The position numbers were made by a program, and so were the translations under genes. This document shows positions 1 through 64,000 of a stretch of 64,000 bases of DNA, piece after piece. Under the pieces are notes generated by a model that saw nothing but the letters and a program-made list of their open reading frames with translations, ran no database searches and was not told the origin of the DNA. Location: NCBI RefSeq assembly GCF_002799155.1, contig NZ_NERD01000002.1, positions 248,001 through 312,000 of the forward strand, given 5' to 3'. The stretch comes from Stenotrophomonas maltophilia (lineage in GTDB: Bacteria; Pseudomonadota; Gammaproteobacteria; Xanthomonadales; Xanthomonadaceae). Every line of letters begins with the position of its first letter. The first letter of the stretch is position 1.

Positions 1-2
1 GC

Positions 3-224
3 ATCGCCAGCCGCCCGGGCGGCGGTGACGTGCAGATCCAAGCCACGCTGGACAATGATGTGCTGCGTCTGCAGGTGGACAACCCGCTGGGCGGCGCCAG
101 CGAGCCCACCCACGGGCATGGCGTCGGCCTGGCCTACCTGCGTGCGCAGCTCGCTACGCACGGGCGTTTCACTCTGCATCAGGCCGGCGACCGCATGCAG
201 GCCCTGCTGGAGATTCCGCAATGA
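3..224 (+). CDS. Sensor histidine kinase, LytS/AlgZ type (C-terminal end only)
   Basis: The gene enters from the left edge, so only the last 73 residues are visible. They are the end of a GHKL ATPase domain. The VDNP segment and the glycine box GHGVGLAYLRAQL match the C-terminus of LytS/YehU/AlgZ-type membrane kinases, where this region binds ATP. The stop codon overlaps the start of the LytTR regulator by 4 bases (ATGA), which indicates co-translation and a cognate pair. The sensor and dimerisation parts lie outside the window, so the stimulus cannot be guessed. Confidence 0.8.
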   Translation: MASRPGGGDVQIQATLDNDVLRLQVDNPLGGASEPTHGHGVGLAYLRAQLATHGRFTLHQAGDRMQALLEIPQ

Positions 225-952
225 GTGGCATGCTGCGCGTGTTGATCGTCGATGACGCACGGCTGGCGCGCCAGGAGCTGCGCACGCTGTTGTCGGCGCT
301 GCCCTGGGTGCAGTGCGTGGGCGAGGCCGACGATGTGCCCGCTGCACGCGAGGCGATCGCCATGCTGGCGCCGGACCTGGTGCTGCTGGATGTGCAGATG
401 CCCTCCGGCAGTGGCTTCGATGTGCTGGATGGGCTGGAGACGGTGCCGGCGGTGATCTTCGTTACTGCCTACGACACCTACGCGGTACGCGCGTTCCAGG
501 CCAACGCGCTGGACTACCTGGTGAAGCCGGTCGAAGCACCGCGCTTGCTGGAAGCGTTGCAGCGGGCGCGCCAGCGCGAGGTGGTGGCGGGTGGAATGCC
601 GGAGCCGCGCAGCACGCTCGGTCCGCAGGACCAGGTGTTCGTGCGCGAGGGCGAACGCTGCTGGTTCGTGGCGGTCTCGGAGATCCGTCGGCTGGTGGTG
701 GATGGCAACTACACACGGCTGTGGTTCCGCGACCAGAACGCGTTGCTGGCCCGCAGCCTGAGCGCGCTGGAGGCGCGCCTGCCCCCGGAGCTGTTCTTCC
801 GTGCCAACCGCAACACGCTGGTCAACCTGCGCCGCATCCGAGGCGTGGTGCCCAGCATCGCTGATGGCTACGACCTGGCACTGGATGACGGCAGCGAGGT
901 GGAGGTGTCGCGGCGGCAGGCGCGGGAGCTGCGCGAGCGGATGGCGTTGTAG
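221..952 (+). CDS. LytTR-family response regulator
   Basis: This 243-residue protein has a receiver domain over residues 5-120, with acidic residues D11/D12, the phospho-acceptor D57 in LVLLDVQMP and the conserved K102 in VKPVE. A LytTR DNA-binding domain fills roughly residues 138-240. Proteins of this layout (LytR, AlgR, YehT) bind direct repeats upstream of target genes when phosphorylated by a LytS-type kinase. The upstream overlapping gene is such a kinase. The stop codon lies inside a small hairpin shared with the convergent amidohydrolase stop. Targets are unknown. Confidence 0.9.
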   Translation: MSGMLRVLIVDDARLARQELRTLLSALPWVQCVGEADDVPAAREAIAMLAPDLVLLDVQMPSGSGFDVLDGLETVPAVIFVTAYDTYAVRAFQANALDYLVKPVEAPRLLEALQRARQREVVAGGMPEPRSTLGPQDQVFVREGERCWFVAVSEIRRLVVDGNYTRLWFRDQNALLARSLSALEARLPPELFFRANRNTLVNLRRIRGVVPSIADGYDLALDDGSEVEVSRRQARELRERMAL

Positions 953-958
953 CTGCCG

Positions 959-2476
959 CTACAGCTCGGCACTGACCGGGCTGGTAAGGAAGCCCCACAG
1001 CAGGCGCGCCATCACTGCCGGTGAGCGTGCCTGTGCGCGGGCGTAGGCGAGCAGTGCATCCAGCCGCGGGCGGTCGTAGAGATGGCCGGCCAGCAGCACC
1101 GCATGCACGCGGCGGGTATTGGCGGTGTCGTGCAGCGGGTTGCCATCCAGCAACACGAGGTCTGCGGCTTTGCCGACTTCGACGCTGCCATGTGATGCCT
1201 GCAGCTGCAGATGGCGCGCAGCCTGCAGCGTGGCAGCACGCAATACGTCGGCCTGGCTCAGGCCGGCTTGCCGCAGCCACTGCAGTTCATCATGGTAGCG
1301 GAAGCCGCCCAGCCCGGTATCGGTGCCGACCAGCACGGTGACGCCGGCGCGATGCGCGGCACCGGTCAGCGCCAGCCCGTGCTCGAAGTAGGCTTTCAAT
1401 GCGTCTTCGCCGCGCAGGCCGGGGTAGCGCGTCACGGTGGCCTGCAGGTCATCACGCCACGCCCAGCGTGAAAGCGGATCGAGATAGGCCAGGCGTGGAT
1501 CGTCGATGAAGGCAGGGTCGCGTGCACGTGCATCTTCTTCGCGGGTGACATGGGTGGGTACGAACGCGGCACCGCTGGCCTGCATCCCGCCGAACGCCTC
1601 GTTGCAGAGCGCGGGCTGGTAGCCGCCGACCATGCGTTCGGCCAGCGCGGTTGGATCCTCGCTGTCGAGCGTGCCACCGCGCCACGCCGCCGCGTTGTCG
1701 AAGCAGTGGCGCACAAACAGATGGGCATGCTCGAAGCTGCGTTGGCCTGCCTGCACGGCGTCTTCCAGAGGCACGACCCTGGGCAGGTGGCCGACCAACG
1801 GACGGCGCAGCTGCTGCGCCTCGGTGGCCAGCCGCTGGTAGGTGTCCGCACGCAGCCGGTTGTAGACCTTCAACGCATCAACACCGCGCGCGCTGTACAT
1901 GCGTGCACGCGCAGCGGCGGCCCCCGGCGCGAGTGACGGATCTTCGAAGTAGAAACTGGCGATCTGCACGAAGCGCGGTGCAACCTGCTGCCCGGCAATG
2001 GCCTGTGCGGTCCAGCGGCGCTTGTCGGCCACGCAGGCGATCAGCGGGTCGGTGGCATTCGGGCAGTCCATCATGTCGCGGGTGCCGGTGATGCCGTTGG
2101 CCAGCATCAGCGGGAACTGCAGTTGCGGCGACACCTGCAGTGCATGGGTGTGCATGTCCCAGAAACCGGGCAGCAGCCAGCGGCCACCGGCATCAAGAAC
2201 GGGCATTGTGGTGTCCCGTGGCACATCGCCAATGGCGGTGATCGTGCCATTGCGCACTGTCACCGTGGTCGGTTCACTGACTTGGCCGCGCACGACATCC
2301 ACCACGCGGGCATTGACGATCACGCGGCCGTTGCCCGGCTCGGGCAACGGCGGTGCCGACAGCGGCCAGAGCAGAGCGGCGGCGAACAGCAATGGCGGCG
2401 CCAGCAGGAGGATGGCCAGGGCGATCGGCCATCGCCGACGGTGGGCGGAACGGGGCAACGCGCGTGCTGCATCCAT
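959..2476 (-). CDS. Membrane-anchored amidohydrolase (imidazolonepropionase-like)
   Basis: The 505-residue protein belongs to the metal-dependent amidohydrolase superfamily. Basic residues precede a hydrophobic segment at about 14-40, which looks like a signal anchor and places the enzyme at or outside the inner membrane. The metal-binding HTH motif follows in DMHTHALQ near residue 105. Further ligands are likely in GHLP, in FEHAH and in the late GTDTG motif. Members of this group are often annotated as Xaa-Pro or acyl-amino-acid hydrolases, but the substrate cannot be told from sequence. It converges on the LytTR regulator with only 6 bases between stops. Confidence 0.8.
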   Translation of the reverse strand: MDAARALPRSAHRRRWPIALAILLLAPPLLFAAALLWPLSAPPLPEPGNGRVIVNARVVDVVRGQVSEPTTVTVRNGTITAIGDVPRDTTMPVLDAGGRWLLPGFWDMHTHALQVSPQLQFPLMLANGITGTRDMMDCPNATDPLIACVADKRRWTAQAIAGQQVAPRFVQIASFYFEDPSLAPGAAAARARMYSARGVDALKVYNRLRADTYQRLATEAQQLRRPLVGHLPRVVPLEDAVQAGQRSFEHAHLFVRHCFDNAAAWRGGTLDSEDPTALAERMVGGYQPALCNEAFGGMQASGAAFVPTHVTREEDARARDPAFIDDPRLAYLDPLSRWAWRDDLQATVTRYPGLRGEDALKAYFEHGLALTGAAHRAGVTVLVGTDTGLGGFRYHDELQWLRQAGLSQADVLRAATLQAARHLQLQASHGSVEVGKAADLVLLDGNPLHDTANTRRVHAVLLAGHLYDRPRLDALLAYARAQARSPAVMARLLWGFLTSPVSAEL

Positions 2477-2612
2477 GAGCCGGCGATCCTTGCATTGGGT
2501 CGCCCGCAGAGTGCTGCAAGCCGGACGCGGGCGCCAGTGACCATCGGCATCGGACCCTGCCTGCCTCCGGGGCGGTTACCCTGTGTGGTGGAACTCCTGA
2601 CCACGCCATGCC

Positions 2613-3170
2613 ATGTCCATCGTCCTCACCGATTTCGCCCGTCCCCGCCTGTTCCCGCGCGTGCCGCGCGGCAACACCATCCAGGACTGCACTGCCGAGC
2701 AGTTCGAGGCACACCTCAATACGCACGCGCCGCTGAAGGTACTCGACGGCTACGCGCCGTTCTGCAAACTGTTCGTCTACGAGAACTGGACCAGCACGCG
2801 CTGCCTGACGGTGCCGATCACCGAGGCCAACCGCCACCAGCTGCGCAGCGCTTACGAGGCGCGCAACCGCGAGGAACTGCCGGTGCTGGTGCGCTGGTTC
2901 GAGGGCGTGGAATCGCCGCGCGCGAACTACCTGGTGGTGATCCTGTACAGCGCCGGGCAGCTGGCGAAGGAAGGTTCGCCGATCGAGGCCGACTGGGGCA
3001 TCGTCGGTTGCATCTATACCGCCGAACCGGAAGAAGTGCCGATGGCGCCGATCACGATGATGCGCAATGCGTTGGGCGTGGAGGAAGGTGGTTCCGGCGT
3101 GCCGCTGGACCGGGAGGCCTACCAGCGCTCGGTGGCGTTCTGGGAGAACAACGCCAACTGGCGGCCGTGA
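2613..3170 (+). CDS. DUF3228 family protein
   Basis: A soluble protein of 185 residues without signal peptide or membrane segment. It resembles the DUF3228 family, which is conserved in proteobacteria at about this length and has no assigned function. The start MSIVLTDFARPR is the usual family N-terminus as I remember it. Two conserved-looking blocks are FCKLFVYENWTSTRCL near residue 52 and DWGIVGCIYTAEPEEVPM near residue 130. It stands alone between the divergent amidohydrolase and a TonB-C lipoprotein gene. Confidence 0.75.
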   Translation: MSIVLTDFARPRLFPRVPRGNTIQDCTAEQFEAHLNTHAPLKVLDGYAPFCKLFVYENWTSTRCLTVPITEANRHQLRSAYEARNREELPVLVRWFEGVESPRANYLVVILYSAGQLAKEGSPIEADWGIVGCIYTAEPEEVPMAPITMMRNALGVEEGGSGVPLDREAYQRSVAFWENNANWRP

Positions 3171-3238
3171 TCCAACAGGTGAACGTGCCGGTTGCGCACC
3201 GCGCTACCATGGCAGCACAACGATGCACGGAGCGCCGG

Positions 3239-3871
3239 ATGATGATGGAACGCGTGATGCGATGGAGTGCACTGGCAGTGATGCTGCTTGCCGGTGGCGG
3301 GTGCTCGCCGGGATACGATGCCGGCGCCGCATGCGGGAGCCTGGCCGAGCCGGCGCCGGTCCGGGATGCCGGTGTCGAGCAGTTGCAGGCTTCGCAGGAC
3401 GACGGACGCTGCACCTTCCGCGCACAGGGGCGCGATGCGGCAGCGTTGCAGCGCCAGCAACGCATGCTGGATGCCCTCGCCATCATCGCGTGTGGCCAGC
3501 CTGCGCAGGTACAGCCGGTGGCGGGCACAGCAGGGTTCGAACTGCAGATGCCGCCGCGTTGCCCGCTCTCGGCCCGCAGCTCGCTGTTCGTCCAGGACGA
3601 CCCACGCTGGACGCTTGATCGTCCTTCGATGCCGGATTACCCGGCGGCGGCGCGTGCCGACAGGCAGGAGGGCATCGCTCACCTGCGCCTGCTGTTGGAC
3701 GACGAGGGGCGCGTCAAGGCGGCCATCGTGGCCACGTCCAGCGGCCACCCGTTGCTTGATGAAGCGGCGGGCAAGGCCGCGCTGGGATGGCGATCGAAGC
3801 GGGAGTGGTGGGCGTTCAGCACCACGCGCATGAGCCTGGTGCGGACGACGGTGGCGTTCGCCGCCAACTAG
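3239..3871 (+). CDS. Small lipoprotein or secreted protein with TonB C-terminal domain
   Basis: I place the start at the first of three consecutive ATG codons because GGAG lies 6 bases upstream, giving 210 residues. The N-terminus has a short hydrophobic stretch ending in GGGC, a weak lipobox; it could instead be a plain signal peptide. Residues 125-205 look like a TonB C-terminal fold, with the PDYPAAARADRQEG entry motif and a GRVKAAIVATSSGHPLLDEAA core. There is no proline-rich spacer and no ExbB/ExbD beside it, so it is probably not the energy transducer itself. Its stop overlaps the convergent gene's stop by 4 bases. Confidence 0.65.
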   Translation: MMMERVMRWSALAVMLLAGGGCSPGYDAGAACGSLAEPAPVRDAGVEQLQASQDDGRCTFRAQGRDAAALQRQQRMLDALAIIACGQPAQVQPVAGTAGFELQMPPRCPLSARSSLFVQDDPRWTLDRPSMPDYPAAARADRQEGIAHLRLLLDDEGRVKAAIVATSSGHPLLDEAAGKAALGWRSKREWWAFSTTRMSLVRTTVAFAAN

Positions 3872-4371
3872 CTGCCAGGCGACGACGTGAGCGCTGTCCA
3901 CTCCCACCACGGGTAGTGGTACTCGCGGTCGATGGCCTGCCAGTGCCGGCCGCACTGTACGCACGAGACCGTATGGCAGTCGCCCCAACCGCCTTCGGCT
4001 TCTTCCACCGAGCGCAGCTGCATCTGGCCCTGTTCAACCAGACGACGGGGATCAAAGAACGGGTAGCCGGGGTTGAGCGCGCACAGGCAACCCTCGCGCG
4101 CCTGCCAGTAGCGCAACCGACGCAGGGCCGCCTTCAGGTGGGCCTGGTTGCTGATCAGCATGCCGCCGAGGGCGATGCCCTGGCAGCTGCGCTCGATCAG
4201 ATCCACATGCACGGCCAACGCGTCCAACGATGCGGCATCGAACAGGCGCGCGACGGTGCGCGCGGCGTCAGTGATGCGCGTTGCGTCGCGCGAGAGCAGG
4301 TCCTGCAGCAGCACGTCGGCCTGTGCATCTTCGAGCCGGGGTATCTGCGCTGCAGGCCACGGCCAGCGCAT
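3868..4371 (-). CDS. Conserved hypothetical protein, Cys-containing
   Basis: I do not recognise this 167-residue protein. It has no signal peptide or membrane segment. The N-terminal half is mostly helical, and the end carries CHTVSCVQCGRHW (about residues 135-147), where the CxxC pair plus nearby Cys and His could bind a metal. Its start overlaps the stop of the YbaK-type gene upstream (ATGA), so the two are co-translated. Longer upstream starts are possible in frame but would run through the deacylase gene. Confidence 0.6.
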   Translation of the reverse strand: MRWPWPAAQIPRLEDAQADVLLQDLLSRDATRITDAARTVARLFDAASLDALAVHVDLIERSCQGIALGGMLISNQAHLKAALRRLRYWQAREGCLCALNPGYPFFDPRRLVEQGQMQLRSVEEAEGGWGDCHTVSCVQCGRHWQAIDREYHYPWWEWTALTSSPGS

Positions 4372-4844
4372 CAGCGCGCCTTGCCGATGGCAGCGTAGTG
4401 GCCGGCAGTCAGCCGCAGCAGGTCGGCCGGTGCCAGTTCCACCTCCAGGCCACGGCGCCCGGCGCTGACATGCAGCGCGGGCAGCGCTTCGGCGCTGGCG
4501 TCCAGGAAGGTACGCAGGCGCTTCTTCTGCCCGAGTGGGCTGATGCCACCGACCAGGTAGCCGGTCGCGCGCTGAGCGGCATCGGCGGCGGCCATCTCGC
4601 ACTTCTTGCAGTGGGCGGCTTCGGCCAGCGCCTTCAGGTCGAGCTGGCCGGCGACCGGCACGATCGCCACCAGCAGTTCGTGCGCTTCAGTGCTGGCCAG
4701 CAGGGTCTTGAACACCTGGGCCGGGTCGAGGCCGAGCTTGTCGACGGCTTCGCCGCCATACGATTCGGCATGGGCGTCGTGCACGTAGCTGCGCACGGTG
4801 TGGGCGATCTTTTCGCGCTTGAGCAGGTTGATGGCCGGGGTCAT
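4371..4844 (-). CDS. ybaK: Cys-tRNA(Pro)/Cys-tRNA(Cys) deacylase, YbaK/EbsC family
   Basis: The 157 residues match the YbaK family of free-standing tRNA editing domains, which hydrolyse Cys-tRNAPro formed by mischarging prolyl-tRNA synthetase. The family N-terminus TPAINLLKREKIAHTVRSY is clear, as is the conserved block VFKTLLAS followed by the putative substrate-binding lysines in KKCEMA. The GGISPLGQKK segment near residue 107 is a typical YbaK signature. It is the first gene of a two-gene unit with the Cys-rich hypothetical. Confidence 0.9.
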   Translation of the reverse strand: MTPAINLLKREKIAHTVRSYVHDAHAESYGGEAVDKLGLDPAQVFKTLLASTEAHELLVAIVPVAGQLDLKALAEAAHCKKCEMAAADAAQRATGYLVGGISPLGQKKRLRTFLDASAEALPALHVSAGRRGLEVELAPADLLRLTAGHYAAIGKAR

Positions 4845-4903
4845 GGGCGCATCCTAGCGCGGGGCAGGGGTGTTGCCTTGACCGAGACTCGCGCATCAAC
4901 GCA

Positions 4904-4929
4904 GAACGGGCCCCCGCAGGTGCCCGTTC
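4904..4929 (-). terminator. Hairpin terminator after the effector gene
   Basis: An 8-bp stem GAACGGGC with a 10-base loop lies just beyond the stop of the XVIPCD effector gene. There is no strong T run. The 15-base stretch leading into the stem is identical, in the same orientation, to the one at the ahcY terminator on the other side of the cassette. Confidence 0.55.
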
Positions 4930-4954
4930 CGGCTGTGATCGTCGACATCCAGGA

Positions 4955-6289
4955 TCAGCGCGACATCGACTGCTGTGTCTGCATCTGTTCCTGGGTCTGC
5001 CGCTGCGACAGTTCGCTGTCCAGCGCCTGGCTCTGCCGCGTGCTGTCCTGCAGGTTGCGGTTCACCGCCTGCGACAGATCGACGTAAGTGCGGTGCATGG
5101 CGGGATCGCCCAGCTGGCCCTGCACCGCGAACACGCCCTGGTTGTCCGGCCGTGCCAGCACGAGATCGACCTGGCTCATGCCGGCCAACTTGGACTCGTA
5201 AGCCACCTGGCCTGCGGCGTTCTCGAGCTGGCTGCGGTCATTGAACAGCGGCGACAGGCCGCCCTGGCGGCGCTGTTCTTCCAGCGTCTCCAGTTTCTCC
5301 ACGACCTGCTGGTAGCGCGGGTTGTCGGCGTGGCCCGGGGTGGCCATGGTCGGTTCGGCGGCCTGCTGTTGCTGTTGCGCGATGGCCTTGTCGAGCGCAC
5401 CCAGCGTGGTGGCACCGGCCTTACCGTCGACGGTGAGCTGGTGCTCACGCTGGAACTGCTTGACCGCTTCCAGGGTGCCGGGCCCGAAATCGCTGTCGGC
5501 CACCAGCGGTTTGCCGTCCTTGCCCAGGTAGCCCAGGTCGGCCAGCTTCTGCTGCATCGCCTGTACCTCATCGCCCCTGGCGCCACTGACCAGGACGCCG
5601 TTGCCGCCGGGCGAGCCATGCGAGGGGGCATGAGTGGGGGTGATGCCCAGCTGGGTCATGGCCCGGTCGAAGCGCTCATCGCGGCTGGTGACGGCGGCCG
5701 GCGACTGGATGCCGTATTGGGTGGCATCGACGAAGGCCTGCACGTCGGCGCGGGTCGGCGGATTGCCGGCCTGCACGGTACCGCCCTGCAGCTTCTCCGC
5801 ATTGCCGGCCAGATAGTTGATGAACTGCGGGCCCATGCTGCCGAACTGGTTGTCATAGTCGGCCATGGCCAGCTGCAGTTCCGGGTTGGCCACGATGGCA
5901 TCGGCAGCGGCCGGGTTGGTCGCACGCACCTTGGCGATGGCTTCATCGACGCGCTCGATGGCGCCGTCCAGCTTGGCGTTGGTGAGCTGGTCCATCTTCG
6001 CCTGCGGAATGGCCTGCAACTTGGCATCAAGCGCGGCAAGCTGCTGGCTGCTCAGCCCTCCCTGCTGCGACAACAGCTCGATGTCAGCGGCGGTGAACCC
6101 GTTGTCGCGCAGGAAGCGCCTGGCCTGGGGGTTGCCGCCGACATCGAACTGCACCAGCCCGAACGAATAGGTGCTGGCGCCTTTCTGGGCGTATGAGAAG
6201 TGGTCCAGGTGGCGGGTGTTGCCGCCCAGTTCGGTATGCAGGAACAGCGTGGACAGCTGCTCGCGGGTGAGGGTGGAATCCGTTGCCAT
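4955..6289 (-). CDS. Probable X-T4SS antibacterial effector: lysozyme-like + peptidoglycan-binding + XVIPCD
   Basis: This 444-residue protein has three parts. Residues 8-165 look like a lysozyme-superfamily domain, with HTELGG holding a candidate catalytic Glu and YSFGLVQFDVGGN resembling the substrate loop of muramidases. Residues 233-302 are a PG_binding_1 domain (GARGDEVQAMQQKLADLGYL). Residues about 320-444 match the XVIPCD signal recognised by VirD4 of the Xanthomonadales killing T4SS, including FAVQG, DPAMHR and a Gln-rich tail. I chose the second Met because AAGGA sits 8 bases before it; the first Met (6295) is only 2 bases from it. An LprI-domain lipoprotein gene lies 50 bases upstream as likely immunity. 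The family role, degrading the wall of rival Gram-negative cells, is established; this member is inferred. Confidence 0.8.
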   Translation of the reverse strand: MATDSTLTREQLSTLFLHTELGGNTRHLDHFSYAQKGASTYSFGLVQFDVGGNPQARRFLRDNGFTAADIELLSQQGGLSSQQLAALDAKLQAIPQAKMDQLTNAKLDGAIERVDEAIAKVRATNPAAADAIVANPELQLAMADYDNQFGSMGPQFINYLAGNAEKLQGGTVQAGNPPTRADVQAFVDATQYGIQSPAAVTSRDERFDRAMTQLGITPTHAPSHGSPGGNGVLVSGARGDEVQAMQQKLADLGYLGKDGKPLVADSDFGPGTLEAVKQFQREHQLTVDGKAGATTLGALDKAIAQQQQQAAEPTMATPGHADNPRYQQVVEKLETLEEQRRQGGLSPLFNDRSQLENAAGQVAYESKLAGMSQVDLVLARPDNQGVFAVQGQLGDPAMHRTYVDLSQAVNRNLQDSTRQSQALDSELSQRQTQEQMQTQQSMSR

Positions 6290-6339
6290 GGTCATCGTCC
6301 TTCAATGAGGAAAAAGGAGCCGGGCATGCCCAGCCGATC

Positions 6340-7125
6340 TCAACCGGCGCAGTGCTGCTGGGTGAAGCCGAGCAGCTGGCGGGTGGCCTGGGCGCCATAA
6401 GCGGCCGCTGCCGGTTCGAGCGCGAACTGGCCGACCATCTGGTTGCTGCACAGCTGCACGGTGCGCTTGCCGGCGGTGGTTTCCTGGGTGCAGTGGGCGG
6501 CCAGCAGGGCGTTGGGGCCGCCGCCCATGTTGGTGGCCGCGGTGCAGCCCAGCAGGCGGCCTTCCTGGCCGTTCTCCCGCAGCAGCGTGTTGAAGTTCGC
6601 CAGCTGGCTGTTGGGGTCGCGCAGCACCAGCAGGTCCACGCACTGCTGCTGGCCGTTGGGCACTTCGCAGGCGTCCTGGTCGACCAGGCCGTCGCGCGTG
6701 GCCGACAACACTTTCAGGCGGTCGGCAAATACCTGTTGCAGGCAGTGCGCGTCACCGCACAGGTCGCGCGTGTGCTGGATCCAGCGCTGCTGCTCGGCCT
6801 GCAGCTTGTCCTTGCCGGCGGCATCAAGGGTTTCGCGTGCAGTGGCTTCGGCCTTGGCCAGCTCGCCTTCCTGCTGCAGCAGGGCGGGGTCGTTGCAGAT
6901 CAGGGTCTGCACCGGCGATGCCCCCTCGGTGCAGGCCGTGTTGCTGCCCGTGGCCGCTGCCGGGGCGTCGGCTGCCTTGTCGGCGCTGGCCTGTCCGGTG
7001 GCCGCTGCCGGAGCGGTGGCCCCACCATCGCCGGCCGGAGGGGCGCAGGCGGCCAGCAGGGCCACCCAGCACAGGGTCATCAGGGGCTTCATCGCCCGGG
7101 TCATTCGGTCACGGTTGCGCGGCAT
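6340..7125 (-). CDS. LprI-domain lipoprotein, likely immunity protein for the adjacent effector
   Basis: The start is set by AAAGGA upstream of ATG, giving 261 residues. A signal peptide ends in the lipobox LAAC with Cys27; the +2 residue is Ala, so outer-membrane sorting is expected. After an Ala-rich linker, residues about 60-150 match the lysozyme-inhibitor LprI family: paired Cys, the QxxWIxxxRDLC block and CLxxxFxxRLxxL. The remaining 110 residues, with more Cys pairs, are unassigned. A periplasmic lysozyme inhibitor encoded directly before a lysozyme-like XVIPCD toxin is the usual effector/immunity order. That it protects against this toxin is inferred. Confidence 0.75.
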   Translation of the reverse strand: MPRNRDRMTRAMKPLMTLCWVALLAACAPPAGDGGATAPAAATGQASADKAADAPAAATGSNTACTEGASPVQTLICNDPALLQQEGELAKAEATARETLDAAGKDKLQAEQQRWIQHTRDLCGDAHCLQQVFADRLKVLSATRDGLVDQDACEVPNGQQQCVDLLVLRDPNSQLANFNTLLRENGQEGRLLGCTAATNMGGGPNALLAAHCTQETTAGKRTVQLCSNQMVGQFALEPAAAAYGAQATRQLLGFTQQHCAG

Positions 7126-7258
7126 GTCCTGTCCTTTGGTGTCTGCGTCCCGGCGCATGGCCTGCCGTTGGCAGTCCATGGGGGCGTAAAGCCTAGCAAG
7201 CGGCTTCTTAGGGCTCTGTGACAGGGCGCGCGGATCTTCTGCCGGGTGCCGCAACGCA

Positions 7259-7284
7259 GAACGGGCGCCCGAAGGCGCCCGTTC
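7259..7284 (-). terminator. Terminator of ahcY
   Basis: A perfect 11-bp stem (GAACGGGCGCC and its complement) closes a 4-base loop. Read on the minus strand the loop is UUCG on a C-G closing pair, an unusually stable tetraloop. It sits downstream of ahcY. The T run is poor. Confidence 0.75.
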
Positions 7285-7300
7285 GTGCATTGCATGCCCG

Positions 7301-7324
7301 GTAGTGCCGGCCGCTGGCCGGCAC
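7301..7324. repeat. SMAG (GTAG) palindromic repeat
   Basis: GTAG is followed by a 9-bp stem GTGCCGGCC with a GCT loop. This is the form of the S. maltophilia GTAG repeats. It lies between the ahcY stop and the ahcY terminator hairpin. Confidence 0.8.
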
Positions 7325-7336
7325 CCTCCGCAGCCA

Positions 7337-8782
<1,446 letters not shown>

Positions 8783-8824
8783 TCGTGTGCTCCGGTTGTG
8801 GGCGAGCGGGTGCTCGCATCTAGC

Positions 8825-8900
8825 CGGGCGCCGTTGTTACAAAGCCACCTTACCGAGCCTGGCCGGGCCTCATGGAATCCGGTCGCAGCGCCCCTCGGCA
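8825..8900 (-). promoter_or_regulatory. S-adenosylhomocysteine (SAH) riboswitch
   Basis: On the minus strand the ahcY leader contains CCGAGGGGCGCTGCGAC, then GCCAGGCTCGG about 20 bases later, then AACGGCGCC. These are the conserved blocks of the SAH riboswitch class found upstream of ahcY in proteobacteria. CCGAG pairs with CTCGG, and GGCGC of the distal block can pair with GCGC of the first to form the pseudoknot. Ligand binding is known to turn expression on in this class. The call rests on recognised consensus, not on a covariance search. Confidence 0.9.
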
Positions 8901-8913
8901 GGGGAGAACGCCC

Positions 8914-8919
8914 ATTATA
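8914..8919 (-). promoter_or_regulatory. ahcY promoter -10 box
   Basis: A perfect TATAAT stands about 14 bases upstream of the first conserved riboswitch block, so transcription would begin just before the aptamer. No good -35 hexamer is seen at 16-18 bases. Confidence 0.6.
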
Positions 8920-9022
8920 TCGCGGCCACGGCATGACATCCGGATGACCCAACCATCGGCAGGTGGGGGCGCGTGCATGGCCTGTTAAGGTCGGTGTTTT
9001 CACGCATCACACAGGTGGAACG

Positions 9023-11539
9023 ATGAGCATGCACGCGCGCCGCACACGGCGCTGGACCGGCCTGGTCCTGTCGATGGGACTGCTGGCGGTGGCCCCGCTG
9101 GCCTGGGCCTTGTCCCCGCAGCCTGCTGCGGCGCAGGCCCCGGGCGTCAACGGCTACGAACTGCCCTCGGCGGCGCTGCAGGCGGTGGTGGATGCGCCCC
9201 GTGCGCCTTCGTTGTACCTGTCGCCACGCCGCGACGTGGCCGCGTTGATGCAGATGCCATCGCTGCCGTCGATCCAGGTGGTGGCGCAGCCGGAACTGAA
9301 GCTGGCCGGCCTGCGCATCAACCCGCGCACGTTCTCCGACAGCCGCTTCAGCTTCGGCGAGAAGCTGTGGCTGATGAACGTGGCCGATGGCAAGGAGCGG
9401 CAGATCAGCGGACTGCCGGCCAAGCTGTCGATCGCCAGCGTGATGTGGTCGCCAGACCAGAAGTGGTTGGCCTTCAACCAGGTCGACGCCGCCACCGGCG
9501 CCAATGAACTGTGGCTGGTGGACGTGGCCGGCGGCAGTGCCCGTCGTCTGGTTGCCGGCCTGAACACGGTGATCGGCAGCGGCTACCAGTGGTTGCCGGA
9601 CAGCCGCAGTCTGGTGGTGTTCACGCGCCCGGCCAACCTCGGTGCGGCCCCCGCCGCCGACGGCATCCCGACCGGCCCGGCCGTGCAGCAGACCCGCCAG
9701 GGCGAGGGCGTGGTGTCGATCCGTACCTACCAGGACCTGCTGAGGAACGAAGCCGATGCGCGCCAGTTTGATTACTACGCCACCACGCAACCGGTGGAAG
9801 TCAGCCTGGACGGCAGCACCCGCGCGATCGGCGCGGCCGGCATCTTCATGGGCTTCGCGGTGTCGCCCGATGGCCGTTTCGTGCTGCGCCAGCCGGTGCA
9901 GCGCCCGTACTCGTACCTGGTGCCGGTAAGCAGCTTCCCGCGCCGCATCGAAGTGATCGAGCGTGCCAGCGGCAAGCTGGTGCACACCGTGGCGGTGCGG
10001 CCGCTGGTGGAAGGCCTGCCGACCGGCAACGATGCCGAAGTGACTGGCGTGCGCGACATCCGCTGGCGCGGCGATGTCGATGCCACCCTGGTCTGGGCCG
10101 AAGCGCAGGACGGCGGCGATCCGAACAGGGACGCCAAGGTGCGCGATGCGGTGCTGATGCAGGCCGCGCCTTTCGACAAGCCGCCGGTGACGCTGGCCCA
10201 GCTTGGCAGCCGGCTGGCCGGCATCAGCTGGGGCCGCGGCGACCTTGCCCTGCTGACCGAATCGTGGTGGAAGACCCGCAGGACCAAGACCTGGCTGATC
10301 GCCCCGGACAACGCCAGCGCCGAGCCGCGCCTGCTGTGGGATCGCGATGCACAGGACCGCTATGCGGATCCGGGCCGGCCGCTGATGGCCAGCGACGACC
10401 GCGGTCGCTCGCTGCTGCAGACCAGCGCCGATGGCAGCAGCCTGTACCTGGCCGGCGCCGGCGCTTCGCCGGAAGGCGATCGTCCGTTCGTGGACCGCTT
10501 CGACATCGCCAGCGGCAAGGCCACCCGCCTGTTCCACTCGCAGGCGCCGAGCTATGCGCTGCCGGTGGCATTGCTGGACGACCAGGCCAGCTCGCTGCTG
10601 CTGAGCCGCGAGAGCCCGGACGAGCCGGCCAACTTCTACGTGCAGTCGCTGGCCGATGCAGGCGCTGCGCCACGTGCGCTGACCCACTTCGCGCATCCGC
10701 TGCCGCAGCTGAAGGGCGTGCAGAAGGAGCAGATCCGCTACAAGCGCAAGGATGGCGTCGACCTGACCGCAACCCTGCTGCTGCCGCCGGGCTACGATCC
10801 GAAGCGCGACGGCCCGCGCCCGCTGCTGATGTGGGCCTACCCGGGTGAGTTCAAGAGCGCGGCCGCGGCCAGCCAGGTCACCGATTCACCGTACCGCTTC
10901 AATGCGGTCAGCTACTGGGGCCCGCAGGCGTTCCTGGCCAAGGGCTACGTGGTGCTGGCCAGCCCGTCGATGCCGATCATCGGCGAGGGCGACAAGGAGC
11001 CGAACGACACCTACGTCGAACAGCTGGTGGCCAACGCGCAGGCGGCCGTGGATGAAGTGGTGCGCCGTGGCGTGACCGATCGCGATCACATCGCCATCGG
11101 TGGTCATTCCTACGGCGCGTTCATGACCGCCAACCTGCTGGCGCACACCCGCCTGTTCAAGGCCGGCATCGCGCGCAGCGGCGCCTACAACCGCACGCTC
11201 ACCCCGTTCGGCTTCCAGGCCGAAGAGCGCAACTACTGGCAGGCGCAGGACGTGTACCAGAAGATGGCGCCGTTCAACTACGCCGACAGGATCAAGGATC
11301 CGATCCTGTTCATCCACGGCGTGGACGACAACAACTCCGGCACGTTCCCGATGCAGAGCGAGCGCATGTTCGCCGCGGTGAAGGGCCTGGGGGGCACTGC
11401 GCGGCTGGTGATGCTGCCGAACGAGTCGCACGCGTACCGCGCGCGCGAATCGATCATGACCATGCTGGCCGAAAGCGAGCGCTGGCTGGAGCAGACCATC
11501 GGCCCGGCCGAGCAGGGCAAGGCGAAGAAACAGCGCTGA
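9023..11539 (+). CDS. Secreted S9 family serine peptidase (prolyl oligopeptidase/acylaminoacyl peptidase type)
   Basis: ATG at this position follows AGGTGGA by 4 bases and gives 838 residues. A signal peptide runs to about residue 38, after a run of Arg. Residues 60-560 form the beta-propeller-type N-terminal region typical of S9 peptidases. The alpha/beta-hydrolase domain at the end has the catalytic triad: Ser696 in GGHSYGAF, Asp768 in HGVDDNN and His803 in NESHAYR. Such enzymes cleave short peptides in the periplasm or outside the cell. It runs divergently from ahcY and ends in a SMAG hairpin. Confidence 0.92.
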   Translation: MSMHARRTRRWTGLVLSMGLLAVAPLAWALSPQPAAAQAPGVNGYELPSAALQAVVDAPRAPSLYLSPRRDVAALMQMPSLPSIQVVAQPELKLAGLRINPRTFSDSRFSFGEKLWLMNVADGKERQISGLPAKLSIASVMWSPDQKWLAFNQVDAATGANELWLVDVAGGSARRLVAGLNTVIGSGYQWLPDSRSLVVFTRPANLGAAPAADGIPTGPAVQQTRQGEGVVSIRTYQDLLRNEADARQFDYYATTQPVEVSLDGSTRAIGAAGIFMGFAVSPDGRFVLRQPVQRPYSYLVPVSSFPRRIEVIERASGKLVHTVAVRPLVEGLPTGNDAEVTGVRDIRWRGDVDATLVWAEAQDGGDPNRDAKVRDAVLMQAAPFDKPPVTLAQLGSRLAGISWGRGDLALLTESWWKTRRTKTWLIAPDNASAEPRLLWDRDAQDRYADPGRPLMASDDRGRSLLQTSADGSSLYLAGAGASPEGDRPFVDRFDIASGKATRLFHSQAPSYALPVALLDDQASSLLLSRESPDEPANFYVQSLADAGAAPRALTHFAHPLPQLKGVQKEQIRYKRKDGVDLTATLLLPPGYDPKRDGPRPLLMWAYPGEFKSAAAASQVTDSPYRFNAVSYWGPQAFLAKGYVVLASPSMPIIGEGDKEPNDTYVEQLVANAQAAVDEVVRRGVTDRDHIAIGGHSYGAFMTANLLAHTRLFKAGIARSGAYNRTLTPFGFQAEERNYWQAQDVYQKMAPFNYADRIKDPILFIHGVDDNNSGTFPMQSERMFAAVKGLGGTARLVMLPNESHAYRARESIMTMLAESERWLEQTIGPAEQGKAKKQR

Positions 11540-11547
11540 CCGGACCC

Positions 11548-11576
11548 GGTAGTGCCGGCCAGCGGCCGGCACTACC
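11548..11576. repeat. SMAG (GTAG) repeat, probable terminator of the S9 peptidase gene
   Basis: A 13-bp perfect inverted repeat beginning GGTAGTGCCGGCC with an AGC loop. Here GTAG is mirrored as CTAC at the far end, so both ends carry the tag. It follows the peptidase stop by 8 bases and could act as its transcription end or protect its 3' end. Confidence 0.8.
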
Positions 11577-11665
11577 AGATGAAACCATTTTTGCATCGCA
11601 GCACGACGCCCGTTCTGGTTTAGGCTTGGGGCCTGGATCCGTTGACCGAGGCCTGTGCGTCGCCG

Positions 11666-14377
11666 ATGAACGAGTACCGCAGCAGCATCGAGTTTGCTTC
11701 TCCCGATCTTCCGCTTCGCGATGATGTGCGCCGGCTCGGCGCACTGGTCGGTGACCTGCTGGTCGAGCAGGTATCGGCAGCCTTCCTCGACGATGTCGAA
11801 GACGTGCGTACCCGCGCCATCGCCCGCCGCGAGAACCAGGCACCGCTGTCGGAGCTGGCCGAAGGGTTGGCCGGACGCACGCCGCAGCAGGCCGAGACCA
11901 TGGTGCGGGCCTTCAGCACTTACTTCCAGGTGGTCAATATCGCCGAGCGCGTGCATCGCATCCGCCGCCGCCGCGACTACCAACGCGCCGGTACCGCCGG
12001 GGCGCAGCCCGACGGCCTGCAGGATGCGCTGCAGCACCTGAAGGCGCAGGGCGTGGGCCTGGACGAGCTGGCGCAGTGGTTGCCCCGGATCGACATCGAA
12101 CCGGTGTTCACCGCGCACCCGACCGAAGCGGTGCGCCGTGCGCTGCTGGAGAAAGAGCAGCTGATGGTGGCCAGCCTGGTCGACAACCTCGACGGCCAGC
12201 GCACGCCGGGGGAAGCTGCCGCCGATGCCGCGCGCTTCCGCATGGCGCTGACTGCCTCGTGGCAGACCACCGATTCCTCGCCGGTGCGGCCCACCGTCGA
12301 TGACGAGCGCGAGCACGTGGGCTTCTACCTGGTGCAGGTGCTGTACCGGGTGATACCGGTGCTGTACGAATCGCTGCAGCAGGCGCTGCGGGATACTTAC
12401 GGCAAAGAACTGCCACTGCCGCGCCTGCTGCGTTTCGGTACGTGGGTGGGCGGCGACATGGACGGCAACCCGAACGTGGATGCCCACACCATCCGCAATA
12501 CGCTGGATGCGCAGCGGCAGGCGGTACTCGCGCGCTACCAGAAGGAACTGCTGCAGCTGGCCAGCCTGCTCAGCCAGTCCACCGAGCGGGTGGGCGTGAG
12601 CGATGCGCTGCAGGCGCGCGTGGCGCAGTACGAGCAGCTGCTGCCGCAGGTGCAGTCGCGGCCACGCCATGCCGACATGCCGTACCGCCTGCTCAACGAC
12701 CGCATGCGCGCACGCCTGCAGGCAACGCTGGACGATGGCGAGGGCGCTTACGCCGGCCCGGACGAACTGATCGACGACCTGCAGCTGATCCTGGACAGCC
12801 TGCGCGCGAACCGCGGCCAACATGCCGGTGGCTTCGCCGTGCAGCGCCTGCTGTGGCGGGTAAAGACCTTTGGCTTCCACCTGGCGCGGTTGGACGTGCG
12901 CCAGGAATCGAGCGTGCACGCGCGCGCGCTGGCCACCGTGCTGGGTGGCGATGCCGCGTGGGACGGTCTGGATGCATTGGGTCGCGCGCGGCTGCTGGCG
13001 CCGCATGCCAGTGGGGACGCACCGTTGCCGAAGGGCGACGATGAAGGCAACCGGCGACTGGACGCCGTGTTCGCGGCGTTGGCCGATGCGCGTGCGCGCC
13101 ATGGCGGCGATGCACTGGGCAGCTACATCATCTCGATGGCACATGACCGCAGCGACGTGCTGGCGGTGCTGGCGCTGGCGCGCCGTGGCGGCCTGGTGGA
13201 AGGGAACGGCTCAGTGCCGCTGGATATCGCGCCGCTGTTCGAGACGGTGGACGATCTCAAGCGTGGTACCGCGACCCTGCGCGATCTGCTGGCCGACCCG
13301 GTGTACCGCGCGCACCTGCATGCACGCGATGACGTGCAGATGGTGATGCTGGGCTATTCGGACAGCAGCAAGGACGGCGGCATCGCCGCTTCGCGCTGGG
13401 GCCTGCAGCGCGCGCAGGTGGAGCTGCTGGAGGTGGCGGCCGAGGCCGGCATCCGCCTGACCTTCTTCCATGGCCGTGGTGGTTCGATCAGCCGCGGTGG
13501 TGGCAAGACCACGCACGCGGTGGATGCCTCGCCGCGCGGCAGCATCGATGGCCGCCTGCGGGTGACCGAGCAGGGCGAGGTGATCCATCGCAAATATGGC
13601 ATCCGTGCACTGGCCCTGCGGTCGCTGGAGCAGGCCACCGGCGCGGTGCTGCGCGCCAGCCTGCGCCCGCGTGCCGCCGAACCCCGCGAGGATCAGTGGC
13701 GACCGGTGATGGACGCGGTGGCGTCCGCCAGCAGCGAGGTGTATCGCGCCTTCGTCGGCCAGGCCGGTTTCATGGACTACTTCCGCACTGCCACGCCGAT
13801 CGACGTGATCGAGCGGATGACGCTGGGCTCGCGGCCGTCACGCCGGCTCGGCCAGGACGCGGCACTGGGCAACCTGCGTGCGATTCCATGGGTGTTCGCC
13901 TGGAGCCAGGCGCGTGCGGTGATTCCCGGCTGGTACGGCGTGGGCAGCGGACTGCAGGCGGCGGTTGATGCCGGCCACGAACAGACCCTGCGCGATATGG
14001 CGCGAGACTGGCCGTTCTTCCGTACGTTCCTGGACGACATCGCGATGGTGTTGTCCAAGGGGGATATCACCATTGCCGAGCAGTTTTCGCTGTTGTCGGG
14101 TGAACTGCACGGGCACTTCTTCCCGCAGGTCCAACGTGAGCTTGAACTCACCCGGCACTGGCTGCTGGCGCTGATGGACCAGCGGACGCTGCTCGACCAC
14201 GATGCGCGGCTGGCGTTGTCGATCCGCCTGCGCAATCCCTACGTCGATCCGATCAGCGTGCTGCAGGTGGATCTGCTGCAGCGCTGGCGGGCCAGCGGGC
14301 GCGAGGATGACGACCTGCTGCGTGCGCTGGTGGCGTGCGTGAACGGTGTGTCGCAGGGCGTGCAGAACACGGGTTGA
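11666..14377 (+). CDS. ppc: Phosphoenolpyruvate carboxylase
   Basis: The 903-residue enzyme carboxylates PEP to oxaloacetate, refilling the citric acid cycle. Visible motifs are the catalytic His in [12 protein letters not shown] (near residue 150), [10 protein letters not shown] with the catalytic Lys (near 565), [13 protein letters not shown] (near 600) and the invariant C-terminus QNTG. I chose the ATG that begins [10 protein letters not shown]; a TTG 24 bases upstream is in frame, and neither has a strong ribosome site. Length matches the bacterial family. Confidence 0.97.
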
Positions 14378-14385
14378 TCCGCATC

Positions 14386-14408
14386 CGCCGGGCGTGGCCC
14401 GGCGCTAC
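14386..14408. repeat. SMAG (GTAG) repeat
   Basis: An 8-bp stem CGCCGGGC with a GTG loop is followed by CTAC, so the GTAG end is on the minus strand. It lies between the convergent ppc and thioesterase genes and may end both transcripts. Confidence 0.75.
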
Positions 14409-14444
14409 CTGCCGCGGTGGGTGCGGGGCTTGGCCCGCACGCCC

Positions 14445-14951
14445 TCACTCTTCGGGTGACGGCGGGTTCGACGCCAGCAGTTCCAGATGGCGCTGCTCCA
14501 TTTCCTGGCGCAGCTGGCGGCGGATCTGTGCCGCGGCCTGGCGGCGCTTCTCGTCCGACGTGGCCGGCTGCAAGGGCGGCACCGGCGTTGGACGGCCTTC
14601 CTCATCCACGGCCACCATGGTGAAGAAGCAGCTGTTGGCGTGGCGCACGCTGCGCTTCAGGATGTCTTCGGCCACCACCTTGATGCCGATCTCCATTGAC
14701 GAGGTGCCGGTGTAATTGACCGAGGCCAGGAAGGTGACCAGTTCGCCCACCGCGATCGGCTGGCGGAACATCACCTGGTCCACCGACAGGGTGACCACGT
14801 AGCTGCCGGCGTAACGGCTGGCGCAGGCATAGGCCACCTGGTCGAGCAGGCGCAGAATGGCGCCGCCGTGGACCTTGCCGGAGAAATTGGCCATCTCCGG
14901 CGACATCAGCACGGTCATGGACAGCTGGTGGGTTTTCAGTTCGGTCGACAT
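14445..14951 (-). CDS. Acyl-CoA thioesterase, hotdog fold (YciA/BFIT type)
   Basis: The 168-residue protein has one hotdog domain over residues 5-120. The motif GKVHGGAILRLLDQVAYACASRY is typical of acyl-CoA hydrolases of the YciA/BFIT group. The C-terminal 45 residues are charged and probably helical. Substrate chain length cannot be read from sequence. It is transcribed on the same strand as metK but separated by a terminator and two SMAG repeats. Confidence 0.9.
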   Translation of the reverse strand: MSTELKTHQLSMTVLMSPEMANFSGKVHGGAILRLLDQVAYACASRYAGSYVVTLSVDQVMFRQPIAVGELVTFLASVNYTGTSSMEIGIKVVAEDILKRSVRHANSCFFTMVAVDEEGRPTPVPPLQPATSDEKRRQAAAQIRRQLRQEMEQRHLELLASNPPSPEE

Positions 14952-14974
14952 GCGGCGATTGTATCGGCAACCGG

Positions 14975-14996
14975 GTAGCGCCGGCCGCTGGCCGGC
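14975..14996. repeat. SMAG (GTAG) repeat
   Basis: GTAG plus a 7-bp stem GCCGGCC with a GCT loop, in the leader of the thioesterase gene. With the next repeat 33 bases away it forms a convergent pair: GTAG end outward on the left, CTAC end outward on the right. Confidence 0.75.
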
Positions 14997-15028
14997 AACC
15001 GCGCACGCCTTCCCGCATGCCATGAAAA

Positions 15029-15051
15029 AGCCGGCCAGCGGCCGGCTCTAC
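15029..15051. repeat. SMAG (GTAG) repeat
   Basis: An 8-bp stem AGCCGGCC with an AGC loop, followed by CTAC. It is the opposite-facing partner of the preceding repeat and touches the metK terminator. Confidence 0.75.
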
Positions 15052-15052
15052 C

Positions 15053-15084
15053 AAAAAAGAGAAGGGCCGCTTGCGCGGCCCTTC
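15053..15084 (-). terminator. Rho-independent terminator of metK
   Basis: On the minus strand a perfect 10-bp stem GAAGGGCCGC with a 4-base loop is followed by TCTTTTTT. This is the best classical terminator in the window and lies just after the metK stop. Confidence 0.9.
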
Positions 15085-15091
15085 GTGTTTC

Positions 15092-16303
<1,212 letters not shown>

Positions 16304-16638
16304 CAGGCGTAATATCCCTTGATTCGGATGGAAAGATGGGCGCGCATGATACACGGGGTGCGCCGCCTGTGCATTGTGAACCTGTACCGGTTGCCGGTGG
16401 TTAAGCCCATGTAGGCCCGGCAGGGGCCGTCCGGCCGGGATTGAGGCCCAGCCTCGAGGCCCAGTGTTCCACCAGCGTGACAACGCACCGGGCTGCTGCC
16501 GGCCTCGACCGCGCACGCCACGACGCCCGCCAGAGGCTGCCCGGCCGTCATCGTTCTGCCCCAAAACCGCCATCTGGCTGCCGCCTGCCGGGCGCAGGCT
16601 GTCGGCCAATCCGGCCGCCGGGCATGAGTGGATCCGCC
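16304..16638. other. Intergenic region upstream of metK and the acyltransferase gene
   Basis: This 335-base gap between divergent genes must hold both promoters, but I can point to no convincing hexamer pair. The stretch at 16394-16491 read on the minus strand is closed by CCGGTG and CACCGG and contains several GC-rich inverted repeats, such as GGCCTCGAGGC. This might be a structured metK leader. I see no gene in it; the open frames through it look like GC-rich noise. Confidence 0.4.
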
Positions 16639-18354
16639 ATGCAGGAACTCGAACAGCGTCTCCAGCAACGCTTCCCCGATTGGTTCCATGGCCGTCGAGG
16701 CCAGCTGGCGCGGCCGCTGCTGCGCAGCGTGGGCCGCTGGTCGCGGTTGGACCAGATCGAAGCCTTCCTGCAGCGCAGCGCGGGATTGCGCGGATTCGGC
16801 TTCGTCGCCGCCGGCCTGGAGTTCATCGATGGCCAGTACCAGGTGGATCCGGCCGCGCTGGCGAAGATCCCGGCCACCGGCCGCCTGCTGATCGTTGCCA
16901 ACCATCCCTCCGGGGCACTGGACGCGCTGGCCCTGCTGGACGCGGTCGGCCGCGTCCGCCGCGACGTGCGGATCGTGGCCAACGACCTGTTGGGGGCGAT
17001 CGCGCCACTGCAGGACCTGCTGCTGCCGGTGCGCATCCTGGGTGGCAAGGCGCAGCGCGGCAGCCTGCATGCCGTGGAGGAAGCGTTGAACGCCGAGCAG
17101 TGCGTGATCGTGTTCCCGGCCGGCGAGGTCTCGCGGCTGTCGCTGCGCGGCATCCGCGATGGCCGCTGGCAGCGGGGGTTCGTCCGCTTTGCCCGCGCGG
17201 CCGGTGCGCCGGTGCTTCCGGTGCGGGTGGACGCGCGCAACTCCGCGCTGTTCTATGGCGCGTCGACCCTGTTCAAGCCGGCCGGCACTGCGCTGCTGGC
17301 GCGCGAGATGTTCACCCGTCGTGGCCGTCCGCTGCGGCTGAGCATCGGCGAGCCGATGCAGCTGGGCAAGGGCGGTGACCCGGGCGCCCAACTGCTGGCG
17401 GTACGCCGGGCGCTGTATGCACTGGGCCGCAATGGTGCGGCCGCCAATACCACTGCCTGCGCAGGCCCCGGGCCGCTGGCGGCCCCCGTGCCGCCTTCGC
17501 AGGTGGCTGCCGGCATTGCAGCAGCGACCCAGCTGGGCCAGACCGCCGATGGCAAGCAGATCCTGTTGGCGACCTGTACCGCCGATTCGCCGCTGCTGCT
17601 GGAGCTGGGCCGCCTGCGCGAGCTGACCTTCCGCCAGGTGGGCGAGGGCACCGGGCGCAGCCGCGATCTGGACGACTACGATCCGCAGTACGAGCACATC
17701 GTGATCTGGGACGCTACTGCGCAGCGCATCGCCGGCGCCTACCGCATCATGCGCGGCGCGCAGGCGCTGGCCCGTCACGGCCTGTCCGGGCTCTACAGCG
17801 CGTCGCTGTTCCGCTATTCCGACGATGCCATCACCCACATCGCCGAAGGCCTGGAACTGGGCCGCAGCTTCGTGGTGCCCGACTACTGGGGCAGCCGCAG
17901 CCTGGATTACCTGTGGCAGGGCATTGGTGCCTACCTGCAGTGCCGGCCGGGCATCCGCTACCTGTTCGGCGCCGTGTCGATCAGCGCGGCGCTGCCGCGT
18001 GATGCACGCGAGCAGCTGGTGGCGTACTACCAGCGCTACTACAGCGGTACCGCCGGCCTGGCCGAATCGAACCGCCCGTTCCAGTACTTCGCCGCGCCGC
18101 CGAGTTTCGGCGAGCTGGATGCAGGTGCCGCGTTCGATGTGCTCAAGGCCAACCTGGCTGCACTCGGTACCGGGGTGCCGACGCTGTACCGCCAGTACAC
18201 CGATCTGTGCGAGCCGGGCGGTGCGCGTTTCCTTGCGTTCGGCGTCGACCCTGACTTCAGTGATTCGATCGACGGCCTGATCGAAGTGGACCTGTGCGCG
18301 ATCCGGCCGAACAAGCGCAAACGCTACCTGCGCGACGCGGGGACGCCGGCATGA
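16639..18354 (+). CDS. Fused PlsC-type and GNAT-type acyltransferase (OlsF-like candidate)
   Basis: I chose the ATG preceded by AGTGGA, giving 571 residues. Residues about 55-275 form a PlsC-like acyltransferase: [10 protein letters not shown] near residue 89 is the catalytic His/Asp motif with five residues between, followed by FPAGEVSR. Residues about 300-560 form an acyl-CoA/ACP N-acyltransferase of the hemolysin/OlsB type ([31 protein letters not shown]). Such a pair in one chain is the layout of OlsF, which makes ornithine lipids in two steps without phosphate. That activity here is inferred. The next gene overlaps by 4 bases and encodes an LpxH-like phosphatase. Confidence 0.8.
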
Positions 18355-19151
18355 GCACGCTGGCGAACCTGTCGCCGCACCGGCGCGCAGTGTTCGTCTC
18401 CGACGTGCACCTGGGTTCACGTCATTGCCATGCCACCGAGCTGGCCCGATTCCTCTCGCAGCTGCGCTGCGAACGGTTGTACCTGGTCGGCGACATCATC
18501 GACCTGTGGTGGATGGCGCATCGCCGCACCAACTGGCGGCAGTCGCACAGCGAAGTCATCCAGGCCCTGCACGCGCTGCGCCGTGCAGGGACCGAGATCA
18601 TCTACATTCCCGGCAACCACGACGCATCGTTGCGCCACGTATGCGGGCTGATGCTGCCGGCCATGCAGGTGCGCCGCCGTGCCATCCATGTGACCGCCGA
18701 TGGCCGCCGGTTGCTGGTCGCCCATGGCGACGACTACGACGGCGTGACCCACTTCGGCGGCCTGCAGGAAAAGTTCGGCGACTGGCTGTACTACCGCATC
18801 CTCACCGGCAACCAGGCGCTGAACGCCGTGCGGCGCCGGCTGGGCATGCGCTACTGGTCGCTGTCGGAGTTCCTGAAGAAGCGCAGCGGTGCCGCCGAAC
18901 GCTATATCGAGCGTTTCGTGCAGGCCGGGCTGGATGACGTGCGCCGGCGCGGCCTGGATGGCATCGTGTGCGGCCACATCCACCGCGCGGCGCTGGTCGA
19001 ACGTGATGGCCTGGTCTACGCCAACGACGGCGACTGGGTGGAGAGCCTGACCGCACTGGCCGAAGACCATGATGGTGCACTGCGCCTGCTCGACCACAAT
19101 GGCCAGACCCTGGTGGAGCTGCCGGGGGCGCGGTTGTCGCAGGTGGCGTAA
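18351..19151 (+). CDS. UDP-2,3-diacylglucosamine diphosphatase-like metallophosphoesterase
   Basis: The 266-residue protein is a calcineurin-type phosphoesterase of the LpxH-related group. All metal motifs are present in order: SDVHLGSRH (near residue 16), GDIIDLW, GNHD (near 85), HGDDYD and GHIH (near 206). LpxH cleaves UDP-diacylglucosamine in lipid A synthesis; relatives of this length are common second copies whose substrate is uncertain. The ATGA overlap with the fused acyltransferase suggests a shared lipid pathway at the membrane. Confidence 0.85.
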   Translation: MSTLANLSPHRRAVFVSDVHLGSRHCHATELARFLSQLRCERLYLVGDIIDLWWMAHRRTNWRQSHSEVIQALHALRRAGTEIIYIPGNHDASLRHVCGLMLPAMQVRRRAIHVTADGRRLLVAHGDDYDGVTHFGGLQEKFGDWLYYRILTGNQALNAVRRRLGMRYWSLSEFLKKRSGAAERYIERFVQAGLDDVRRRGLDGIVCGHIHRAALVERDGLVYANDGDWVESLTALAEDHDGALRLLDHNGQTLVELPGARLSQVA

Positions 19152-19168
19152 CGCGCGTCTGGCCTCCT

Positions 19169-19236
19169 GCAGCCGAGCCCATGTTCGGCTGACGTGGCGC
19201 TGGACGAAGAGCAGCCGAGCATGGCTCGGCTGCTAC
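19169..19236. repeat. Two SMAG-type palindromes in tandem
   Basis: A degenerate copy (GCAGCCGAGC pairing with GTTCGGCT) is followed by a perfect one: an 11-bp stem AGCAGCCGAGC with an ATG loop and a terminal CTAC tag (ends GCTAC). They fill most of the gap between the phosphatase and the next gene. Confidence 0.7.
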
Positions 19237-19268
19237 ATACACCGCCTGCAAGCCGCTAGCATCGACCA

Positions 19269-20336
19269 ATGGACTCCCTGACCCAGATCGTGCTCGGTGG
19301 CGCCGTCGCCGCTGCCATCGCCCCGCCCGGACATCGCCGTGCGGCCCTGCTGGCCGGTGCCGCGCTTGGCACCTTGCCGGACCTCGACGCCCTGTGGCTC
19401 GGTTTCACCGCAGCCGATCCGGTGGCGAACATGATCGAGCACCGCAGCTTCAGCCATTCGCTGCTGGTGCTGCCCTGGGTGGCGGCATTGATCTGGTGGT
19501 TGTTCAAGCGTTTCGGCAATGGCCGCGTCGCGCAGTCGCCGGTGCGCTGGTTCTGGGCGATCCAGCTGGCGCTGGTCACCCATCCCGTGCTGGATGCGTT
19601 CACTGTGTATGGCACCCAGTTGTGGTGGCCGCTGCGCCCGCATCCGACCATGGGTTCCAGTGTCTTCATCATCGACCCGGGGTATACGGTGTGGCTGCTG
19701 CTGGGCTGCGTGCTGGCCTGGTTCGGTCGCGCCCGGCCCTGGGCAGGCAAGGTGCTGGGCGTGGCCCTGCTGCTCAGCAGTGGCTACCTGGGCTGGGGCC
19801 TGATCGCAAAGGCACAGGTCGACCGTGCCGCACAGCAGAGCCTGGCCGCGATGGGCCTGGGCGATGCGCCGCGCTTCTCGGTACCGATGCCGTTCAACAC
19901 CCTGCTGTGGCGGGTGGTGGCGATGACGCCCAATGGCTACGTGGTGGGTGACCGCTCGCTGCTGGCCGACCGCGGGCCGATGCGGTTTGAAGGCCATGCG
20001 TCCAACGTGCAGGCCTTGCGCGAAGCGCAGGCCATCCCCGCGGTGCAGCAGCTGCAGTGGTTCAACCGTGGCTTCATGCGTGCGCAGGTGGTGGACGGCC
20101 GGTTGCTGCTGAGTGACCTGCGCATGGGCCTGGAACCGGACTACACCTTCAACTTCGTCGTGGCCGAGCAGGCCGATGGGCAGTGGCGGCCAATCACGCC
20201 CGGGCAGGTGCGCGTGGATTACAGCAGTCCCGCCGCGCGCGCTGACGCCGGTCGCCGGTTGGCCGCCATGTGGCAGCGGATCTGGCATCAGCCGGCAGCA
20301 CCGCCGGGTGCGGTCGACCATACCGCCGTGCATTGA
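19269..20336 (+). CDS. Membrane-bound metal-dependent hydrolase, YdjM/DUF457 type
   Basis: The 355-residue protein begins MDSLTQIVLGGAV and carries the family's His-rich motifs: EHRSFSHSLL near residue 57 and THPVLDAFTVYGTQ near residue 104. Four hydrophobic segments lie before residue 185 (about 8-35, 65-80, 93-108, 135-180). The C-terminal 170 residues look like a periplasmic domain with little similarity known to me. Relatives are annotated as inner-membrane metal-dependent hydrolases, substrate unknown. It stands alone between SMAG repeats. Confidence 0.8.
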   Translation: MDSLTQIVLGGAVAAAIAPPGHRRAALLAGAALGTLPDLDALWLGFTAADPVANMIEHRSFSHSLLVLPWVAALIWWLFKRFGNGRVAQSPVRWFWAIQLALVTHPVLDAFTVYGTQLWWPLRPHPTMGSSVFIIDPGYTVWLLLGCVLAWFGRARPWAGKVLGVALLLSSGYLGWGLIAKAQVDRAAQQSLAAMGLGDAPRFSVPMPFNTLLWRVVAMTPNGYVVGDRSLLADRGPMRFEGHASNVQALREAQAIPAVQQLQWFNRGFMRAQVVDGRLLLSDLRMGLEPDYTFNFVVAEQADGQWRPITPGQVRVDYSSPAARADAGRRLAAMWQRIWHQPAAPPGAVDHTAVH

Positions 20337-20339
20337 TCA

Positions 20340-20362
20340 GTAGATCCACGCCATGCGTGGAT
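20340..20362. repeat. SMAG (GTAG) repeat
   Basis: GTAG plus an 8-bp stem ATCCACGC with a CAT loop, directly after the hydrolase stop. The same stem recurs near 25.2, 33.1 and 40.1 kb, so these four belong to one subfamily. Confidence 0.8.
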
Positions 20363-20410
20363 GGCGCGGACATCGGTGGTCGCCGCCCCGCACGGCGTGG
20401 CTCCACCGAA

Positions 20411-21238
20411 TCAATACACCGTGGCGCGGCCCTGCACGAACGAATAGAAGAACACCGCGTTCGGGTCGTTCTGCACCAGGCGGAACTCGCGACGCATGCC
20501 TTCCACGGTGTCCTCGTCCACCGAGCCGGCCTGCAGCAGCTGGTCGGCCGCCGACAGCAGCAGTTGTTCCCAGAACGCGATCATCGTCTTGCGACGGGCC
20601 GGTTCGCGGTTGTCCAGGTGGATGGTCTTGATCTCGGTATGCACGTCGCGGAAGCCGCCGGCCAGCAGCAGGTTGCCCAGCTTGGCGCCGACGAACGGGT
20701 CTCCCCCATGGTCGTACTGGAAATCGTTGAACGCCATCCAGTAGCGCCAGATGTGCGGCGAGTACGGGTCGAGCAGGAACGAGGCATTCATCACCTCGGT
20801 GATGTACACCGGCGAGCCCGGCGCCAGCACGCGGCGCACCTCGCTCAGTACGCGTGCTGGTGACGGCACGTGCTCCAGCACCCAGCACAGGAACGCCGCG
20901 TCGAAGCTGCGTGCCTCGAACGGCAGCTCGCCGGCGTCGGCCTGCTGCAGGGTGTAGCGGTCGCTGCACCACGGTGTGCGCGCCAGGTTCTCGCGCGCGG
21001 TGGCCAGCTGCGTTTCGCTCAGGTCCACGCCGGTCACGTGCAGCTCGGGGAAGCGGCGCAGCAGGATCTCGGTCTGTGCGCCGACGCCGCTGCCGACTTC
21101 CAGCAGGCGCCGCGCGCCGCTGTAGTCGATCTGGCCGAAGATGCTCGATTCCAGCAGCCGGGCCTGGGTCATCAGGCGCTGCTGCTCGGTGCCGGAGAAC
21201 CCGTGCAGGTAGGTCGGGGAGGAGATCGGCGGAGTCAT
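20411..21238 (-). CDS. Class I SAM-dependent methyltransferase
   Basis: The 275-residue protein has a methyltransferase domain over residues 40-165. Motif I is LLEVGSGVGAQTEIL near residue 46, motif II VTGVDLSETQL, and the post-motif is FDAAFLCWVLEHVPSP near residue 108, the pattern of small-molecule methyltransferases. The C-terminal part is family-variable. It lies downstream of dusB on the same strand, with a SMAG-like repeat between. The substrate is unknown. Confidence 0.85.
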   Translation of the reverse strand: MTPPISSPTYLHGFSGTEQQRLMTQARLLESSIFGQIDYSGARRLLEVGSGVGAQTEILLRRFPELHVTGVDLSETQLATARENLARTPWCSDRYTLQQADAGELPFEARSFDAAFLCWVLEHVPSPARVLSEVRRVLAPGSPVYITEVMNASFLLDPYSPHIWRYWMAFNDFQYDHGGDPFVGAKLGNLLLAGGFRDVHTEIKTIHLDNREPARRKTMIAFWEQLLLSAADQLLQAGSVDEDTVEGMRREFRLVQNDPNAVFFYSFVQGRATVY

Positions 21239-21252
21239 GACGGCGGGCTCTT

Positions 21253-21274
21253 GTAGCGTCGAGCTGGCTCGACT
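21253..21274. repeat. Degenerate SMAG repeat
   Basis: GTAGCG then a 6-bp stem TCGAGC with a TG loop, in the 60-base gap between dusB and the methyltransferase gene. Confidence 0.55.
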
Positions 21275-21298
21275 GTTCGGAAACGCGGGGCGGGCGGC

Positions 21299-22294
21299 TC
21301 AGGCCGCCGAAGAGAGCGCCGGTTCCCCGGCGATCAGGCGGTCGAAGTACTCGGTGGTCAGGGCGATCTGGCTCTGCGGGTCTTCGGCGCGGTTGACCAC
21401 TGCGCGGAAGGCGGCGTTCTCCGGCCGGTCCTTGGCGTACCAGCCCAGGTGCTTGCGCGCGATGCGCACGCCCTGCGGTTCGCCGTAGAACGCATGCAGT
21501 GCATGCAGGTGGCCGAGCAGGATGTCGCGCACTTCCGCCAGCGATGGCGGCGGCAGTTCCTCGCCGGTGGCCAGGTAGTGCGCCACCTCGCGGAAGATCC
21601 ACGGCCGGCCCTGCGCGGAGCGACCGATCATCACTGCATCCACGCCGGTTTCCTTCAGGACGTACGCGGCCTTCTGCGGCGAGTCGATATCGCCGTTGGC
21701 GATCACCGGAATGCGCAGCGCCGCCTTGATCTCGCCGATGGTGCCGTACTCGGCCTGGCCGGTGTAATGCTGGTCGCGGGTGCGCCCATGCACGGCCAGC
21801 GCGGCGATGCCGCTGGCCTCGGCGATGCGCGCGATCACCGGGCCATTGCGGTGGTCGCAATCCCAACCGGTGCGGATCTTCAACGTGACCGGCACGTCCA
21901 CCGCGTTGACCACGGCTTCGAGGATGCGCGCCACCAGCTGTTCGTCGCGCATCAGTGCCGAGCCGGCCCAGGCGTTGCACACCTTCTTGGCCGGGCAGCC
22001 CATGTTGATGTCGATGATCTGCGCGCCGTGGTCCACGTTGTAGCGCGCGGCCTCGGCCAGCTGCTGCGGCTCGGTGCCGGCGATCTGCACGCTGATCGGG
22101 GCCGGTTCGCCCTCATGGTCCATGCGGTGGATGGACTTGCGCGTGTTCCAGAAGCGCGGGTCGCTGATGGTCATTTCCGAGGCGGCCAGCCCCGCACCCA
22201 GCCGTTTGCACAGCAGGCGGAAAGGCTTGTCGGTGACGCCGGCCATGGGCGCCAGCACGACGTTGGGGGCAATGGTGTACGGGCCGATCTGCAT
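21299..22294 (-). CDS. dusB: tRNA-dihydrouridine synthase
   Basis: The 331-residue flavoenzyme reduces uridines in the tRNA D-loop. It starts MQIGPYTIAPNVVLAPMAGVTDKPFR, the DusB N-terminus. DINMGCPAKKVC holds the catalytic Cys (near residue 105), and later motifs LKIRTGWD, HGRTRDQ and VIANGDI contact FMN and tRNA. Length agrees with DusB rather than DusA or DusC. An in-frame upstream ATG would add 26 unconserved residues. No fis gene follows; a methyltransferase gene does. Confidence 0.93.
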   Translation of the reverse strand: MQIGPYTIAPNVVLAPMAGVTDKPFRLLCKRLGAGLAASEMTISDPRFWNTRKSIHRMDHEGEPAPISVQIAGTEPQQLAEAARYNVDHGAQIIDINMGCPAKKVCNAWAGSALMRDEQLVARILEAVVNAVDVPVTLKIRTGWDCDHRNGPVIARIAEASGIAALAVHGRTRDQHYTGQAEYGTIGEIKAALRIPVIANGDIDSPQKAAYVLKETGVDAVMIGRSAQGRPWIFREVAHYLATGEELPPPSLAEVRDILLGHLHALHAFYGEPQGVRIARKHLGWYAKDRPENAAFRAVVNRAEDPQSQIALTTEYFDRLIAGEPALSSAA

Positions 22295-22441
22295 GCGCCC
22301 ATTGTAGGGCGCGGGCGGCGGTACGGCCGTGTCGGCGGCGTTCCGGTTCAGGCCGATCGGCACCGACCTCATGCCATACCGGCATCAGCAGATGCTTGAC
22401 GGTTGCATCCACCGCCCCCAAGTGCGGGCGATGGTGGGCGG

Positions 22442-22873
22442 CTACCCCAGGCTCTGCCAGGCCTGGCGGGTACCCAGCGCGAAGGCCAGCCCCAGGCCGA
22501 GGCAGGCCAGTGAACTGACTACCCAGAAGTGCCGGCCGTTGTATCCGGGCCGGAGCAGCGCCAGCCCGAAGCCCATCGCCGCGCGCAGCAGCAACAGCAG
22601 GGCGATGCCCGACAGCACCGGACGGCTGGCCGGCAGCGGCGAATGCCAGCCTGCGGCTGCCAGCGCGTACAGCGTCCAGGCGACCAGCACAGCAGTAATG
22701 CCGGCGGTCATCAGCGGTGGCCACCAATGCCCCGCCTGTGCCAGCCGGACCATGCGCGGGCCAGCGCCGAACCACCGGTACCAGGGTGCCCCAAACGCAA
22801 TGCAGCCGATATGCAGCAAGGCTGCGATGGCACTGCCGGCGGCGGCAACCAGCAACCAGGGGAATCCGTCCAT
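22442..22873 (-). CDS. Small hypothetical membrane protein
   Basis: A 143-residue protein starting MDGFPWLLVAAAG with four predicted membrane helices at about 6-28, 48-72, 83-105 and 115-137. The loop GAPWYRWFGAGPRMVRLAQAGHWWP is aromatic-rich. I do not recognise the family with certainty. It lies between dusB and the LysR gene on the same strand, with gaps of over 100 bases on both sides, so it is probably its own unit. Confidence 0.65.
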   Translation of the reverse strand: MDGFPWLLVAAAGSAIAALLHIGCIAFGAPWYRWFGAGPRMVRLAQAGHWWPPLMTAGITAVLVAWTLYALAAAGWHSPLPASRPVLSGIALLLLLRAAMGFGLALLRPGYNGRHFWVVSSLACLGLGLAFALGTRQAWQSLG

Positions 22874-22982
22874 GTCCTGCCCACGCTGAAATGCTGCGCG
22901 GATGGTGGGTGAGGGGCGGGGTGAGGGCAATGCGACCGGCAGTCGCAGCTGTTCGATGCCACCGCCGGTGATGGCGCTGCGC

Positions 22983-23900
22983 TCAGCGCGGCGGATCGAT
23001 CTGCAACCCGGTGCCGAGATGGTCCAACGCCACGTCCACGCGTGGCAACCGCTGCCGGCCCTGCGGCCACAACAGGCGCAACGGCAGGCCGCGGCAGTCC
23101 AGCGACGGCAGGATCGACACAAGGCTGCCGCGCGCCAGCGCATCATCGACCAGCCAGGTGGCCAACTGCGCGATGCCGAAGCCGGCCTCGACCGCAGCCA
23201 CCTGGGCCTCGGCGCTGCCAACCACCAGGCGCGCGCGGGCCTGCAGCGGTGTACTGCGCTGCCCGCCATCGGCCACCTGCCACGGCCCGATGCTGCCGTC
23301 GGCGCGTCCGAACAGCACGCCGTCATGCCCGGCCAGCTCGGCCGCGGATGTCGGCAGGCCATGTCGCTCCAGATAGGCCGGGGACGCACAGAAGCGAAGG
23401 CATTCGTAGCCGAGCAGGCGGCTGCCCAGGGTGGCCGGCAGCGGCTCCGGTCCACCGATGCGCACGGCCAGGTCGATGCCGTCATCGGTCAGGTCCACAA
23501 AGCGGTCGCTGAAGGTCACCTGTGGCCGCAGCTGCGGAAACGTGTCGGCCAGCTGCAGCAGCAACGGCCAGACTTTCAGTCGCCCGAAGGTGGCTGGTGC
23601 ATCCACCCGCAGGCGGCCCACGGGAGCGTCTGCGTGCGACGCCAGCACCGACTCGGCATCGGCCAGTTCGCCAAGCACCCGCACGCAGGTGCGGTAGAAG
23701 CCCTCACCGGCCTCGGTCAGGCGAAGGCGGCGCGTGCTGCGTTCGAACAGCCGGGCTCCCAGCCGCGCCTCCAGCCGTGCGATGGTCTTGCCCACCGCAG
23801 AACTGGTCAGGTGCAGGCGTTCGGCGGCGGCAGTGAAGCTGCCGGCATCGGCGGTGGCGACGAAGGCCTCGATGCCGCGCAGACGCTCGGTGGGAAGCAT
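22983..23900 (-). CDS. LysR-family transcriptional regulator
   Basis: The 305-residue protein has the LysR winged helix-turn-helix at residues 5-65 (AFVATADAGSFTAAAERLHLTSSAVGKTIARLEARLG) and an effector-binding domain to the end. It is divergent from an MFS exporter gene with 92 bases between the starts. In this arrangement the regulator commonly controls both genes. It belongs to the group often annotated as DsdA/AaeR-like repressors or activators, but the ligand is unknown. Confidence 0.9.
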   Translation of the reverse strand: MLPTERLRGIEAFVATADAGSFTAAAERLHLTSSAVGKTIARLEARLGARLFERSTRRLRLTEAGEGFYRTCVRVLGELADAESVLASHADAPVGRLRVDAPATFGRLKVWPLLLQLADTFPQLRPQVTFSDRFVDLTDDGIDLAVRIGGPEPLPATLGSRLLGYECLRFCASPAYLERHGLPTSAAELAGHDGVLFGRADGSIGPWQVADGGQRSTPLQARARLVVGSAEAQVAAVEAGFGIAQLATWLVDDALARGSLVSILPSLDCRGLPLRLLWPQGRQRLPRVDVALDHLGTGLQIDPPR

Positions 23901-23992
23901 GGGGAATTTCGGTCCGGAATCGATGGAAAATATAGCAGTAATCGGAACTCGGGGAGGAAATAGGCTGGTGGCCCCTGTCCTGATGCCTGCTC
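23901..23992. promoter_or_regulatory. Divergent promoter region of the LysR and MFS genes
   Basis: The gap holds an AT-rich core around 23927-23943, with TATATT on the minus strand as a possible -10 box for the LysR gene. The inverted repeat TTCGGTCCGGAA at about 23908-23919 is a candidate operator. AGGA stands about 35 bases before the MFS start, so that gene's ribosome site is weak. Assignments are tentative. Confidence 0.4.
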
Positions 23993-25180
23993 ATGTCCAC
24001 CCTCGATTCCATCGTGGCCGCTGTCCACGCAAACGCTCGCGCACGTCTTCCGGTCGTCCTGCTGGCGGTGTCCGCCTTCGTCATCGTCACCACCGAATTC
24101 CTGATCGTCGGCCTGTTGCCCGCGCTGGCGCGCGACCTTGGCCTGGGCATCGCCCGCGCCGGGCAGCTGGTCACCTTGTTCGCGTTCACCGTGATGCTGG
24201 CCGGGCCACCATTGACTGCGCTGCTGTCACACGTTGGCCGGCGCCCCCTGTTCGTGGTCATCCTGCTGTTGTTCGCGGGTTCCAACGCGCTGGCTGCGAT
24301 GGCCACGCAGCCGTGGCTGCTGGCGCTGGCGCGGGTTCTGCCAGCACTGGCCCTGCCGGTGTTCTGGGGCACGGCCAGTGAGACTGCTGCGCAGCTGGCC
24401 CCGGCAGGACAGGGCGGTCGTGCGGTCGCGCGGGTCTACCTGGGTATCACCGCCGCAATGCTGTTCGGTATCCCACTGGGTACGTTGGCCGCCGACGCCC
24501 TCGGTTGGCGCGGCAGCTTCTGGCTGTTGGCGGCCTTGTCGCTGTTGATGGCGGGCGCGTTGGCGTTGTGGATGCCGGGCGCCGTGGCCGGACCGCGGCG
24601 CGCGCTGGGCGAACAGGCACGTGTGTTGCGCCAACCGCAGTTGCTGGGCCATGTGCTGCTGTCGGTGCTGGTGTTCACCGCGATGTTTGCTGCCTACACC
24701 TACCTGGCCGATGTACTGGAGCGCCTGATGCAGGTACCGGCCGCACAGGTGGGCTGGTGGCTGATGGGCTTCGGGGCCGTCGGGCTGATCGGCAATGCAC
24801 TGGGCGGGCGCTGGGTCGATCGTGCGCCGCTGGGCGCGACCCTGGTGTTCTGCGCGGTGCTGGCGCTGGGCATGCTGGCCAGTGTCGGGCTGGCCGGCCA
24901 CGGCACGCTCGTGCTGATCGCACTGGCCCTGTGGGGCGTGGCGCATACCGGATTGTTCCCGCTATGCCAGGTGCGGGTGATGCGTGCGGCGCCACAGGCG
25001 CAGGCGCTGGCGGGAACCTTGAATGTGTCTGCGGCCAATGCCGGAATCGGCCTGGGCGCGCTGCTGGGAGGTGGGACCATCGAACGCTTCGGCCTGGCTT
25101 CGCTGGGCGTGGTGGCCGCTGCCGTGGCGCTGCTGGCAATCGCAGCTGGGCTGCTGCTGCGACGTGCGGAGGAACCATAA
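23993..25180 (+). CDS. MFS exporter, AraJ/YdhP-like
   Basis: The 395-residue protein has twelve hydrophobic segments typical of drug:H+ or sugar efflux MFS proteins. VTTEFLIVGLLPALARDLG in helix 1 and LLSHVGRRPLFVV (motif A) between helices 2 and 3 are characteristic of the AraJ/YdhP group. It is divergent from a LysR regulator. A second protein of the same group is encoded near 42.4 kb. Substrate not predictable. Confidence 0.88.
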   Translation: MSTLDSIVAAVHANARARLPVVLLAVSAFVIVTTEFLIVGLLPALARDLGLGIARAGQLVTLFAFTVMLAGPPLTALLSHVGRRPLFVVILLLFAGSNALAAMATQPWLLALARVLPALALPVFWGTASETAAQLAPAGQGGRAVARVYLGITAAMLFGIPLGTLAADALGWRGSFWLLAALSLLMAGALALWMPGAVAGPRRALGEQARVLRQPQLLGHVLLSVLVFTAMFAAYTYLADVLERLMQVPAAQVGWWLMGFGAVGLIGNALGGRWVDRAPLGATLVFCAVLALGMLASVGLAGHGTLVLIALALWGVAHTGLFPLCQVRVMRAAPQAQALAGTLNVSAANAGIGLGALLGGGTIERFGLASLGVVAAAVALLAIAAGLLLRRAEEP

Positions 25181-25210
25181 AAAAGCCCGGATGCCTGCGC
25201 ACCCGGGCCT
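25181..25210 (-). terminator. Terminator of the nucleoside-transporter/ribokinase operon
   Basis: On the minus strand a GC-rich stem (CCGGGC pairing with GCCCGG, 12-base loop) is followed by TTTTTTA. The T run abuts the stop codon of the convergent MFS gene, so one hairpin serves the space between both genes. Confidence 0.75.
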
Positions 25211-25214
25211 TCTC

Positions 25215-25237
25215 ATCCACGCATGGCGTGGATCTAT
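25215..25237. repeat. SMAG-type repeat containing the ribokinase stop codon
   Basis: An 8-bp stem ATCCACGC with an ATG loop followed by CTAT. Read on the minus strand the end is ATAG, a one-base variant of GTAG, and its TAG is the stop codon of the ribokinase gene. Confidence 0.7.
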
Positions 25238-26199
25238 TTTGCTTCAGCGTCGGCCGGGGTGAAGCGCGGCATCGCCGCTGCAGCGCCTTCCTTCTCGGTC
25301 GAGCGACCGGCGAACTGGTTGGCGAAGCGCACGTGGCGGGCGAACGGGGCGTCGGCCACCTGCGCCAGCGACGCGGCCAGCGCACCGTTGAAGGCATCAC
25401 CGGCACCGGTGGTGTCGATCGCCTGCACCTGTTCGGCACCCACGCGGTAGTACGGCTGGGTATCGCCGCGCAGGTTCTCGTCGGCATGCGACACGAACAC
25501 GCCCACCGAACCGAGCGTGACCACCACGGTACCGTTGCCGACCAGCTTGCGGCACAGCGCGTGCAGGCTGGCGCCATCCAGCGCGGCGACGTCGTTGGCA
25601 TCCACGCGCTCACCGACATGGCGGCCGAGCAGGGCGGCGAACTCGGTCTCGTTCGGGGTGATCACATCGGCCAGCTTGAGCAGGCCGATGGTCGAGGGGG
25701 CATCGGCCGGTGCGGTGTTGAGCACGGTGGTGACGCCGCCCTCGCGGGCCGTGGCCAGTGCCGCTTCGATGGTCTGCACCGGCGATTCCAGCTGCGCCAG
25801 CACCACCTTGGCACTGGTCAGCAGGGCCTGCTGCTGTTGCAGGAAGTCGGTGCTCAGCGCAGCGTTGGCGCCCGGGCCGATCACGATGGTGTTGCGGCCA
25901 CGGGCATCGACGTAGATGCCTGCGGTGCCGGTCGGCTCGCTGCTGGCTTCGGCGATCAGACCGAAGCCGTCCTGTGCGGCCAGTTCGCGCGCGGTGGCGC
26001 CACCGGCGTCGTCGCCCAGCGCGCACACGAAGTGGGTGTCGGCACCGGCGCGGCAGGCCGCCACAGCCTGGTTGAAGCCCTTGCCACCGGGGCCGGTGCT
26101 GTAACGGCCGGCAATGGTCGCACCCGGTGCCGGCAGCGACTCGCACCGCCACACGTGATCGACATTGAAGGAACCGACGACAACGACACTGCTGCTCAT
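25234..26199 (-). CDS. rbsK: Ribokinase (PfkB family)
   Basis: The 321-residue kinase begins MSSSVVVVGSFNVDHVW, the ribokinase N-terminus. GPGGKGFNQAVAACRAGAD near residue 40 is PfkB signature 1, and DTTGAGDAFNGALAA near residue 263 is signature 2 with the catalytic Asp. NTAPA and the ITPNETE motif also fit ribokinase. A TTG 21 bases upstream is in frame but less likely. It follows a CNT nucleoside transporter gene closely. The pair suggests that nucleoside ribose is salvaged as ribose-5-phosphate; another sugar or nucleoside as substrate cannot be excluded. Confidence 0.85.
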   Translation of the reverse strand: MSSSVVVVGSFNVDHVWRCESLPAPGATIAGRYSTGPGGKGFNQAVAACRAGADTHFVCALGDDAGGATARELAAQDGFGLIAEASSEPTGTAGIYVDARGRNTIVIGPGANAALSTDFLQQQQALLTSAKVVLAQLESPVQTIEAALATAREGGVTTVLNTAPADAPSTIGLLKLADVITPNETEFAALLGRHVGERVDANDVAALDGASLHALCRKLVGNGTVVVTLGSVGVFVSHADENLRGDTQPYYRVGAEQVQAIDTTGAGDAFNGALAASLAQVADAPFARHVRFANQFAGRSTEKEGAAAAMPRFTPADAEAK

Positions 26200-26224
26200 A
26201 GGGAATCTTTTCTCAACCAAGGGT

Positions 26225-27523
26225 TCAACTGAAGTGCGTCAGCACGCCGGCGATGGTCGCCGTCATGAAGGTGGCAATGGTACCGCCCAGCACGGCGCGC
26301 AGGCCGAACTTGGCCAGGTCGTGGCGACGTTCCGGGGCCAGGCCGCCGATACCGCCGATCTGGATCGCGATCGAGCTGAAGTTGGCGAAGCCGCACAGCG
26401 CGTAGGTGGCGATCAGGCGACCTTCCTCGGACAGGCTCACGCCAGCGATCTGGCCGTTCACGATCTGCGACAGTTCGGTGTAGGCCACGAACTCGTTGAT
26501 CACGACCTTCTGGCCGATCAGCGAACCGACGGTGGTGGCATCGGCCCACGGGGTGCCGATCACCCAGGCGATCGGGGCCAGCACGTAACCGAAGATGGTC
26601 GACAGGTTGGTCGGCTTGCCGATGGCAGCAGCCAGGCCGGTCACATCGCCGATCCAGGTCAGCGGGGCGTTCAGCAGCGCGATCAGGGCGATGAAGGCCA
26701 GCAGCATCGCGCCGATGTTCAGCGCCAGCTTCAGGCCGTCACCGGCGCCGGCGGCGGCCGCGTCGATGATGTTGCTGGAGGTCTTCTCGACTTCCATCTT
26801 CACCGTGCCGCGGGTGAGCGGGGTGCCGGTTTCCGGGATCAGCAGCTTGGCCACGACCAGGGTGGCCGGTGCTGCCATGATGCTGGCCGCCAGCAGGTGC
26901 TTGGCGTAGAAGGCCTGCTGCGCCGGATCACCGCCGCCGAGCATGCCCACGTAGGCCGCCAGCACGCCGCCGGCGATGTGCGCCATGCCGCCGATCATCA
27001 TGGTCAGCAGCTCGGACTGGGTCATCCTGGCGATGTACGGGCGCACGGTCAGCGGCGCCTCGGTCTGGCCGATGAAGACGCTGGCGCAGACGCTGGTGGT
27101 TTCCGCGCCGGACACGCGCATCACCTTGGTGATCGACCACGCCATCACGCGCACGATCGCCTGCATGATGTTGAGGTGGTACATCACCCCCATCAGCGCC
27201 GAGAAGAAGATGATGGTCGGCAGCACCTGGAAGGCGAAGATGAAGCCGTAGTTCTTGGTGTCCATCAACGAGCCGAAGATGAAGCCCGAGCCTTCGTTGA
27301 CGAAGCTGAGAACCTTGACGAAGCCCTTGCCCAGCGCATCGAACACATCGCGCCCGCCCGGCACCAGGATCACCAGCGCAGCGAACGCGATCTGCAGGGT
27401 GATACCGGTGGCAACCAGCTTCCAGTCAACCGCACGCTTGTTGTTGGAAAACAACCAGGTGATGCCGATCAGCACCGCCAACCCGAACAGGCCGAAGCCG
27501 ATCCTGCCCAAACCTTCGACCAT
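26225..27523 (-). CDS. nupC: Concentrative nucleoside transporter (NupC/CNT family)
   Basis: The 432-residue inner-membrane protein has about ten hydrophobic segments and the CNT hallmarks: GQTEAPLTVRPYI (nucleoside-binding hairpin, near residue 152), INEFVAYTELS and YALCGFANFSSIAIQIGG near the end. CNT proteins import nucleosides with H+ or Na+. It heads a two-gene operon with the ribokinase 25 bases downstream. The 193-base gap upstream is shared with the divergent aldo/keto reductase gene. Confidence 0.92.
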   Translation of the reverse strand: MVEGLGRIGFGLFGLAVLIGITWLFSNNKRAVDWKLVATGITLQIAFAALVILVPGGRDVFDALGKGFVKVLSFVNEGSGFIFGSLMDTKNYGFIFAFQVLPTIIFFSALMGVMYHLNIMQAIVRVMAWSITKVMRVSGAETTSVCASVFIGQTEAPLTVRPYIARMTQSELLTMMIGGMAHIAGGVLAAYVGMLGGGDPAQQAFYAKHLLAASIMAAPATLVVAKLLIPETGTPLTRGTVKMEVEKTSSNIIDAAAAGAGDGLKLALNIGAMLLAFIALIALLNAPLTWIGDVTGLAAAIGKPTNLSTIFGYVLAPIAWVIGTPWADATTVGSLIGQKVVINEFVAYTELSQIVNGQIAGVSLSEEGRLIATYALCGFANFSSIAIQIGGIGGLAPERRHDLAKFGLRAVLGGTIATFMTATIAGVLTHFS

Positions 27524-27716
27524 GTGAGTGACTCCCCTGGGGCGTCGCGAAAAACGGGAAGCCTAGTGCAGGGCAGGGGCCGGGGCAAGAAAAAGCAGCG
27601 TGCGCGCACCCAACGGTACCGATCAGGCCAGCAACGGCAAGGGCTTGCGGCCGGCGGCGGAAGGTAGAATGGGGTTTGATCCCGGCCCGGATGCGGGCCC
27701 GCAGCAGGAGATTCGC

Positions 27717-28688
27717 ATGCAATACCGTCGCCTGGGCTCCACCGGCCTGCCGATTTCCGCCCTGTCCTTCGGCGCCTGGGTGACCTTCGGTGACCAGATC
27801 CCGCGCGACGAGGCCCGCAACCTGGTGGCTGCGGCCTGGGACCACGGCGTCAACTTCTTCGACAACGCCGAGGGCTATGCCAACGGCCGCGCCGAACAGG
27901 TGATGGGTGATGTGATCGCCGACCTGCGCCTGCCGCGCGATGGCCTCTGCGTATCCAGCAAGGTGTTCTTCGGCAGCGCCAAGGACCCACGGCCGACCCA
28001 GCGCGGCCTGTCGCGCAAGCATGTGACCGACGCCTGCCATGCTGCGCTCAAGCGCCTGCGGGTCGATTACCTGGACCTTTATTACTGCCATCGCCCGGAT
28101 CCGGACGCACCGATCGCCGAGACCGTGCATGCCATGGATACCCTGGTGCGGCAGGGCAAGGTCCTCTACTGGGGTACCTCGGAGTGGTCGGCGGTGCAGA
28201 TCCAGCAGGCGCTGGACATCGCCGACGCGCGCAACCTGCAGGGCCCGTCCATGGAACAGCCGCAGTACAACCTGCTGCACCGCGAACGGGTCGAGGTCGA
28301 GTACGCGCCGCTGTATGCCGGTGCCGGCCTGGGCACCACCATCTTCTCACCGCTGGCCTCGGGCCTGCTGACCGGCAAGTACGACCAGGGCATTCCGGCG
28401 GATGCGCGGCTGGGCCGCGAGGGCATGGAATGGCTGCAGGCGCTGGTGATGGGTGACGACACCGAGGCCCGCCTGGCCCAGGTGCGCCGTTTCAGCCAGG
28501 TGGCGCGCGTACTGGGGCACGCCCCGGCCACGCTGGCCATCGCCTGGTGCCTGCGCAACCCGAACGTCTCCAGCGTGATCCTGGGCGCCAGCCGGGTCAG
28601 CCAACTGCTGCAGAACCTGCAGGCGCTGGAGGTGCTGGAGCAGGTCGACGCCGCTGGCTGGGCGCAGGTCGAAGCCGTCTTCGCCTGA
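27717..28688 (+). CDS. Aldo/keto reductase (YghZ/KCNAB-like)
   Basis: ATG follows AGGAG by 7 bases and gives 323 residues. The catalytic tetrad is visible: Asp in FFDNAEGYA, Tyr of the same segment, Lys in SSKVFFG (near residue 81) and His in YYCHRPDPD (near 122). The C-terminal ILGASRVSQLLQNLQAL binds NADPH in this family. These enzymes reduce aldehydes; the closest well-known groups are YghZ (methylglyoxal) and potassium-channel beta subunits. Substrate uncertain. Confidence 0.9.
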   Translation: MQYRRLGSTGLPISALSFGAWVTFGDQIPRDEARNLVAAAWDHGVNFFDNAEGYANGRAEQVMGDVIADLRLPRDGLCVSSKVFFGSAKDPRPTQRGLSRKHVTDACHAALKRLRVDYLDLYYCHRPDPDAPIAETVHAMDTLVRQGKVLYWGTSEWSAVQIQQALDIADARNLQGPSMEQPQYNLLHRERVEVEYAPLYAGAGLGTTIFSPLASGLLTGKYDQGIPADARLGREGMEWLQALVMGDDTEARLAQVRRFSQVARVLGHAPATLAIAWCLRNPNVSSVILGASRVSQLLQNLQALEVLEQVDAAGWAQVEAVFA

Positions 28689-28699
28689 CAGCCCTCTGC

Positions 28700-28724
28700 A
28701 GCGTCGAGCCATGCTCGACGCTAC
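28700..28724. repeat. SMAG (GTAG) repeat after the aldo/keto reductase gene
   Basis: A 10-bp perfect stem AGCGTCGAGC with a CAT loop ending in CTAC, 11 bases after the stop. It probably ends the transcript. Confidence 0.75.
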
Positions 28725-28760
28725 AAAAGCACCGCGCCCACCGTGCCATTGATGATGTCT

Positions 28761-28780
28761 ATCGAATTTAAGAATTCGAT
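28761..28780. promoter_or_regulatory. AT-rich palindrome upstream of the heme-uptake promoter
   Basis: ATCGAATT and AATTCGAT form a perfect 8-bp inverted repeat around TAAG. Outside it CATTGAT (28747-28753) and ATCAATG (28791-28797) form a second, slightly off-centre pair. The sequence is unusually AT-rich for this genome and stands 45 bases before the Fur box. An operator for a second regulator is plausible. Confidence 0.5.
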
Positions 28781-28825
28781 CATTAATCCCATCAATGAAA
28801 TTGAGAATGGTTGTTGATTGTCAAC

Positions 28826-28840
28826 TGAGAATCATTATCA
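28826..28840 (+). promoter_or_regulatory. Fur box of the heme-uptake cluster
   Basis: TGAGAAT-C-ATTATCA matches the 7-1-7 Fur half-site consensus (TGATAAT-N-ATTATCA) with one mismatch. It lies 28 bases before the hemP start, so iron-loaded Fur should repress hemP and the receptor gene behind it. Confidence 0.85.
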
Positions 28841-28867
28841 TTTAACTCGTCCCTCGCACGAGTCCAG

Positions 28868-29068
28868 ATGCTCATGAATGCTCAACCTGTACTGCTGCGC
28901 CCCGAAACGCTGACCCTCCGCGATCGTCCGGTCCGTGTCGTTCCGCCGGAAGAGGTCATCGACAGCGAAGCCCTGCTCAAGGGCCGTCGTGAAATCCTGA
29001 TCCAGCACGGCGACCGCTTCTACCGCCTGCGGCACACCAGCAACGACAAGCTGATCCTGACCAAGTAA
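28868..29068 (+). CDS. hemP: Hemin uptake protein HemP
   Basis: A 66-residue protein with the HemP motif: SEALLKGRREILIQHGDRFYRLRHTSNDKLILTK covers most of the conserved domain (GxxxxxIxHxGxxYxLRxTxxxKLILTK). A second Met at residue 3 (MNAQPV) is equally plausible as the start. HemP proteins are encoded beside heme receptors and in some bacteria activate the receptor gene. A Fur box upstream and a heme-type TonB-dependent receptor downstream confirm the setting. Confidence 0.92.
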   Translation: MLMNAQPVLLRPETLTLRDRPVRVVPPEEVIDSEALLKGRREILIQHGDRFYRLRHTSNDKLILTK

Positions 29069-29077
29069 TCGCGGCCT

Positions 29078-29128
29078 GGTCGCCCGCCCCCCTCCCTCCT
29101 GCCGGCCGCGCCGGCAGGGTGGGCGACC
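29078..29128 (+). other. Large hairpin between hemP and the heme receptor gene
   Basis: GGTCGCCC at the left pairs with GGGCGACC at the right, and inside lies a perfect 9-bp stem CCTGCCGGC with a CGC loop. There is no T run. It may set the ratio of hemP to receptor mRNA by processing or partial termination. Confidence 0.5.
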
Positions 29129-29221
29129 CGTCCGCTCCCGCTCTCTCCCCCTCGGTCTACCGCGTGCACCCTCCGGGTGTGCCGGTAACCGGGGGTTCCC
29201 CTGCCTGACCGAACGAACCCG

Positions 29222-31414
29222 ATGACCCGCCAAACCGCCCTCTGCCTTGCCATCTGGATGGCCCTGCCGCTGTCCGCCCACGCTGCTGCCGCGGCCACCG
29301 CTGCGCCCGAGGCGCGCGAATTCGACCGCGTGCAGGTCACCGCCACCCGTACCGAGCGGGCGGTGAGCGATGTGGCGGCCACCGTGGACGTCATCGACCG
29401 CGAGCAGATGGACCGGCACCTGGTGCAGGACATCAAGGATCTGCTGCGCTACGAGCCGGGCCTGTCGGTCAGCCGCAGCGCCGCGCGCTTCGGCCTCGGC
29501 AGCATCCGCATCCGTGGCCTGGACGGCAACCGCGTGCGTGTGCAGACCGATGGCATCGCCATGCCCACCAGCTTCAACATCGGCTCGTTCTCCAACGCCA
29601 ACCGCAACTTCACCGACCTGGACACGCTCAAGCGCGTGGAGATCGTGCGCGGCCCGGCCAGCTCGCTGTACGGGTCCGATGCGCTCGGTGGTGTGGTCGC
29701 CTTCGTCACCAAGGATCCGGCCGATTACCTGAAGGATGGCAAGGACAGCTACGTTGGCCTGAAGTTCGGCTACGACGGCGAGTGGAAGGGCCTGCTCGGT
29801 GGCGTGACCAGCGCGTTCGGCGGCGAACACTGGAGTGGCATGGTCAACATCAACCATCGCCAGGGCCAGGAAACCGGCAACAAGGGCGACGTGCGCAGCC
29901 TCGACAACACCCGCACCGCGCCCAACCCGCAGGACCGCGATGGCCGCAGTGGCCTGGCCAAGCTGGTCTATGCACCCAGCGAGGACCAACGCTTCCGGCT
30001 GACCGTGGAAGGCAACGAAGACAACACCGATACCAACGTGCTGTCCTCGATCGACCGCACCACCACCACCGGCATGAAGGCGCGCGACACGCAGAACCGC
30101 ACCCGCGTGTCGTTCGCCCATGAAATGGATGCGCTGGACAAGGGCTTCGCCGACAGCCTGCATTGGCAGCTGTATACCCAGCACAGTGAAACCACCCAGA
30201 TTACCGATGAGGACCGCGCCAACCGCAGCCGCCGCCACCGCGAGTTCAACTTCGACCAGCGCGTTTACGGCCTGCAGGCGCAGTTCAACAAGGCGTTCAG
30301 CACCGGCAGCGTCGAACACGCGCTGACCTACGGCTTCGAGGGTGCGCGCACCGAAATCCGCCAGAAGCGCGACGGCTACCAGGTGCTGGCCAATGGCCAG
30401 ACCAGCACCACCATCCTGCCCGACGCCTTCCCGGTACGCGATTTCCCGATCAGCAAGACCACCGAGCTGGGCCTGTACGCGCAGGATGAAATGCGCATGG
30501 CCAACGGCAAGCTGTCGCTGGTGCCGGGCGTACGCGTGGACCGCTACGAACTCAAGCCGGAGGTGGACAGCATCTTCGCCGAAGACAATCCCGGCGTTGC
30601 GGTGGCCAAGCTGACCAAGACCAGCGTGTCGCCGAAGCTGGGCATGGTCTATCGCTTCACCGACGAATGGTCGCTGTTCGCGGGCTACTCGCATGGCTTC
30701 CGTTCGCCGCCGTACAACGACGTCAACCTGGGCTTCACCAACTTCGCCTTCGGCTACACCGCCATTCCCAATCCGGACCTGAAGCCGGAAACCAGTGACG
30801 GCATGGAGCTGGGCCTGCGCTTCCTGTCGCCGGCGGCCTACGTCAGCCTCAGCGGCTACTACAACGAGTACAAGGACTTCATCGAGTCGCAGTCGCTGGT
30901 CGGTACCAACGCACAGGGCCTGATGGTGTTCCAGTCGCGCAACATCGCCGACGCGCGCATCTACGGTGCCGAACTGAAGGCCGGCGTCGACTTCGGCCAG
31001 GTCAGCCCGGCGCTGCAGGGCTGGGCGCTGCGCAGTTCGGTGGCCTGGTCGCGCGGCGACAACAAGACCGAAGACACCCCGCTGGATTCGGTCGACCCGC
31101 TGCGTGGCACCGTCGGCCTGATGTACGACACCGACACCTGGGGCGTCGAACTGGCCGGTACCTTCGTCAAGCGCAAGGACCGCGTCACTGCGGCCACGGT
31201 GTACCGCCCGGCCGGCTACGGCGTGGCCGACCTGATGGCGCACTGGAACTTCGCCCCGGGCGCCACCTTCAACGTCGGCGTGTTCAACCTGGGCGACAAG
31301 CGCTACATCGACTGGTCCAACGTGGGTTCGACGCTGTCGCCGACCAGCCGCGTGCTGGACCGCTATACCAGCCCGGGCCGTACCCTCTCCGCCAGCCTTG
31401 CCGTTTCCTGGTGA
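29222..31414 (+). CDS. TonB-dependent heme/hemoglobin receptor
   Basis: The 730-residue outer-membrane protein has a signal peptide to about residue 24, a TonB-box-like segment FDRVQVTATRTERAV, a plug domain (residues 45-160; SLYGSDALGGVVAFVTKDP) and a 22-strand barrel to the C-terminal aromatic end VSW. GFRSPPYNDVN and IPNPDLKPE correspond to the FRAP and NPNL boxes of heme receptors. The His that usually lies between these boxes is missing, so the heme ligand may differ. The gene follows hemP and a Fur box. Confidence 0.9.
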   Translation: MTRQTALCLAIWMALPLSAHAAAAATAAPEAREFDRVQVTATRTERAVSDVAATVDVIDREQMDRHLVQDIKDLLRYEPGLSVSRSAARFGLGSIRIRGLDGNRVRVQTDGIAMPTSFNIGSFSNANRNFTDLDTLKRVEIVRGPASSLYGSDALGGVVAFVTKDPADYLKDGKDSYVGLKFGYDGEWKGLLGGVTSAFGGEHWSGMVNINHRQGQETGNKGDVRSLDNTRTAPNPQDRDGRSGLAKLVYAPSEDQRFRLTVEGNEDNTDTNVLSSIDRTTTTGMKARDTQNRTRVSFAHEMDALDKGFADSLHWQLYTQHSETTQITDEDRANRSRRHREFNFDQRVYGLQAQFNKAFSTGSVEHALTYGFEGARTEIRQKRDGYQVLANGQTSTTILPDAFPVRDFPISKTTELGLYAQDEMRMANGKLSLVPGVRVDRYELKPEVDSIFAEDNPGVAVAKLTKTSVSPKLGMVYRFTDEWSLFAGYSHGFRSPPYNDVNLGFTNFAFGYTAIPNPDLKPETSDGMELGLRFLSPAAYVSLSGYYNEYKDFIESQSLVGTNAQGLMVFQSRNIADARIYGAELKAGVDFGQVSPALQGWALRSSVAWSRGDNKTEDTPLDSVDPLRGTVGLMYDTDTWGVELAGTFVKRKDRVTAATVYRPAGYGVADLMAHWNFAPGATFNVGVFNLGDKRYIDWSNVGSTLSPTSRVLDRYTSPGRTLSASLAVSW

Positions 31415-31418
31415 TCTC

Positions 31419-32018
31419 ATGAGCCGAGCCTTGTCCGCACGCAGGAACGACGCCATCGCCGCGCAGGGCAGCGCGGTCTGGCCGACGCCGGCACAGCTGG
31501 CCACGCTCGGCACCGTGTTGTGCCTGTACCGCGCCGACGGCAACGAGCTCGGTGGCTGGCGCCAGGCGGTCCGCGTGCATGCCTGCCAGGGCGTGGACAG
31601 CGAGGGGGTGCGCGAAAGCCTGTGTTTCCTCGATGCCCGCGGCCGCTGCGTGTGGCGCCTGTACCTGCTGCCCGACAGCGATTTCCTGGCCTGGGACCGG
31701 CTGGTCGCGGCGTTGCCGCCTGGCCCGGAACATGACAGCGATGGCAGTGTCGGCGAACGCCTGTGGCGGCGCCTGGCCGGGCACCTCGGCGGCCAGCGCT
31801 GGCGCCTGTGCACGTTGCGCCTGCATGCCGCCGACGATGGCCGCACCCTCGCTGCAAGCCTGTCGGCGCTGTCTTCGCTGGGCGCAGCCACCGCGCGACG
31901 CATCGCGCGGCTGGAAGGCGCCGAGGGCGAGCTGGCGATCGACGACTGCTGCTGCGCCGACGCCGCACGTCGCCCGGCGCCGCGGGTTCCCGGCGACCTG
32001 CCGCTGATCCGGCTGTGA
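31419..32018 (+). CDS. Possible HemS/ChuX-like cytosolic heme protein
   Basis: The 199-residue protein starts 4 bases after the receptor stop. The block VRESLCFLDARGRCVWRLYL followed by DFLAWDRLVAALP resembles the repeat of HemS/ChuX/HutX heme carriers (xSLxFFDxxGxxVHKVYL...aWxxL). There is only one such unit, as in ChuX. The C-terminal DDCCCAD cluster is unusual and could bind heme or metal. No signal peptide, so cytosolic. The assignment is an inference from weak similarity plus location. Confidence 0.5.
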   Translation: MSRALSARRNDAIAAQGSAVWPTPAQLATLGTVLCLYRADGNELGGWRQAVRVHACQGVDSEGVRESLCFLDARGRCVWRLYLLPDSDFLAWDRLVAALPPGPEHDSDGSVGERLWRRLAGHLGGQRWRLCTLRLHAADDGRTLAASLSALSSLGAATARRIARLEGAEGELAIDDCCCADAARRPAPRVPGDLPLIRL

Positions 32019-32091
32019 CCTTTTCCTGATGGAACGCCTGTCGGCCACGGACGGCCTCTCACTACACCTGCTACCCCGAGGGAAGACCCCG

Positions 32092-33027
32092 ATGAAGTTC
32101 CAGACAGCCAGCGTCATGCTGCTGCTCGCCGCCAGCGGCGTGGCCAGCGCGCAGCCCTCCGACATCGCCCGCGACCACGACAGCATCCTCGCCATGCAGG
32201 GCGAGTACACAGTGGATTTCGCCTTCGACGAGACCGTGCTGCTGAAGCCCGGCTACGAGCGTGCCCCGGCGATGCGCAGCGGCGGCAACGAGCTGGTCAT
32301 CGTGGTCGAGGACACCCCCAGGCGCATCGTGCTGCAGCACCTGCTGCTGGATGAAAAGAGCGGCCACATCACCAAGCACTGGCGCCAGGACTGGGTCTAC
32401 GAAGCGCCGAACCGCTTCGAGTTCAGTGCCGACCAGACCTGGCAGGTACGCAGCATCCCGGCGGCCGTGAACAAGGGCGCCTGGACCCAGTGCGTGTATG
32501 AAGTGAGCGATGCTCCGCGCTACTGCGGCACCGGCGCGTGGACCTACACCAACAACGTGCCGACGTGGACCAGCGACCTCAGCTGGCGCCCGTTGCCGCG
32601 CCGTGAATACACCAAGCGCAGCGACTACAACGCGCTGGCCGTGGTCAACCGCCACACGCTTACGCCCAATGGCTGGACCCACGAGCAGTTCAATACCAAG
32701 GTGCAGCGCAACGCCGACGGCAGCCAGGTGGAGATCGCCCGCGAGTTCGGCTTCAACGACTACGTGAAGACCACCGAGATCGACTTCACCCCGGCCCGCG
32801 ACTACTGGAAGGCCACCGCTGGTTACTGGGCCAAGGTACGCCAGCGCTGGGACGGCTTCCTCGGCCAGGCCCCGGGCGTGCACCTGAAGACCAAGCTGGA
32901 CGGCATGGCGATGATCATCCCGCTGTTCACCCAGGCCGAAGAGATCCAGTCCGGCAAGACGGTGAAGGACAAGCAGATCGACGACGTGTTCGCCAAGTAC
33001 GTTGAGAAGGCGCCGAAGGAAGGCTGA
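32092..33027 (+). CDS. DUF6607 family secreted protein
   Basis: ATG preceded by GAGGGAAG gives 311 residues with a clear signal peptide (MKFQTASVMLLLAASGVASA). The mature part looks like a single globular, beta-rich domain full of aromatic residues (HWRQDWVYEAPNRFEF, TYTNNVPTWTSDLSWRPLPRREY). I believe it belongs to DUF6607, a family of unknown function often found beside TonB-dependent receptors. The place at the end of a Fur-controlled heme cluster suggests a periplasmic or cell-surface role in heme or iron use. Confidence 0.7.
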   Translation: MKFQTASVMLLLAASGVASAQPSDIARDHDSILAMQGEYTVDFAFDETVLLKPGYERAPAMRSGGNELVIVVEDTPRRIVLQHLLLDEKSGHITKHWRQDWVYEAPNRFEFSADQTWQVRSIPAAVNKGAWTQCVYEVSDAPRYCGTGAWTYTNNVPTWTSDLSWRPLPRREYTKRSDYNALAVVNRHTLTPNGWTHEQFNTKVQRNADGSQVEIAREFGFNDYVKTTEIDFTPARDYWKATAGYWAKVRQRWDGFLGQAPGVHLKTKLDGMAMIIPLFTQAEEIQSGKTVKDKQIDDVFAKYVEKAPKEG

Positions 33028-33068
33028 TCGCCACGGCTTTGGCGGGTGCCGGGTTTGCCCGGCACCGC

Positions 33069-33091
33069 ATCCACGCATGGCGTGGATCTAC
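33069..33091. repeat. SMAG (GTAG) repeat
   Basis: An 8-bp stem ATCCACGC with an ATG loop followed by CTACC, the same subfamily as the repeats near 20.3, 25.2 and 40.1 kb. A GC hairpin GCCGGG/CCCGGC stands just before it. Together they separate the heme cluster from convergent genes. Confidence 0.8.
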
Positions 33092-33135
33092 CGATCTTTG
33101 CCTCTGGTCAAGCGCCATGCGCGAATGCGCTGCAC

Positions 33136-33471
33136 TCAGGACGCCGGTCCACCCAGCGTGGTCAGGTCCAGCCCGGCGTCCCGGAACGTACGCAGGGTGG
33201 CCTGCAGGCTCGCCTCGTCATCGCGCGTGCGGACGCCCATGATGGCGTCGCCGCAGCGCGCGCGGTCCGTGCTGCACGCCTGCGGGTCGGGCAGCAGCGC
33301 GGTCTGCCCGGCCAGGATCGCCATGTGCACCACTTCCTTTACCGTTTCCAGCACGAAGGCCTGCACCGGGTCCGGGACATGGCCCACCGCAGTGCGGGCA
33401 CATGCGGGCAGCATCGCCAACAGCAGCGGCACGCCGACGAGAACAGCGCGCAGGCAGAAGCCGTGTCTCAT
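33136..33471 (-). CDS. Small secreted or lipoprotein, hypothetical
   Basis: A 111-residue protein with an N-terminal signal (MRHGFCLRAVLVGVPLLLAMLPAC) ending in a Cys that might be lipidated, although LPAC is a poor lipobox. The mature part has two further Cys in QACSTDRARCGD. I do not recognise the family. It starts 3 bases after the stop of the DUF486 gene and is probably co-transcribed with it. Confidence 0.6.
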   Translation of the reverse strand: MRHGFCLRAVLVGVPLLLAMLPACARTAVGHVPDPVQAFVLETVKEVVHMAILAGQTALLPDPQACSTDRARCGDAIMGVRTRDDEASLQATLRTFRDAGLDLTTLGGPAS

Positions 33472-33473
33472 TG

Positions 33474-33827
33474 CTATTCCTTGAACATCAGGAACGCCGC
33501 CACCACGATCAATCCGAACGCCGCGTAGTGGTTCCACTTCAGCGGTTGGCCCAGGTAGAACGCGGAGAACACCGCGAACACCAGCAGCGTGATCACTTCC
33601 TGCATGCCCTTCAGCTGCGGCGCCGAATACACCGCGCTGCCAAGCCGATTGCCGGGCACCTGCAGGCAGTACTCGAAGAACGCGATGCCCCAGCTGGCCA
33701 GGATCACCGTCATCAGCGGGGCACTCTTGAACTTCAGGTGCCCGTACCAGGCGAAGGTCATGAAGATGTTGCTGCCGAGCAGCAGCAACACCGGGTACAG
33801 GTAAGCGGCGAACGAGGTGCCGGGCAT
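33474..33827 (-). CDS. DMT-family inner-membrane protein (DUF486)
   Basis: The 117-residue protein has four membrane helices and the DUF486 look: LLGSNIFMTFAWYGHLKFK near residue 14, FFEYCLQVPGNRLG near 50 and GLIVVAAFLMFKE at the end. These small proteins are related to half-size drug/metabolite transporters and probably work as dimers. Substrate unknown. I chose the ATG at MPGTSFAAY; an upstream start would add 16 unlikely residues. Confidence 0.88.
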   Translation of the reverse strand: MPGTSFAAYLYPVLLLLGSNIFMTFAWYGHLKFKSAPLMTVILASWGIAFFEYCLQVPGNRLGSAVYSAPQLKGMQEVITLLVFAVFSAFYLGQPLKWNHYAAFGLIVVAAFLMFKE

Positions 33828-33896
33828 CCGGGTGATCTCAGCGAGGTGGGGCGCGCAGCATACAGCCGGCCCCACCCCAGGCGTGTCACGACCGCC

Positions 33897-36413
33897 TCAG
33901 GCTTCGCGCAGCGCCAGTGCCGGCGGCGTATGCAGGATCGCCCGGGTACCCCACCAGCCGGCCAGCAGGCTCAACCCGATGCCGACCACGCCGCCGATCA
34001 GCAGGCCCGGCCATGGCGGCAGCAGCGGCAGCTCGAACACCCTCTGCGAGACCGCCACACCGATGGCGGCCGCCGCGCCCACCGCCAGCAGCGCCGCCAG
34101 CGTGCCCAGCGCGCCGAACTCCACCAGCACCGCGCCACGCAGCTGGCGCCGGGTCGCGCCCAGGGTGCGCAGCACCGCGCTGTCGTAGCGGCGCTCGCCG
34201 GCAGTGGCCTGCAACGCGGCCAGCAGTACCAGCAGTCCGGCCAGCAGGCTGAACACCATCACCAGCTGCACCGCCTGTGCCACCCGTTCCATCACATCGC
34301 GCACCTGCGAGATCACCGCGTCCACGTCCAGCAGCGACAGGTTCGGCTGCGCGCGTACCAGTTCGCCCAGTCCCGCCGCCTTGCCGGGCGGCAGATGGAA
34401 TGCCGACAGGAGGTTGTGCGGGGTATCGCCCACCGCGTTCGGATTGAGCAGCACGAAGAAGTTCGGACGGAAGGTGTTCCAGTCCGCCTTGCGCACGCTG
34501 GTGACAGTGAATTGGCGTTCCTGCTCGCCCACCGCAATGCTGATGCGGTCGCCCGGATACACGCCGTAGCGCTTGGCCCAGCCGATTTCCACCGACGCCT
34601 CCGCCGCGGTGCTGTCGGCCTTCCAGAAGGTGCCGTTCACCAGGGTATTGGCGGGCGGGAAGGTGCTGCGCCAGCTGAAGTTCAACGGACGGTTCCCGTC
34701 ATCGTCGTCGCGCTGGCCTTCGCCCTGAGCCGGCTGCCCGTCCTGCACGGACGCGCGGTCCACGCGCAGCGGCGGCTTGCCGTTGATCGCGATCAGGCGG
34801 CCGGTGGCCATCGGTTCGATGCTGGCGTCATTGGCGCCCAGCCCGCGCAGCGCGGCCAGCACGCTGTTGCGCTGTTCGGGCTGGATGTTGATCAGGAAGT
34901 AGTTGGGGGTATCCGCGGGCAGGCGCTCGCGCCACTGCTGCAGCAGGCCGGGGCCGGTCACCGCCAGCAGCAACAGTGCGCACAACGACAGTGACAGCCC
35001 GACCAGCTGCATCACCGCCAGCATCCGGCGCCGGGTCAGCGCGGCCAGGCCCAGCCGCCAGTTGCCATGCAGGCGGTGTTGCAGGCCGCGCAGCAGCTGC
35101 AGCAGCACGAAGCCGATGCCACCGGCCGCCACCGCCAGCACGGCCAGGCCGCCGAGCACCCACAGCGCCAGTTTAAGGTCGCCGGTGACCTGCACCGCCA
35201 GCAGCAGGCTGGCGGCCAACGCCGCCACATAGGCCAGCAACGAGGCCGGCGGCAGGGCGGCAAAGGAACGGTTGAGCACGCGCATCGGCGGCACCCCGCG
35301 TAGCCGCAGCAGCGGTGGCAGGCCGAAGCCGAACAGCAGCAACAGGCCGATGCCGGCGCCGGTCAGCGCAGGCATCGCTTCGGGCAACGGCAGGCGTTGC
35401 GGCACCAGGCTGCCCAGCACCTGTACCAGGCCTTCCTGCGCGGCCATGCCCAGGCCGATGCCGAGCGCACAGGCCGGCACCGCCAGCATCAGCAACTGCA
35501 GCGCCAGGCCCAGCAGGATGTCGCGCTGGCGAGCGCCCAGGCAGCGCAGGATCGCCACCTGGTCGATGCGGCGCAGCGCGAAGCGGTTGGCGGCCAGTGC
35601 GGTGGCCACGCCCGCCAGCAGTACCGCCAGCAGCGCGCTCAGGCCGAGGAAGCGCCCGGCCAGATCGAAGGCCTGGCGCACGCCACGCTGGGTATCGTCC
35701 ACGCTCAGCAGGCGCAGGCCCTTCACCTGTGGCAGCAGCCATTGCCGCAGCGCCGCGATCGGCTCCGCTGCGCCGGCGAACATCAGCCGGTAGTTGATGC
35801 GGCTGCCTGGGCCGAGCAGTCCGGTGCCCTCCACATCGGCGCGATTGACCAGCAGGGTCGGCGAGAGCGTGAGCAGGTCGCCACCGGTGTCCGGCTCGGA
35901 TTCAATGATGCCGGCGATGCGCAGCGTGCCGGCGCCGAACTCGAGGTCATCGCCGGCCTTCAGCCCCAGCCCCTGCAGCAGGCGCGGGTCGGCATAGGCC
36001 TGGCCCTTGGGCGGCATGCCGGCATCGGTGATCAGCACACCGCCGGGCGTGGCCCTTACCCGCAGCGTGCCGCGCAGCGGATAGCCCGCCTGCACGGCCT
36101 TGATGCTGGCCATCTGGCTGGCCTCGCCGTTGAACAGCACGCTGCCGAAGCTGGCGATGCGGGTGTAGGCCAGTCCACGCCGCTGTGCTTCTTCAGCGAA
36201 TGCCTGCGGTGGGTCGTCGCGGCCGGCGATGCCGAGGTCGCCGCCGAGCATTTCCGCCGCGCTGCCGGACAACGCCAGGTTGACCCGGTTCACCAGCGTG
36301 CCCACGGCGGTCATCACCGCCACGCCCAGCACCAGCGCGGCAAACACGGTCAGCAGGTCGCCGGCCAGGGCCTCGCGGCGCAGCGCGCGCCACGCATGGC
36401 GCAGCAGGTTCAT
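33897..36413 (-). CDS. ybbP: ABC transporter permease, FtsX family (YbbP-like)
   Basis: The 838-residue protein is an FtsX-type permease with the layout of YbbP: a first helix at 20-42, a large periplasmic domain, three helices around 260-365, more helices to about 490, a second periplasmic domain and three C-terminal helices (about 715-830). Such proteins couple cytoplasmic ATPases to work on periplasmic lipids or lipoproteins rather than transporting across the inner membrane. The start overlaps the ATPase gene's stop (ATGA). tesA is divergent, as in E. coli. Confidence 0.9.
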   Translation of the reverse strand: MNLLRHAWRALRREALAGDLLTVFAALVLGVAVMTAVGTLVNRVNLALSGSAAEMLGGDLGIAGRDDPPQAFAEEAQRRGLAYTRIASFGSVLFNGEASQMASIKAVQAGYPLRGTLRVRATPGGVLITDAGMPPKGQAYADPRLLQGLGLKAGDDLEFGAGTLRIAGIIESEPDTGGDLLTLSPTLLVNRADVEGTGLLGPGSRINYRLMFAGAAEPIAALRQWLLPQVKGLRLLSVDDTQRGVRQAFDLAGRFLGLSALLAVLLAGVATALAANRFALRRIDQVAILRCLGARQRDILLGLALQLLMLAVPACALGIGLGMAAQEGLVQVLGSLVPQRLPLPEAMPALTGAGIGLLLLFGFGLPPLLRLRGVPPMRVLNRSFAALPPASLLAYVAALAASLLLAVQVTGDLKLALWVLGGLAVLAVAAGGIGFVLLQLLRGLQHRLHGNWRLGLAALTRRRMLAVMQLVGLSLSLCALLLLAVTGPGLLQQWRERLPADTPNYFLINIQPEQRNSVLAALRGLGANDASIEPMATGRLIAINGKPPLRVDRASVQDGQPAQGEGQRDDDDGNRPLNFSWRSTFPPANTLVNGTFWKADSTAAEASVEIGWAKRYGVYPGDRISIAVGEQERQFTVTSVRKADWNTFRPNFFVLLNPNAVGDTPHNLLSAFHLPPGKAAGLGELVRAQPNLSLLDVDAVISQVRDVMERVAQAVQLVMVFSLLAGLLVLLAALQATAGERRYDSAVLRTLGATRRQLRGAVLVEFGALGTLAALLAVGAAAAIGVAVSQRVFELPLLPPWPGLLIGGVVGIGLSLLAGWWGTRAILHTPPALALREA

Positions 36414-37111
36414 GCCTGCGCCCCACGCTCGACCGGCAGCAGGCGGCCGTCGTCGATGCGGTGGACGTACTGGCAGCGCTGGGCCAGGCGCAGGTCGTGG
36501 GTGACCAGCACCAGGGTGGTGCCGCTGCCTGCATTGAGTTCGAACAGCAGGTCGCTGATGTGCTGGCCGGTGGCGTGGTCCAGCGAGCCGGTCGGTTCGT
36601 CGGCAAACAGGATGCGTGGGCGGGTGACGAAGGCGCGTGCCAGCGCTACGCGCTGCTGCTCGCCGCCGGACAGCTGGCGCGGGTAGTGGCGGGCGCGATG
36701 GGCCAGGCCGACCTGCGCCAGCACTTCGTCCACCCGCGTGCGGTCCTCGCGCCCGGCCAGTTCCAGCGGCAGTGCGACGTTCTCGGCGGCGGTCAGTGCC
36801 GGCAGCAGGTGGAAGCTCTGGAACACGAAGCCGACTTCGCGTGCGCGCAGCTGGGCACGTGCCTCTTCATCGAGTTGGCCCAGATCCTGGCCGGACAGCG
36901 CGATGCGGCCGCGGCTGGGCAGGTCCAGGCCGGCCAGCAGGCCGAGCAGGGTGGTCTTGCCGGAACCGGAGGCGCCGACGATGGCCGCGCTGGTTCCTTC
37001 ATGGACGGTCAGGGTGATGTTGTCCAGTATGTGGACTTCACCCTCCGGGCCCTGTACGGATTTGCCGACCTGGTCGACGGCGATGGCGGCGGACGCGCTG
37101 CGGGGGGACAG
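36410..37111 (-). CDS. ybbA: ABC transporter ATP-binding protein (YbbA-like), non-standard start
   Basis: The frame encodes a complete ATPase: Walker A GASGSGKTTLL, Q-loop FVFQSFHLLP, signature LSGGEQQRV, Walker B RILFADEPTG and the H-loop VTHD. No ATG, GTG or TTG lies in frame before Walker A; the first GTG is the Val of the Q-loop and too late. I set the start at CTG (233 residues), nine codons before the first conserved strand. An ATC 9 bases further upstream, 7 bases after GGAG, is the alternative. E. coli YbbA has 228 residues. A sequencing error near the 5' end could also explain it. It pairs with the overlapping permease gene. Confidence 0.85.
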   Translation of the reverse strand: MSPRSASAAIAVDQVGKSVQGPEGEVHILDNITLTVHEGTSAAIVGASGSGKTTLLGLLAGLDLPSRGRIALSGQDLGQLDEEARAQLRAREVGFVFQSFHLLPALTAAENVALPLELAGREDRTRVDEVLAQVGLAHRARHYPRQLSGGEQQRVALARAFVTRPRILFADEPTGSLDHATGQHISDLLFELNAGSGTTLVLVTHDLRLAQRCQYVHRIDDGRLLPVERGAQA

Positions 37112-37132
37112 GCTGTCGATGAGGAGACTCCA

Positions 37133-37777
37133 ATGCGCAAGACGGGATGGAGCCGGCGAGCCGGCGCGATGATGGTGCTGCTGCTAGGGTTCCTGCTGCT
37201 GCCCGGGCTGGCCTGTGCCAAAGGTCCGGCCGGCACCGTGCTGGTGCTCGGCGACAGCCTCAGTGCTGCCCACAATATCCCTGCCGACGCCGGCTGGGTC
37301 AGCCTGCTGCAGCAGCGGGTCAGGCAGCAGTCGAAAACCCCGGCGCGCATCGTCAATGCCAGCATGAGCGGGGAAACCACCGCCGGCGCGCTGACCCGCC
37401 TGCCGGGCCTGCTGGCGAAGGAAAAGCCGACCGTGGTGGTGATCGCCCTGGGCGGCAACGACGCACTGCGCGGGCTGACCCCGGCGCAGGTGCAGGGCAA
37501 TCTGGAAAAGATGGTGCAGGCCAGCCAGAAGGCCGGTGCCAAGGTATTGCTGCTGGGCATCGACGTACCGCCCAACTATGGGCCGGCCTACCGCCAGCGC
37601 CTGGCAGCGGCCTACAAGGCATTGGCTACGCAGTACAAGGTGCCGCTGCTGCCGTTCCTGCTGGAAGGCGTGGCCCTGCAGCCGGGCATGATGCAGGCCG
37701 ATGGCCTGCACCCCACGGCACAGGCGCAGCCGAAGGTGCTGGACAACGTATGGCCGCTGCTGCGGCCCCTGCTCTGA
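37133..37777 (+). CDS. tesA: Periplasmic esterase/lysophospholipase, TesA type (SGNH hydrolase)
   Basis: The 214-residue protein starts after GAGGAG with a signal peptide to about residue 29. SGNH block I is VLGDSLSAAHNI (nucleophile Ser), block III GGNDALRG and block V DGLHPTAQAQ with the catalytic Asp/His. TesA is a periplasmic acyl-CoA thioesterase, lysophospholipase and arylesterase. Its divergent position from ybbAP is the same as in E. coli, and 21 bases separate the two start regions. Confidence 0.92.
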   Translation: MRKTGWSRRAGAMMVLLLGFLLLPGLACAKGPAGTVLVLGDSLSAAHNIPADAGWVSLLQQRVRQQSKTPARIVNASMSGETTAGALTRLPGLLAKEKPTVVVIALGGNDALRGLTPAQVQGNLEKMVQASQKAGAKVLLLGIDVPPNYGPAYRQRLAAAYKALATQYKVPLLPFLLEGVALQPGMMQADGLHPTAQAQPKVLDNVWPLLRPLL

Positions 37778-37864
37778 ACGATTTACAACCCTCTTGACGG
37801 AACTTCACATCGCGTCCACCGTCGATCCGGCATGTTTCACAAAGCTGAAGTTAGAGGGAATCAC

Positions 37865-38578
37865 ATGCGTCAGACGAAGGAGACCTCCGGCTTGGTGCTG
37901 GTGGTCGAAGACAACCGCAACATCTCCGAGATGATCGGGGAATACCTGGAAGGTCGCGGCTTCGAAGTCGACTATGCACAGGACGGCCTGGATGGCTACC
38001 GCCTCGCGGCGGAGAACAGCTATGACGTCGTGGTGCTCGACTTGATGTTGCCGCGCCTGGATGGCATCGAAGTATGCCGTCGCCTGCGCAACGATGCGCG
38101 CAAGTCCACACCGGTGCTGATGCTCACGGCACGCGACACTCTGGACGACAAGCTCACCGGCCTGGGGTTCGGCGCCGATGACTACCTGACCAAGCCGTTC
38201 GCGATCCAGGAGCTGGAAGCCCGCCTTCGCGCGCTGATCCGCCGCGAACGCCGCCAGGTCGGTTCGGAAGTGCTCAAGGTCGCCGACCTGGTGCTCGACC
38301 CGGTCAGCATGCGCGCCACCCGTGCCGGCACCGAGCTGCAGCTGTCGCCGATCGGCCTGCGCCTGCTGACCATCCTGATGCGCGAATCGCCGCGCGTGGT
38401 CACCCGCCAGGAGATCGAACGCGAGATCTGGGGCAATGGCCTGCCGGATTCGGACACCCTGCGCAGCCATCTGTACAACCTGCGCAAGATCATCGACAAG
38501 CCGTTCGACCGTCCGCTGCTGCACACCGTGCAGAGCGCCGGCTACCGCATTGCCGATATCGCCCAGCCGATGGCCTGA
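37865..38578 (+). CDS. OmpR/PhoB-family response regulator
   Basis: ATG follows AGAGGGA by 6 bases and gives 237 residues. The receiver domain spans 10-125, with the phospho-acceptor Asp in VVVLDLMLPRLDG (near residue 61), Thr in LMLTARD and Lys in LTKPFA. The winged-helix output domain follows (residues 140-232; DSDTLRSHLYNLRKIID is the recognition helix). A histidine kinase gene lies 155 bases downstream and should be the partner. The closest named system is unclear, so no symbol is given. Confidence 0.92.
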   Translation: MRQTKETSGLVLVVEDNRNISEMIGEYLEGRGFEVDYAQDGLDGYRLAAENSYDVVVLDLMLPRLDGIEVCRRLRNDARKSTPVLMLTARDTLDDKLTGLGFGADDYLTKPFAIQELEARLRALIRRERRQVGSEVLKVADLVLDPVSMRATRAGTELQLSPIGLRLLTILMRESPRVVTRQEIEREIWGNGLPDSDTLRSHLYNLRKIIDKPFDRPLLHTVQSAGYRIADIAQPMA

Positions 38579-38733
38579 TCAGGGCCCACGCCGGTGCAGT
38601 TGCAGGCCCGGCCGGGCAATGACCATGCACGGAGCCGGGGATGACCGGCCGGCGCTGCCGCCGGTCATCACCCGTGCACGACTACGGCGCGGTGCGCTGC
38701 CTATAATCGCAGCGCTCTGACCGGGACCCCGCA

Positions 38734-40005
38734 ATGCCGCACGGCCTGCCGCGCAAGATCCGTATCGCCTTCATCCTGCAGGCAGTTCTGGCCAGCCTGG
38801 GCATCCTGCTCGGTGCCTGGCTGGTCTCGCTGGTGATCAAGCACAGCCTGGTCGGCGCGGCCCTGCGCGAGGAAGCGGCGTACTACTGGACGCTGTACGA
38901 GGCCTCGCCGGTGCAGCCGCCACCCAACACCCAGAACATCCGTGGCTATCTGCTGGAAAGCGGGCAGTCGGCACTGTCCTTGCCTGGCAACCTGCGCAAC
39001 CTGGAGCCCGGTTTCCACGAGCTGCCCAAGGACGACCAGCTGGTGCTGGTCGATGTACGCCCGGCGGGCCGCCTGTACCTGGTATTCCTGCGGTCGCGCG
39101 CGGAAATGCTGGCCTTCTGGTTCGGCATCGTGCCGGTGCTGCTGACCTTGTTGGCGGTGTATGGCGCCAGCTGGGTCACCTACCGTGCCTCCAAGCGGCT
39201 GGTGTCACCGGTGAACTGGCTGGCGCGGCGCGTCTCGCGCTGGGACCCGGGCCACCCGGAGGCGGCCGACCTGGAGCCGAACAAGCTGCCTGCGGACATG
39301 CAGGGCGAGACCCGGCAGCTGGCGGCGGCGCTGCATTCGCTGGCCAACCGGGTCAGCGCGCATGTGGCGCGCGAACGAAATTTCACCCGTGATGCCAGCC
39401 ACGAGCTGCGCACGCCGTTGACCGTCATCCGAGTGGCCAGCGACATGGCCCTGGGCGATGAAGCCCTGCAGCCGCGCCTGCGCCGCAGCCTGCAGCGCAT
39501 CCAGCGCGCCGGCCGTGACATGGAAGCAGTGATCGACGCGTTCCTGATCCTGGCCCGCGAAGCCGACGTCGAACCGCAGATCGAGCTGTTCGATGTCAAC
39601 GACATCGTCCGCTATGAGGTGGACAATGCCAACGAGCTGCTGGGCAACCGGCCGGTATCGGTGCACCTGCACAGCGAAGCCCCGGTGCAGCTGCATGCAC
39701 CGCCGCGGGTGCTGCAGGTGGTGGTCAGCAACCTGGTGCGCAACGCGTGCAGCTACACCGACGAAGGGCGTATCGACGTGCACGTGCTCACTGACCGGGT
39801 GGTGGTGCGCGATACCGGCATCGGCATGTCCGCCGAGGCGTTGTCGCGCGCGTTTGAACCCTTCTACCGCGCCGAGCCAAGCCGCCCGCAGGGCACCGGC
39901 CTGGGCCTGTCGATCGTGCGCCGGCTGTGCGACCGCTTCGGCTGGAAGGTCAGCCTGGCCAGTGAGCCTGGCCAGGGCACCGAAGCAACGGTGATCTTCC
40001 GATAG
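38734..40005 (+). CDS. Two-component sensor histidine kinase
   Basis: The 423-residue protein has two membrane helices (about 12-35 and 128-150) enclosing a periplasmic domain of some 95 residues, a linker that may be a short HAMP, the phospho-acceptor His in ASHELRTPLTVI (near residue 223) and an HATPase domain (LVRNACSYT N-box, DTGIGM, GTGLGLSIV). The sensor domain gives no clue to the signal, apart from many acidic residues after YYWTLYEASP. It follows its regulator gene. Confidence 0.92.
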   Translation: MPHGLPRKIRIAFILQAVLASLGILLGAWLVSLVIKHSLVGAALREEAAYYWTLYEASPVQPPPNTQNIRGYLLESGQSALSLPGNLRNLEPGFHELPKDDQLVLVDVRPAGRLYLVFLRSRAEMLAFWFGIVPVLLTLLAVYGASWVTYRASKRLVSPVNWLARRVSRWDPGHPEAADLEPNKLPADMQGETRQLAAALHSLANRVSAHVARERNFTRDASHELRTPLTVIRVASDMALGDEALQPRLRRSLQRIQRAGRDMEAVIDAFLILAREADVEPQIELFDVNDIVRYEVDNANELLGNRPVSVHLHSEAPVQLHAPPRVLQVVVSNLVRNACSYTDEGRIDVHVLTDRVVVRDTGIGMSAEALSRAFEPFYRAEPSRPQGTGLGLSIVRRLCDRFGWKVSLASEPGQGTEATVIFR

Positions 40006-40085
40006 AGGGCTTTTGCCGGGCTGCGCCCGGCATCCGCCGAGGCAACATCAACATCCCCGTCTTCGACAGTTCCCCGCCATCCGCA

Positions 40086-40108
40086 GTAGATCCACGCCAT
40101 GCGTGGAT
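40086..40108. repeat. SMAG (GTAG) repeat
   Basis: GTAG with an 8-bp stem ATCCACGC and a CAT loop lies between the convergent kinase and SGNH hydrolase genes. A second hairpin GCCGGGC/GCCCGGC stands at 40016-40032. Confidence 0.8.
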
Positions 40109-40116
40109 GGGGTTGC

Positions 40117-40818
40117 TCAGTTGCAGTTGACCTTCGGCGCCAGCGCCCTGGTCCAGATCGCATACCCGGCCGGGGTCATGTGCAGCATGTCCTCGCGGAA
40201 CAGCGTCGCGTCCGGCTGTCCATCGGCGCCGAGCATCGGCGTGTAGATGTCGGTGAAGCCGGTATTGGGCAGCCTGGCCAGCGCGGCCTTGATCAGCGTG
40301 TTGGCTTCGTTGATCGCCGGCAGCAGGTGCGCGCGCGACGGGCTTGGCTTGATCGACAGGTACTCCACCTTCGTCTTCGGCAGGTCGCGATGCACGCGCT
40401 GCACGAAGGCGACCACGTCGTCGCGCACCTGCACGGCGCTGCGGCCGCTGTTGAGGTCGTTGTCGCCAGCGTAGAAGAACACCTTGCACGGCGCGTAGGG
40501 CACCACGATGCGGTCGGCATACCAGGTGCTGTCGCGCACTTCCGAGCCGCCGAAGCCGCGGTTGAACACCGGCTGGCCGGGGAAGTCGGTTGCCAGGCTC
40601 TCCCACATGCGGATGGAGGAGCTGCCGATGAATTCGATGCCACCGTGCGGCGGCGGGTTGGACAGGTCGGCGCTGGCGAAGCGGGCCATGTCGGCGGCCC
40701 AGGCCACGTTGGAGACCTGTTCGGGGACGCGCGGCGGCTTGGCCGGGCTCAGCGCCTGGGCCAGGGGGGCGGCGGTCAGCAGGCCCAGCATCAGCAGGCA
40801 GGTACGGCGACGGGACAT
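40117..40818 (-). CDS. Secreted GDSL/SGNH-family hydrolase
   Basis: Start chosen at MSRRRTCLLML because GGAG stands 6 bases before it; 233 residues. A signal peptide ends near ALS at residue 24. The SGNH blocks are a variant: block I FIGSSSIRMW with the nucleophile Ser, block II NRGFGGSEVRD, block III AGDNDLNSG, block V HMTPAGYAIW. Members act on esters outside the cytoplasm, including sugar acetyl groups and lipids. Substrate unknown. Confidence 0.85.
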   Translation of the reverse strand: MSRRRTCLLMLGLLTAAPLAQALSPAKPPRVPEQVSNVAWAADMARFASADLSNPPPHGGIEFIGSSSIRMWESLATDFPGQPVFNRGFGGSEVRDSTWYADRIVVPYAPCKVFFYAGDNDLNSGRSAVQVRDDVVAFVQRVHRDLPKTKVEYLSIKPSPSRAHLLPAINEANTLIKAALARLPNTGFTDIYTPMLGADGQPDATLFREDMLHMTPAGYAIWTRALAPKVNCN

Positions 40819-41031
40819 CAGACGCTCCAGCAGGGAAGGGAGAGAGCCATCATAGAAGCTGGGGCGGGCCCGGGCTTGCCCCTGGCAGTCCATTCACCGG
40901 GCCGGTGCCGGGATGCGCTGACGGCCTTGTGGCAAAATGGCGGCCATCTGCCTATCCCTGTGCACCCATGATTCCCTGCCGTGCGTCTGAGCGGTCGCTG
41001 CGCCGCGCCCCTGTTGCTGGATGTTCCACCC

Positions 41032-41427
41032 GTGGCTGATCAGTTCGGCCATCTGCCCCGCGGCCCGCGCCGCATCTTCCAGGCCGCCCGCTGGTCCTGG
41101 CAGGGCCTGCGTGCGGCCTGGCTGCATGAGTCCTCGTTCCGGCTGGAGGTCTACCTGCTGATCCTGCTGACCCCGGTCGCGATCTGGCTGGGCCAGACCC
41201 CGGTCGAGCGCGCGCTGCTGATCGGCTCGATGCTGCTGGTGCTGGCGATGGAACTGGCCAACTCGGCCATCGAAGCGGTGATCGAACGTTACGGCAGCGA
41301 GATCCATGAGCTGGCCGGCCGCGCCAAGGACATGGGCTCGGCGGCGGTCTTCGTGCTGATGATGAACGTGCTTCTGTGCTGGGCGCTGGTCGTGGTCCCG
41401 CATGCAATGGCCGGCAATTACGGCTGA
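41032..41427 (+). CDS. dgkA: Diacylglycerol kinase
   Basis: The 131-residue integral membrane enzyme phosphorylates diacylglycerol left from periplasmic glucan and lipid modification. Three helices follow an amphipathic start (RRIFQAARWSWQGLRAAW). The catalytic segment ELANSAIEAVIERYG (near residue 77) is intact. I chose the GTG giving MADQFGHL because its length is close to E. coli DgkA (122); a GTG 51 bases upstream is also in frame. Ribosome sites are weak for both. Confidence 0.9.
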   Translation: MADQFGHLPRGPRRIFQAARWSWQGLRAAWLHESSFRLEVYLLILLTPVAIWLGQTPVERALLIGSMLLVLAMELANSAIEAVIERYGSEIHELAGRAKDMGSAAVFVLMMNVLLCWALVVVPHAMAGNYG

Positions 41428-41459
41428 TCCCCATTCCCCCACTGCCCTGAAGAGTTTCC

Positions 41460-42209
41460 ATGTCCTTTGAGTTCCTCGCCGACCCCAATGCCTGGGTGAC
41501 CCTGTTCACCCTGAGCGCACTGGAAATCGTGCTCGGCATCGACAACCTGGTGTTCATTTCCATCGCGGTCAGCAAGCTGCCGGAAGAGCGTCGCCCGTTC
41601 GCGCGCAAGCTCGGCATCGCCGTGGCCTGCATCACCCGTATCGCCCTGCTGGTGTCGCTGGCCTATCTGGCGCACATGTCCGCCAACCTGTTCACCGTGG
41701 CCGGCATGGGCATCTCCATCCGCGACCTGGTGCTGATCGTCGGTGGCCTGTTCCTGATCATCAAGGGCTACATGGAGATCAAGGAACTGATCACCGGTGG
41801 CGAAGACGAGAACCCAGCCACCAGCAAGGCCTCGGGTGTATTCGGCATGGTCATCCTGCAGATCGCCATCATCGACATCGTGTTCTCGCTGGACTCGGTG
41901 ATCACCGCCGTCGGCATCGCCGATCACATCCCGGTAATGGTTGCCGCCATCCTGCTGTCGGTGATGGTGATGCTGCTGGCCGCCAACCCGCTGGGCCGCT
42001 TCATCGACGCCAACCCGACCGTGAAGATGCTGGCCCTGGCCTTCATCCTGCTGATCGGTGCGGTGCTGATCCTGGACGGCCTGGACGTGCACGTGCCCAA
42101 GCCCTACATCTATGCCGCGATGGGCTTCTCGGTGCTGGTGGAGTGGCTGAACCTGCTGATGCGCCGCCGCGCGCGCGAGCACCACGTGCCGGGCGCCGGC
42201 GACTGGTAA
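41460..42209 (+). CDS. TerC family membrane protein
   Basis: A 249-residue protein with seven hydrophobic helices. The family motifs are plain: SALEIVLGIDNLVFISI near residue 19 and IAIIDIVFSLDSVITAVG near residue 137, each with acidic residues inside helices that may bind metal. TerC relatives (YoaE, YgdQ, Alx) are implicated in tellurite resistance and Mn2+ export. It is 32 bases downstream of dgkA and ends in a strong hairpin. Confidence 0.92.
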   Translation: MSFEFLADPNAWVTLFTLSALEIVLGIDNLVFISIAVSKLPEERRPFARKLGIAVACITRIALLVSLAYLAHMSANLFTVAGMGISIRDLVLIVGGLFLIIKGYMEIKELITGGEDENPATSKASGVFGMVILQIAIIDIVFSLDSVITAVGIADHIPVMVAAILLSVMVMLLAANPLGRFIDANPTVKMLALAFILLIGAVLILDGLDVHVPKPYIYAAMGFSVLVEWLNLLMRRRAREHHVPGAGDW

Positions 42210-42235
42210 GCGCGCCACTGGCACGTGTGTCACCC

Positions 42236-42262
42236 AGAACCCCCGGCCTGGCCGGGGGTTCT
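42236..42262 (+). terminator. Hairpin terminator after the TerC gene
   Basis: A perfect 12-bp stem AGAACCCCCGGC with a CTG loop, 26 bases after the stop. No T run follows, so efficiency is uncertain. Confidence 0.7.
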
Positions 42263-42433
42263 GCGTTGTGGGGCGAGGCGCTACAACGGCGTTGCGGTTT
42301 TTGCACTTTCCGTGGGGTTCAGGCATCCACTTGTGAATCTGGATCAACAGTGTTTTCCCGGGGCGAGGCTTAATCCGCCACAGCAAAGCGCGCAGGCTAC
42401 GCACTCCCGCTTCCCCGCCCCCAGGAAACCCCC

Positions 42434-43594
42434 ATGAATTCCAGAGCCGCCTTGCTGGCGCTTGCCGTCGGCGCTTTCGCCATCGGAACCACCGAGTTTG
42501 CCCCGATGGGCCTGCTGCCGGTCATCGCCGACGGCGTGGGAGTCGGCATTCCGACCGCCGGCATGCTGATCACGGCCTACGCCGTCGGCGTGATGCTGGG
42601 CGCGCCGGTGATGACCCTGCTGATGGGCCGTTTCGGCAAGCGCACCGCGCTGATGCTGCTGATGTCGATCTTTGTGGTCGGCAACCTGTTGTCTGCAGTG
42701 GCCCCGAACTACGGGCTGCTGCTGCTGTCGCGCCTGGTCACCAGCCTCAACCACGGTGCCTTCTTCGGCATCGGTGCGGTGGTCGCCGCCAGCCTGGTAC
42801 CGAAGGAAAAGCAGGCCGCCGCCGTGGCCACCATGTTCATGGGCCTGACCATCGCCAACATCGGCGGCGTGCCGCTGGCGACCTGGGTCGGCCAGCAGCT
42901 GGGCTGGCGCCTGTCCTTCGCCGGTACGGCGATGCTGGGCCTGGTCGCGATCACCGCGCTGGGCTTCGCGCTGCCGGCGTCCGCACCGGGGCCGCGCCCG
43001 GACGTGCGCCGCGAACTGAAGGCGATCCTGCAGCCGCCGGTGCTGCTGGCGATGGCCACCACCGTGCTCGGTGCCGGTGCCATGTTCACTCTTTACACCT
43101 ACGTTGCGCCGGTGCTGACCGAACTGACCGGCGCCTCCAACGGCTTCATCGCGCTGTCGCTGGCGCTGATCGGTATCGGCTTCACCGTCGGCAACGGCAT
43201 CGGCGGGCGCATGGCCGACTGGTCGCTGGATGGCGCCACCCGCATCCTGCTGGCCGTCCTGGCACTGCTGATGTTCGTGCTGCCGCTGGCCTTCATGAGC
43301 CACGCCACCGCCGCCCTCGGTGTGCTGCTGTTCGGCGCGGCGACCTTCGCCCTCGTACCGCCGCTGCAGATCCGGGTGATGCAGGCAGCCAGCGAGGCGC
43401 CGGGCCTGGCATCGTCGATCAACGTGGGTGCGTTCAACCTGGGCAATGCCGTGGGTGCGGCGCTGGGGGGCGCGGTGATCAGCTCGGGGCTGGGCTACGC
43501 CGCGATTCCGGTGGCCGGTGGCCTGCTGGCGGCGTCGGGCCTGCTGCTGGCGTGGCTGGGGCGGACGCGCGCTGTGGTGGCCGAGGCCTGCTGA
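42434..43594 (+). CDS. MFS exporter, AraJ/YdhP-like
   Basis: The 386-residue protein has twelve hydrophobic helices. GTTEFAPMGLLPVIADG in helix 1, LMGRFGKRTALM (motif A) and NHGAFFGIGAVVAASLVP are typical of the AraJ/YdhP efflux group. It is a paralogue of the MFS protein encoded at 24-25 kb but has no adjacent regulator. Upstream, 42300-42430 is less GC-rich and probably holds the promoter. Substrate unknown. Confidence 0.9.
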   Translation: MNSRAALLALAVGAFAIGTTEFAPMGLLPVIADGVGVGIPTAGMLITAYAVGVMLGAPVMTLLMGRFGKRTALMLLMSIFVVGNLLSAVAPNYGLLLLSRLVTSLNHGAFFGIGAVVAASLVPKEKQAAAVATMFMGLTIANIGGVPLATWVGQQLGWRLSFAGTAMLGLVAITALGFALPASAPGPRPDVRRELKAILQPPVLLAMATTVLGAGAMFTLYTYVAPVLTELTGASNGFIALSLALIGIGFTVGNGIGGRMADWSLDGATRILLAVLALLMFVLPLAFMSHATAALGVLLFGAATFALVPPLQIRVMQAASEAPGLASSINVGAFNLGNAVGAALGGAVISSGLGYAAIPVAGGLLAASGLLLAWLGRTRAVVAEAC

Positions 43595-43693
43595 GTGATG
43601 TGGGGTGCCGGCAGGGCTTGCAGCCCTGCACCCGCCGAGGCCACTGCAACAGCAACAGCGTGCATTCCGTGGGTTGGCGGGGGGGGGGCCGGT

Positions 43694-44083
43694 GGCGGGG
43701 GACGCCGTAAACCCGTCCATGGGGGCTTGGCCGCGGCATCCATGCCGCGGACACCCCCGCCACCGGACCCACCCCGCCTTCGACAATTTCCCGCGATCTG
43801 TCGCAACGGCGTTCCGCTCTGGTAGGTGTCGACCTTGGTCGACACGAATGCCTGAAGAACCGGCTGTTGCTTTTGATTTTTCTTTTGATCTTCCCGCGGT
43901 GCGCAGGAAACCGTATGAGGCCGGGCGGGTGCGTTGGCTGGGGGCGTGAGCGCCATGGGCCCGAGGCATGCCTCGGGCGGGTTGGGCAGGACGCCCAACC
44001 CCGGTCTTGCCGTGTGCGCAGGACAGCGCACACGAGCAAGGCGCGGCTAAGCCTCCAGGGACGGATTCACGGCGTCCCCCGCC
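43694..44083. repeat. MITE-like 390-bp element with 43-bp inverted repeats and serial hairpins
   Basis: The ends are 43-bp imperfect inverted repeats (43694-43736 and 44041-44083, about six mismatches), each built around GGCGGGGGACGCCGT. Inside are a 9-bp stem CCGCGGCAT (43731-43750), a SMAG palindrome, an AT-rich patch (43865-43892), the 18-bp palindrome at 43960-43977, and two hairpins at 43981-43999 and 44006-44040 whose loops read AGGAC and AGGACA. I see no credible gene or target-site duplication. The 617-base gap between the MFS gene and lemA is otherwise empty apart from a run of ten G at 43679-43688. Confidence 0.65.
43822..43846. repeat. SMAG (GTAG) repeat inside the MITE-like element
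   Basis: GTAG with a 9-bp stem GTGTCGACC and a TT loop. Its presence within the larger element could mean insertion of one repeat into another or a composite unit. Confidence 0.75.
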
Positions 44084-44211
44084 ATGCCCACCCGCCCGGA
44101 CTACTCAGGCGATCCATGAGCATGGCCACCGCGGAGGGGGCGGCGCCCGATGGCCGGTCTTTCACCCGAACCATGGCATGCTCGGTGCCAAGCCCACCCG
44201 GAACCTCCGCC

Positions 44212-44832
44212 ATGCGCCTGTTCACCCGCGTTCTGCCCCTGATGCTGTTGGCCTCCCTGCTGTCCGGCTGCGGTTACAACGCCATCCAGCAGAAGGATGA
44301 AGCGGTCAAGGCCAGCTGGTCCGAAGTGCTCAACCAGTACAAGCGCCGCGCCGACCTGGTGCCCAATCTGGTGCAGACCGTGAAGGGCTTCGCCAGCCAG
44401 GAAGAGCGCGTGCTGACTGAAGTCACCAACGCCCGCTCGCGGGTTGGCCAGATCAATGTCAACGCCGATGACGAAGCCTCGCTCAAGCAGTTCCAGCAGG
44501 CGCAGGGTGAACTCGGCAGTGCGCTGTCGCGACTGCTGGTGGTCACCGAGAACTACCCGGTGCTGAAGTCGGACCAGAACTTCCGCGACCTGCAGGCGCA
44601 GCTGGAGGGCACTGAAAACCGCATTACGGTTGCGCGTGGCCGCTACATCCAGCAGGTGCAGGACTACAACACCTACATCCGCTCGTTCCCGCAGGTGATC
44701 ACCGCCAAGCTCTTCGGCTACAAGACCAAGCCGAACTTCACCGTGGACAACGAAGCGCAGATCTCCAACGCGCCGGCGGTCGATTTCGGCAACGCGCCGC
44801 AGCAGCAGCCGGCACCGCAGCCGGGCCACTGA
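44212..44832 (+). CDS. lemA: LemA family lipoprotein
   Basis: Start at MRLFTRVLPLM gives 206 residues with a good lipobox LLSGC (Cys near residue 20). The LemA core follows: YNAIQQKDEAVKASWSEVLNQYKRRADLVPNLVQTVKGFASQE is the family signature region, then long helices to about residue 180 and a Gln/Pro-rich tail. LemA proteins form helical bundles at the cell envelope; their function is poorly known. It is followed 3 bases later by a TPM-domain gene, the common LemA-TPM pairing. Confidence 0.9.
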   Translation: MRLFTRVLPLMLLASLLSGCGYNAIQQKDEAVKASWSEVLNQYKRRADLVPNLVQTVKGFASQEERVLTEVTNARSRVGQINVNADDEASLKQFQQAQGELGSALSRLLVVTENYPVLKSDQNFRDLQAQLEGTENRITVARGRYIQQVQDYNTYIRSFPQVITAKLFGYKTKPNFTVDNEAQISNAPAVDFGNAPQQQPAPQPGH

Positions 44833-44835
44833 CCG

Positions 44836-45720
44836 ATGCGCCTGGCCACTGCGCTGCTGGCCCTGCTGCTGTGGCTGCCGCTGGCGTCGCAGGCGCAGCA
44901 GCTGGCGCCGATTCCGGCGCTGGATTCGCCGGTGGTCGATACCACCGGCACGCTCGATGCCACGCAGAAGCAGGCGCTGGTGCAGCAGGCGCTGGCGCTG
45001 CAGCAGCGCAAGGGCAGCCAGCTGCAGGTGCTGGTGGTGCCGACCACCCAGCCGGAAGACATCGCGCAGTACACCACGCGGGTCTTCGACCAGTGGCAGA
45101 TCGGCCGCAAGGGCGTGGATGACGGCGTGCTGCTGGTGGTGGCCAAGGACGACCGGCGCGTGCGCATCGAGCCGGGCTACGGCCTGGAAGGCGCCATTCC
45201 CGATGCCATCGCCAACCGGGTCATCCAGGAATACCTGGTGCCGCGCTTCCGCAGCGGCGACTACGCCGGCGGCATCACCGACGCCACGGCGGTGCTGGTC
45301 AAGCTGATCGACGGCGAAACGCTGCCGGCACCGGTCAGCGGCCATCGCGGGCGGGAACCTGGCGGTGGCGGCGATACCTGGTTCCTGGCGCTGTTCATCG
45401 GTGTGTTCGCCGGCAGCATCCTGCGCGGCGTGTTCTCGCGCGTGCCGCGACCGCTGCGTGGCCTGCTCGGCGGCGCCGGTGCAGCGCTGGCAGCATTCCT
45501 GTTCACCTCCACCCTGCTGGCCAGTGGCCTGGCCGGTGTGGTCGGCCTGATCGTGGCGATGCTCTCTGGCCATCCCGGCCGTTTCGCCGGTGGCGGCGGC
45601 TGGGGCGGTGGCAGCTGGGGCGGGGGCGGTTTCGGCGGCGGCGGTGGATTCGGCGGTGGTGGCGGCTGGGGCGGCGGCGGTGGTCGTTCGGGCGGCGGCG
45701 GTGCTTCGGGAGGCTGGTGA
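44836..45720 (+). CDS. TPM domain protein with Gly-rich C-terminus (YgcG-like)
   Basis: The 294-residue protein has a signal peptide to about residue 20, a TPM domain at 35-155 (VVDTTGTLDATQKQAL, ILLVV-type core and RIEPGYGLEGAIPD), then two or three hydrophobic segments (180-245) and a tail made almost only of Gly, Trp, Phe and Ser. TPM domains are linked to photosystem II repair phosphatases in plants; the bacterial role is unknown. It follows lemA and overlaps the next TPM gene by one base. Confidence 0.88.
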   Translation: MRLATALLALLLWLPLASQAQQLAPIPALDSPVVDTTGTLDATQKQALVQQALALQQRKGSQLQVLVVPTTQPEDIAQYTTRVFDQWQIGRKGVDDGVLLVVAKDDRRVRIEPGYGLEGAIPDAIANRVIQEYLVPRFRSGDYAGGITDATAVLVKLIDGETLPAPVSGHRGREPGGGGDTWFLALFIGVFAGSILRGVFSRVPRPLRGLLGGAGAALAAFLFTSTLLASGLAGVVGLIVAMLSGHPGRFAGGGGWGGGSWGGGGFGGGGGFGGGGGWGGGGGRSGGGGASGGW

Positions 45721-46214
45721 TGATCCAACGTCTGTGGCGTCACGTGTTTTCGCCGTCGGTACGGCGCGCCTTCCCACCCGCCACGCTGCAGGCGATCACC
45801 GAGGCCATCGCGGCCGGTGAGCAGCGCCATGGCGGGCAGGTGATGTTCGCGGTGGAAGCAGACCTGCCGCTGGGTGCGCTGTGGCACAAGGTGACCCCGC
45901 GCCAGGCCGCCGAGCATGCCTTTGCGCGCCTGCGCACCTGGGATACCACGCACAACAACGGTGTACTGATCTACCTGCTGCTGGCCGATCACGCGATCGA
46001 GATCGTCGCCGACCGTGGCCTGCAGGGCCGGGTCAGCCCGGCGCAGTGGCAGCGGGTCTGTACCCACCTGCGCGAGGGCCTGCGCGGTGCCAATGTGGTC
46101 GAGGCGCTTCAGGATGCGATCGACGAGGTCTCCACCCTGATCGAGGGGCACTTTCCGGCCTCGATGCGGTCAGACGATGATGGCCTGCCCAACACGCCCC
46201 AGCTCCTTGGTTGA
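45720..46214 (+). CDS. Second TPM domain protein, cytosolic form
   Basis: The 164-residue protein lacks a signal peptide. Its TPM domain covers residues 25-150 (TLQAITEAIAAGEQRHGGQVMFAVE, NNGVLIYLLLADHAIEIVADRGL). It shares the domain, but not the membrane and Gly-rich parts, with the protein encoded just upstream. ATG lies across the previous stop codon; a GTG one codon earlier is possible. LemA plus two TPM genes is a recurrent set in proteobacteria without an agreed function. Confidence 0.85.
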   Translation: MIQRLWRHVFSPSVRRAFPPATLQAITEAIAAGEQRHGGQVMFAVEADLPLGALWHKVTPRQAAEHAFARLRTWDTTHNNGVLIYLLLADHAIEIVADRGLQGRVSPAQWQRVCTHLREGLRGANVVEALQDAIDEVSTLIEGHFPASMRSDDDGLPNTPQLLG

Positions 46215-46265
46215 GCCGGGGCGGCACTGGCCCGAGAATAGGCGTTCAACCGCAAGGCACCTTCC

Positions 46266-47153
46266 ATGATCTATTTCCACGACATCGACCCCATCGCCCT
46301 TTCGCTGGGGCCGATCAAGGTGCATTGGTACGGCATCATGTACCTGCTCGGCTTCACTGCGGCCTGGCTGCTGGGCCGCAGGCGCATCGCCCAGGGTCGC
46401 CTGCCGGGCGTCGATGCCAACGGGTTCTCCGACCTGCTGTTCTACGCGATGCTGGGCGTGGTGCTGGGCGGGCGCATCGGCTACATGCTGTTCTACGCGC
46501 TGGGCGATTTCCTGCACAACCCGCTGCTGCTGTTCAAGGTGTGGGATGGCGGCATGAGCTTCCACGGTGGCCTGCTCGGCGTACTCGGTGCCTGCTGGTG
46601 GTGGTCGCGCAAGCACACGCTGCACTTCTTCGACACCATGGATTTCATGGCGCCGCTGGTGCCGCTGGGCCTGGGCTTCGGCCGTATCGGCAACTTCATC
46701 GGTGCCGAGCTGTGGGGCAAGTACACCGACGGTACCTGGGGCGTAGTGTTCCCGTCCGGCCTGCCGGCCCCGCTGAACCAGCTGGACCACGCGACCCTGC
46801 AGGCGCAGTTTGCGGCCGGCGCGCTGAATCAGTTCGCCCGCCATCCCTCGCAGCTGTATGAAGCGTTCCTGGAAGGCCTGGTGATGTTCGTGGTGCTGTG
46901 GACGGTGTCGGCCAAGCCGCGTCATCGCTATCTGGTCGGTGGCCTGTTTGCGCTGATGTACGGCCTGTTCCGCTTCGCCGTCGAGTTCGTGCGCATGCCC
47001 GACAACGGCGTTTACGTGGCCTTCGACTGGCTGACCCGTGGCCAGATCCTCAGCCTGCCGCTGATTGCCTTTGGCCTGGTGCTGCTGGTGATGTCGCGCC
47101 GCGCACCGGTGCTGCAGCCGCAGTTGCCGGTGGCTGTCGAGGGCAAGGCATGA
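46266..47153 (+). CDS. lgt: Prolipoprotein diacylglyceryl transferase
   Basis: The 295-residue inner-membrane enzyme moves diacylglycerol from phosphatidylglycerol to the lipobox Cys of prolipoproteins. Signatures are [11 protein letters not shown] near residue 20, [12 protein letters not shown] near 64, SFHGGLLG near 98 and the Lgt signature [13 protein letters not shown] near 140. Seven helices are visible. The stop overlaps thyA by 4 bases, the lgt-thyA order of E. coli. Confidence 0.97.
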
Positions 47154-47944
47154 AGGCCTACCTGGATCTGCTCTCGCATGTGCTTGAACACGGCGCCGAG
47201 AAGAGCGACCGCACCGGTACCGGTACCCGCAGCGTGTTCGGCTGGCAGATGCGCTTCGACCTCAACAAAGGCTTCCCGCTGGTCACCACCAAGAAGCTGC
47301 ACCTGCGCTCGATCATCCACGAGCTGCTGTGGTTCCTGAAGGGCGACACCAACATCGGCTACCTGAAGGACAACCAGGTGCGGATCTGGGATGAGTGGGC
47401 CGACGAGAACGGCGACCTCGGCCCTGTATACGGCAAGCAGTGGCGCAGCTGGGCCACCGCCGATGGCCGCGAGATCGACCAGATGCAGTGGCTGGTGGAC
47501 GAGATCAAGCGCAACCCCGATTCGCGCCGGCTGGTGGTCAGCGCCTGGAACGTGGGCGAGCTTTCGCAGATGGCGCTGATGCCGTGCCACAACCTGTTCC
47601 AGTTCTACGTGGTTGACGGCAAGCTCAGCTGCCAGCTGTACCAGCGCAGCGGTGACATCTTCCTCGGTGTGCCGTTCAACATCGCCAGCTACGCGCTGCT
47701 GACCCACATGGTGGCGCAGGCCACCGGCCTGGGCGTGGGCGACTTCGTGCATACCCTGGGTGACGCGCACCTGTACTCGAACCACTTCGAGCAGGCGCGC
47801 GAGCAGCTGTCGCGTGAGCCGCGCGCGCTGCCGAAGCTGTGGTTGAATCCGGAGGTGACCGACCTGTTCGGGTTCCAGTTCGACGATATCCGCATCGATG
47901 GTTATGACCCGCATCCGGCGATCAAGGCGCCGGTGGCGGTATGA
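47150..47944 (+). CDS. thyA: Thymidylate synthase
   Basis: The 264-residue enzyme, the same length as E. coli ThyA, methylates dUMP to dTMP with methylene-tetrahydrofolate. The catalytic Cys is in [12 protein letters not shown] (near residue 146), preceded by [13 protein letters not shown] and followed by [21 protein letters not shown]. It overlaps both neighbours by 4 bases. folA, which regenerates the folate spent here, lies one gene downstream. Confidence 0.98.
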
Positions 47945-48504
47945 GTACCCGCCTGATTTCCAGGGGCCTGCTGGCGCTGTGCGGCCTGCTGCCGCTGGCC
48001 ATGGTGCAGGCCACACCGGCCGACGCGCTGCCGCTGGCCCGGCAGGTCAATGAGCAGATCGTGCACAAGCACATGCGCGAGGAAGTGCAGGCGTTCGCCC
48101 GGGCATTCAACGGCAGCACGATGCTGCCCCAGGATGTGCCGGAAGGGTGCCGGGCGCAGATGCGTGAGGCGGTAACCGGCATGTACACGGCGATGACCGA
48201 GCACCTGAAGGCGGGCGTCGAGGATCCGGCTTATCAGCGTGAGCTTGAACAGCGCCTGGCCACCGTCTACACCAGCGACCAGCTGAAGGCGTTCCTGGCA
48301 CGTCGTGCCGGCACCGACAACGCGGCGTTGTCGGCGGAGATCCTGTCGGGACCGGGCCTGAAGGAGATCGAGGAGGCGCAGAAGCAGAAGATCATCAGCG
48401 GCCTGGATGAGCAGTCCACCTCCAGCCCGGCGCTGGCTGCAGCATTGCAGGCCGCCAGTGCCGCGAACGCGGCCTGCGAACGCCTGCAGATCGATGCCAG
48501 CTGA
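47941..48504 (+). CDS. Secreted DUF2059-like protein
   Basis: A 187-residue protein with a signal peptide ([24 protein letters not shown]). The mature part is helical, with [15 protein letters not shown] and [19 protein letters not shown], the second resembling the DUF2059 core in which YxxYFTxxELxxLxxFYxSPxG is usual. It starts within the thyA stop (ATGA) and sits between thyA and folA. Role unknown; it is probably periplasmic. Confidence 0.7.
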
Positions 48505-48517
48505 GGTGGTCGGACCG

Positions 48518-49009
48518 ATGAAACTGTCGATGATCGTGGCGTTGGATCGCAACCGTGGCATCGGCCAGGGCAATGCCATGCCCTGGCACCTGCCGGATGA
48601 CTTCAAATACTTCAAGGCGCTCACCCTGGGCAAGCCGATCCTGATGGGGCGCAAGACCGCCGAGTCGATCGGCCGCGTGCTGCCGGGGCGGACCAACCTG
48701 GTGCTGACCCGCAGCGGCCAGGTACCGTTCGAGGGCATGCGCGCGGTGGCGTCGCTGGACGAGGCGAAGGCGATTGCCGAAGGCGAGGGCGCCAGCGAGC
48801 TGTGCATCATCGGCGGCGGCGAGATCTTCCGCCAGCTGCTCGGCCAGGCCAGCGACCTGTACTTGACCTGGGTGGATGCCGAAGTGCCTGCCGACACGCA
48901 TTTCCCCGACGTGGATGTGCAGGACTGGCAGGAAGTGAGCAACGAGCCGCATGCGGCCGATGAACGCCACGCCTACGCATTCCGCTTCGTGCACTACGTG
49001 CGCCGCTGA
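48518..49009 (+). CDS. folA: Dihydrofolate reductase
   Basis: The 163-residue enzyme reduces dihydrofolate with NADPH. MIVALDRNRGIGQGNAMPWHLPDDFKYFK contains the family signature with the active-site Asp in PWHLPDD; GRKTAESIGRVLPGR and CIIGGGEIFRQLL are the NADPH contacts. The enzyme is the target of trimethoprim. I chose MKLSMIVALD; an ATG 24 bases upstream is in frame but overlaps the previous gene. thyA lies two genes before it. Confidence 0.97.
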   Translation: MKLSMIVALDRNRGIGQGNAMPWHLPDDFKYFKALTLGKPILMGRKTAESIGRVLPGRTNLVLTRSGQVPFEGMRAVASLDEAKAIAEGEGASELCIIGGGEIFRQLLGQASDLYLTWVDAEVPADTHFPDVDVQDWQEVSNEPHAADERHAYAFRFVHYVRR

Positions 49010-49021
49010 TCGCAATGCAAC

Positions 49022-49090
49022 TGTAGCGCCGGGCCATCGTCGGCTGCTTTCCGCGGGCACATCCCGGAGCCGAGCAGGGCTCGGCGCGAC
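49022..49090. repeat. SMAG-like repeats between folA and the DUF1287 gene
   Basis: A degenerate GTAGCGCCGGGCC unit is followed by a clean 7-bp stem GCCGAGC with an AGG loop at 49069-49085. They fill the gap between convergent genes and may terminate both. Confidence 0.55.
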
Positions 49091-49098
49091 AGGATTGC

Positions 49099-49746
49099 CT
49101 ACGGCATCCGGTAGTGCCCGATGATCGCGTGCTGGAACAGCAGGTTCTCTTCGCGGGTGCCACGCGCGATGTTGTGCAGTACCAGCGGCGTGCCATTGGC
49201 CAGCCGCCGGTCGGAGACGATGCCCACGTGCAGCAGGCCATTGCCGTTGAGCTTCCAGGCAACGATGTCGCCGGCCGCATAGTCGGTGGCGAGCGCGGTG
49301 ATCGGTTGCTGCCAGCCCTGCCGTTCGAACCAGCGCATCAGGTTCGGCACGCGACGATGATCGATGTTGCGGTCCGGCCGTGACAGGCCCCAGATCGCCG
49401 GATAGGCACTGAAGTTTCCGCGCATGTCCTCATGCACGCGTGCCTGCAGGTCCAGGCCCTGGCTGCGCAGGGCGCGCACCACCACGTCGGTGCACACGCC
49501 GCGATCGAGCGGGACGTCGCCGCCGGGATAGGCCAGCACCTGGTAGGCGGGATCGTAACGGGTGGTGACGCCGATCTGCGCGCGCGCTGCGGCCACCAGT
49601 GGCGGCGAAGGCGCCTGCGGCTGCGTCGGCCCAGGTGCAGCACCATCCGCAGCCGTGGGAGCAGGCGGCGAGCCGGGCTGGCAGCCGCTGGCCAGGGCCA
49701 GCGCCAGCAGCAGCACCGTCCATGGTGCCCAGCCGCGCCGCGTCAT
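49099..49746 (-). CDS. DUF1287 family lipoprotein
   Basis: The 215-residue protein has a lipobox LASGC (Cys near 22), a Pro/Ala linker and a DUF1287 domain from residue 48. Key features are TRYDPAYQVLAYPGGDVPLDRGVCTDVVVRALR with a likely catalytic Cys, and DYAAGDIVAWKL followed by GLLHVGIVSD with a His, the pattern of NlpC/P60-like papain-fold enzymes. A peptidase or amidase acting on the cell wall is plausible. It ends the lptD-apaH run, overlapping apaH by 4 bases. Confidence 0.85.
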   Translation of the reverse strand: MTRRGWAPWTVLLLALALASGCQPGSPPAPTAADGAAPGPTQPQAPSPPLVAAARAQIGVTTRYDPAYQVLAYPGGDVPLDRGVCTDVVVRALRSQGLDLQARVHEDMRGNFSAYPAIWGLSRPDRNIDHRRVPNLMRWFERQGWQQPITALATDYAAGDIVAWKLNGNGLLHVGIVSDRRLANGTPLVLHNIARGTREENLLFQHAIIGHYRMP

Positions 49747-50771
49747 GCCTGCGGCGGGGGGCTGTTGTTGGTGCCGCCACCCGTGCCGCTCCCACCGCCA
49801 CCGCCGCCACGACGGCGACGACGGCGCGGGCCACGGTTGCCCGGGTTCGCAGCGGCGGCGTTGCCACCACCCTGTTCCTTGCCCTGCGCCGCAGCGGTGG
49901 GGCGCTCGTGCGCCGGTCGCGCTGGCGGGCGGGCGTTGGGCACCGGCGCGGGGACATCGCGGCCCGGCACCTGCACCACGCGCAGCTCATCGGTATCGAG
50001 CTGGATGGCGGTCAGCTTGCCGCCCCACACCGCACCGGTGTCGATGGCGTGCACGCCCTGGGTGATGGTCAGGCCCAGCGCCGACCAGTGGCCACAGACG
50101 ACCTTGAGGTCGCGCTCGACCCGGCCCGGCACTTCGAACCAGGGATACAGCCCCTGTTCCTGCGTGCCCGGCGTGCCCTTGTCCTCGATGCCGATGCGTC
50201 CCCGCGGGGTGCAGTAGCGCATGCGGGTGAGCACGTTGATGATCGCGCGCGAGCGGTCGTAGCCGGACAGGTTCGGGGCCCAGCTCGGCTTGTCGCCGTA
50301 CATGTTGCGGAACAGCTTGCGGTAGCCGGCACCATGCAGCTGCACCTCGACCTCGGCGGCATGCTTCTCGGCCATCTGCGTCGTCCACTTCGGCGCCAGG
50401 CCGGCGTGCACCATCATCCAGCCAAGCTCGCGATCGACGTGCACCAGCTTCTGCAAGCGCAGCCAGTCCAGCAGTTCGTCGCGGTCCTCGGCCTGCACGA
50501 TGCGCAGCAGGTCCGGGTTGACCTTGCGCTGTTCCTCTTCGGTGCGTGCACCGACGGCCAGCAGCGAAAGATCATGGTTGCCCAGCACCACCACGCTGTG
50601 CTCGCGCAGCGAATGCACCAGCCGCAGCGTTTCCAGCGACTGGCCGCCACGGTTGACCAGGTCGCCACAGAACCACAGGGTGTCCTGCGCCGGGTCGAAG
50701 CGGATCTTCTCCAGCAGTCGCTGGGTGACGTCATAGCAGCCCTGCAGGTCGCCGATCGCCCACACACTCAT
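49743..50771 (-). CDS. apaH: Symmetrical bis(5'-nucleosyl)-tetraphosphatase with basic C-terminal tail
   Basis: The first 275 of 342 residues are ApaH: AIGDLQGCYD, CGDLVNRGGQSLE, LGNHDLSLLAVGA and the late GHWSALGLT and AIDTGAVWGG metal and substrate motifs. ApaH splits Ap4A to ADP and removes Np4N-type caps from RNA. Beyond residue 278 there is a disordered tail: Pro/Ala-rich, then a run of Arg (PRRRRRRGG), then mostly Gly. E. coli ApaH (280 residues) lacks it. apaG lies immediately upstream, as in E. coli. Confidence 0.95.
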   Translation of the reverse strand: MSVWAIGDLQGCYDVTQRLLEKIRFDPAQDTLWFCGDLVNRGGQSLETLRLVHSLREHSVVVLGNHDLSLLAVGARTEEEQRKVNPDLLRIVQAEDRDELLDWLRLQKLVHVDRELGWMMVHAGLAPKWTTQMAEKHAAEVEVQLHGAGYRKLFRNMYGDKPSWAPNLSGYDRSRAIINVLTRMRYCTPRGRIGIEDKGTPGTQEQGLYPWFEVPGRVERDLKVVCGHWSALGLTITQGVHAIDTGAVWGGKLTAIQLDTDELRVVQVPGRDVPAPVPNARPPARPAHERPTAAAQGKEQGGGNAAAANPGNRGPRRRRRRGGGGGGSGTGGGTNNSPPPQA

Positions 50772-50786
50772 CGTTCGGCCTCCGTG

Positions 50787-51170
50787 TCAGTGCAGGGTAC
50801 GCGGGATGGCCAGCACGAACGGTGCGACCTGCGCGGCAAATTCGGTGCCATCGTCGGCGACCATGTCGTAGTGCCCCTGCATGGTCCCGTGATCGGTCCC
50901 CAGCATGACACCGGACGTGTAACGGAAGTCTTCACCGGGGCGGAGCCGCGGCTGCTCGCCGATCACCCCGTCGCCATCGACATGCTCGACACGGCCATTG
51001 GCATCGGTGATGCGCCAGTGGCGTGCGACCAGGCGTGCCGCGACCCGCCCCTGGTTGTGGATGCGGATCGTGTAGGCGAACGCAAAGCGACCGTCTTCCG
51101 GCGCGGATTGATCGTCGAGGAAGCGCGGCGCGACTTCGACGGAGATGGCATAAACGTCAGCGTCTTCCAT
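50787..51170 (-). CDS. apaG: ApaG domain protein
   Basis: The 127-residue protein is a single ApaG domain (fibronectin-like). [11 protein letters not shown] near residue 34, [14 protein letters not shown] and [18 protein letters not shown] are the family blocks. Start [12 protein letters not shown] matches the family length (125 in E. coli). Its role is unclear; it has been tied to Ap4A metabolism by its constant pairing with apaH, and to cobalt and magnesium efflux in Salmonella (CorD). Confidence 0.95.
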
Positions 51171-51183
51171 ACCGGCAGTGTAA

Positions 51184-51987
51184 TCAGGAGGCATTGGCCA
51201 AAGCGATGAATTCGGCCACGTCCAGCTGTTCGGCGCGGGCATCGGGACGCACGCCGGCGGCGATGAACTGCTCGGCGGACACCACGTTGTTCAGGGCATT
51301 GCGCAGGGTCTTGCGGCGCTGCCCGAAGGCGGCCTTGACCACCTCGGCGAAGCGCTTGTGGTCGTTGATGCTGATCGTGGCCGGGTCACGCGGCACCAGC
51401 CGCACCACGGCCGAATCGACCTTCGGCGGCGGCCGGAACGCGCCCGGCGGCACCACGAACAGCGAGGTCACCTGGCAGTAGGCCTGCAGCATCACGCTGA
51501 GGCGGCCGTACACCTTGCTGCCGGGGCCGGCCGCCATGCGGTCGACCACTTCCTTCTGCAGCATGAAGTGCATGTCGCGGATGACCGCGGCATGCTCCAG
51601 CGCATGGAACAGGATCGGCGAGGAGATGTTGTAGGGCAGGTTGCCGACCAGGCGGATCGGCTGGCCGTCGGCCAGTTCCGTGAAGTCCACCCGCAGCACG
51701 TCGCGATGAACGATGGCCAGCTCGCCCAGCGGCGCCGCGGCGGCGGTCAGCGGTGCGATCAGGTCGCGGTCGAACTCGATCACTGTCAGCTTCGGGTGCA
51801 CGCGCAGCAGCGGCAGGGTGATCGCGCCCTGGCCGGGGCCGATCTCGACCAGGCGGTCGCCAGCTTTCGGGTTGACCGCCATCACGATCTTGTCGATGTA
51901 GTGGCGGTCGGCCAGGAAATGCTGGCCAAGCTGCTTCTTGGCCGGGGCGGTAAACACCGGGCCGGAGGGAGAATGCGGGGAATTCAT
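51184..51987 (-). CDS. rsmA: 16S rRNA (adenine1518/1519-N6) dimethyltransferase
   Basis: The 267-residue enzyme (KsgA) dimethylates two adenines near the 3' end of 16S rRNA during late 30S assembly. [27 protein letters not shown] (SAM motif I) and the [10 protein letters not shown] catalytic loop are intact. Loss of this enzyme gives kasugamycin resistance. The start overlaps pdxA's stop (ATGA). Confidence 0.97.
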
Positions 51988-52964
51988 GCGCCCAGTGTAC
52001 GTTGCCGCGCAAGCTGCGCACACAACGACGTTGCTGCCTGCAGGCTGGAGGGATCGGCGATGCCGCGGCCGGCCAGGTCCAGCGCGGTGCCATGGTCCAC
52101 GGCCACGCGTGGGTAGGGCAGGCCCAGGGTCAGGTTGACCGCCTGTTCGAAGCCCGAGTACTTCAGCACCGGCAGGCCCTGGTCGTGGTACATCGCCAGC
52201 ACGGTGTCGAAGCCGGCCAGCTTGGCCGGAAGGAAGGCGGTGTCGGCAGGCAGCGGCCCGATCAGGTCCATGCCCTCCGCGCGCAGGCGCTGCAGCAGCG
52301 GGATGACCAGGTCCAGTTCCTCGCGGCCCAGGTGGCCATCTTCGCCGGCGTGCGGGTTCAGGCCGAGCACGGCGATGCGCGGTGCAGGCAGCCCGAACTC
52401 GCGGCGCAGCGCGGCATGCACGGTGCGCAGCGTGTGCTCCAGGCCGGGCGCGGTGATCGCATCGGCCACCTCGCGCAGCGGCAGGTGGGTGGTGGCCAGG
52501 GCCACCCGCACGATGTGGTTGGCCAGCATCATCACCACCTTCACTCCGGCCTGGTCGGCCAGCAGTTCAGTGGTGCCGCTGTAGGCGATGCCGCCTTCGT
52601 TGATGACCGCCTTGTGCACGGGGCCGGTCACCACACCATGCAGTTCGCCGGACAGGCAGGCCTGGCCGGCACCGAGCAGGGCGCCGATGACCGCGCCGGC
52701 ATTGGCCGGATCGGCCTGGCCGAAGCGGCTGGGCACAGCATTGCGGATCGCGCGCAGGCGCAGGTCGCCGGGGACGCGGGCTTCGGCGTCCTCGGGCAGC
52801 AGTTGCAGGGGCAGCTTCAGCGCGGCCGCAGCCGCGCGCAGGGTATCCGGGTCGGCGAAGGCCAGCAGCCGGCAATCTTCACGCGGCTGCTGGACGAGGC
52901 GGACACACAGTTCCGGGCCGATCCCGGCGGGCTCGCCCGGTACCAGCGCGAGCTCGGGGCGCAT
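51984..52964 (-). CDS. pdxA: 4-hydroxythreonine-4-phosphate dehydrogenase
   Basis: The 326-residue NAD-dependent enzyme acts in pyridoxal phosphate synthesis. LALVPGEPAGIGPEL opens the protein. Metal-binding His residues are expected in VTGPVHKAVI (near residue 115), GLNPHAGEDGHLG (near 205) and AMYHDQGLPVLKY (near 258), and all are present. The start lies 4 bases after the surA stop. Confidence 0.97.
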   Translation of the reverse strand: MRPELALVPGEPAGIGPELCVRLVQQPREDCRLLAFADPDTLRAAAAALKLPLQLLPEDAEARVPGDLRLRAIRNAVPSRFGQADPANAGAVIGALLGAGQACLSGELHGVVTGPVHKAVINEGGIAYSGTTELLADQAGVKVVMMLANHIVRVALATTHLPLREVADAITAPGLEHTLRTVHAALRREFGLPAPRIAVLGLNPHAGEDGHLGREELDLVIPLLQRLRAEGMDLIGPLPADTAFLPAKLAGFDTVLAMYHDQGLPVLKYSGFEQAVNLTLGLPYPRVAVDHGTALDLAGRGIADPSSLQAATSLCAQLARQRTLGA

Positions 52965-52967
52965 CGG

Positions 52968-54314
52968 TCAGGACTGCGGCGGCGTGGCGGTGTTTTCCGC
53001 GCGGTCGCCGCTGCGGAAGCTGACGTAGGCCTCGCCACGCAGCTCCTGCAGGAAGCGGTTGTACTCGTCTTCCAGCTTGCGGCGGCCGATGGTCTCGCGG
53101 ACCTGGGCACGCTGGTTGTCGGTGGTCACGTCGGTCTGGCGGGTCGCCACGCGCTGCACGATGTGCCAACCGGCGTCGGTGCGGAACGGCTGGCTGACGC
53201 CACCGTCCTGGAGTCCTTGCACCTGCTGGCCGAAGGCCGGACCGAACGCGTCGGCCGGGAACCAGCCCAGATCACCGCCCTGGCCCTTGCTGTTGTTGTC
53301 CTCGGAGGACTCCTTGGCAACGGTCTGGAACTCGGCACCACCGGCAATGCGGGCGCGCAGGGTGTCGATCTTGGCCTTGGCGTCGGCGTCGGTCTGGTGG
53401 TCGTCCACGCGCACCAGGATGTGGCGGCCGTGGAACTCGGTGACCGTGTGCTCACCGGCAGCGGCGGAGCTGGCGTCGCGCACTTCCACCAGCTTCAGCA
53501 GCTGGAAGCCACTCGGGCCGCGGATCGGGCCGACCACTTCGCCGGGCTTCATCTTCTCCATCAACTGGGCGAACGCGGTGGGAATCTCATCCAGGCTGCG
53601 CCAGCCCAGGTCGCCGCCTTCCAGGGCGTTCGGGCTGTCCGAATAGCGCACGGCCGCCGCGTTGAAGTCCAGCTCGCCCTTGTCCAGCAGGGCCTTCACG
53701 CCATCGGCCTTCTTCTGGCCGGTGGCGATCTGGTCGGCGTTGGCGCCGTCGGGCAGGGCGATCAGGATGTGCGCCAGGTGGTACTGGTTGCCCACCGTGG
53801 CCTGCTGCTTCAGCGCGGCGTCGACTTCACCCTCGCTGACGCTGATGCGGCTTTGCGCGAAGCTCTGGCGCAGGCGCTGCACGGTGATCTCATCACGCAC
53901 CGAAGCGCGGAAATCGTTGAAGTCGATGCCGTCATGGGCCAGGCGCTGGCGCAGGGCGTCCAGGTTCGAACCATTCTGCTGGGCGATGGCGTTCATCGCC
54001 TGGTTCAGCTCCTGGTCGCTGACACGGATGCCGCTGCCCTGGGCGCGGGCGACCTGCAGCTTGACCAGCACCAGGCGCTCGAGCACCTGGCGGCTGAGCA
54101 CGTCTTCCGGCGGCAGCTGGTTTTCACGGCCCGCGTACTGCGCCTTGATGTTGGCGATCGCACGCTGGAGCTCGCTCTGCAGGATCACGTCCTCATCGAC
54201 GACGGCGGCGATGCGGTCAAGCGGCTGCGCCTCCTGGGCAAGCACCTGCAGGGGGGCGGACACGCTGGACACCGCCAGCAGTGAGGCGAGAAGAACGGGG
54301 AAGCGCTTGGTCAT
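52968..54314 (-). CDS. surA: Periplasmic chaperone and peptidyl-prolyl isomerase SurA
   Basis: The 448-residue protein has a signal peptide to about residue 26, the SurA N-terminal chaperone domain (to about 170), two parvulin domains (roughly 180-280 and 295-395; HILIALPDG and HILVRVDDH begin them) and a C-terminal helix. SurA guides outer-membrane proteins, LptD among them, to the Bam complex. It overlaps lptD's stop by 4 bases. The acidic/polar tail after residue 425 is family-variable. Confidence 0.97.
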   Translation of the reverse strand: MTKRFPVLLASLLAVSSVSAPLQVLAQEAQPLDRIAAVVDEDVILQSELQRAIANIKAQYAGRENQLPPEDVLSRQVLERLVLVKLQVARAQGSGIRVSDQELNQAMNAIAQQNGSNLDALRQRLAHDGIDFNDFRASVRDEITVQRLRQSFAQSRISVSEGEVDAALKQQATVGNQYHLAHILIALPDGANADQIATGQKKADGVKALLDKGELDFNAAAVRYSDSPNALEGGDLGWRSLDEIPTAFAQLMEKMKPGEVVGPIRGPSGFQLLKLVEVRDASSAAAGEHTVTEFHGRHILVRVDDHQTDADAKAKIDTLRARIAGGAEFQTVAKESSEDNNSKGQGGDLGWFPADAFGPAFGQQVQGLQDGGVSQPFRTDAGWHIVQRVATRQTDVTTDNQRAQVRETIGRRKLEDEYNRFLQELRGEAYVSFRSGDRAENTATPPQS

Positions 54315-56905
54315 GGGATCAGGTTCGGATCGTAGTCATCCCGGGTCGCCCCGGTGTTGCTCGGCGGCACGAGATAGAGGTCGTCGCGGTTGTAGCCGAG
54401 GATAGCACGGCGCAGGGTACGGTCCGTGTCCTGCCCCAGGGAGCTCAGGCCCTTGAGCACGAACTCCAGCTGGATGGCGTTGTTCATCTCGCCTTCGCGG
54501 TTGCGGACGTAGCGGCGCCCGACCACACGCACGGCCAGGCAGCAGCTGTCCCACTGGACGCCGGCGATGATTTCCAGCGGTTCCTTGTCCTGCAGCGAGT
54601 AGTAGTAGCGGCCGACCAGGCTCCAGCGCGCATTCAGCGGGTACAGGAACGACAGGTCGGCCTGCTCCAGCAGGGTCCGGTCATGCTTGTTGGCGGTGGC
54701 CGGGGCGCCCGAGTTGATGCGGTAGCGGTAGCTGAGGTTGATCACGCCATCGTTGGGCATCAGATAGCGGGCTCGGACGCTGGCCAGATCCTCGCGCTTG
54801 TACTTCGGATCCCACTGGTAGGTGGCGCCCAGGGTCCAGCGGTCGTTGATCATGTAGTTGCCGTCGGCGATCCATGCCGACTTGCCCTTTTCCACCGGCG
54901 CGCTGCCCGGAGTGACGGTGACCCGCGACTCGTCGAAGTACTGGATCTGGCCGATGGAGGCCGAGAAGCGTTCCTTGCCGGTGGTCTGGTCGATGAAGCG
55001 GGTACTCAGCGCCATGGTCAGCTGGTTGGCGTCGTTCTGGCGATCGGCGCCGGTATAGCGCGAGTCGCGGAACAGCTGGCCCCAGCTGAAGGTGAAGTCA
55101 CGGGTATCGAAGATCGGCAGTTCATCCTGGTTGCGGTAGGGCGTGCGCAGGTAGAACAGCCGCGGCTCCAGGGTCTGCAGGAACGACTTGCCGCCGATCC
55201 TGGTTTCGCGATCGAAGAACAGGCCGGCGTCGATGCTGCCGATCGGCAGGCTGCGGCTGGGCGAGGTGTTGCCGCGCAGCTGCTCCGGCGTGGCCGTGTT
55301 CGGGTCGATGCCCTGCGAGCGCAGGATCTGGCCGCGGATGCCGTTCACGCCATCAACCAGGCCACGATCCAGCTGGTAACCGGTATAGCGGTAGGCCAGC
55401 GTCGGCGTGACATACCAGGCCGCGCCGCTGATCGGGAACGACACGTAGGGCTTCACGTCCAGGCGCGAGCCGCCGCTGACACCGATGCCGTTGGTCTGGC
55501 GGCTGCCATTGCGGGTGTACTGCAGGTCGGGGCCCGCATCTGCGCCGTACTTGAAGTTGATGTCGTCGTGGGTGAAGCGCACGGCTTCGGCGTAGACGCC
55601 GGTTTCCAGCCACGGCAGGACCGGCTTGTCCCAGTTGAGGTACAGGCGCGGCTGGCGGTTGTAGGCCAGCGCACTCTCGTTGAGGGTGTAGTCGGTCAGC
55701 TGCCAGCGGTCGGCCATGATGCCGGCCGTCCAGTTCCTGCCGGTGCCGTACAGACCGATGGTGCTCTGCAGGTTCGACGCGGTGACCCCCACCAAGCGGT
55801 TGGCGAAGTCTTCGACATAGCGCTCGTCGCTGACCCAGGCCAGGTTGGCGCGGGCCTGCCAGTGGCTGTCCACGTTGTGGTAACCGCTGAACATCACCCG
55901 GCCGCGGTCGCGGTCGCGCAGCTTGTCGTTGGGCATGAACGCGGTCAGCAGTTCGCCGCGGCCGCCGTTGTAGAGGTAGCGGAACTCGTTGTCGAGCATC
56001 AGGCCGCGCCGGCTCATGTAGCGCGGGGTCAACGTATCGTCGTAGTTCGGCGCCAGGTTGAAGTAGATCGGCTGGGCATAATCGAAACCGTTGCGCCCGG
56101 ACATGCCCAGCTGCGGGAACAGCAGGCCGGTCTTGCGGCGGTCATCGATCGGGAACTTGAAGTACGGCGCCCACAGGACCGGCACCTTGCCGATGCGCAG
56201 CACGGCGTTGCGGGCGGTGCCGAAGCCCTCGTCGTTGTCCACTTCGATCTGCGGCGCCGACAGCTTCCACACCGGCTGCGACGGGTCGCAGGTGGTGTAG
56301 GTGGAGCGGTGCATCTGGCCGACCGCGCCCTGCAGGTCGACCGACTCGGCGTCGCCGTTGCCGCGACGCGACACCAGCTGGTACTTGATGTCGGTGATCT
56401 TGTGGGTGTCGCTTTCCTGGTTGCCCTCGGCGCGCTTGGCGACCATGCGGATCGAGGAGTCCTGGTAGCGGACATTGCCGTCGGCGATGTAGTTGCCGCT
56501 TTCGGTATCGAAGCTGAGCTTGTCGGTACCGACGAACTGGTCGCCGCGGCGCAGGGCCACGTTGCCTTCGTACTGCGGCACGGTGGTGGTGCCCAGCAGC
56601 TGGTCGCCCTCGATGTCGGTGGGCTGCTGATCGCGCGCGGCGCTGGCGGCGGCCTTGTCCTGCCCCGGGACCGGGGTAGGGGCATCGGTGAACGCGGGAA
56701 TCACGTCGGTCGCCGGGCACAGGCCCCAGTTGAGCGGCTTTTCATCGGCCATTGCCGGCAGGCAGATGGCGATGCTCAGAGGCAGGGGAAGCAGGCGGAG
56801 GGCTCGGCGCACGCGGTTCGGATTCGGGCGAAAACGGACGGTAGCTTGCCCCATCCCTTGCATAGGGGCAATGAAGGGCGGCGGATCCTGCCGGTTCGGG
56901 TTCAT
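54311..56905 (-). CDS. lptD: LPS-assembly protein LptD
   Basis: I chose the ATG that overlaps the previous stop (864 residues); starts 14 or 17 codons later are possible and would give a more usual signal peptide ending at ...CLPAMA. The N-terminal OstA/LptD jellyroll spans about 90-230 (GDQFVGTDKLSFDTESGNY), and the rest is the 26-strand barrel that with LptE inserts LPS. The four Cys of the activating disulfides are present: LNWGLC, YTTCDPS and the vicinal pair in DSCCLAVRVVGRR. Confidence 0.95.
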   Translation of the reverse strand: MNPNRQDPPPFIAPMQGMGQATVRFRPNPNRVRRALRLLPLPLSIAICLPAMADEKPLNWGLCPATDVIPAFTDAPTPVPGQDKAAASAARDQQPTDIEGDQLLGTTTVPQYEGNVALRRGDQFVGTDKLSFDTESGNYIADGNVRYQDSSIRMVAKRAEGNQESDTHKITDIKYQLVSRRGNGDAESVDLQGAVGQMHRSTYTTCDPSQPVWKLSAPQIEVDNDEGFGTARNAVLRIGKVPVLWAPYFKFPIDDRRKTGLLFPQLGMSGRNGFDYAQPIYFNLAPNYDDTLTPRYMSRRGLMLDNEFRYLYNGGRGELLTAFMPNDKLRDRDRGRVMFSGYHNVDSHWQARANLAWVSDERYVEDFANRLVGVTASNLQSTIGLYGTGRNWTAGIMADRWQLTDYTLNESALAYNRQPRLYLNWDKPVLPWLETGVYAEAVRFTHDDINFKYGADAGPDLQYTRNGSRQTNGIGVSGGSRLDVKPYVSFPISGAAWYVTPTLAYRYTGYQLDRGLVDGVNGIRGQILRSQGIDPNTATPEQLRGNTSPSRSLPIGSIDAGLFFDRETRIGGKSFLQTLEPRLFYLRTPYRNQDELPIFDTRDFTFSWGQLFRDSRYTGADRQNDANQLTMALSTRFIDQTTGKERFSASIGQIQYFDESRVTVTPGSAPVEKGKSAWIADGNYMINDRWTLGATYQWDPKYKREDLASVRARYLMPNDGVINLSYRYRINSGAPATANKHDRTLLEQADLSFLYPLNARWSLVGRYYYSLQDKEPLEIIAGVQWDSCCLAVRVVGRRYVRNREGEMNNAIQLEFVLKGLSSLGQDTDRTLRRAILGYNRDDLYLVPPSNTGATRDDYDPNLIP

Positions 56906-57840
56906 CCGGAGACGCTGCCTGGAGGGGGCGGCAGCAGCGCCCGGACATGGGCCACGCTGCACTCGGCAAGGGCCTGCAGGTCATAGCCGCCTTCCAGCAT
57001 CGAGACCACCCGGCCGGCCGCATGGCGCCGCGCCAGTGCATGCAGTTCACGGGTGATCCAGGCGAAATCGTCGGTTTCCAGCATCAGATCGGCCTGCGGG
57101 TCGCGCAGGTGGGCATCGAAGCCGGCCGAGATCAGCAGCAGCTGCGGGCGGAAGTCGTCGATGGCCGGCAGCATCTCGTCGGCCCACACATTGCGGAAGC
57201 GGAAACCGCCACTGCCCGGCGGCAGCAGGATGTTCATCAGGTTGCCGGCACCGCGGTCGCGGCGCAGGCCCGAGTTGGGGAACAGCCCGGCCTGGTGGGT
57301 GCTGTAGTAGGAGACCCGGGCGTCGTGCTGGAAGATGTCCTGGGTGCCGTTGCCATGGTGGACATCGAAGTCGACCACCGCGATGCGCTCCAGGCCATGG
57401 CGGTCACGGGCGTAGGCGGCGGCGATGGCGATGTTGTTGAGCAGGCAGAAGCCCATCGCGGTGCTGCTGGTGGCGTGGTGGCCCGGTGGCCGCACCGCGC
57501 AGAACGCCAGCGGATCTTCGCCCAGCATTACTGCATCTACAGCGGCCACGCCGGCGCCGGCGGCGTGCACGGCGGCACTGGCCGAGCCGGGTGAGGTCCA
57601 GGTGTCCATGTCCAGCTGGCGCAGCGGCACGGTCTGCGGCTGCAGCACGAAGTCGAGCAGGGCGCTGTCGTGGACCCGGGTCAGTTCACCGAACTTGGCC
57701 GGCGGCGCCTCGCGCCAGTCCAGCTGGCCGGGGAATGCGGCGTGCAGGGCATCCAGGACATGCCGCAGGCGTTGCGGGCACTCCGGATGGCCGGGGCCGG
57801 GGTCGTGCAGCAGGCAGGACGGATGGGTAAAGACCAGCAT
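56902..57840 (-). CDS. Histone deacetylase family protein (acetylpolyamine amidohydrolase-like)
   Basis: The 312-residue protein has the complete zinc deacetylase fold: RPPGHHATSSTAMGFCLLNN near residue 117 with the paired catalytic His, VDFDVHHGNGTQDIF with Zn ligands near 154, SAGFDAHLRDP near 240 and LEGGYDL near 285. Bacterial class II members remove acetyl groups from polyamines or proteins. Its gene ends on the lptD start (ATGA), so it probably shares that transcript. Confidence 0.92.
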   Translation of the reverse strand: MLVFTHPSCLLHDPGPGHPECPQRLRHVLDALHAAFPGQLDWREAPPAKFGELTRVHDSALLDFVLQPQTVPLRQLDMDTWTSPGSASAAVHAAGAGVAAVDAVMLGEDPLAFCAVRPPGHHATSSTAMGFCLLNNIAIAAAYARDRHGLERIAVVDFDVHHGNGTQDIFQHDARVSYYSTHQAGLFPNSGLRRDRGAGNLMNILLPPGSGGFRFRNVWADEMLPAIDDFRPQLLLISAGFDAHLRDPQADLMLETDDFAWITRELHALARRHAAGRVVSMLEGGYDLQALAECSVAHVRALLPPPPGSVSG

Positions 57841-57849
57841 CGTGCCGAC

Positions 57850-58404
57850 TCAGCGCTGGCGCTGCTGCGGCTGCCACAGCGCTTCGCCGTGGCCATCGGC
57901 ACGGGCCAGCACGCGGGCCAGCACGAACAACAGGTCCGACAGCCGGTTGAGGTACTGCAGCGCCTCGCTGCGCACGGCTTCGTGGCGGGCCAGGGTGACC
58001 GTCTCGCGCTCGGCGCGGCGGACGATCGTGCGCGCCAGGTGGCAGCGCGCGGCGGCCTCGCCACCGGCCGGCAGGATGAATTCCTTCAACATCGGCAGGC
58101 TGGCGTTGTAGTGGTCCAGCTGCTGTTCCAACGCCGAGACATCGGCGGCGTGGATCGCGGCGTGGCCGGGGATGCACAGTTCGGCGCCCAGGTCGAACAG
58201 CTGGTGCTGCAGATGCACCACCAGCGCGCGGACATCCTCGGGCAGCGCCGTGGCCAGCAGCAGGCCGAGCGCGGCATTGGCTTCATCGACGGTGCCGTAG
58301 GACGCCACGCGGGCGTCATCCTTGGCCACGCGCTGGCCGTCGCCAAGGCCGGTACTGCCGTCGTCGCCGGTGCGGGTATAGATGCGCGAGAGGCGATGGC
58401 CCAT
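57850..58404 (-). CDS. ATP:cob(I)alamin adenosyltransferase, PduO type
   Basis: The 184-residue enzyme adds the adenosyl group to cob(I)alamin. YTRTGDDGSTGLGDG near residue 9 is the ATP-binding signature, and VRRAERETV and LNRLSDLLFVLAR near the end are the cobalamin-site helices. It starts 8 bases after the BtuM-like gene, which supports a joint role in B12 uptake and activation. It is of the PduO, not CobA/BtuR, type. Confidence 0.95.
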   Translation of the reverse strand: MGHRLSRIYTRTGDDGSTGLGDGQRVAKDDARVASYGTVDEANAALGLLLATALPEDVRALVVHLQHQLFDLGAELCIPGHAAIHAADVSALEQQLDHYNASLPMLKEFILPAGGEAAARCHLARTIVRRAERETVTLARHEAVRSEALQYLNRLSDLLFVLARVLARADGHGEALWQPQQRQR

Positions 58405-58412
58405 GGCGCGGC

Positions 58413-58997
58413 TCAGTGGCGGATGTCGCGGCGGGCCTGCTGGAGCTTCACTACCTGCTCCACGGCCAGCTGCAGGGCGGCGCCGAGCGCCACGTAGATC
58501 GCGGTGGTGCGCAGGTACGGCCCGAACCACTGTGCGTAGTTCTGTGCCCAGCCGGCCAGCGTCGGTTCGGCCACGTTGCGGCTGGTCCAGTAGAAGCCGC
58601 CCTGCGCCAGCAGGTGGCAGACCGCCACCGAGGCCACCAGCAGCAACGCGCCCTTGGCCAGCACCGGCCAGCGTGCCCCCTGGTAGTTGCGGCCCAGCAG
58701 CATGCCGCCGGCCCACAGCGAGAAATAGGCCGGCAACAGCAGCCAGTAGCCCGGCGATACGCAGTAGTGCTGCCAGAAATCCAGGCCGCTGCTGCGGATC
58801 ACGATCCAGTCCACCAGCACCGCGAACACCATCAGCAGCGGGAACGCCCAGCGGGTCCAGCCGGCCAGATAGAAGCCACCGATGAAGAACACCGCCCAGG
58901 AAGCATCGGGGATCGCCGCGAAGTGGTTGACCCGGGTCGCCGCCAGCAACAGCACGAGTACGGACAGGACGAAGGCACGGTTGGCGGTGGCGGACAT
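58413..58997 (-). CDS. Membrane protein, likely cobalamin transporter BtuM-like
   Basis: The 194-residue protein has six hydrophobic helices. From memory it fits BtuM, solitary ECF-type S-component proteins that carry vitamin B12, in which a Cys near position 80 binds the cobalt. Here Cys79 in WQHYCVSPGYW is at the same place, and ATRVNHFAAIPDASWAVFFIGGFYL lies near the N-terminus. The adjacent gene is a cobalamin adenosyltransferase. Not proven; a DUF6580-like membrane protein is the alternative. Confidence 0.6.
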   Translation of the reverse strand: MSATANRAFVLSVLVLLLAATRVNHFAAIPDASWAVFFIGGFYLAGWTRWAFPLLMVFAVLVDWIVIRSSGLDFWQHYCVSPGYWLLLPAYFSLWAGGMLLGRNYQGARWPVLAKGALLLVASVAVCHLLAQGGFYWTSRNVAEPTLAGWAQNYAQWFGPYLRTTAIYVALGAALQLAVEQVVKLQQARRDIRH

Positions 58998-59097
58998 GGC
59001 AGCGGGCCCGGAGCGGATTCAGGTTTCATTCTAGCCCGCCGCGCCGGTTGGCGCAGGTCGGGGAGCGTTGGGTGTTCGGGCGGGGCGAGCGCGTATC

Positions 59098-60315
59098 ATG
59101 AACACCATGAGTGAACGACATGACGTGCTGATCGTCGGTGGCGGCCTGGTCGGTGCCAGCCTGGCCATTGCCCTGGACCGGCTGGGCCGCGATGTGGGCC
59201 TGCTCGAGGCCAGCCCGGCCGGCGAGCTGCCGGCGGTGTTCGACCAGCGCAACCTCAGTTTCGCCGCGGCCACCGTCAACGCGCTGACCGCGCTGGGGGT
59301 CATGCAGAAGCTGGCGATGGCGCCGGGCCCGATCCGTCGCATCCACGTCAGCCGCGCCGGCGATTTCGGCCGCGTGCAGCTGGAGGCTTCCGACTACGAC
59401 CGGCCGTGGTTCGGTCAGGTGGTGGTGGCGCGTGACTTCGGCCAGGCGCTGGAAGCACGGCTGCAGGAGCTGCCGCAGCTGCGGCGCTACCGGCCGATGC
59501 GGTTCCTGGGCCTGGGCGAGGTGGTCGACGGCTACCGCCAGGTGCGAGTGGCCGACGAGGCCGGCGAGCGCATGCTACTGGCACGGCTGGTGGTGGGCGC
59601 CGATGGCACGACCAGCGGCGTGCGCGGGGCGTTGGGCATCGAGGTCGACCGGCATGATTTCCAGCAGACCCTGTTCGTGGCCCGCGTGCGCAGCCAGCGC
59701 GCGCCGGACGGCACGGCCTGGGAGCGCTTCACCGATACCGGCCCGACGGCCCTGCTGCCGCGTGGCGATCGTCACTTCGGCACCGTGCACGGCGTAGCGA
59801 GCGATCAGGCCGATGCGGTGATGGCACTGGACGATGCGGCCTGGCTTCAGCGCCTGCAGGATGCGATCGGCTGGCGTGCCGGCCGCCTGCTCGAATCCGG
59901 CCCGCGCAGTGCTTACCCGCTCATCCAGGTGCTGGCGCGCGCATTGGCCGGTGAACGCACGGTGCTGCTCGGCAATGCCGCGCAGACCATTCATCCGCTG
60001 GGTGCGCAGGGCTTCAACCTGGGCCTGCGCGATGCGCTGACCCTGGCCGAGCTGCTGGAGGATGCGCATGAGGATGCCGGCAGTGATGCGCTGCTGCAGG
60101 CCTATGTCGCGCGCCGCGAGGAAGACCGCCGGCAGACGGTGGCGTTCTCCGGTGGCCTGGCACGCCTGACCAGCAATCCGGCGCCGCTGATGCGGCCGCT
60201 GCGCAGCCTCGGCCTGGTGGCCGCACAACGCGCCTCGGTGCAGTCGATGCTGGTCGGCGGTGCGATGGGCTTCCGTGGCGAAGTGCCGCGGCTGTGCCGT
60301 GGAGAAGCCGCATGA
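59098..60315 (+). CDS. ubiH: Ubiquinone-type FAD hydroxylase (UbiH/UbiF family)
   Basis: The 405-residue flavoprotein has VLIVGGGLVGASLAIAL (FAD ADP-binding), LLARLVVGADGTTSGVR (DG motif) and GNAAQTIHPLGAQGFNLGLRDA, the UbiH/COQ6 signature. These enzymes hydroxylate the ring of ubiquinone precursors at the membrane. The start at MNTMSERHD is chosen; MSERHD, three codons later, is possible. It overlaps by 4 bases a second hydroxylase gene, like ubiH-ubiI in E. coli. Which ring position it acts on cannot be read from sequence. Confidence 0.88.
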   Translation: MNTMSERHDVLIVGGGLVGASLAIALDRLGRDVGLLEASPAGELPAVFDQRNLSFAAATVNALTALGVMQKLAMAPGPIRRIHVSRAGDFGRVQLEASDYDRPWFGQVVVARDFGQALEARLQELPQLRRYRPMRFLGLGEVVDGYRQVRVADEAGERMLLARLVVGADGTTSGVRGALGIEVDRHDFQQTLFVARVRSQRAPDGTAWERFTDTGPTALLPRGDRHFGTVHGVASDQADAVMALDDAAWLQRLQDAIGWRAGRLLESGPRSAYPLIQVLARALAGERTVLLGNAAQTIHPLGAQGFNLGLRDALTLAELLEDAHEDAGSDALLQAYVARREEDRRQTVAFSGGLARLTSNPAPLMRPLRSLGLVAAQRASVQSMLVGGAMGFRGEVPRLCRGEAA

Positions 60316-61493
60316 GCCGGCGCGCGCGCCTGGACGTGGCCATCGTCGGCGGTGGCGTGGTTGGTGCCGCCTGTGCGCTGGCGCTGGCCGATGCCGGTCT
60401 GTCGGTTGCACTGGTGGAGGGCCGCGAGCCCGCGCCATGGCGGGCCGCGCAGCCAGACCTGCGGGTGTTCGCCTTCGCCGCCGACAACGTGCAACTGTTG
60501 AACCGTCTGGGTGTGTGGCCGGCCATCGCGCAGGCCCGCGCATGGCCCTACCGGCGCATGCAGGTGTGGGATGCCGCCGGTGGCGAGGATCTGTTGTTCG
60601 ACGCCGACCGCTTCGGTCGGCGCGAACTGGGCTACATCGTCGAGAACGGCCTGCTGCAGGATCGCCTGTGGTCGGCACTGCCGGCCGCAGGCATACAGCT
60701 GCATTGCCCGGCGCGGGTGGATGCGCTGGAGCAGGACGCGGACGGTGTGCGCCTGCGCCTGGATGACGGGCGCCGCCTGGAAGCGGCGCTGGCAGTGGCC
60801 GCCGACGGCGCCGAATCGACCCTGCGCCAGCTGGCCGGACTCGAGGTCGAGCGCCATGACTACCACCAGCGTGGCGTGGTGGCCTATGTGGACAGCGATC
60901 TTCCCAACCAGGCCACGGCCTGGCAGCGCTTCCTGCCGAGCGGGCCACTGGCGTTGCTGCCGGTGGCCGAGCGTCGCAGCTCGATCGTCTGGACCCTGCC
61001 CGAGGATGACGCGGCACGTGTGCTGGCGCTGGATGAGGACACCTTCAACCGTGAACTGACCCGCGCCTTCGCTGCACGCCTGGGTGAACTGCGGCTGGCA
61101 TCACCGCGTGCGGCATTCCCGCTGCGTCGCCAACTGGCCCGCCACTACGTGGCCGGCCGCGTGCTGGCGCTGGGTGATGCGGCGCACGTGGTGCATCCGC
61201 TGGCCGGGCAGGGCGTGAACCTGGGCCTGCGCGATGTCGCCGCCCTGCAGCAGTGGCTGGCGCCATCGGCCGAACGCCGTGGCCAGCCGCGGCTGTCGCC
61301 GCAGCGGCTGCAGCGCTGGGCACGCGAACGGCGCAGCGACAACCACATCGCCGCTTACAGCTTCGATGCGATCAACCGCCTGTTCTCCAACGACGAAATG
61401 CATCTGACCCTGGCCCGCGGACGCGCGCTGGGCTGCGTCGGCAAATGGCCGCCGCTGGTGCAGGCATTCTGGAAGCGCGCCGCCGGCGTCTGA
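60312..61493 (+). CDS. Second ubiquinone-type FAD hydroxylase (UbiI/VisC-like)
   Basis: The 393-residue protein is homologous to its upstream neighbour: VAIVGGGVVGAACALAL, AVAADGAESTLRQLAG and LGDAAHVVHPLAGQGVNLGLRD. Order and overlap resemble ubiH-ubiI, suggesting two different hydroxylation steps of ubiquinone synthesis. UbiF or UbiM activity is possible instead. Its stop is 3 bases before the perfect 66-bp palindrome. Confidence 0.87.
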   Translation: MSRRARLDVAIVGGGVVGAACALALADAGLSVALVEGREPAPWRAAQPDLRVFAFAADNVQLLNRLGVWPAIAQARAWPYRRMQVWDAAGGEDLLFDADRFGRRELGYIVENGLLQDRLWSALPAAGIQLHCPARVDALEQDADGVRLRLDDGRRLEAALAVAADGAESTLRQLAGLEVERHDYHQRGVVAYVDSDLPNQATAWQRFLPSGPLALLPVAERRSSIVWTLPEDDAARVLALDEDTFNRELTRAFAARLGELRLASPRAAFPLRRQLARHYVAGRVLALGDAAHVVHPLAGQGVNLGLRDVAALQQWLAPSAERRGQPRLSPQRLQRWARERRSDNHIAAYSFDAINRLFSNDEMHLTLARGRALGCVGKWPPLVQAFWKRAAGV

Positions 61494-61496
61494 CGC

Positions 61497-61562
61497 AAAA
61501 AGGGGACGGAGGGGATTAAGTCGTATGTGCACATACGACTTAATCCCCTCCGTCCCCTTTTT
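61497..61562. repeat. Perfect 66-bp palindrome between convergent genes
   Basis: Two 33-bp arms are exactly complementary about a GTGCAC centre with no loop. Each outer end is five A or T, then GGGGACGGAGGGG, then ATTAAGTCGTATGT. It fills the space between the ubi-type gene's stop (3 bases away) and the EF-hand gene's stop, whose last base it includes. With A/T runs at both ends it should act as a two-way terminator. I recall similar GGGGACGGAGGGGATTAAGTCG units in other xanthomonad genomes, so a dispersed element is likely. Confidence 0.9.
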
Positions 61563-61957
61563 CAGTCGACCAGCCAACCGGCCAGGTCGGAGCGATCCAG
61601 CTTGCCGCGATGCCTGCGGTCCAATGAATTGAATTCATCGGCCAGCGCCGGGTTGGCCTGCGCTTCTTCGCGGCTGATGAAACCATCACCATTCACGTCC
61701 AGCGCGGCGAAGTGGATGCGGTACTGGCCGACCACGCTGCTCGGTTCCAGCGAACGCACGGTCACCTGTGCCTCGCCAGCCGGCTGTGCAATCTCGACGC
61801 TGCCGGTGACCTGGCCGGCGCCCAGTGGCTGCTGGCGGATGGCGCCGCCGGTCGGGCCCAGCGGCTGGACCTGCGCCGGCATGGACGGCAGCTGCTGTGC
61901 AAGGGCCGTTGCAGTTGCCAGCAGGGCGATCAGTATCGGAATCGAGCGGTATCGCAT
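61562..61957 (-). CDS. Secreted EF-hand protein
   Basis: The 131-residue protein has a signal peptide (MRYRSIPILIALLATATALAQ). One canonical EF-hand loop, DVNGDGFISREE at about residues 86-97, has all calcium ligands. A second, DRRHRGKLDRSD, is degenerate and unlikely to bind. The segment between the signal and the first EF-hand is Gln/Pro-rich with a beta-like stretch. Possible calcium-responsive periplasmic protein; partner unknown. Confidence 0.8.
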   Translation of the reverse strand: MRYRSIPILIALLATATALAQQLPSMPAQVQPLGPTGGAIRQQPLGAGQVTGSVEIAQPAGEAQVTVRSLEPSSVVGQYRIHFAALDVNGDGFISREEAQANPALADEFNSLDRRHRGKLDRSDLAGWLVD

Positions 61958-61971
61958 GGTCCCATTCCTCG

Positions 61972-61994
61972 GTAGCGCCGGGCCACGCCCGGCG
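61972..61994. repeat. SMAG (GTAG) repeat
   Basis: GTAG with an 8-bp stem CGCCGGGC and a CAC loop, in the 49-base gap between rlmM and the EF-hand gene. Confidence 0.8.
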
Positions 61995-62006
61995 GGCACG
62001 ACGGCC

Positions 62007-63074
62007 TCAGCGCAGCGGCGACGCCAGCACGGTGATCTCTTCACGATCGTGATAGAGCTGCTTGGCGCGGACCACCAGCGGCTTGCCGGCCTGGTCCTTG
62101 AACAGGTCCAGGCACAGCCGGGTCTCGTCCCAGCGCTTCTTCATCGGCAGCTTCAGGTTGAAGATCGCATGCCTGCACCAGCCCTCGCGGAACCAGGTGG
62201 CCATCCGCTCGGCCACGCGGCGCGGCTGCTCGACCATGTCGCAGACCATCCAGTCCAGCGGCTGTTCCGGGTGCCAGTGGAAGCCATCGGCGCGCAGGTG
62301 CTCGACCAGGCCGGTGTCCAGCACGTGCTGGCGCAGCGGGCCGTTGTCGATGCTCAGTACGTGCATGTGCTGGCGGGTCAGCACCCAGGTCCAGCCGCCG
62401 GGTGCGGCGCCGAGGTCGGCCGCGCGCATGCCGGGCTTGGCCAATGCTTCGCGTTCTTCCGGGGTCAGCAGGGTCAGCAATGCTTCGTCCAGCTTCAGTG
62501 CCGAACGCGAAGGCGCTTCAGGCAGCAGCTTCAGGCGCGGGATGCCCAGTGCCCACGGCGCGCTGTCGGCCGGATCGGCCACGCAGACGAAGGCGTGGGT
62601 GCCGTCGACGAACACCACGTGCAGGCGCGGCAGGCGGTTGTTCGGCTTGTCGCTGAGCTTGCCGGCCTTGCGCAGCGCCGGGCGCAGCGCATTGCCGAAG
62701 GCACGCGCCAGCCCGGACAGCGGCTTGCCGGCGTCAGAATCGGGGTGTTCCACCCACAGGTCACCGAAGCGCGGCGCATCGGCCAGCACCTCCAGCATCG
62801 GGGTGATGCGGTCGGCCGGGTCCAGCTGCGGCAGCTCGGCCAGTACCACCAGCTTCTGTCGCGCGAAGATCAGCTCGCGCCAGCGCAGCCGTGGCGCCAG
62901 GGCTGCGGCTTCGTCGCACATGAAAAGCACATAGCCGTCGTTGCGCTGGGTACGCGCGTAGCCGGCGAAACCGGCTTCACCGGCGCGGAACTGCAGCTCG
63001 CCGGCCAGCTCGGGCTCGAAGCCCTGCCGGCACAGGCACAGCAGGCCGATGCCGGTTTCAGTAACGGGCGCCAT
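62007..63074 (-). CDS. rlmM: 23S rRNA (cytidine2498-2'-O)-methyltransferase
   Basis: The 355-residue enzyme methylates C2498 of 23S rRNA. It has a THUMP-like N-terminal region and a Rossmann methyltransferase domain with DLGAAPGGWTWVL (SAM site, near residue 214), CDMVEQPRRVAERM near 272 and KLPMKKRWDE near 304, all RlmM features. Start MAPVTETGIG follows GGGAAAG by 2-4 bases and overlaps the stop of the deaminase gene by 17 bases. Two upstream in-frame starts are less likely. Confidence 0.95.
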   Translation of the reverse strand: MAPVTETGIGLLCLCRQGFEPELAGELQFRAGEAGFAGYARTQRNDGYVLFMCDEAAALAPRLRWRELIFARQKLVVLAELPQLDPADRITPMLEVLADAPRFGDLWVEHPDSDAGKPLSGLARAFGNALRPALRKAGKLSDKPNNRLPRLHVVFVDGTHAFVCVADPADSAPWALGIPRLKLLPEAPSRSALKLDEALLTLLTPEEREALAKPGMRAADLGAAPGGWTWVLTRQHMHVLSIDNGPLRQHVLDTGLVEHLRADGFHWHPEQPLDWMVCDMVEQPRRVAERMATWFREGWCRHAIFNLKLPMKKRWDETRLCLDLFKDQAGKPLVVRAKQLYHDREEITVLASPLR

Positions 63075-63618
63075 CGCTTTCCCCATAGGCACGCAGCACG
63101 CTGCGTGCGGCATCGCGGTTCAGGCCCTGCACCACTTCGATGCCGCGCTTGTTGAGCTCGCCGACCCAGTCGGCCGGCAGCGGGCCTTCGTCGAACGGCG
63201 TCAGTTCCTCGACGTCGGCCGCGTTGGCACCGATCAGCAGGCGGTCGATGCCGGCCCACACGGTCGCGCCGTAGCACTGGCAGCACGGCTGCGAACTGGT
63301 GGCCAGGGTGACCGGCGACAGTACCGCGTTCAGGCGCGGGGTCTGCAGGCGCTGCTGGGCCAGCATGTAGGCCATGTTCTCGGCGTGCGCCAGCGAGGTT
63401 GCGTGCGGCATCACCCGGTTCACGCCGGCGGCGATGACCTTGTCATCCGGCCCGAACACCACCGCGCCGAACGGGCCGCCACTGGCGTGCTCGACATTCA
63501 ACCGCGACAGCTCGATCGCCAGTGCGACCTTGGCCTCGTCGCCCGGATATCGACGATCCAGGTCGATCTGGTCGTGGATCCAGGCGGGAAGGGTCAGGTG
63601 GACTTGCGCGTACAGCAT
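63058..63618 (-). CDS. Nucleoside/guanine deaminase-like protein
   Basis: The 186-residue protein is a zinc-dependent deaminase of the CMP/dCMP superfamily. ATSLAHAENMAYM holds the HAE motif (near residue 78), and TSSQPCCQCYGATVWAGID holds PCxxC (near 110) for zinc. It is closest in look to guanine deaminases and tRNA-adenosine deaminase-like enzymes (GGPFGAVVFGPDDKVIAAG). The substrate is uncertain. It overlaps rlmM by 17 bases. Confidence 0.85.
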   Translation of the reverse strand: MLYAQVHLTLPAWIHDQIDLDRRYPGDEAKVALAIELSRLNVEHASGGPFGAVVFGPDDKVIAAGVNRVMPHATSLAHAENMAYMLAQQRLQTPRLNAVLSPVTLATSSQPCCQCYGATVWAGIDRLLIGANAADVEELTPFDEGPLPADWVGELNKRGIEVVQGLNRDAARSVLRAYGESDGARY

Positions 63619-63715
63619 CGCGGGGTGCCTCGTAGGGAATGGAAGAAGGTGCGGTTGCTTGGGGAAACCGGCGCGCAGTGTAGCTGCACCGGCCTGTATC
63701 GGGTGTGGCGATGGG

Positions 63716-64000
63716 TCAGCCTGGCGAGCCGGTGCGGATCACCACGTACTGCTTGCGGAATTCCAGCCCGGCCTGCGGCCAGCTGGCGGCATAGGCGCGC
63801 AGCAGGGGCAGGGCGGCGGCGAAGTCGTGGCCATTGACCCGGCAATCGGCTTCGCACAGGCCTTCGGCATCGCGCGAGGCGAACAGGCGGATCGCCAGGA
63901 ACGAGCGGGCCTTCAGCAGCTCGTCGAAGGCATCCATGCTGCGGGTGAACAGGCAGCAGGGACAGGAGCCATGGTCGTCTTCGCTGCAGGTGGAGGCATC
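63716..64000 (-). CDS. Hypothetical protein, Cys-rich N-terminal part (partial)
   Basis: The gene runs off the right edge; 94 C-terminal residues are visible. The frame continues upstream of the first Met through CSEDDHGSCPCCLFTRSMDAFDELL, so the true start is outside the window. The cluster of Cys and His suggests a metal site. The remainder (FLAIRLFASRDAEGLCEADCRVNG) has two further Cys. I do not recognise the family. Confidence 0.6.
   Translation of the reverse strand, partial: DASTCSEDDHGSCPCCLFTRSMDAFDELLKARSFLAIRLFASRDAEGLCEADCRVNGHDFAAALPLLRAYAASWPQAGLEFRKQYVVIRTGSPG

Follow-up and report, generated by a model that had tools for sequence, protein, structure and literature searches.

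In Xanthomonas citri, the X-Tfe XAC2609 is a peptidoglycan hydrolase that carries an XVIPCD and is paired with a lipoprotein inhibitor, the X-Tfi XAC2610 (PMC10933484), and in Stenotrophomonas maltophilia the T4SS effector TfcB has been proposed to degrade peptidoglycan (PMC8262851, PMC11253643). The available text on X. citri places one X-Tfe gene inside the vir locus and the others at dispersed sites (PMC6536674). For S. maltophilia K279a, the accessible part of one study reports six of 11 putative effectors without VirD4 binding in a two-hybrid assay (PMC11253643); since five of these have an XVIPCD, the domain is no guarantee of detectable VirD4 binding. Here, we analyzed a 64,000-nt stretch of S. 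maltophilia DNA (the window) that holds two genes likewise predicted to encode an XVIPCD toxin acting on the wall and a lipoprotein. We consider it very likely that they form an X-T4SS effector/immunity cassette, made of an injected wall-cutting toxin and a protective LprI lipoprotein. This reading had been put forward in a first-pass annotation of the window, and the XVIPCD, the predicted fold, the gene order, the lipobox, the VirB/VirD4 genes, and the co-occurrence of the two genes all fit it.

The coordinates of the features are given in Table 1. The toxin frame has two candidate starts, and the second ATG is the likelier one because an AAGGA Shine-Dalgarno-like stretch precedes it (by eye), which gives the length of 444 residues first proposed. 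Pfam scans confirmed the PG_binding_1 domain (PGB) and the C-terminal XVIPCD of the annotation, the latter with 68.5 bits against a cut-off of 24.9 for PF20410. By sequence, the XVIPCD also matches 7mu9, the secretion domain of XAC2609 as solved by NMR (E 4.6e-21), and the C-terminal end was Gln-rich by eye, as described before. The toxin is present in a single copy in the host genome (search at E ≤ 1e-30). Among public plasmids, the toxin query matched one record, over residues 223-317 only.

Table 1. Features of the toxin/lipoprotein locus, in window coordinates.
Feature	Position	Strand	Remarks
Toxin ORF	4955-6295	-	open from first ATG at 6295, 446 aa
Putative X-Tfe toxin gene	4955..6289	-	444 aa from second ATG at 6289
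N-terminal lysozyme/GH46-like domain	5633..6289	-	about residues 1-220, 445-residue numbering
PG_binding_1 domain (PGB)	5393..5578	-	PF01471, residues 240-301, E 1.7e-17
XVIPCD, VirD4-recognition/secretion domain	5027..5341	-	PF20410, residues 319-423, E 8.2e-19
Glu21 codon (GAA)	6230..6232	-	proposed catalytic acid; invariant in compared rows, both branches
Lipoprotein ORF	6340-7290	-	full open frame, 316-aa numbering
Putative X-Tfi immunity lipoprotein gene	6340..7125	-	261 aa from ATG 7125
Signal peptide with lipobox LAAC, Cys82	7045..7125	-	316-aa numbering; by eye
LprI domain	6745..6933	-	PF07007, E 7.3e-5
Conserved C-terminal domain, Cys-rich	6343..6681	-	residues 204-316, no Pfam match
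Hairpin then T run between immunity and toxin genes	6318..6335	-	possible attenuator
Two-gene cassette	4890..7252	.	missing (to within about 10 nt) from five aligned empty sites
Direct repeat copy 1 (hairpin)	4897..4929	.	downstream of toxin
Direct repeat copy 2 (hairpin)	7252..7284	.	downstream of ahcY

The host genome (4.42 Mb, two contigs) has 12 XVIPCD matches. It encodes one VirD4 at 2.197 Mb and one VirB4 at 2.189 Mb of contig C1, and proteins of this region match the VirB6, VirB9, and VirB10 families, so that VirB/VirD4 genes are found in the same genome. The pair itself is at 0.253 Mb, a long way from this vir region at about 2.19 Mb; the earlier remark had been that it is remote from any secretion genes in the window. 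In the virB region, two DUF4189 proteins (L153, 9895-10377 and 12096-12620) are encoded near two VirB6-type proteins. The small second contig (G000:C2, 109,114 nt), possibly a plasmid, holds three XVIPCD matches at about 78.3-84.6 kb (locus L155), and a 10-kb piece of it had no near match among public plasmids.

We then considered the distribution of the two genes. Because the genomes of the genus are related, the following counts are not independent: 24 of 91 genomes match the toxin at E ≤ 1e-30, eight of them over the whole length and 16 only from about residue 204, that is, in the PGB-XVIPCD part; the lipoprotein occurs in the same eight genomes as the full-length toxin, adjacent to it in every case; and VirB4 is found at E ≤ 1e-50 in all eight carriers, with any VirB4 match in 63 of the 91. 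At loci from named genomes, a full lipoprotein homologue lies directly upstream of the toxin in eight of 10, a set that overlaps with the genus set since the D457 locus (L056) is the same place as G048. Of the more distant pairs, the intact ones are at L058-L062 and L064 of the named set; L061 has two lipoprotein copies (3304-4080 and 5183-5968) before one toxin. At L063, an intact toxin is preceded by a 104-aa lipoprotein remnant (5659-5973); this remnant adjoins a large frame of NRPS-like appearance (by eye). At L065, from a Comamonadaceae MAG, the upstream 278-aa protein matched neither the lipoprotein nor Pfam.

In an order-wide sample of 398 genomes, seven had a full-length lipoprotein homologue, and of these only the window's own genome has an intact toxin beside it. 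A toxin relative split into three frames lies beside an intact immunity homologue at L115 (2202-3675), and toxin domain pieces remain near the full-length lipoprotein homologue at L114 and L116. No toxin domain was found beside the homologue at L109, L110, and L111; at L109, a GH19 XVIPCD effector is encoded beyond two further ORFs. At L117 (genome G693), the toxin is intact and a remnant of the lipoprotein remains. The lone lipoproteins could be explained by immunity genes that persist after loss of their toxin.

The lipoprotein gene had been described as upstream of the toxin gene in the same direction, and the two ORFs are indeed separated by 44 nt. All eight genus carriers share the same surroundings: a particular deacylase gene is found no more than about 1.03 kb from the toxin, and ahcY follows on the far side of the lipoprotein. 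We examined the deacylase locus in 30 of the 73 genomes with a deacylase match: the toxin is present in four, ahcY takes its place in 25, and the remaining one is cut off by a contig edge. In the 25 pair-less loci, the gap between deacylase and ahcY is below about 330 nt in 22 and longer in three. The two 33-nt repeat copies that frame the cassette are 91% identical, and a single copy is present in each of four empty sites aligned and, by pattern search, in 21 of the 25 pair-less loci. By the same search, the toxin-side copy was found at the window's own locus and at none of three further carriers (L124, L126, and L136), which weakens framing by the repeat as a general property of the cassette. 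The spacer between the two genes (44-50 nt) folds into a GC hairpin in seven of the eight genus loci, L024 folding otherwise, and the hairpin is followed by a T run in several of them; X. arboricola L058 did not show this fold. The window's hairpin is called terminator-like, but sites of this type numbered 6 in the region against 3.5 +/- 2.0 in shuffles, which is not significant for the class. The hairpin may lower toxin expression relative to that of the immunity gene.

A search of the 398 genomes of the order with a profile of the toxin N-terminal domain gave matches in 10, and in five of these the effectors are longer, with 515-599 aa (branch 2, the window's toxin belonging to branch 1). 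PGB and XVIPCD were present in all four branch 2 effectors scanned. A branch 2 profile matched six of the 398 genomes, the same five and G752. In all six, an LprI-type gene lies directly upstream of the effector, recognized by Pfam in five (E 5.6e-15 to 2e-17 for L118, L120, L121, and L122; 3.3e-16 for L119) and, at L167, by a custom profile built from four other branch 2 proteins (E 1e-74). At L121 (2368-3458), two LprI-type immunity genes precede one toxin. A link of branch 2 to X. citri XAC0466 was a guess from length only, the L119 toxin ORF having 584 aa and the XVIPCD range of XAC0466 ending at 584 (PMC6759196), and was not retained.

On the immunity side, an SD-like sequence precedes the ATG at 7125 (by eye), the likelier start, and several relatives have 258-262 aa. 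The gene is present in a single copy in the host genome (search at E ≤ 1e-10), and of three LprI genes in that genome only the one in the cassette adjoins an XVIPCD gene, judged by positions. The LprI match exceeds its cut-off by a thin margin (23.5 bits against 22) and an LprI match at E ≤ 10 is seen in 10 of the 13 proteins of the family alignment; together with the lipobox, this supports the earlier description of an LprI-domain lipoprotein. The lipobox Cys is present in seven of the 13 family rows and absent from the six more distant ones, which by eye have apparently plain signal peptides. The annotation had also noted some 110 residues after the LprI domain that the family does not explain. 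This segment is still without a Pfam match, but now appears as a conserved Cys-rich domain of one branch: branch 1 homologues from Xanthomonas, Rhodanobacter, and Dyella keep it, whereas it is missing from the branch 2 immunity proteins in the alignment. The C-terminal domain is thus a mark of branch 1 and is dispensable for some toxins with the same catalytic domain. In the order-wide lipoprotein search, most further matches, among those listed, span the LprI part only. A 181-aa protein (L112, 3684-4229; no Pfam match) resembles the immunity family in the C-terminal domain alone (E 2.5e-10). The lipoprotein model, which predates the wider lipoprotein alignment, has a pLDDT of 47 and a low-confidence a-b-b-b-a arrangement of the C-terminal domain; its fold search gave a best E of 0.48, from which nothing was concluded.

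These data bear on which part of the lipoprotein would act on the toxin. The pair may be real and yet the C-terminal domain be the inhibitor, with LprI as a scaffold, as the second domain (MliC) of M. tuberculosis LprI is reported to suffice for lysozyme resistance (PMC7933661); the lipoprotein here likewise has two domains, four Cys of the C-terminal domain are invariant in 13 of 13 rows, and the L063 remnant retains this domain only. We regard this arrangement as rather unlikely, given that the aligned branch 2 immunity proteins have LprI and lack the domain, and that conservation in the six distant rows is higher for the LprI part (31-38% identity) than for the C-terminal domain (24-29%). 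We favor instead LprI as the core inhibitor, to which the C-terminal domain would add affinity or specificity.

The N-terminal part of the toxin had been called lysozyme-like from reading alone. In Pfam, every match of residues 1-220 fell well short of the cut-off, PF11123 being the best at E 0.015. The structure model, computed from a hand-picked alignment of 32 of 120 listed homologues (of 143), one row of which (P0116) differs from the others in its N-terminal part, upholds a lysozyme-superfamily fold. Among the rows returned, the modeled domain is nearest in fold to GH46 chitosanases (4qwp, 4olt, 7c6d, and 6lwu; rmsd 4.0-4.3), which Foldseek alone places at E 0.05-0.15 and which differ from it in sequence (10-13% identity, no profile match). 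None of 10 members of the toxin-domain alignment matched PF01374 (GH46) at E ≤ 10, nor did the host genome. With hhalign, the toxin-domain alignment against GH46+PGB proteins (L066 and 18 of its 120 listed homologues) gave a probability of 0.25%, both alignments being shallow; we therefore claim GH46 as a likeness of fold only. Of what was looked for in the follow-up, the XVIPCD profile match and T4SS genes in the genome were found and the model gave a lysozyme-type fold, while residues 1-220 had no profile match to glycosidase families in Pfam or by hhalign against GH46+PGB. L066 itself (1213-2145), from a gammaproteobacterium, fuses a GH46 domain to PG_binding_1 and belongs to a family of 2261 matches that may act on peptidoglycan and not on chitosan. 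Searching PDB sequences with a profile of the domain returned helical-repeat and coil matches (BurrH, designed coils) and was judged uninformative, and a viral fold search returned mainly PG-binding- and endolysin-looking matches and settled nothing.

Across 11 toxin-domain rows, drawn from branch 1 (six) and branch 2 (five), Glu21, Leu22, Ala35, Ser40, Phe44, Gly45, Gln48, Asp50, Asp101, Asp145, Asn148, Gln149, Gly194, and Arg204 are invariant. By hand alignment to L066, the position of what we take to be the GH46 general-base Asp is Gly38 in the toxin and Ala in the other rows. Lytic transglycosylases cut glycans with a single Glu, and a domain with one catalytic Glu and no general-base Asp would therefore probably be lytic-transglycosylase-like. 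We tentatively propose, at somewhat less than even chances, that the domain founds a new peptidoglycan glycosidase family of lysozyme-superfamily fold nearest GH46, present in X-T4SS effectors of at least two branches and with LprI proteins as its dedicated inhibitors. The Gly or Ala at the Asp position, and the lack of a sequence-level tie to active families, would also be compatible with a catalytically weak or binding-only lysozyme-like fold that needs partners for killing. This is improbable in our view: Glu21 and its neighbors are invariant in the compared rows of two diverged branches, the immunity gene is retained with the toxin, and single-Glu glycan cutters exist.

Taken together, these observations are consistent with the following course of events. 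The toxin, which is without a signal peptide, would be made in the cytoplasm, recognized by VirD4 through its XVIPCD, and injected by the VirB machine into a touching bacterium, where the PG-binding domain would hold it on the target wall and the lysozyme-fold domain would cleave the glycan strand, Glu21 serving as general acid. The lipoprotein would be exported to the producer's envelope and block toxin that reaches the producer's periplasm. That the pair is instead a housekeeping wall enzyme with its regulator, as its chromosomal place beside ahcY might suggest, is hardly credible given the XVIPCD of the toxin, the patchy presence (8 of 91), and the empty sites.

Orthology of the toxin to K279a Smlt0193 (RS00905) was not established: the D457 copy (L056) lies at 762 kb, a place that no K279a effector tag in the available text of PMC11253643 seems to fit. 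A supplementary table lists 16 putative T4SS substrates of D457 (PMC8745565, available in part), and the D457 orthologue of the toxin may already be among them. No paper with XVIPCD and LprI together was found in open-access text, an X-T4SS/LprI pair was not seen in the open-access text of the papers listed, and the sections of X-T4SS literature covered here do not describe this catalytic domain and immunity type. XAC2609 has a GH19 domain and XAC2610 is an inhibitor of beta-propeller type for which insertion of a loop is predicted, whereas the toxin described here has a GH46/lysozyme-like domain that falls in no Pfam family and is paired with an LprI-type protein; TfcB, unlike the toxin here, has a GH-19 chitinase-like fold.

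LprI proteins adjoining wall-attacking effectors are already reported for T6SS, in the accessible parts of PMC8867033 and PMC12135965. The Salmonella Dublin pair SED_RS06235/SED_RS06230 likewise joins a predicted peptidoglycan hydrolase to a periplasmic LprI protein, but it belongs to a T6SS, has a LysM domain and an LprI protein of 146 aa, and its immunity gene lies downstream (PMC8867033). WHIX effectors, which differ as T6SS effectors, likewise have LprI (DUF1311) genes beside them, as does a lysozyme-like T6SS effector of Pantoea cited in the same text (PMC12135965). M. tuberculosis LprI is likewise a lipoprotein with LprI and a second domain; that domain is MliC, whereas none of our 13 lipoprotein family members matched MliC in Pfam at E ≤ 10. 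In the available text of the Salmonella ScwA paper, the second domain is said to suffice in M. tuberculosis LprI, and evidence that PF07007 as such inhibits lysozyme is said to be lacking, so that the role of this widespread domain is unsettled (PMC7933661).

In conclusion, the lysozyme-like effector domain, absent from the Pfam copy used, and its repeated pairing with LprI are new leads within a known class. Should the toxin domain prove to be a new glycosidase, the LprI domain would gain natural targets and the added C-terminal domain would be a second inhibitor module of one branch only. Since LprI would be the sole guard in one of the two toxin branches and be joined by an extra domain in the other, the role of LprI becomes a question of binding and rescue.
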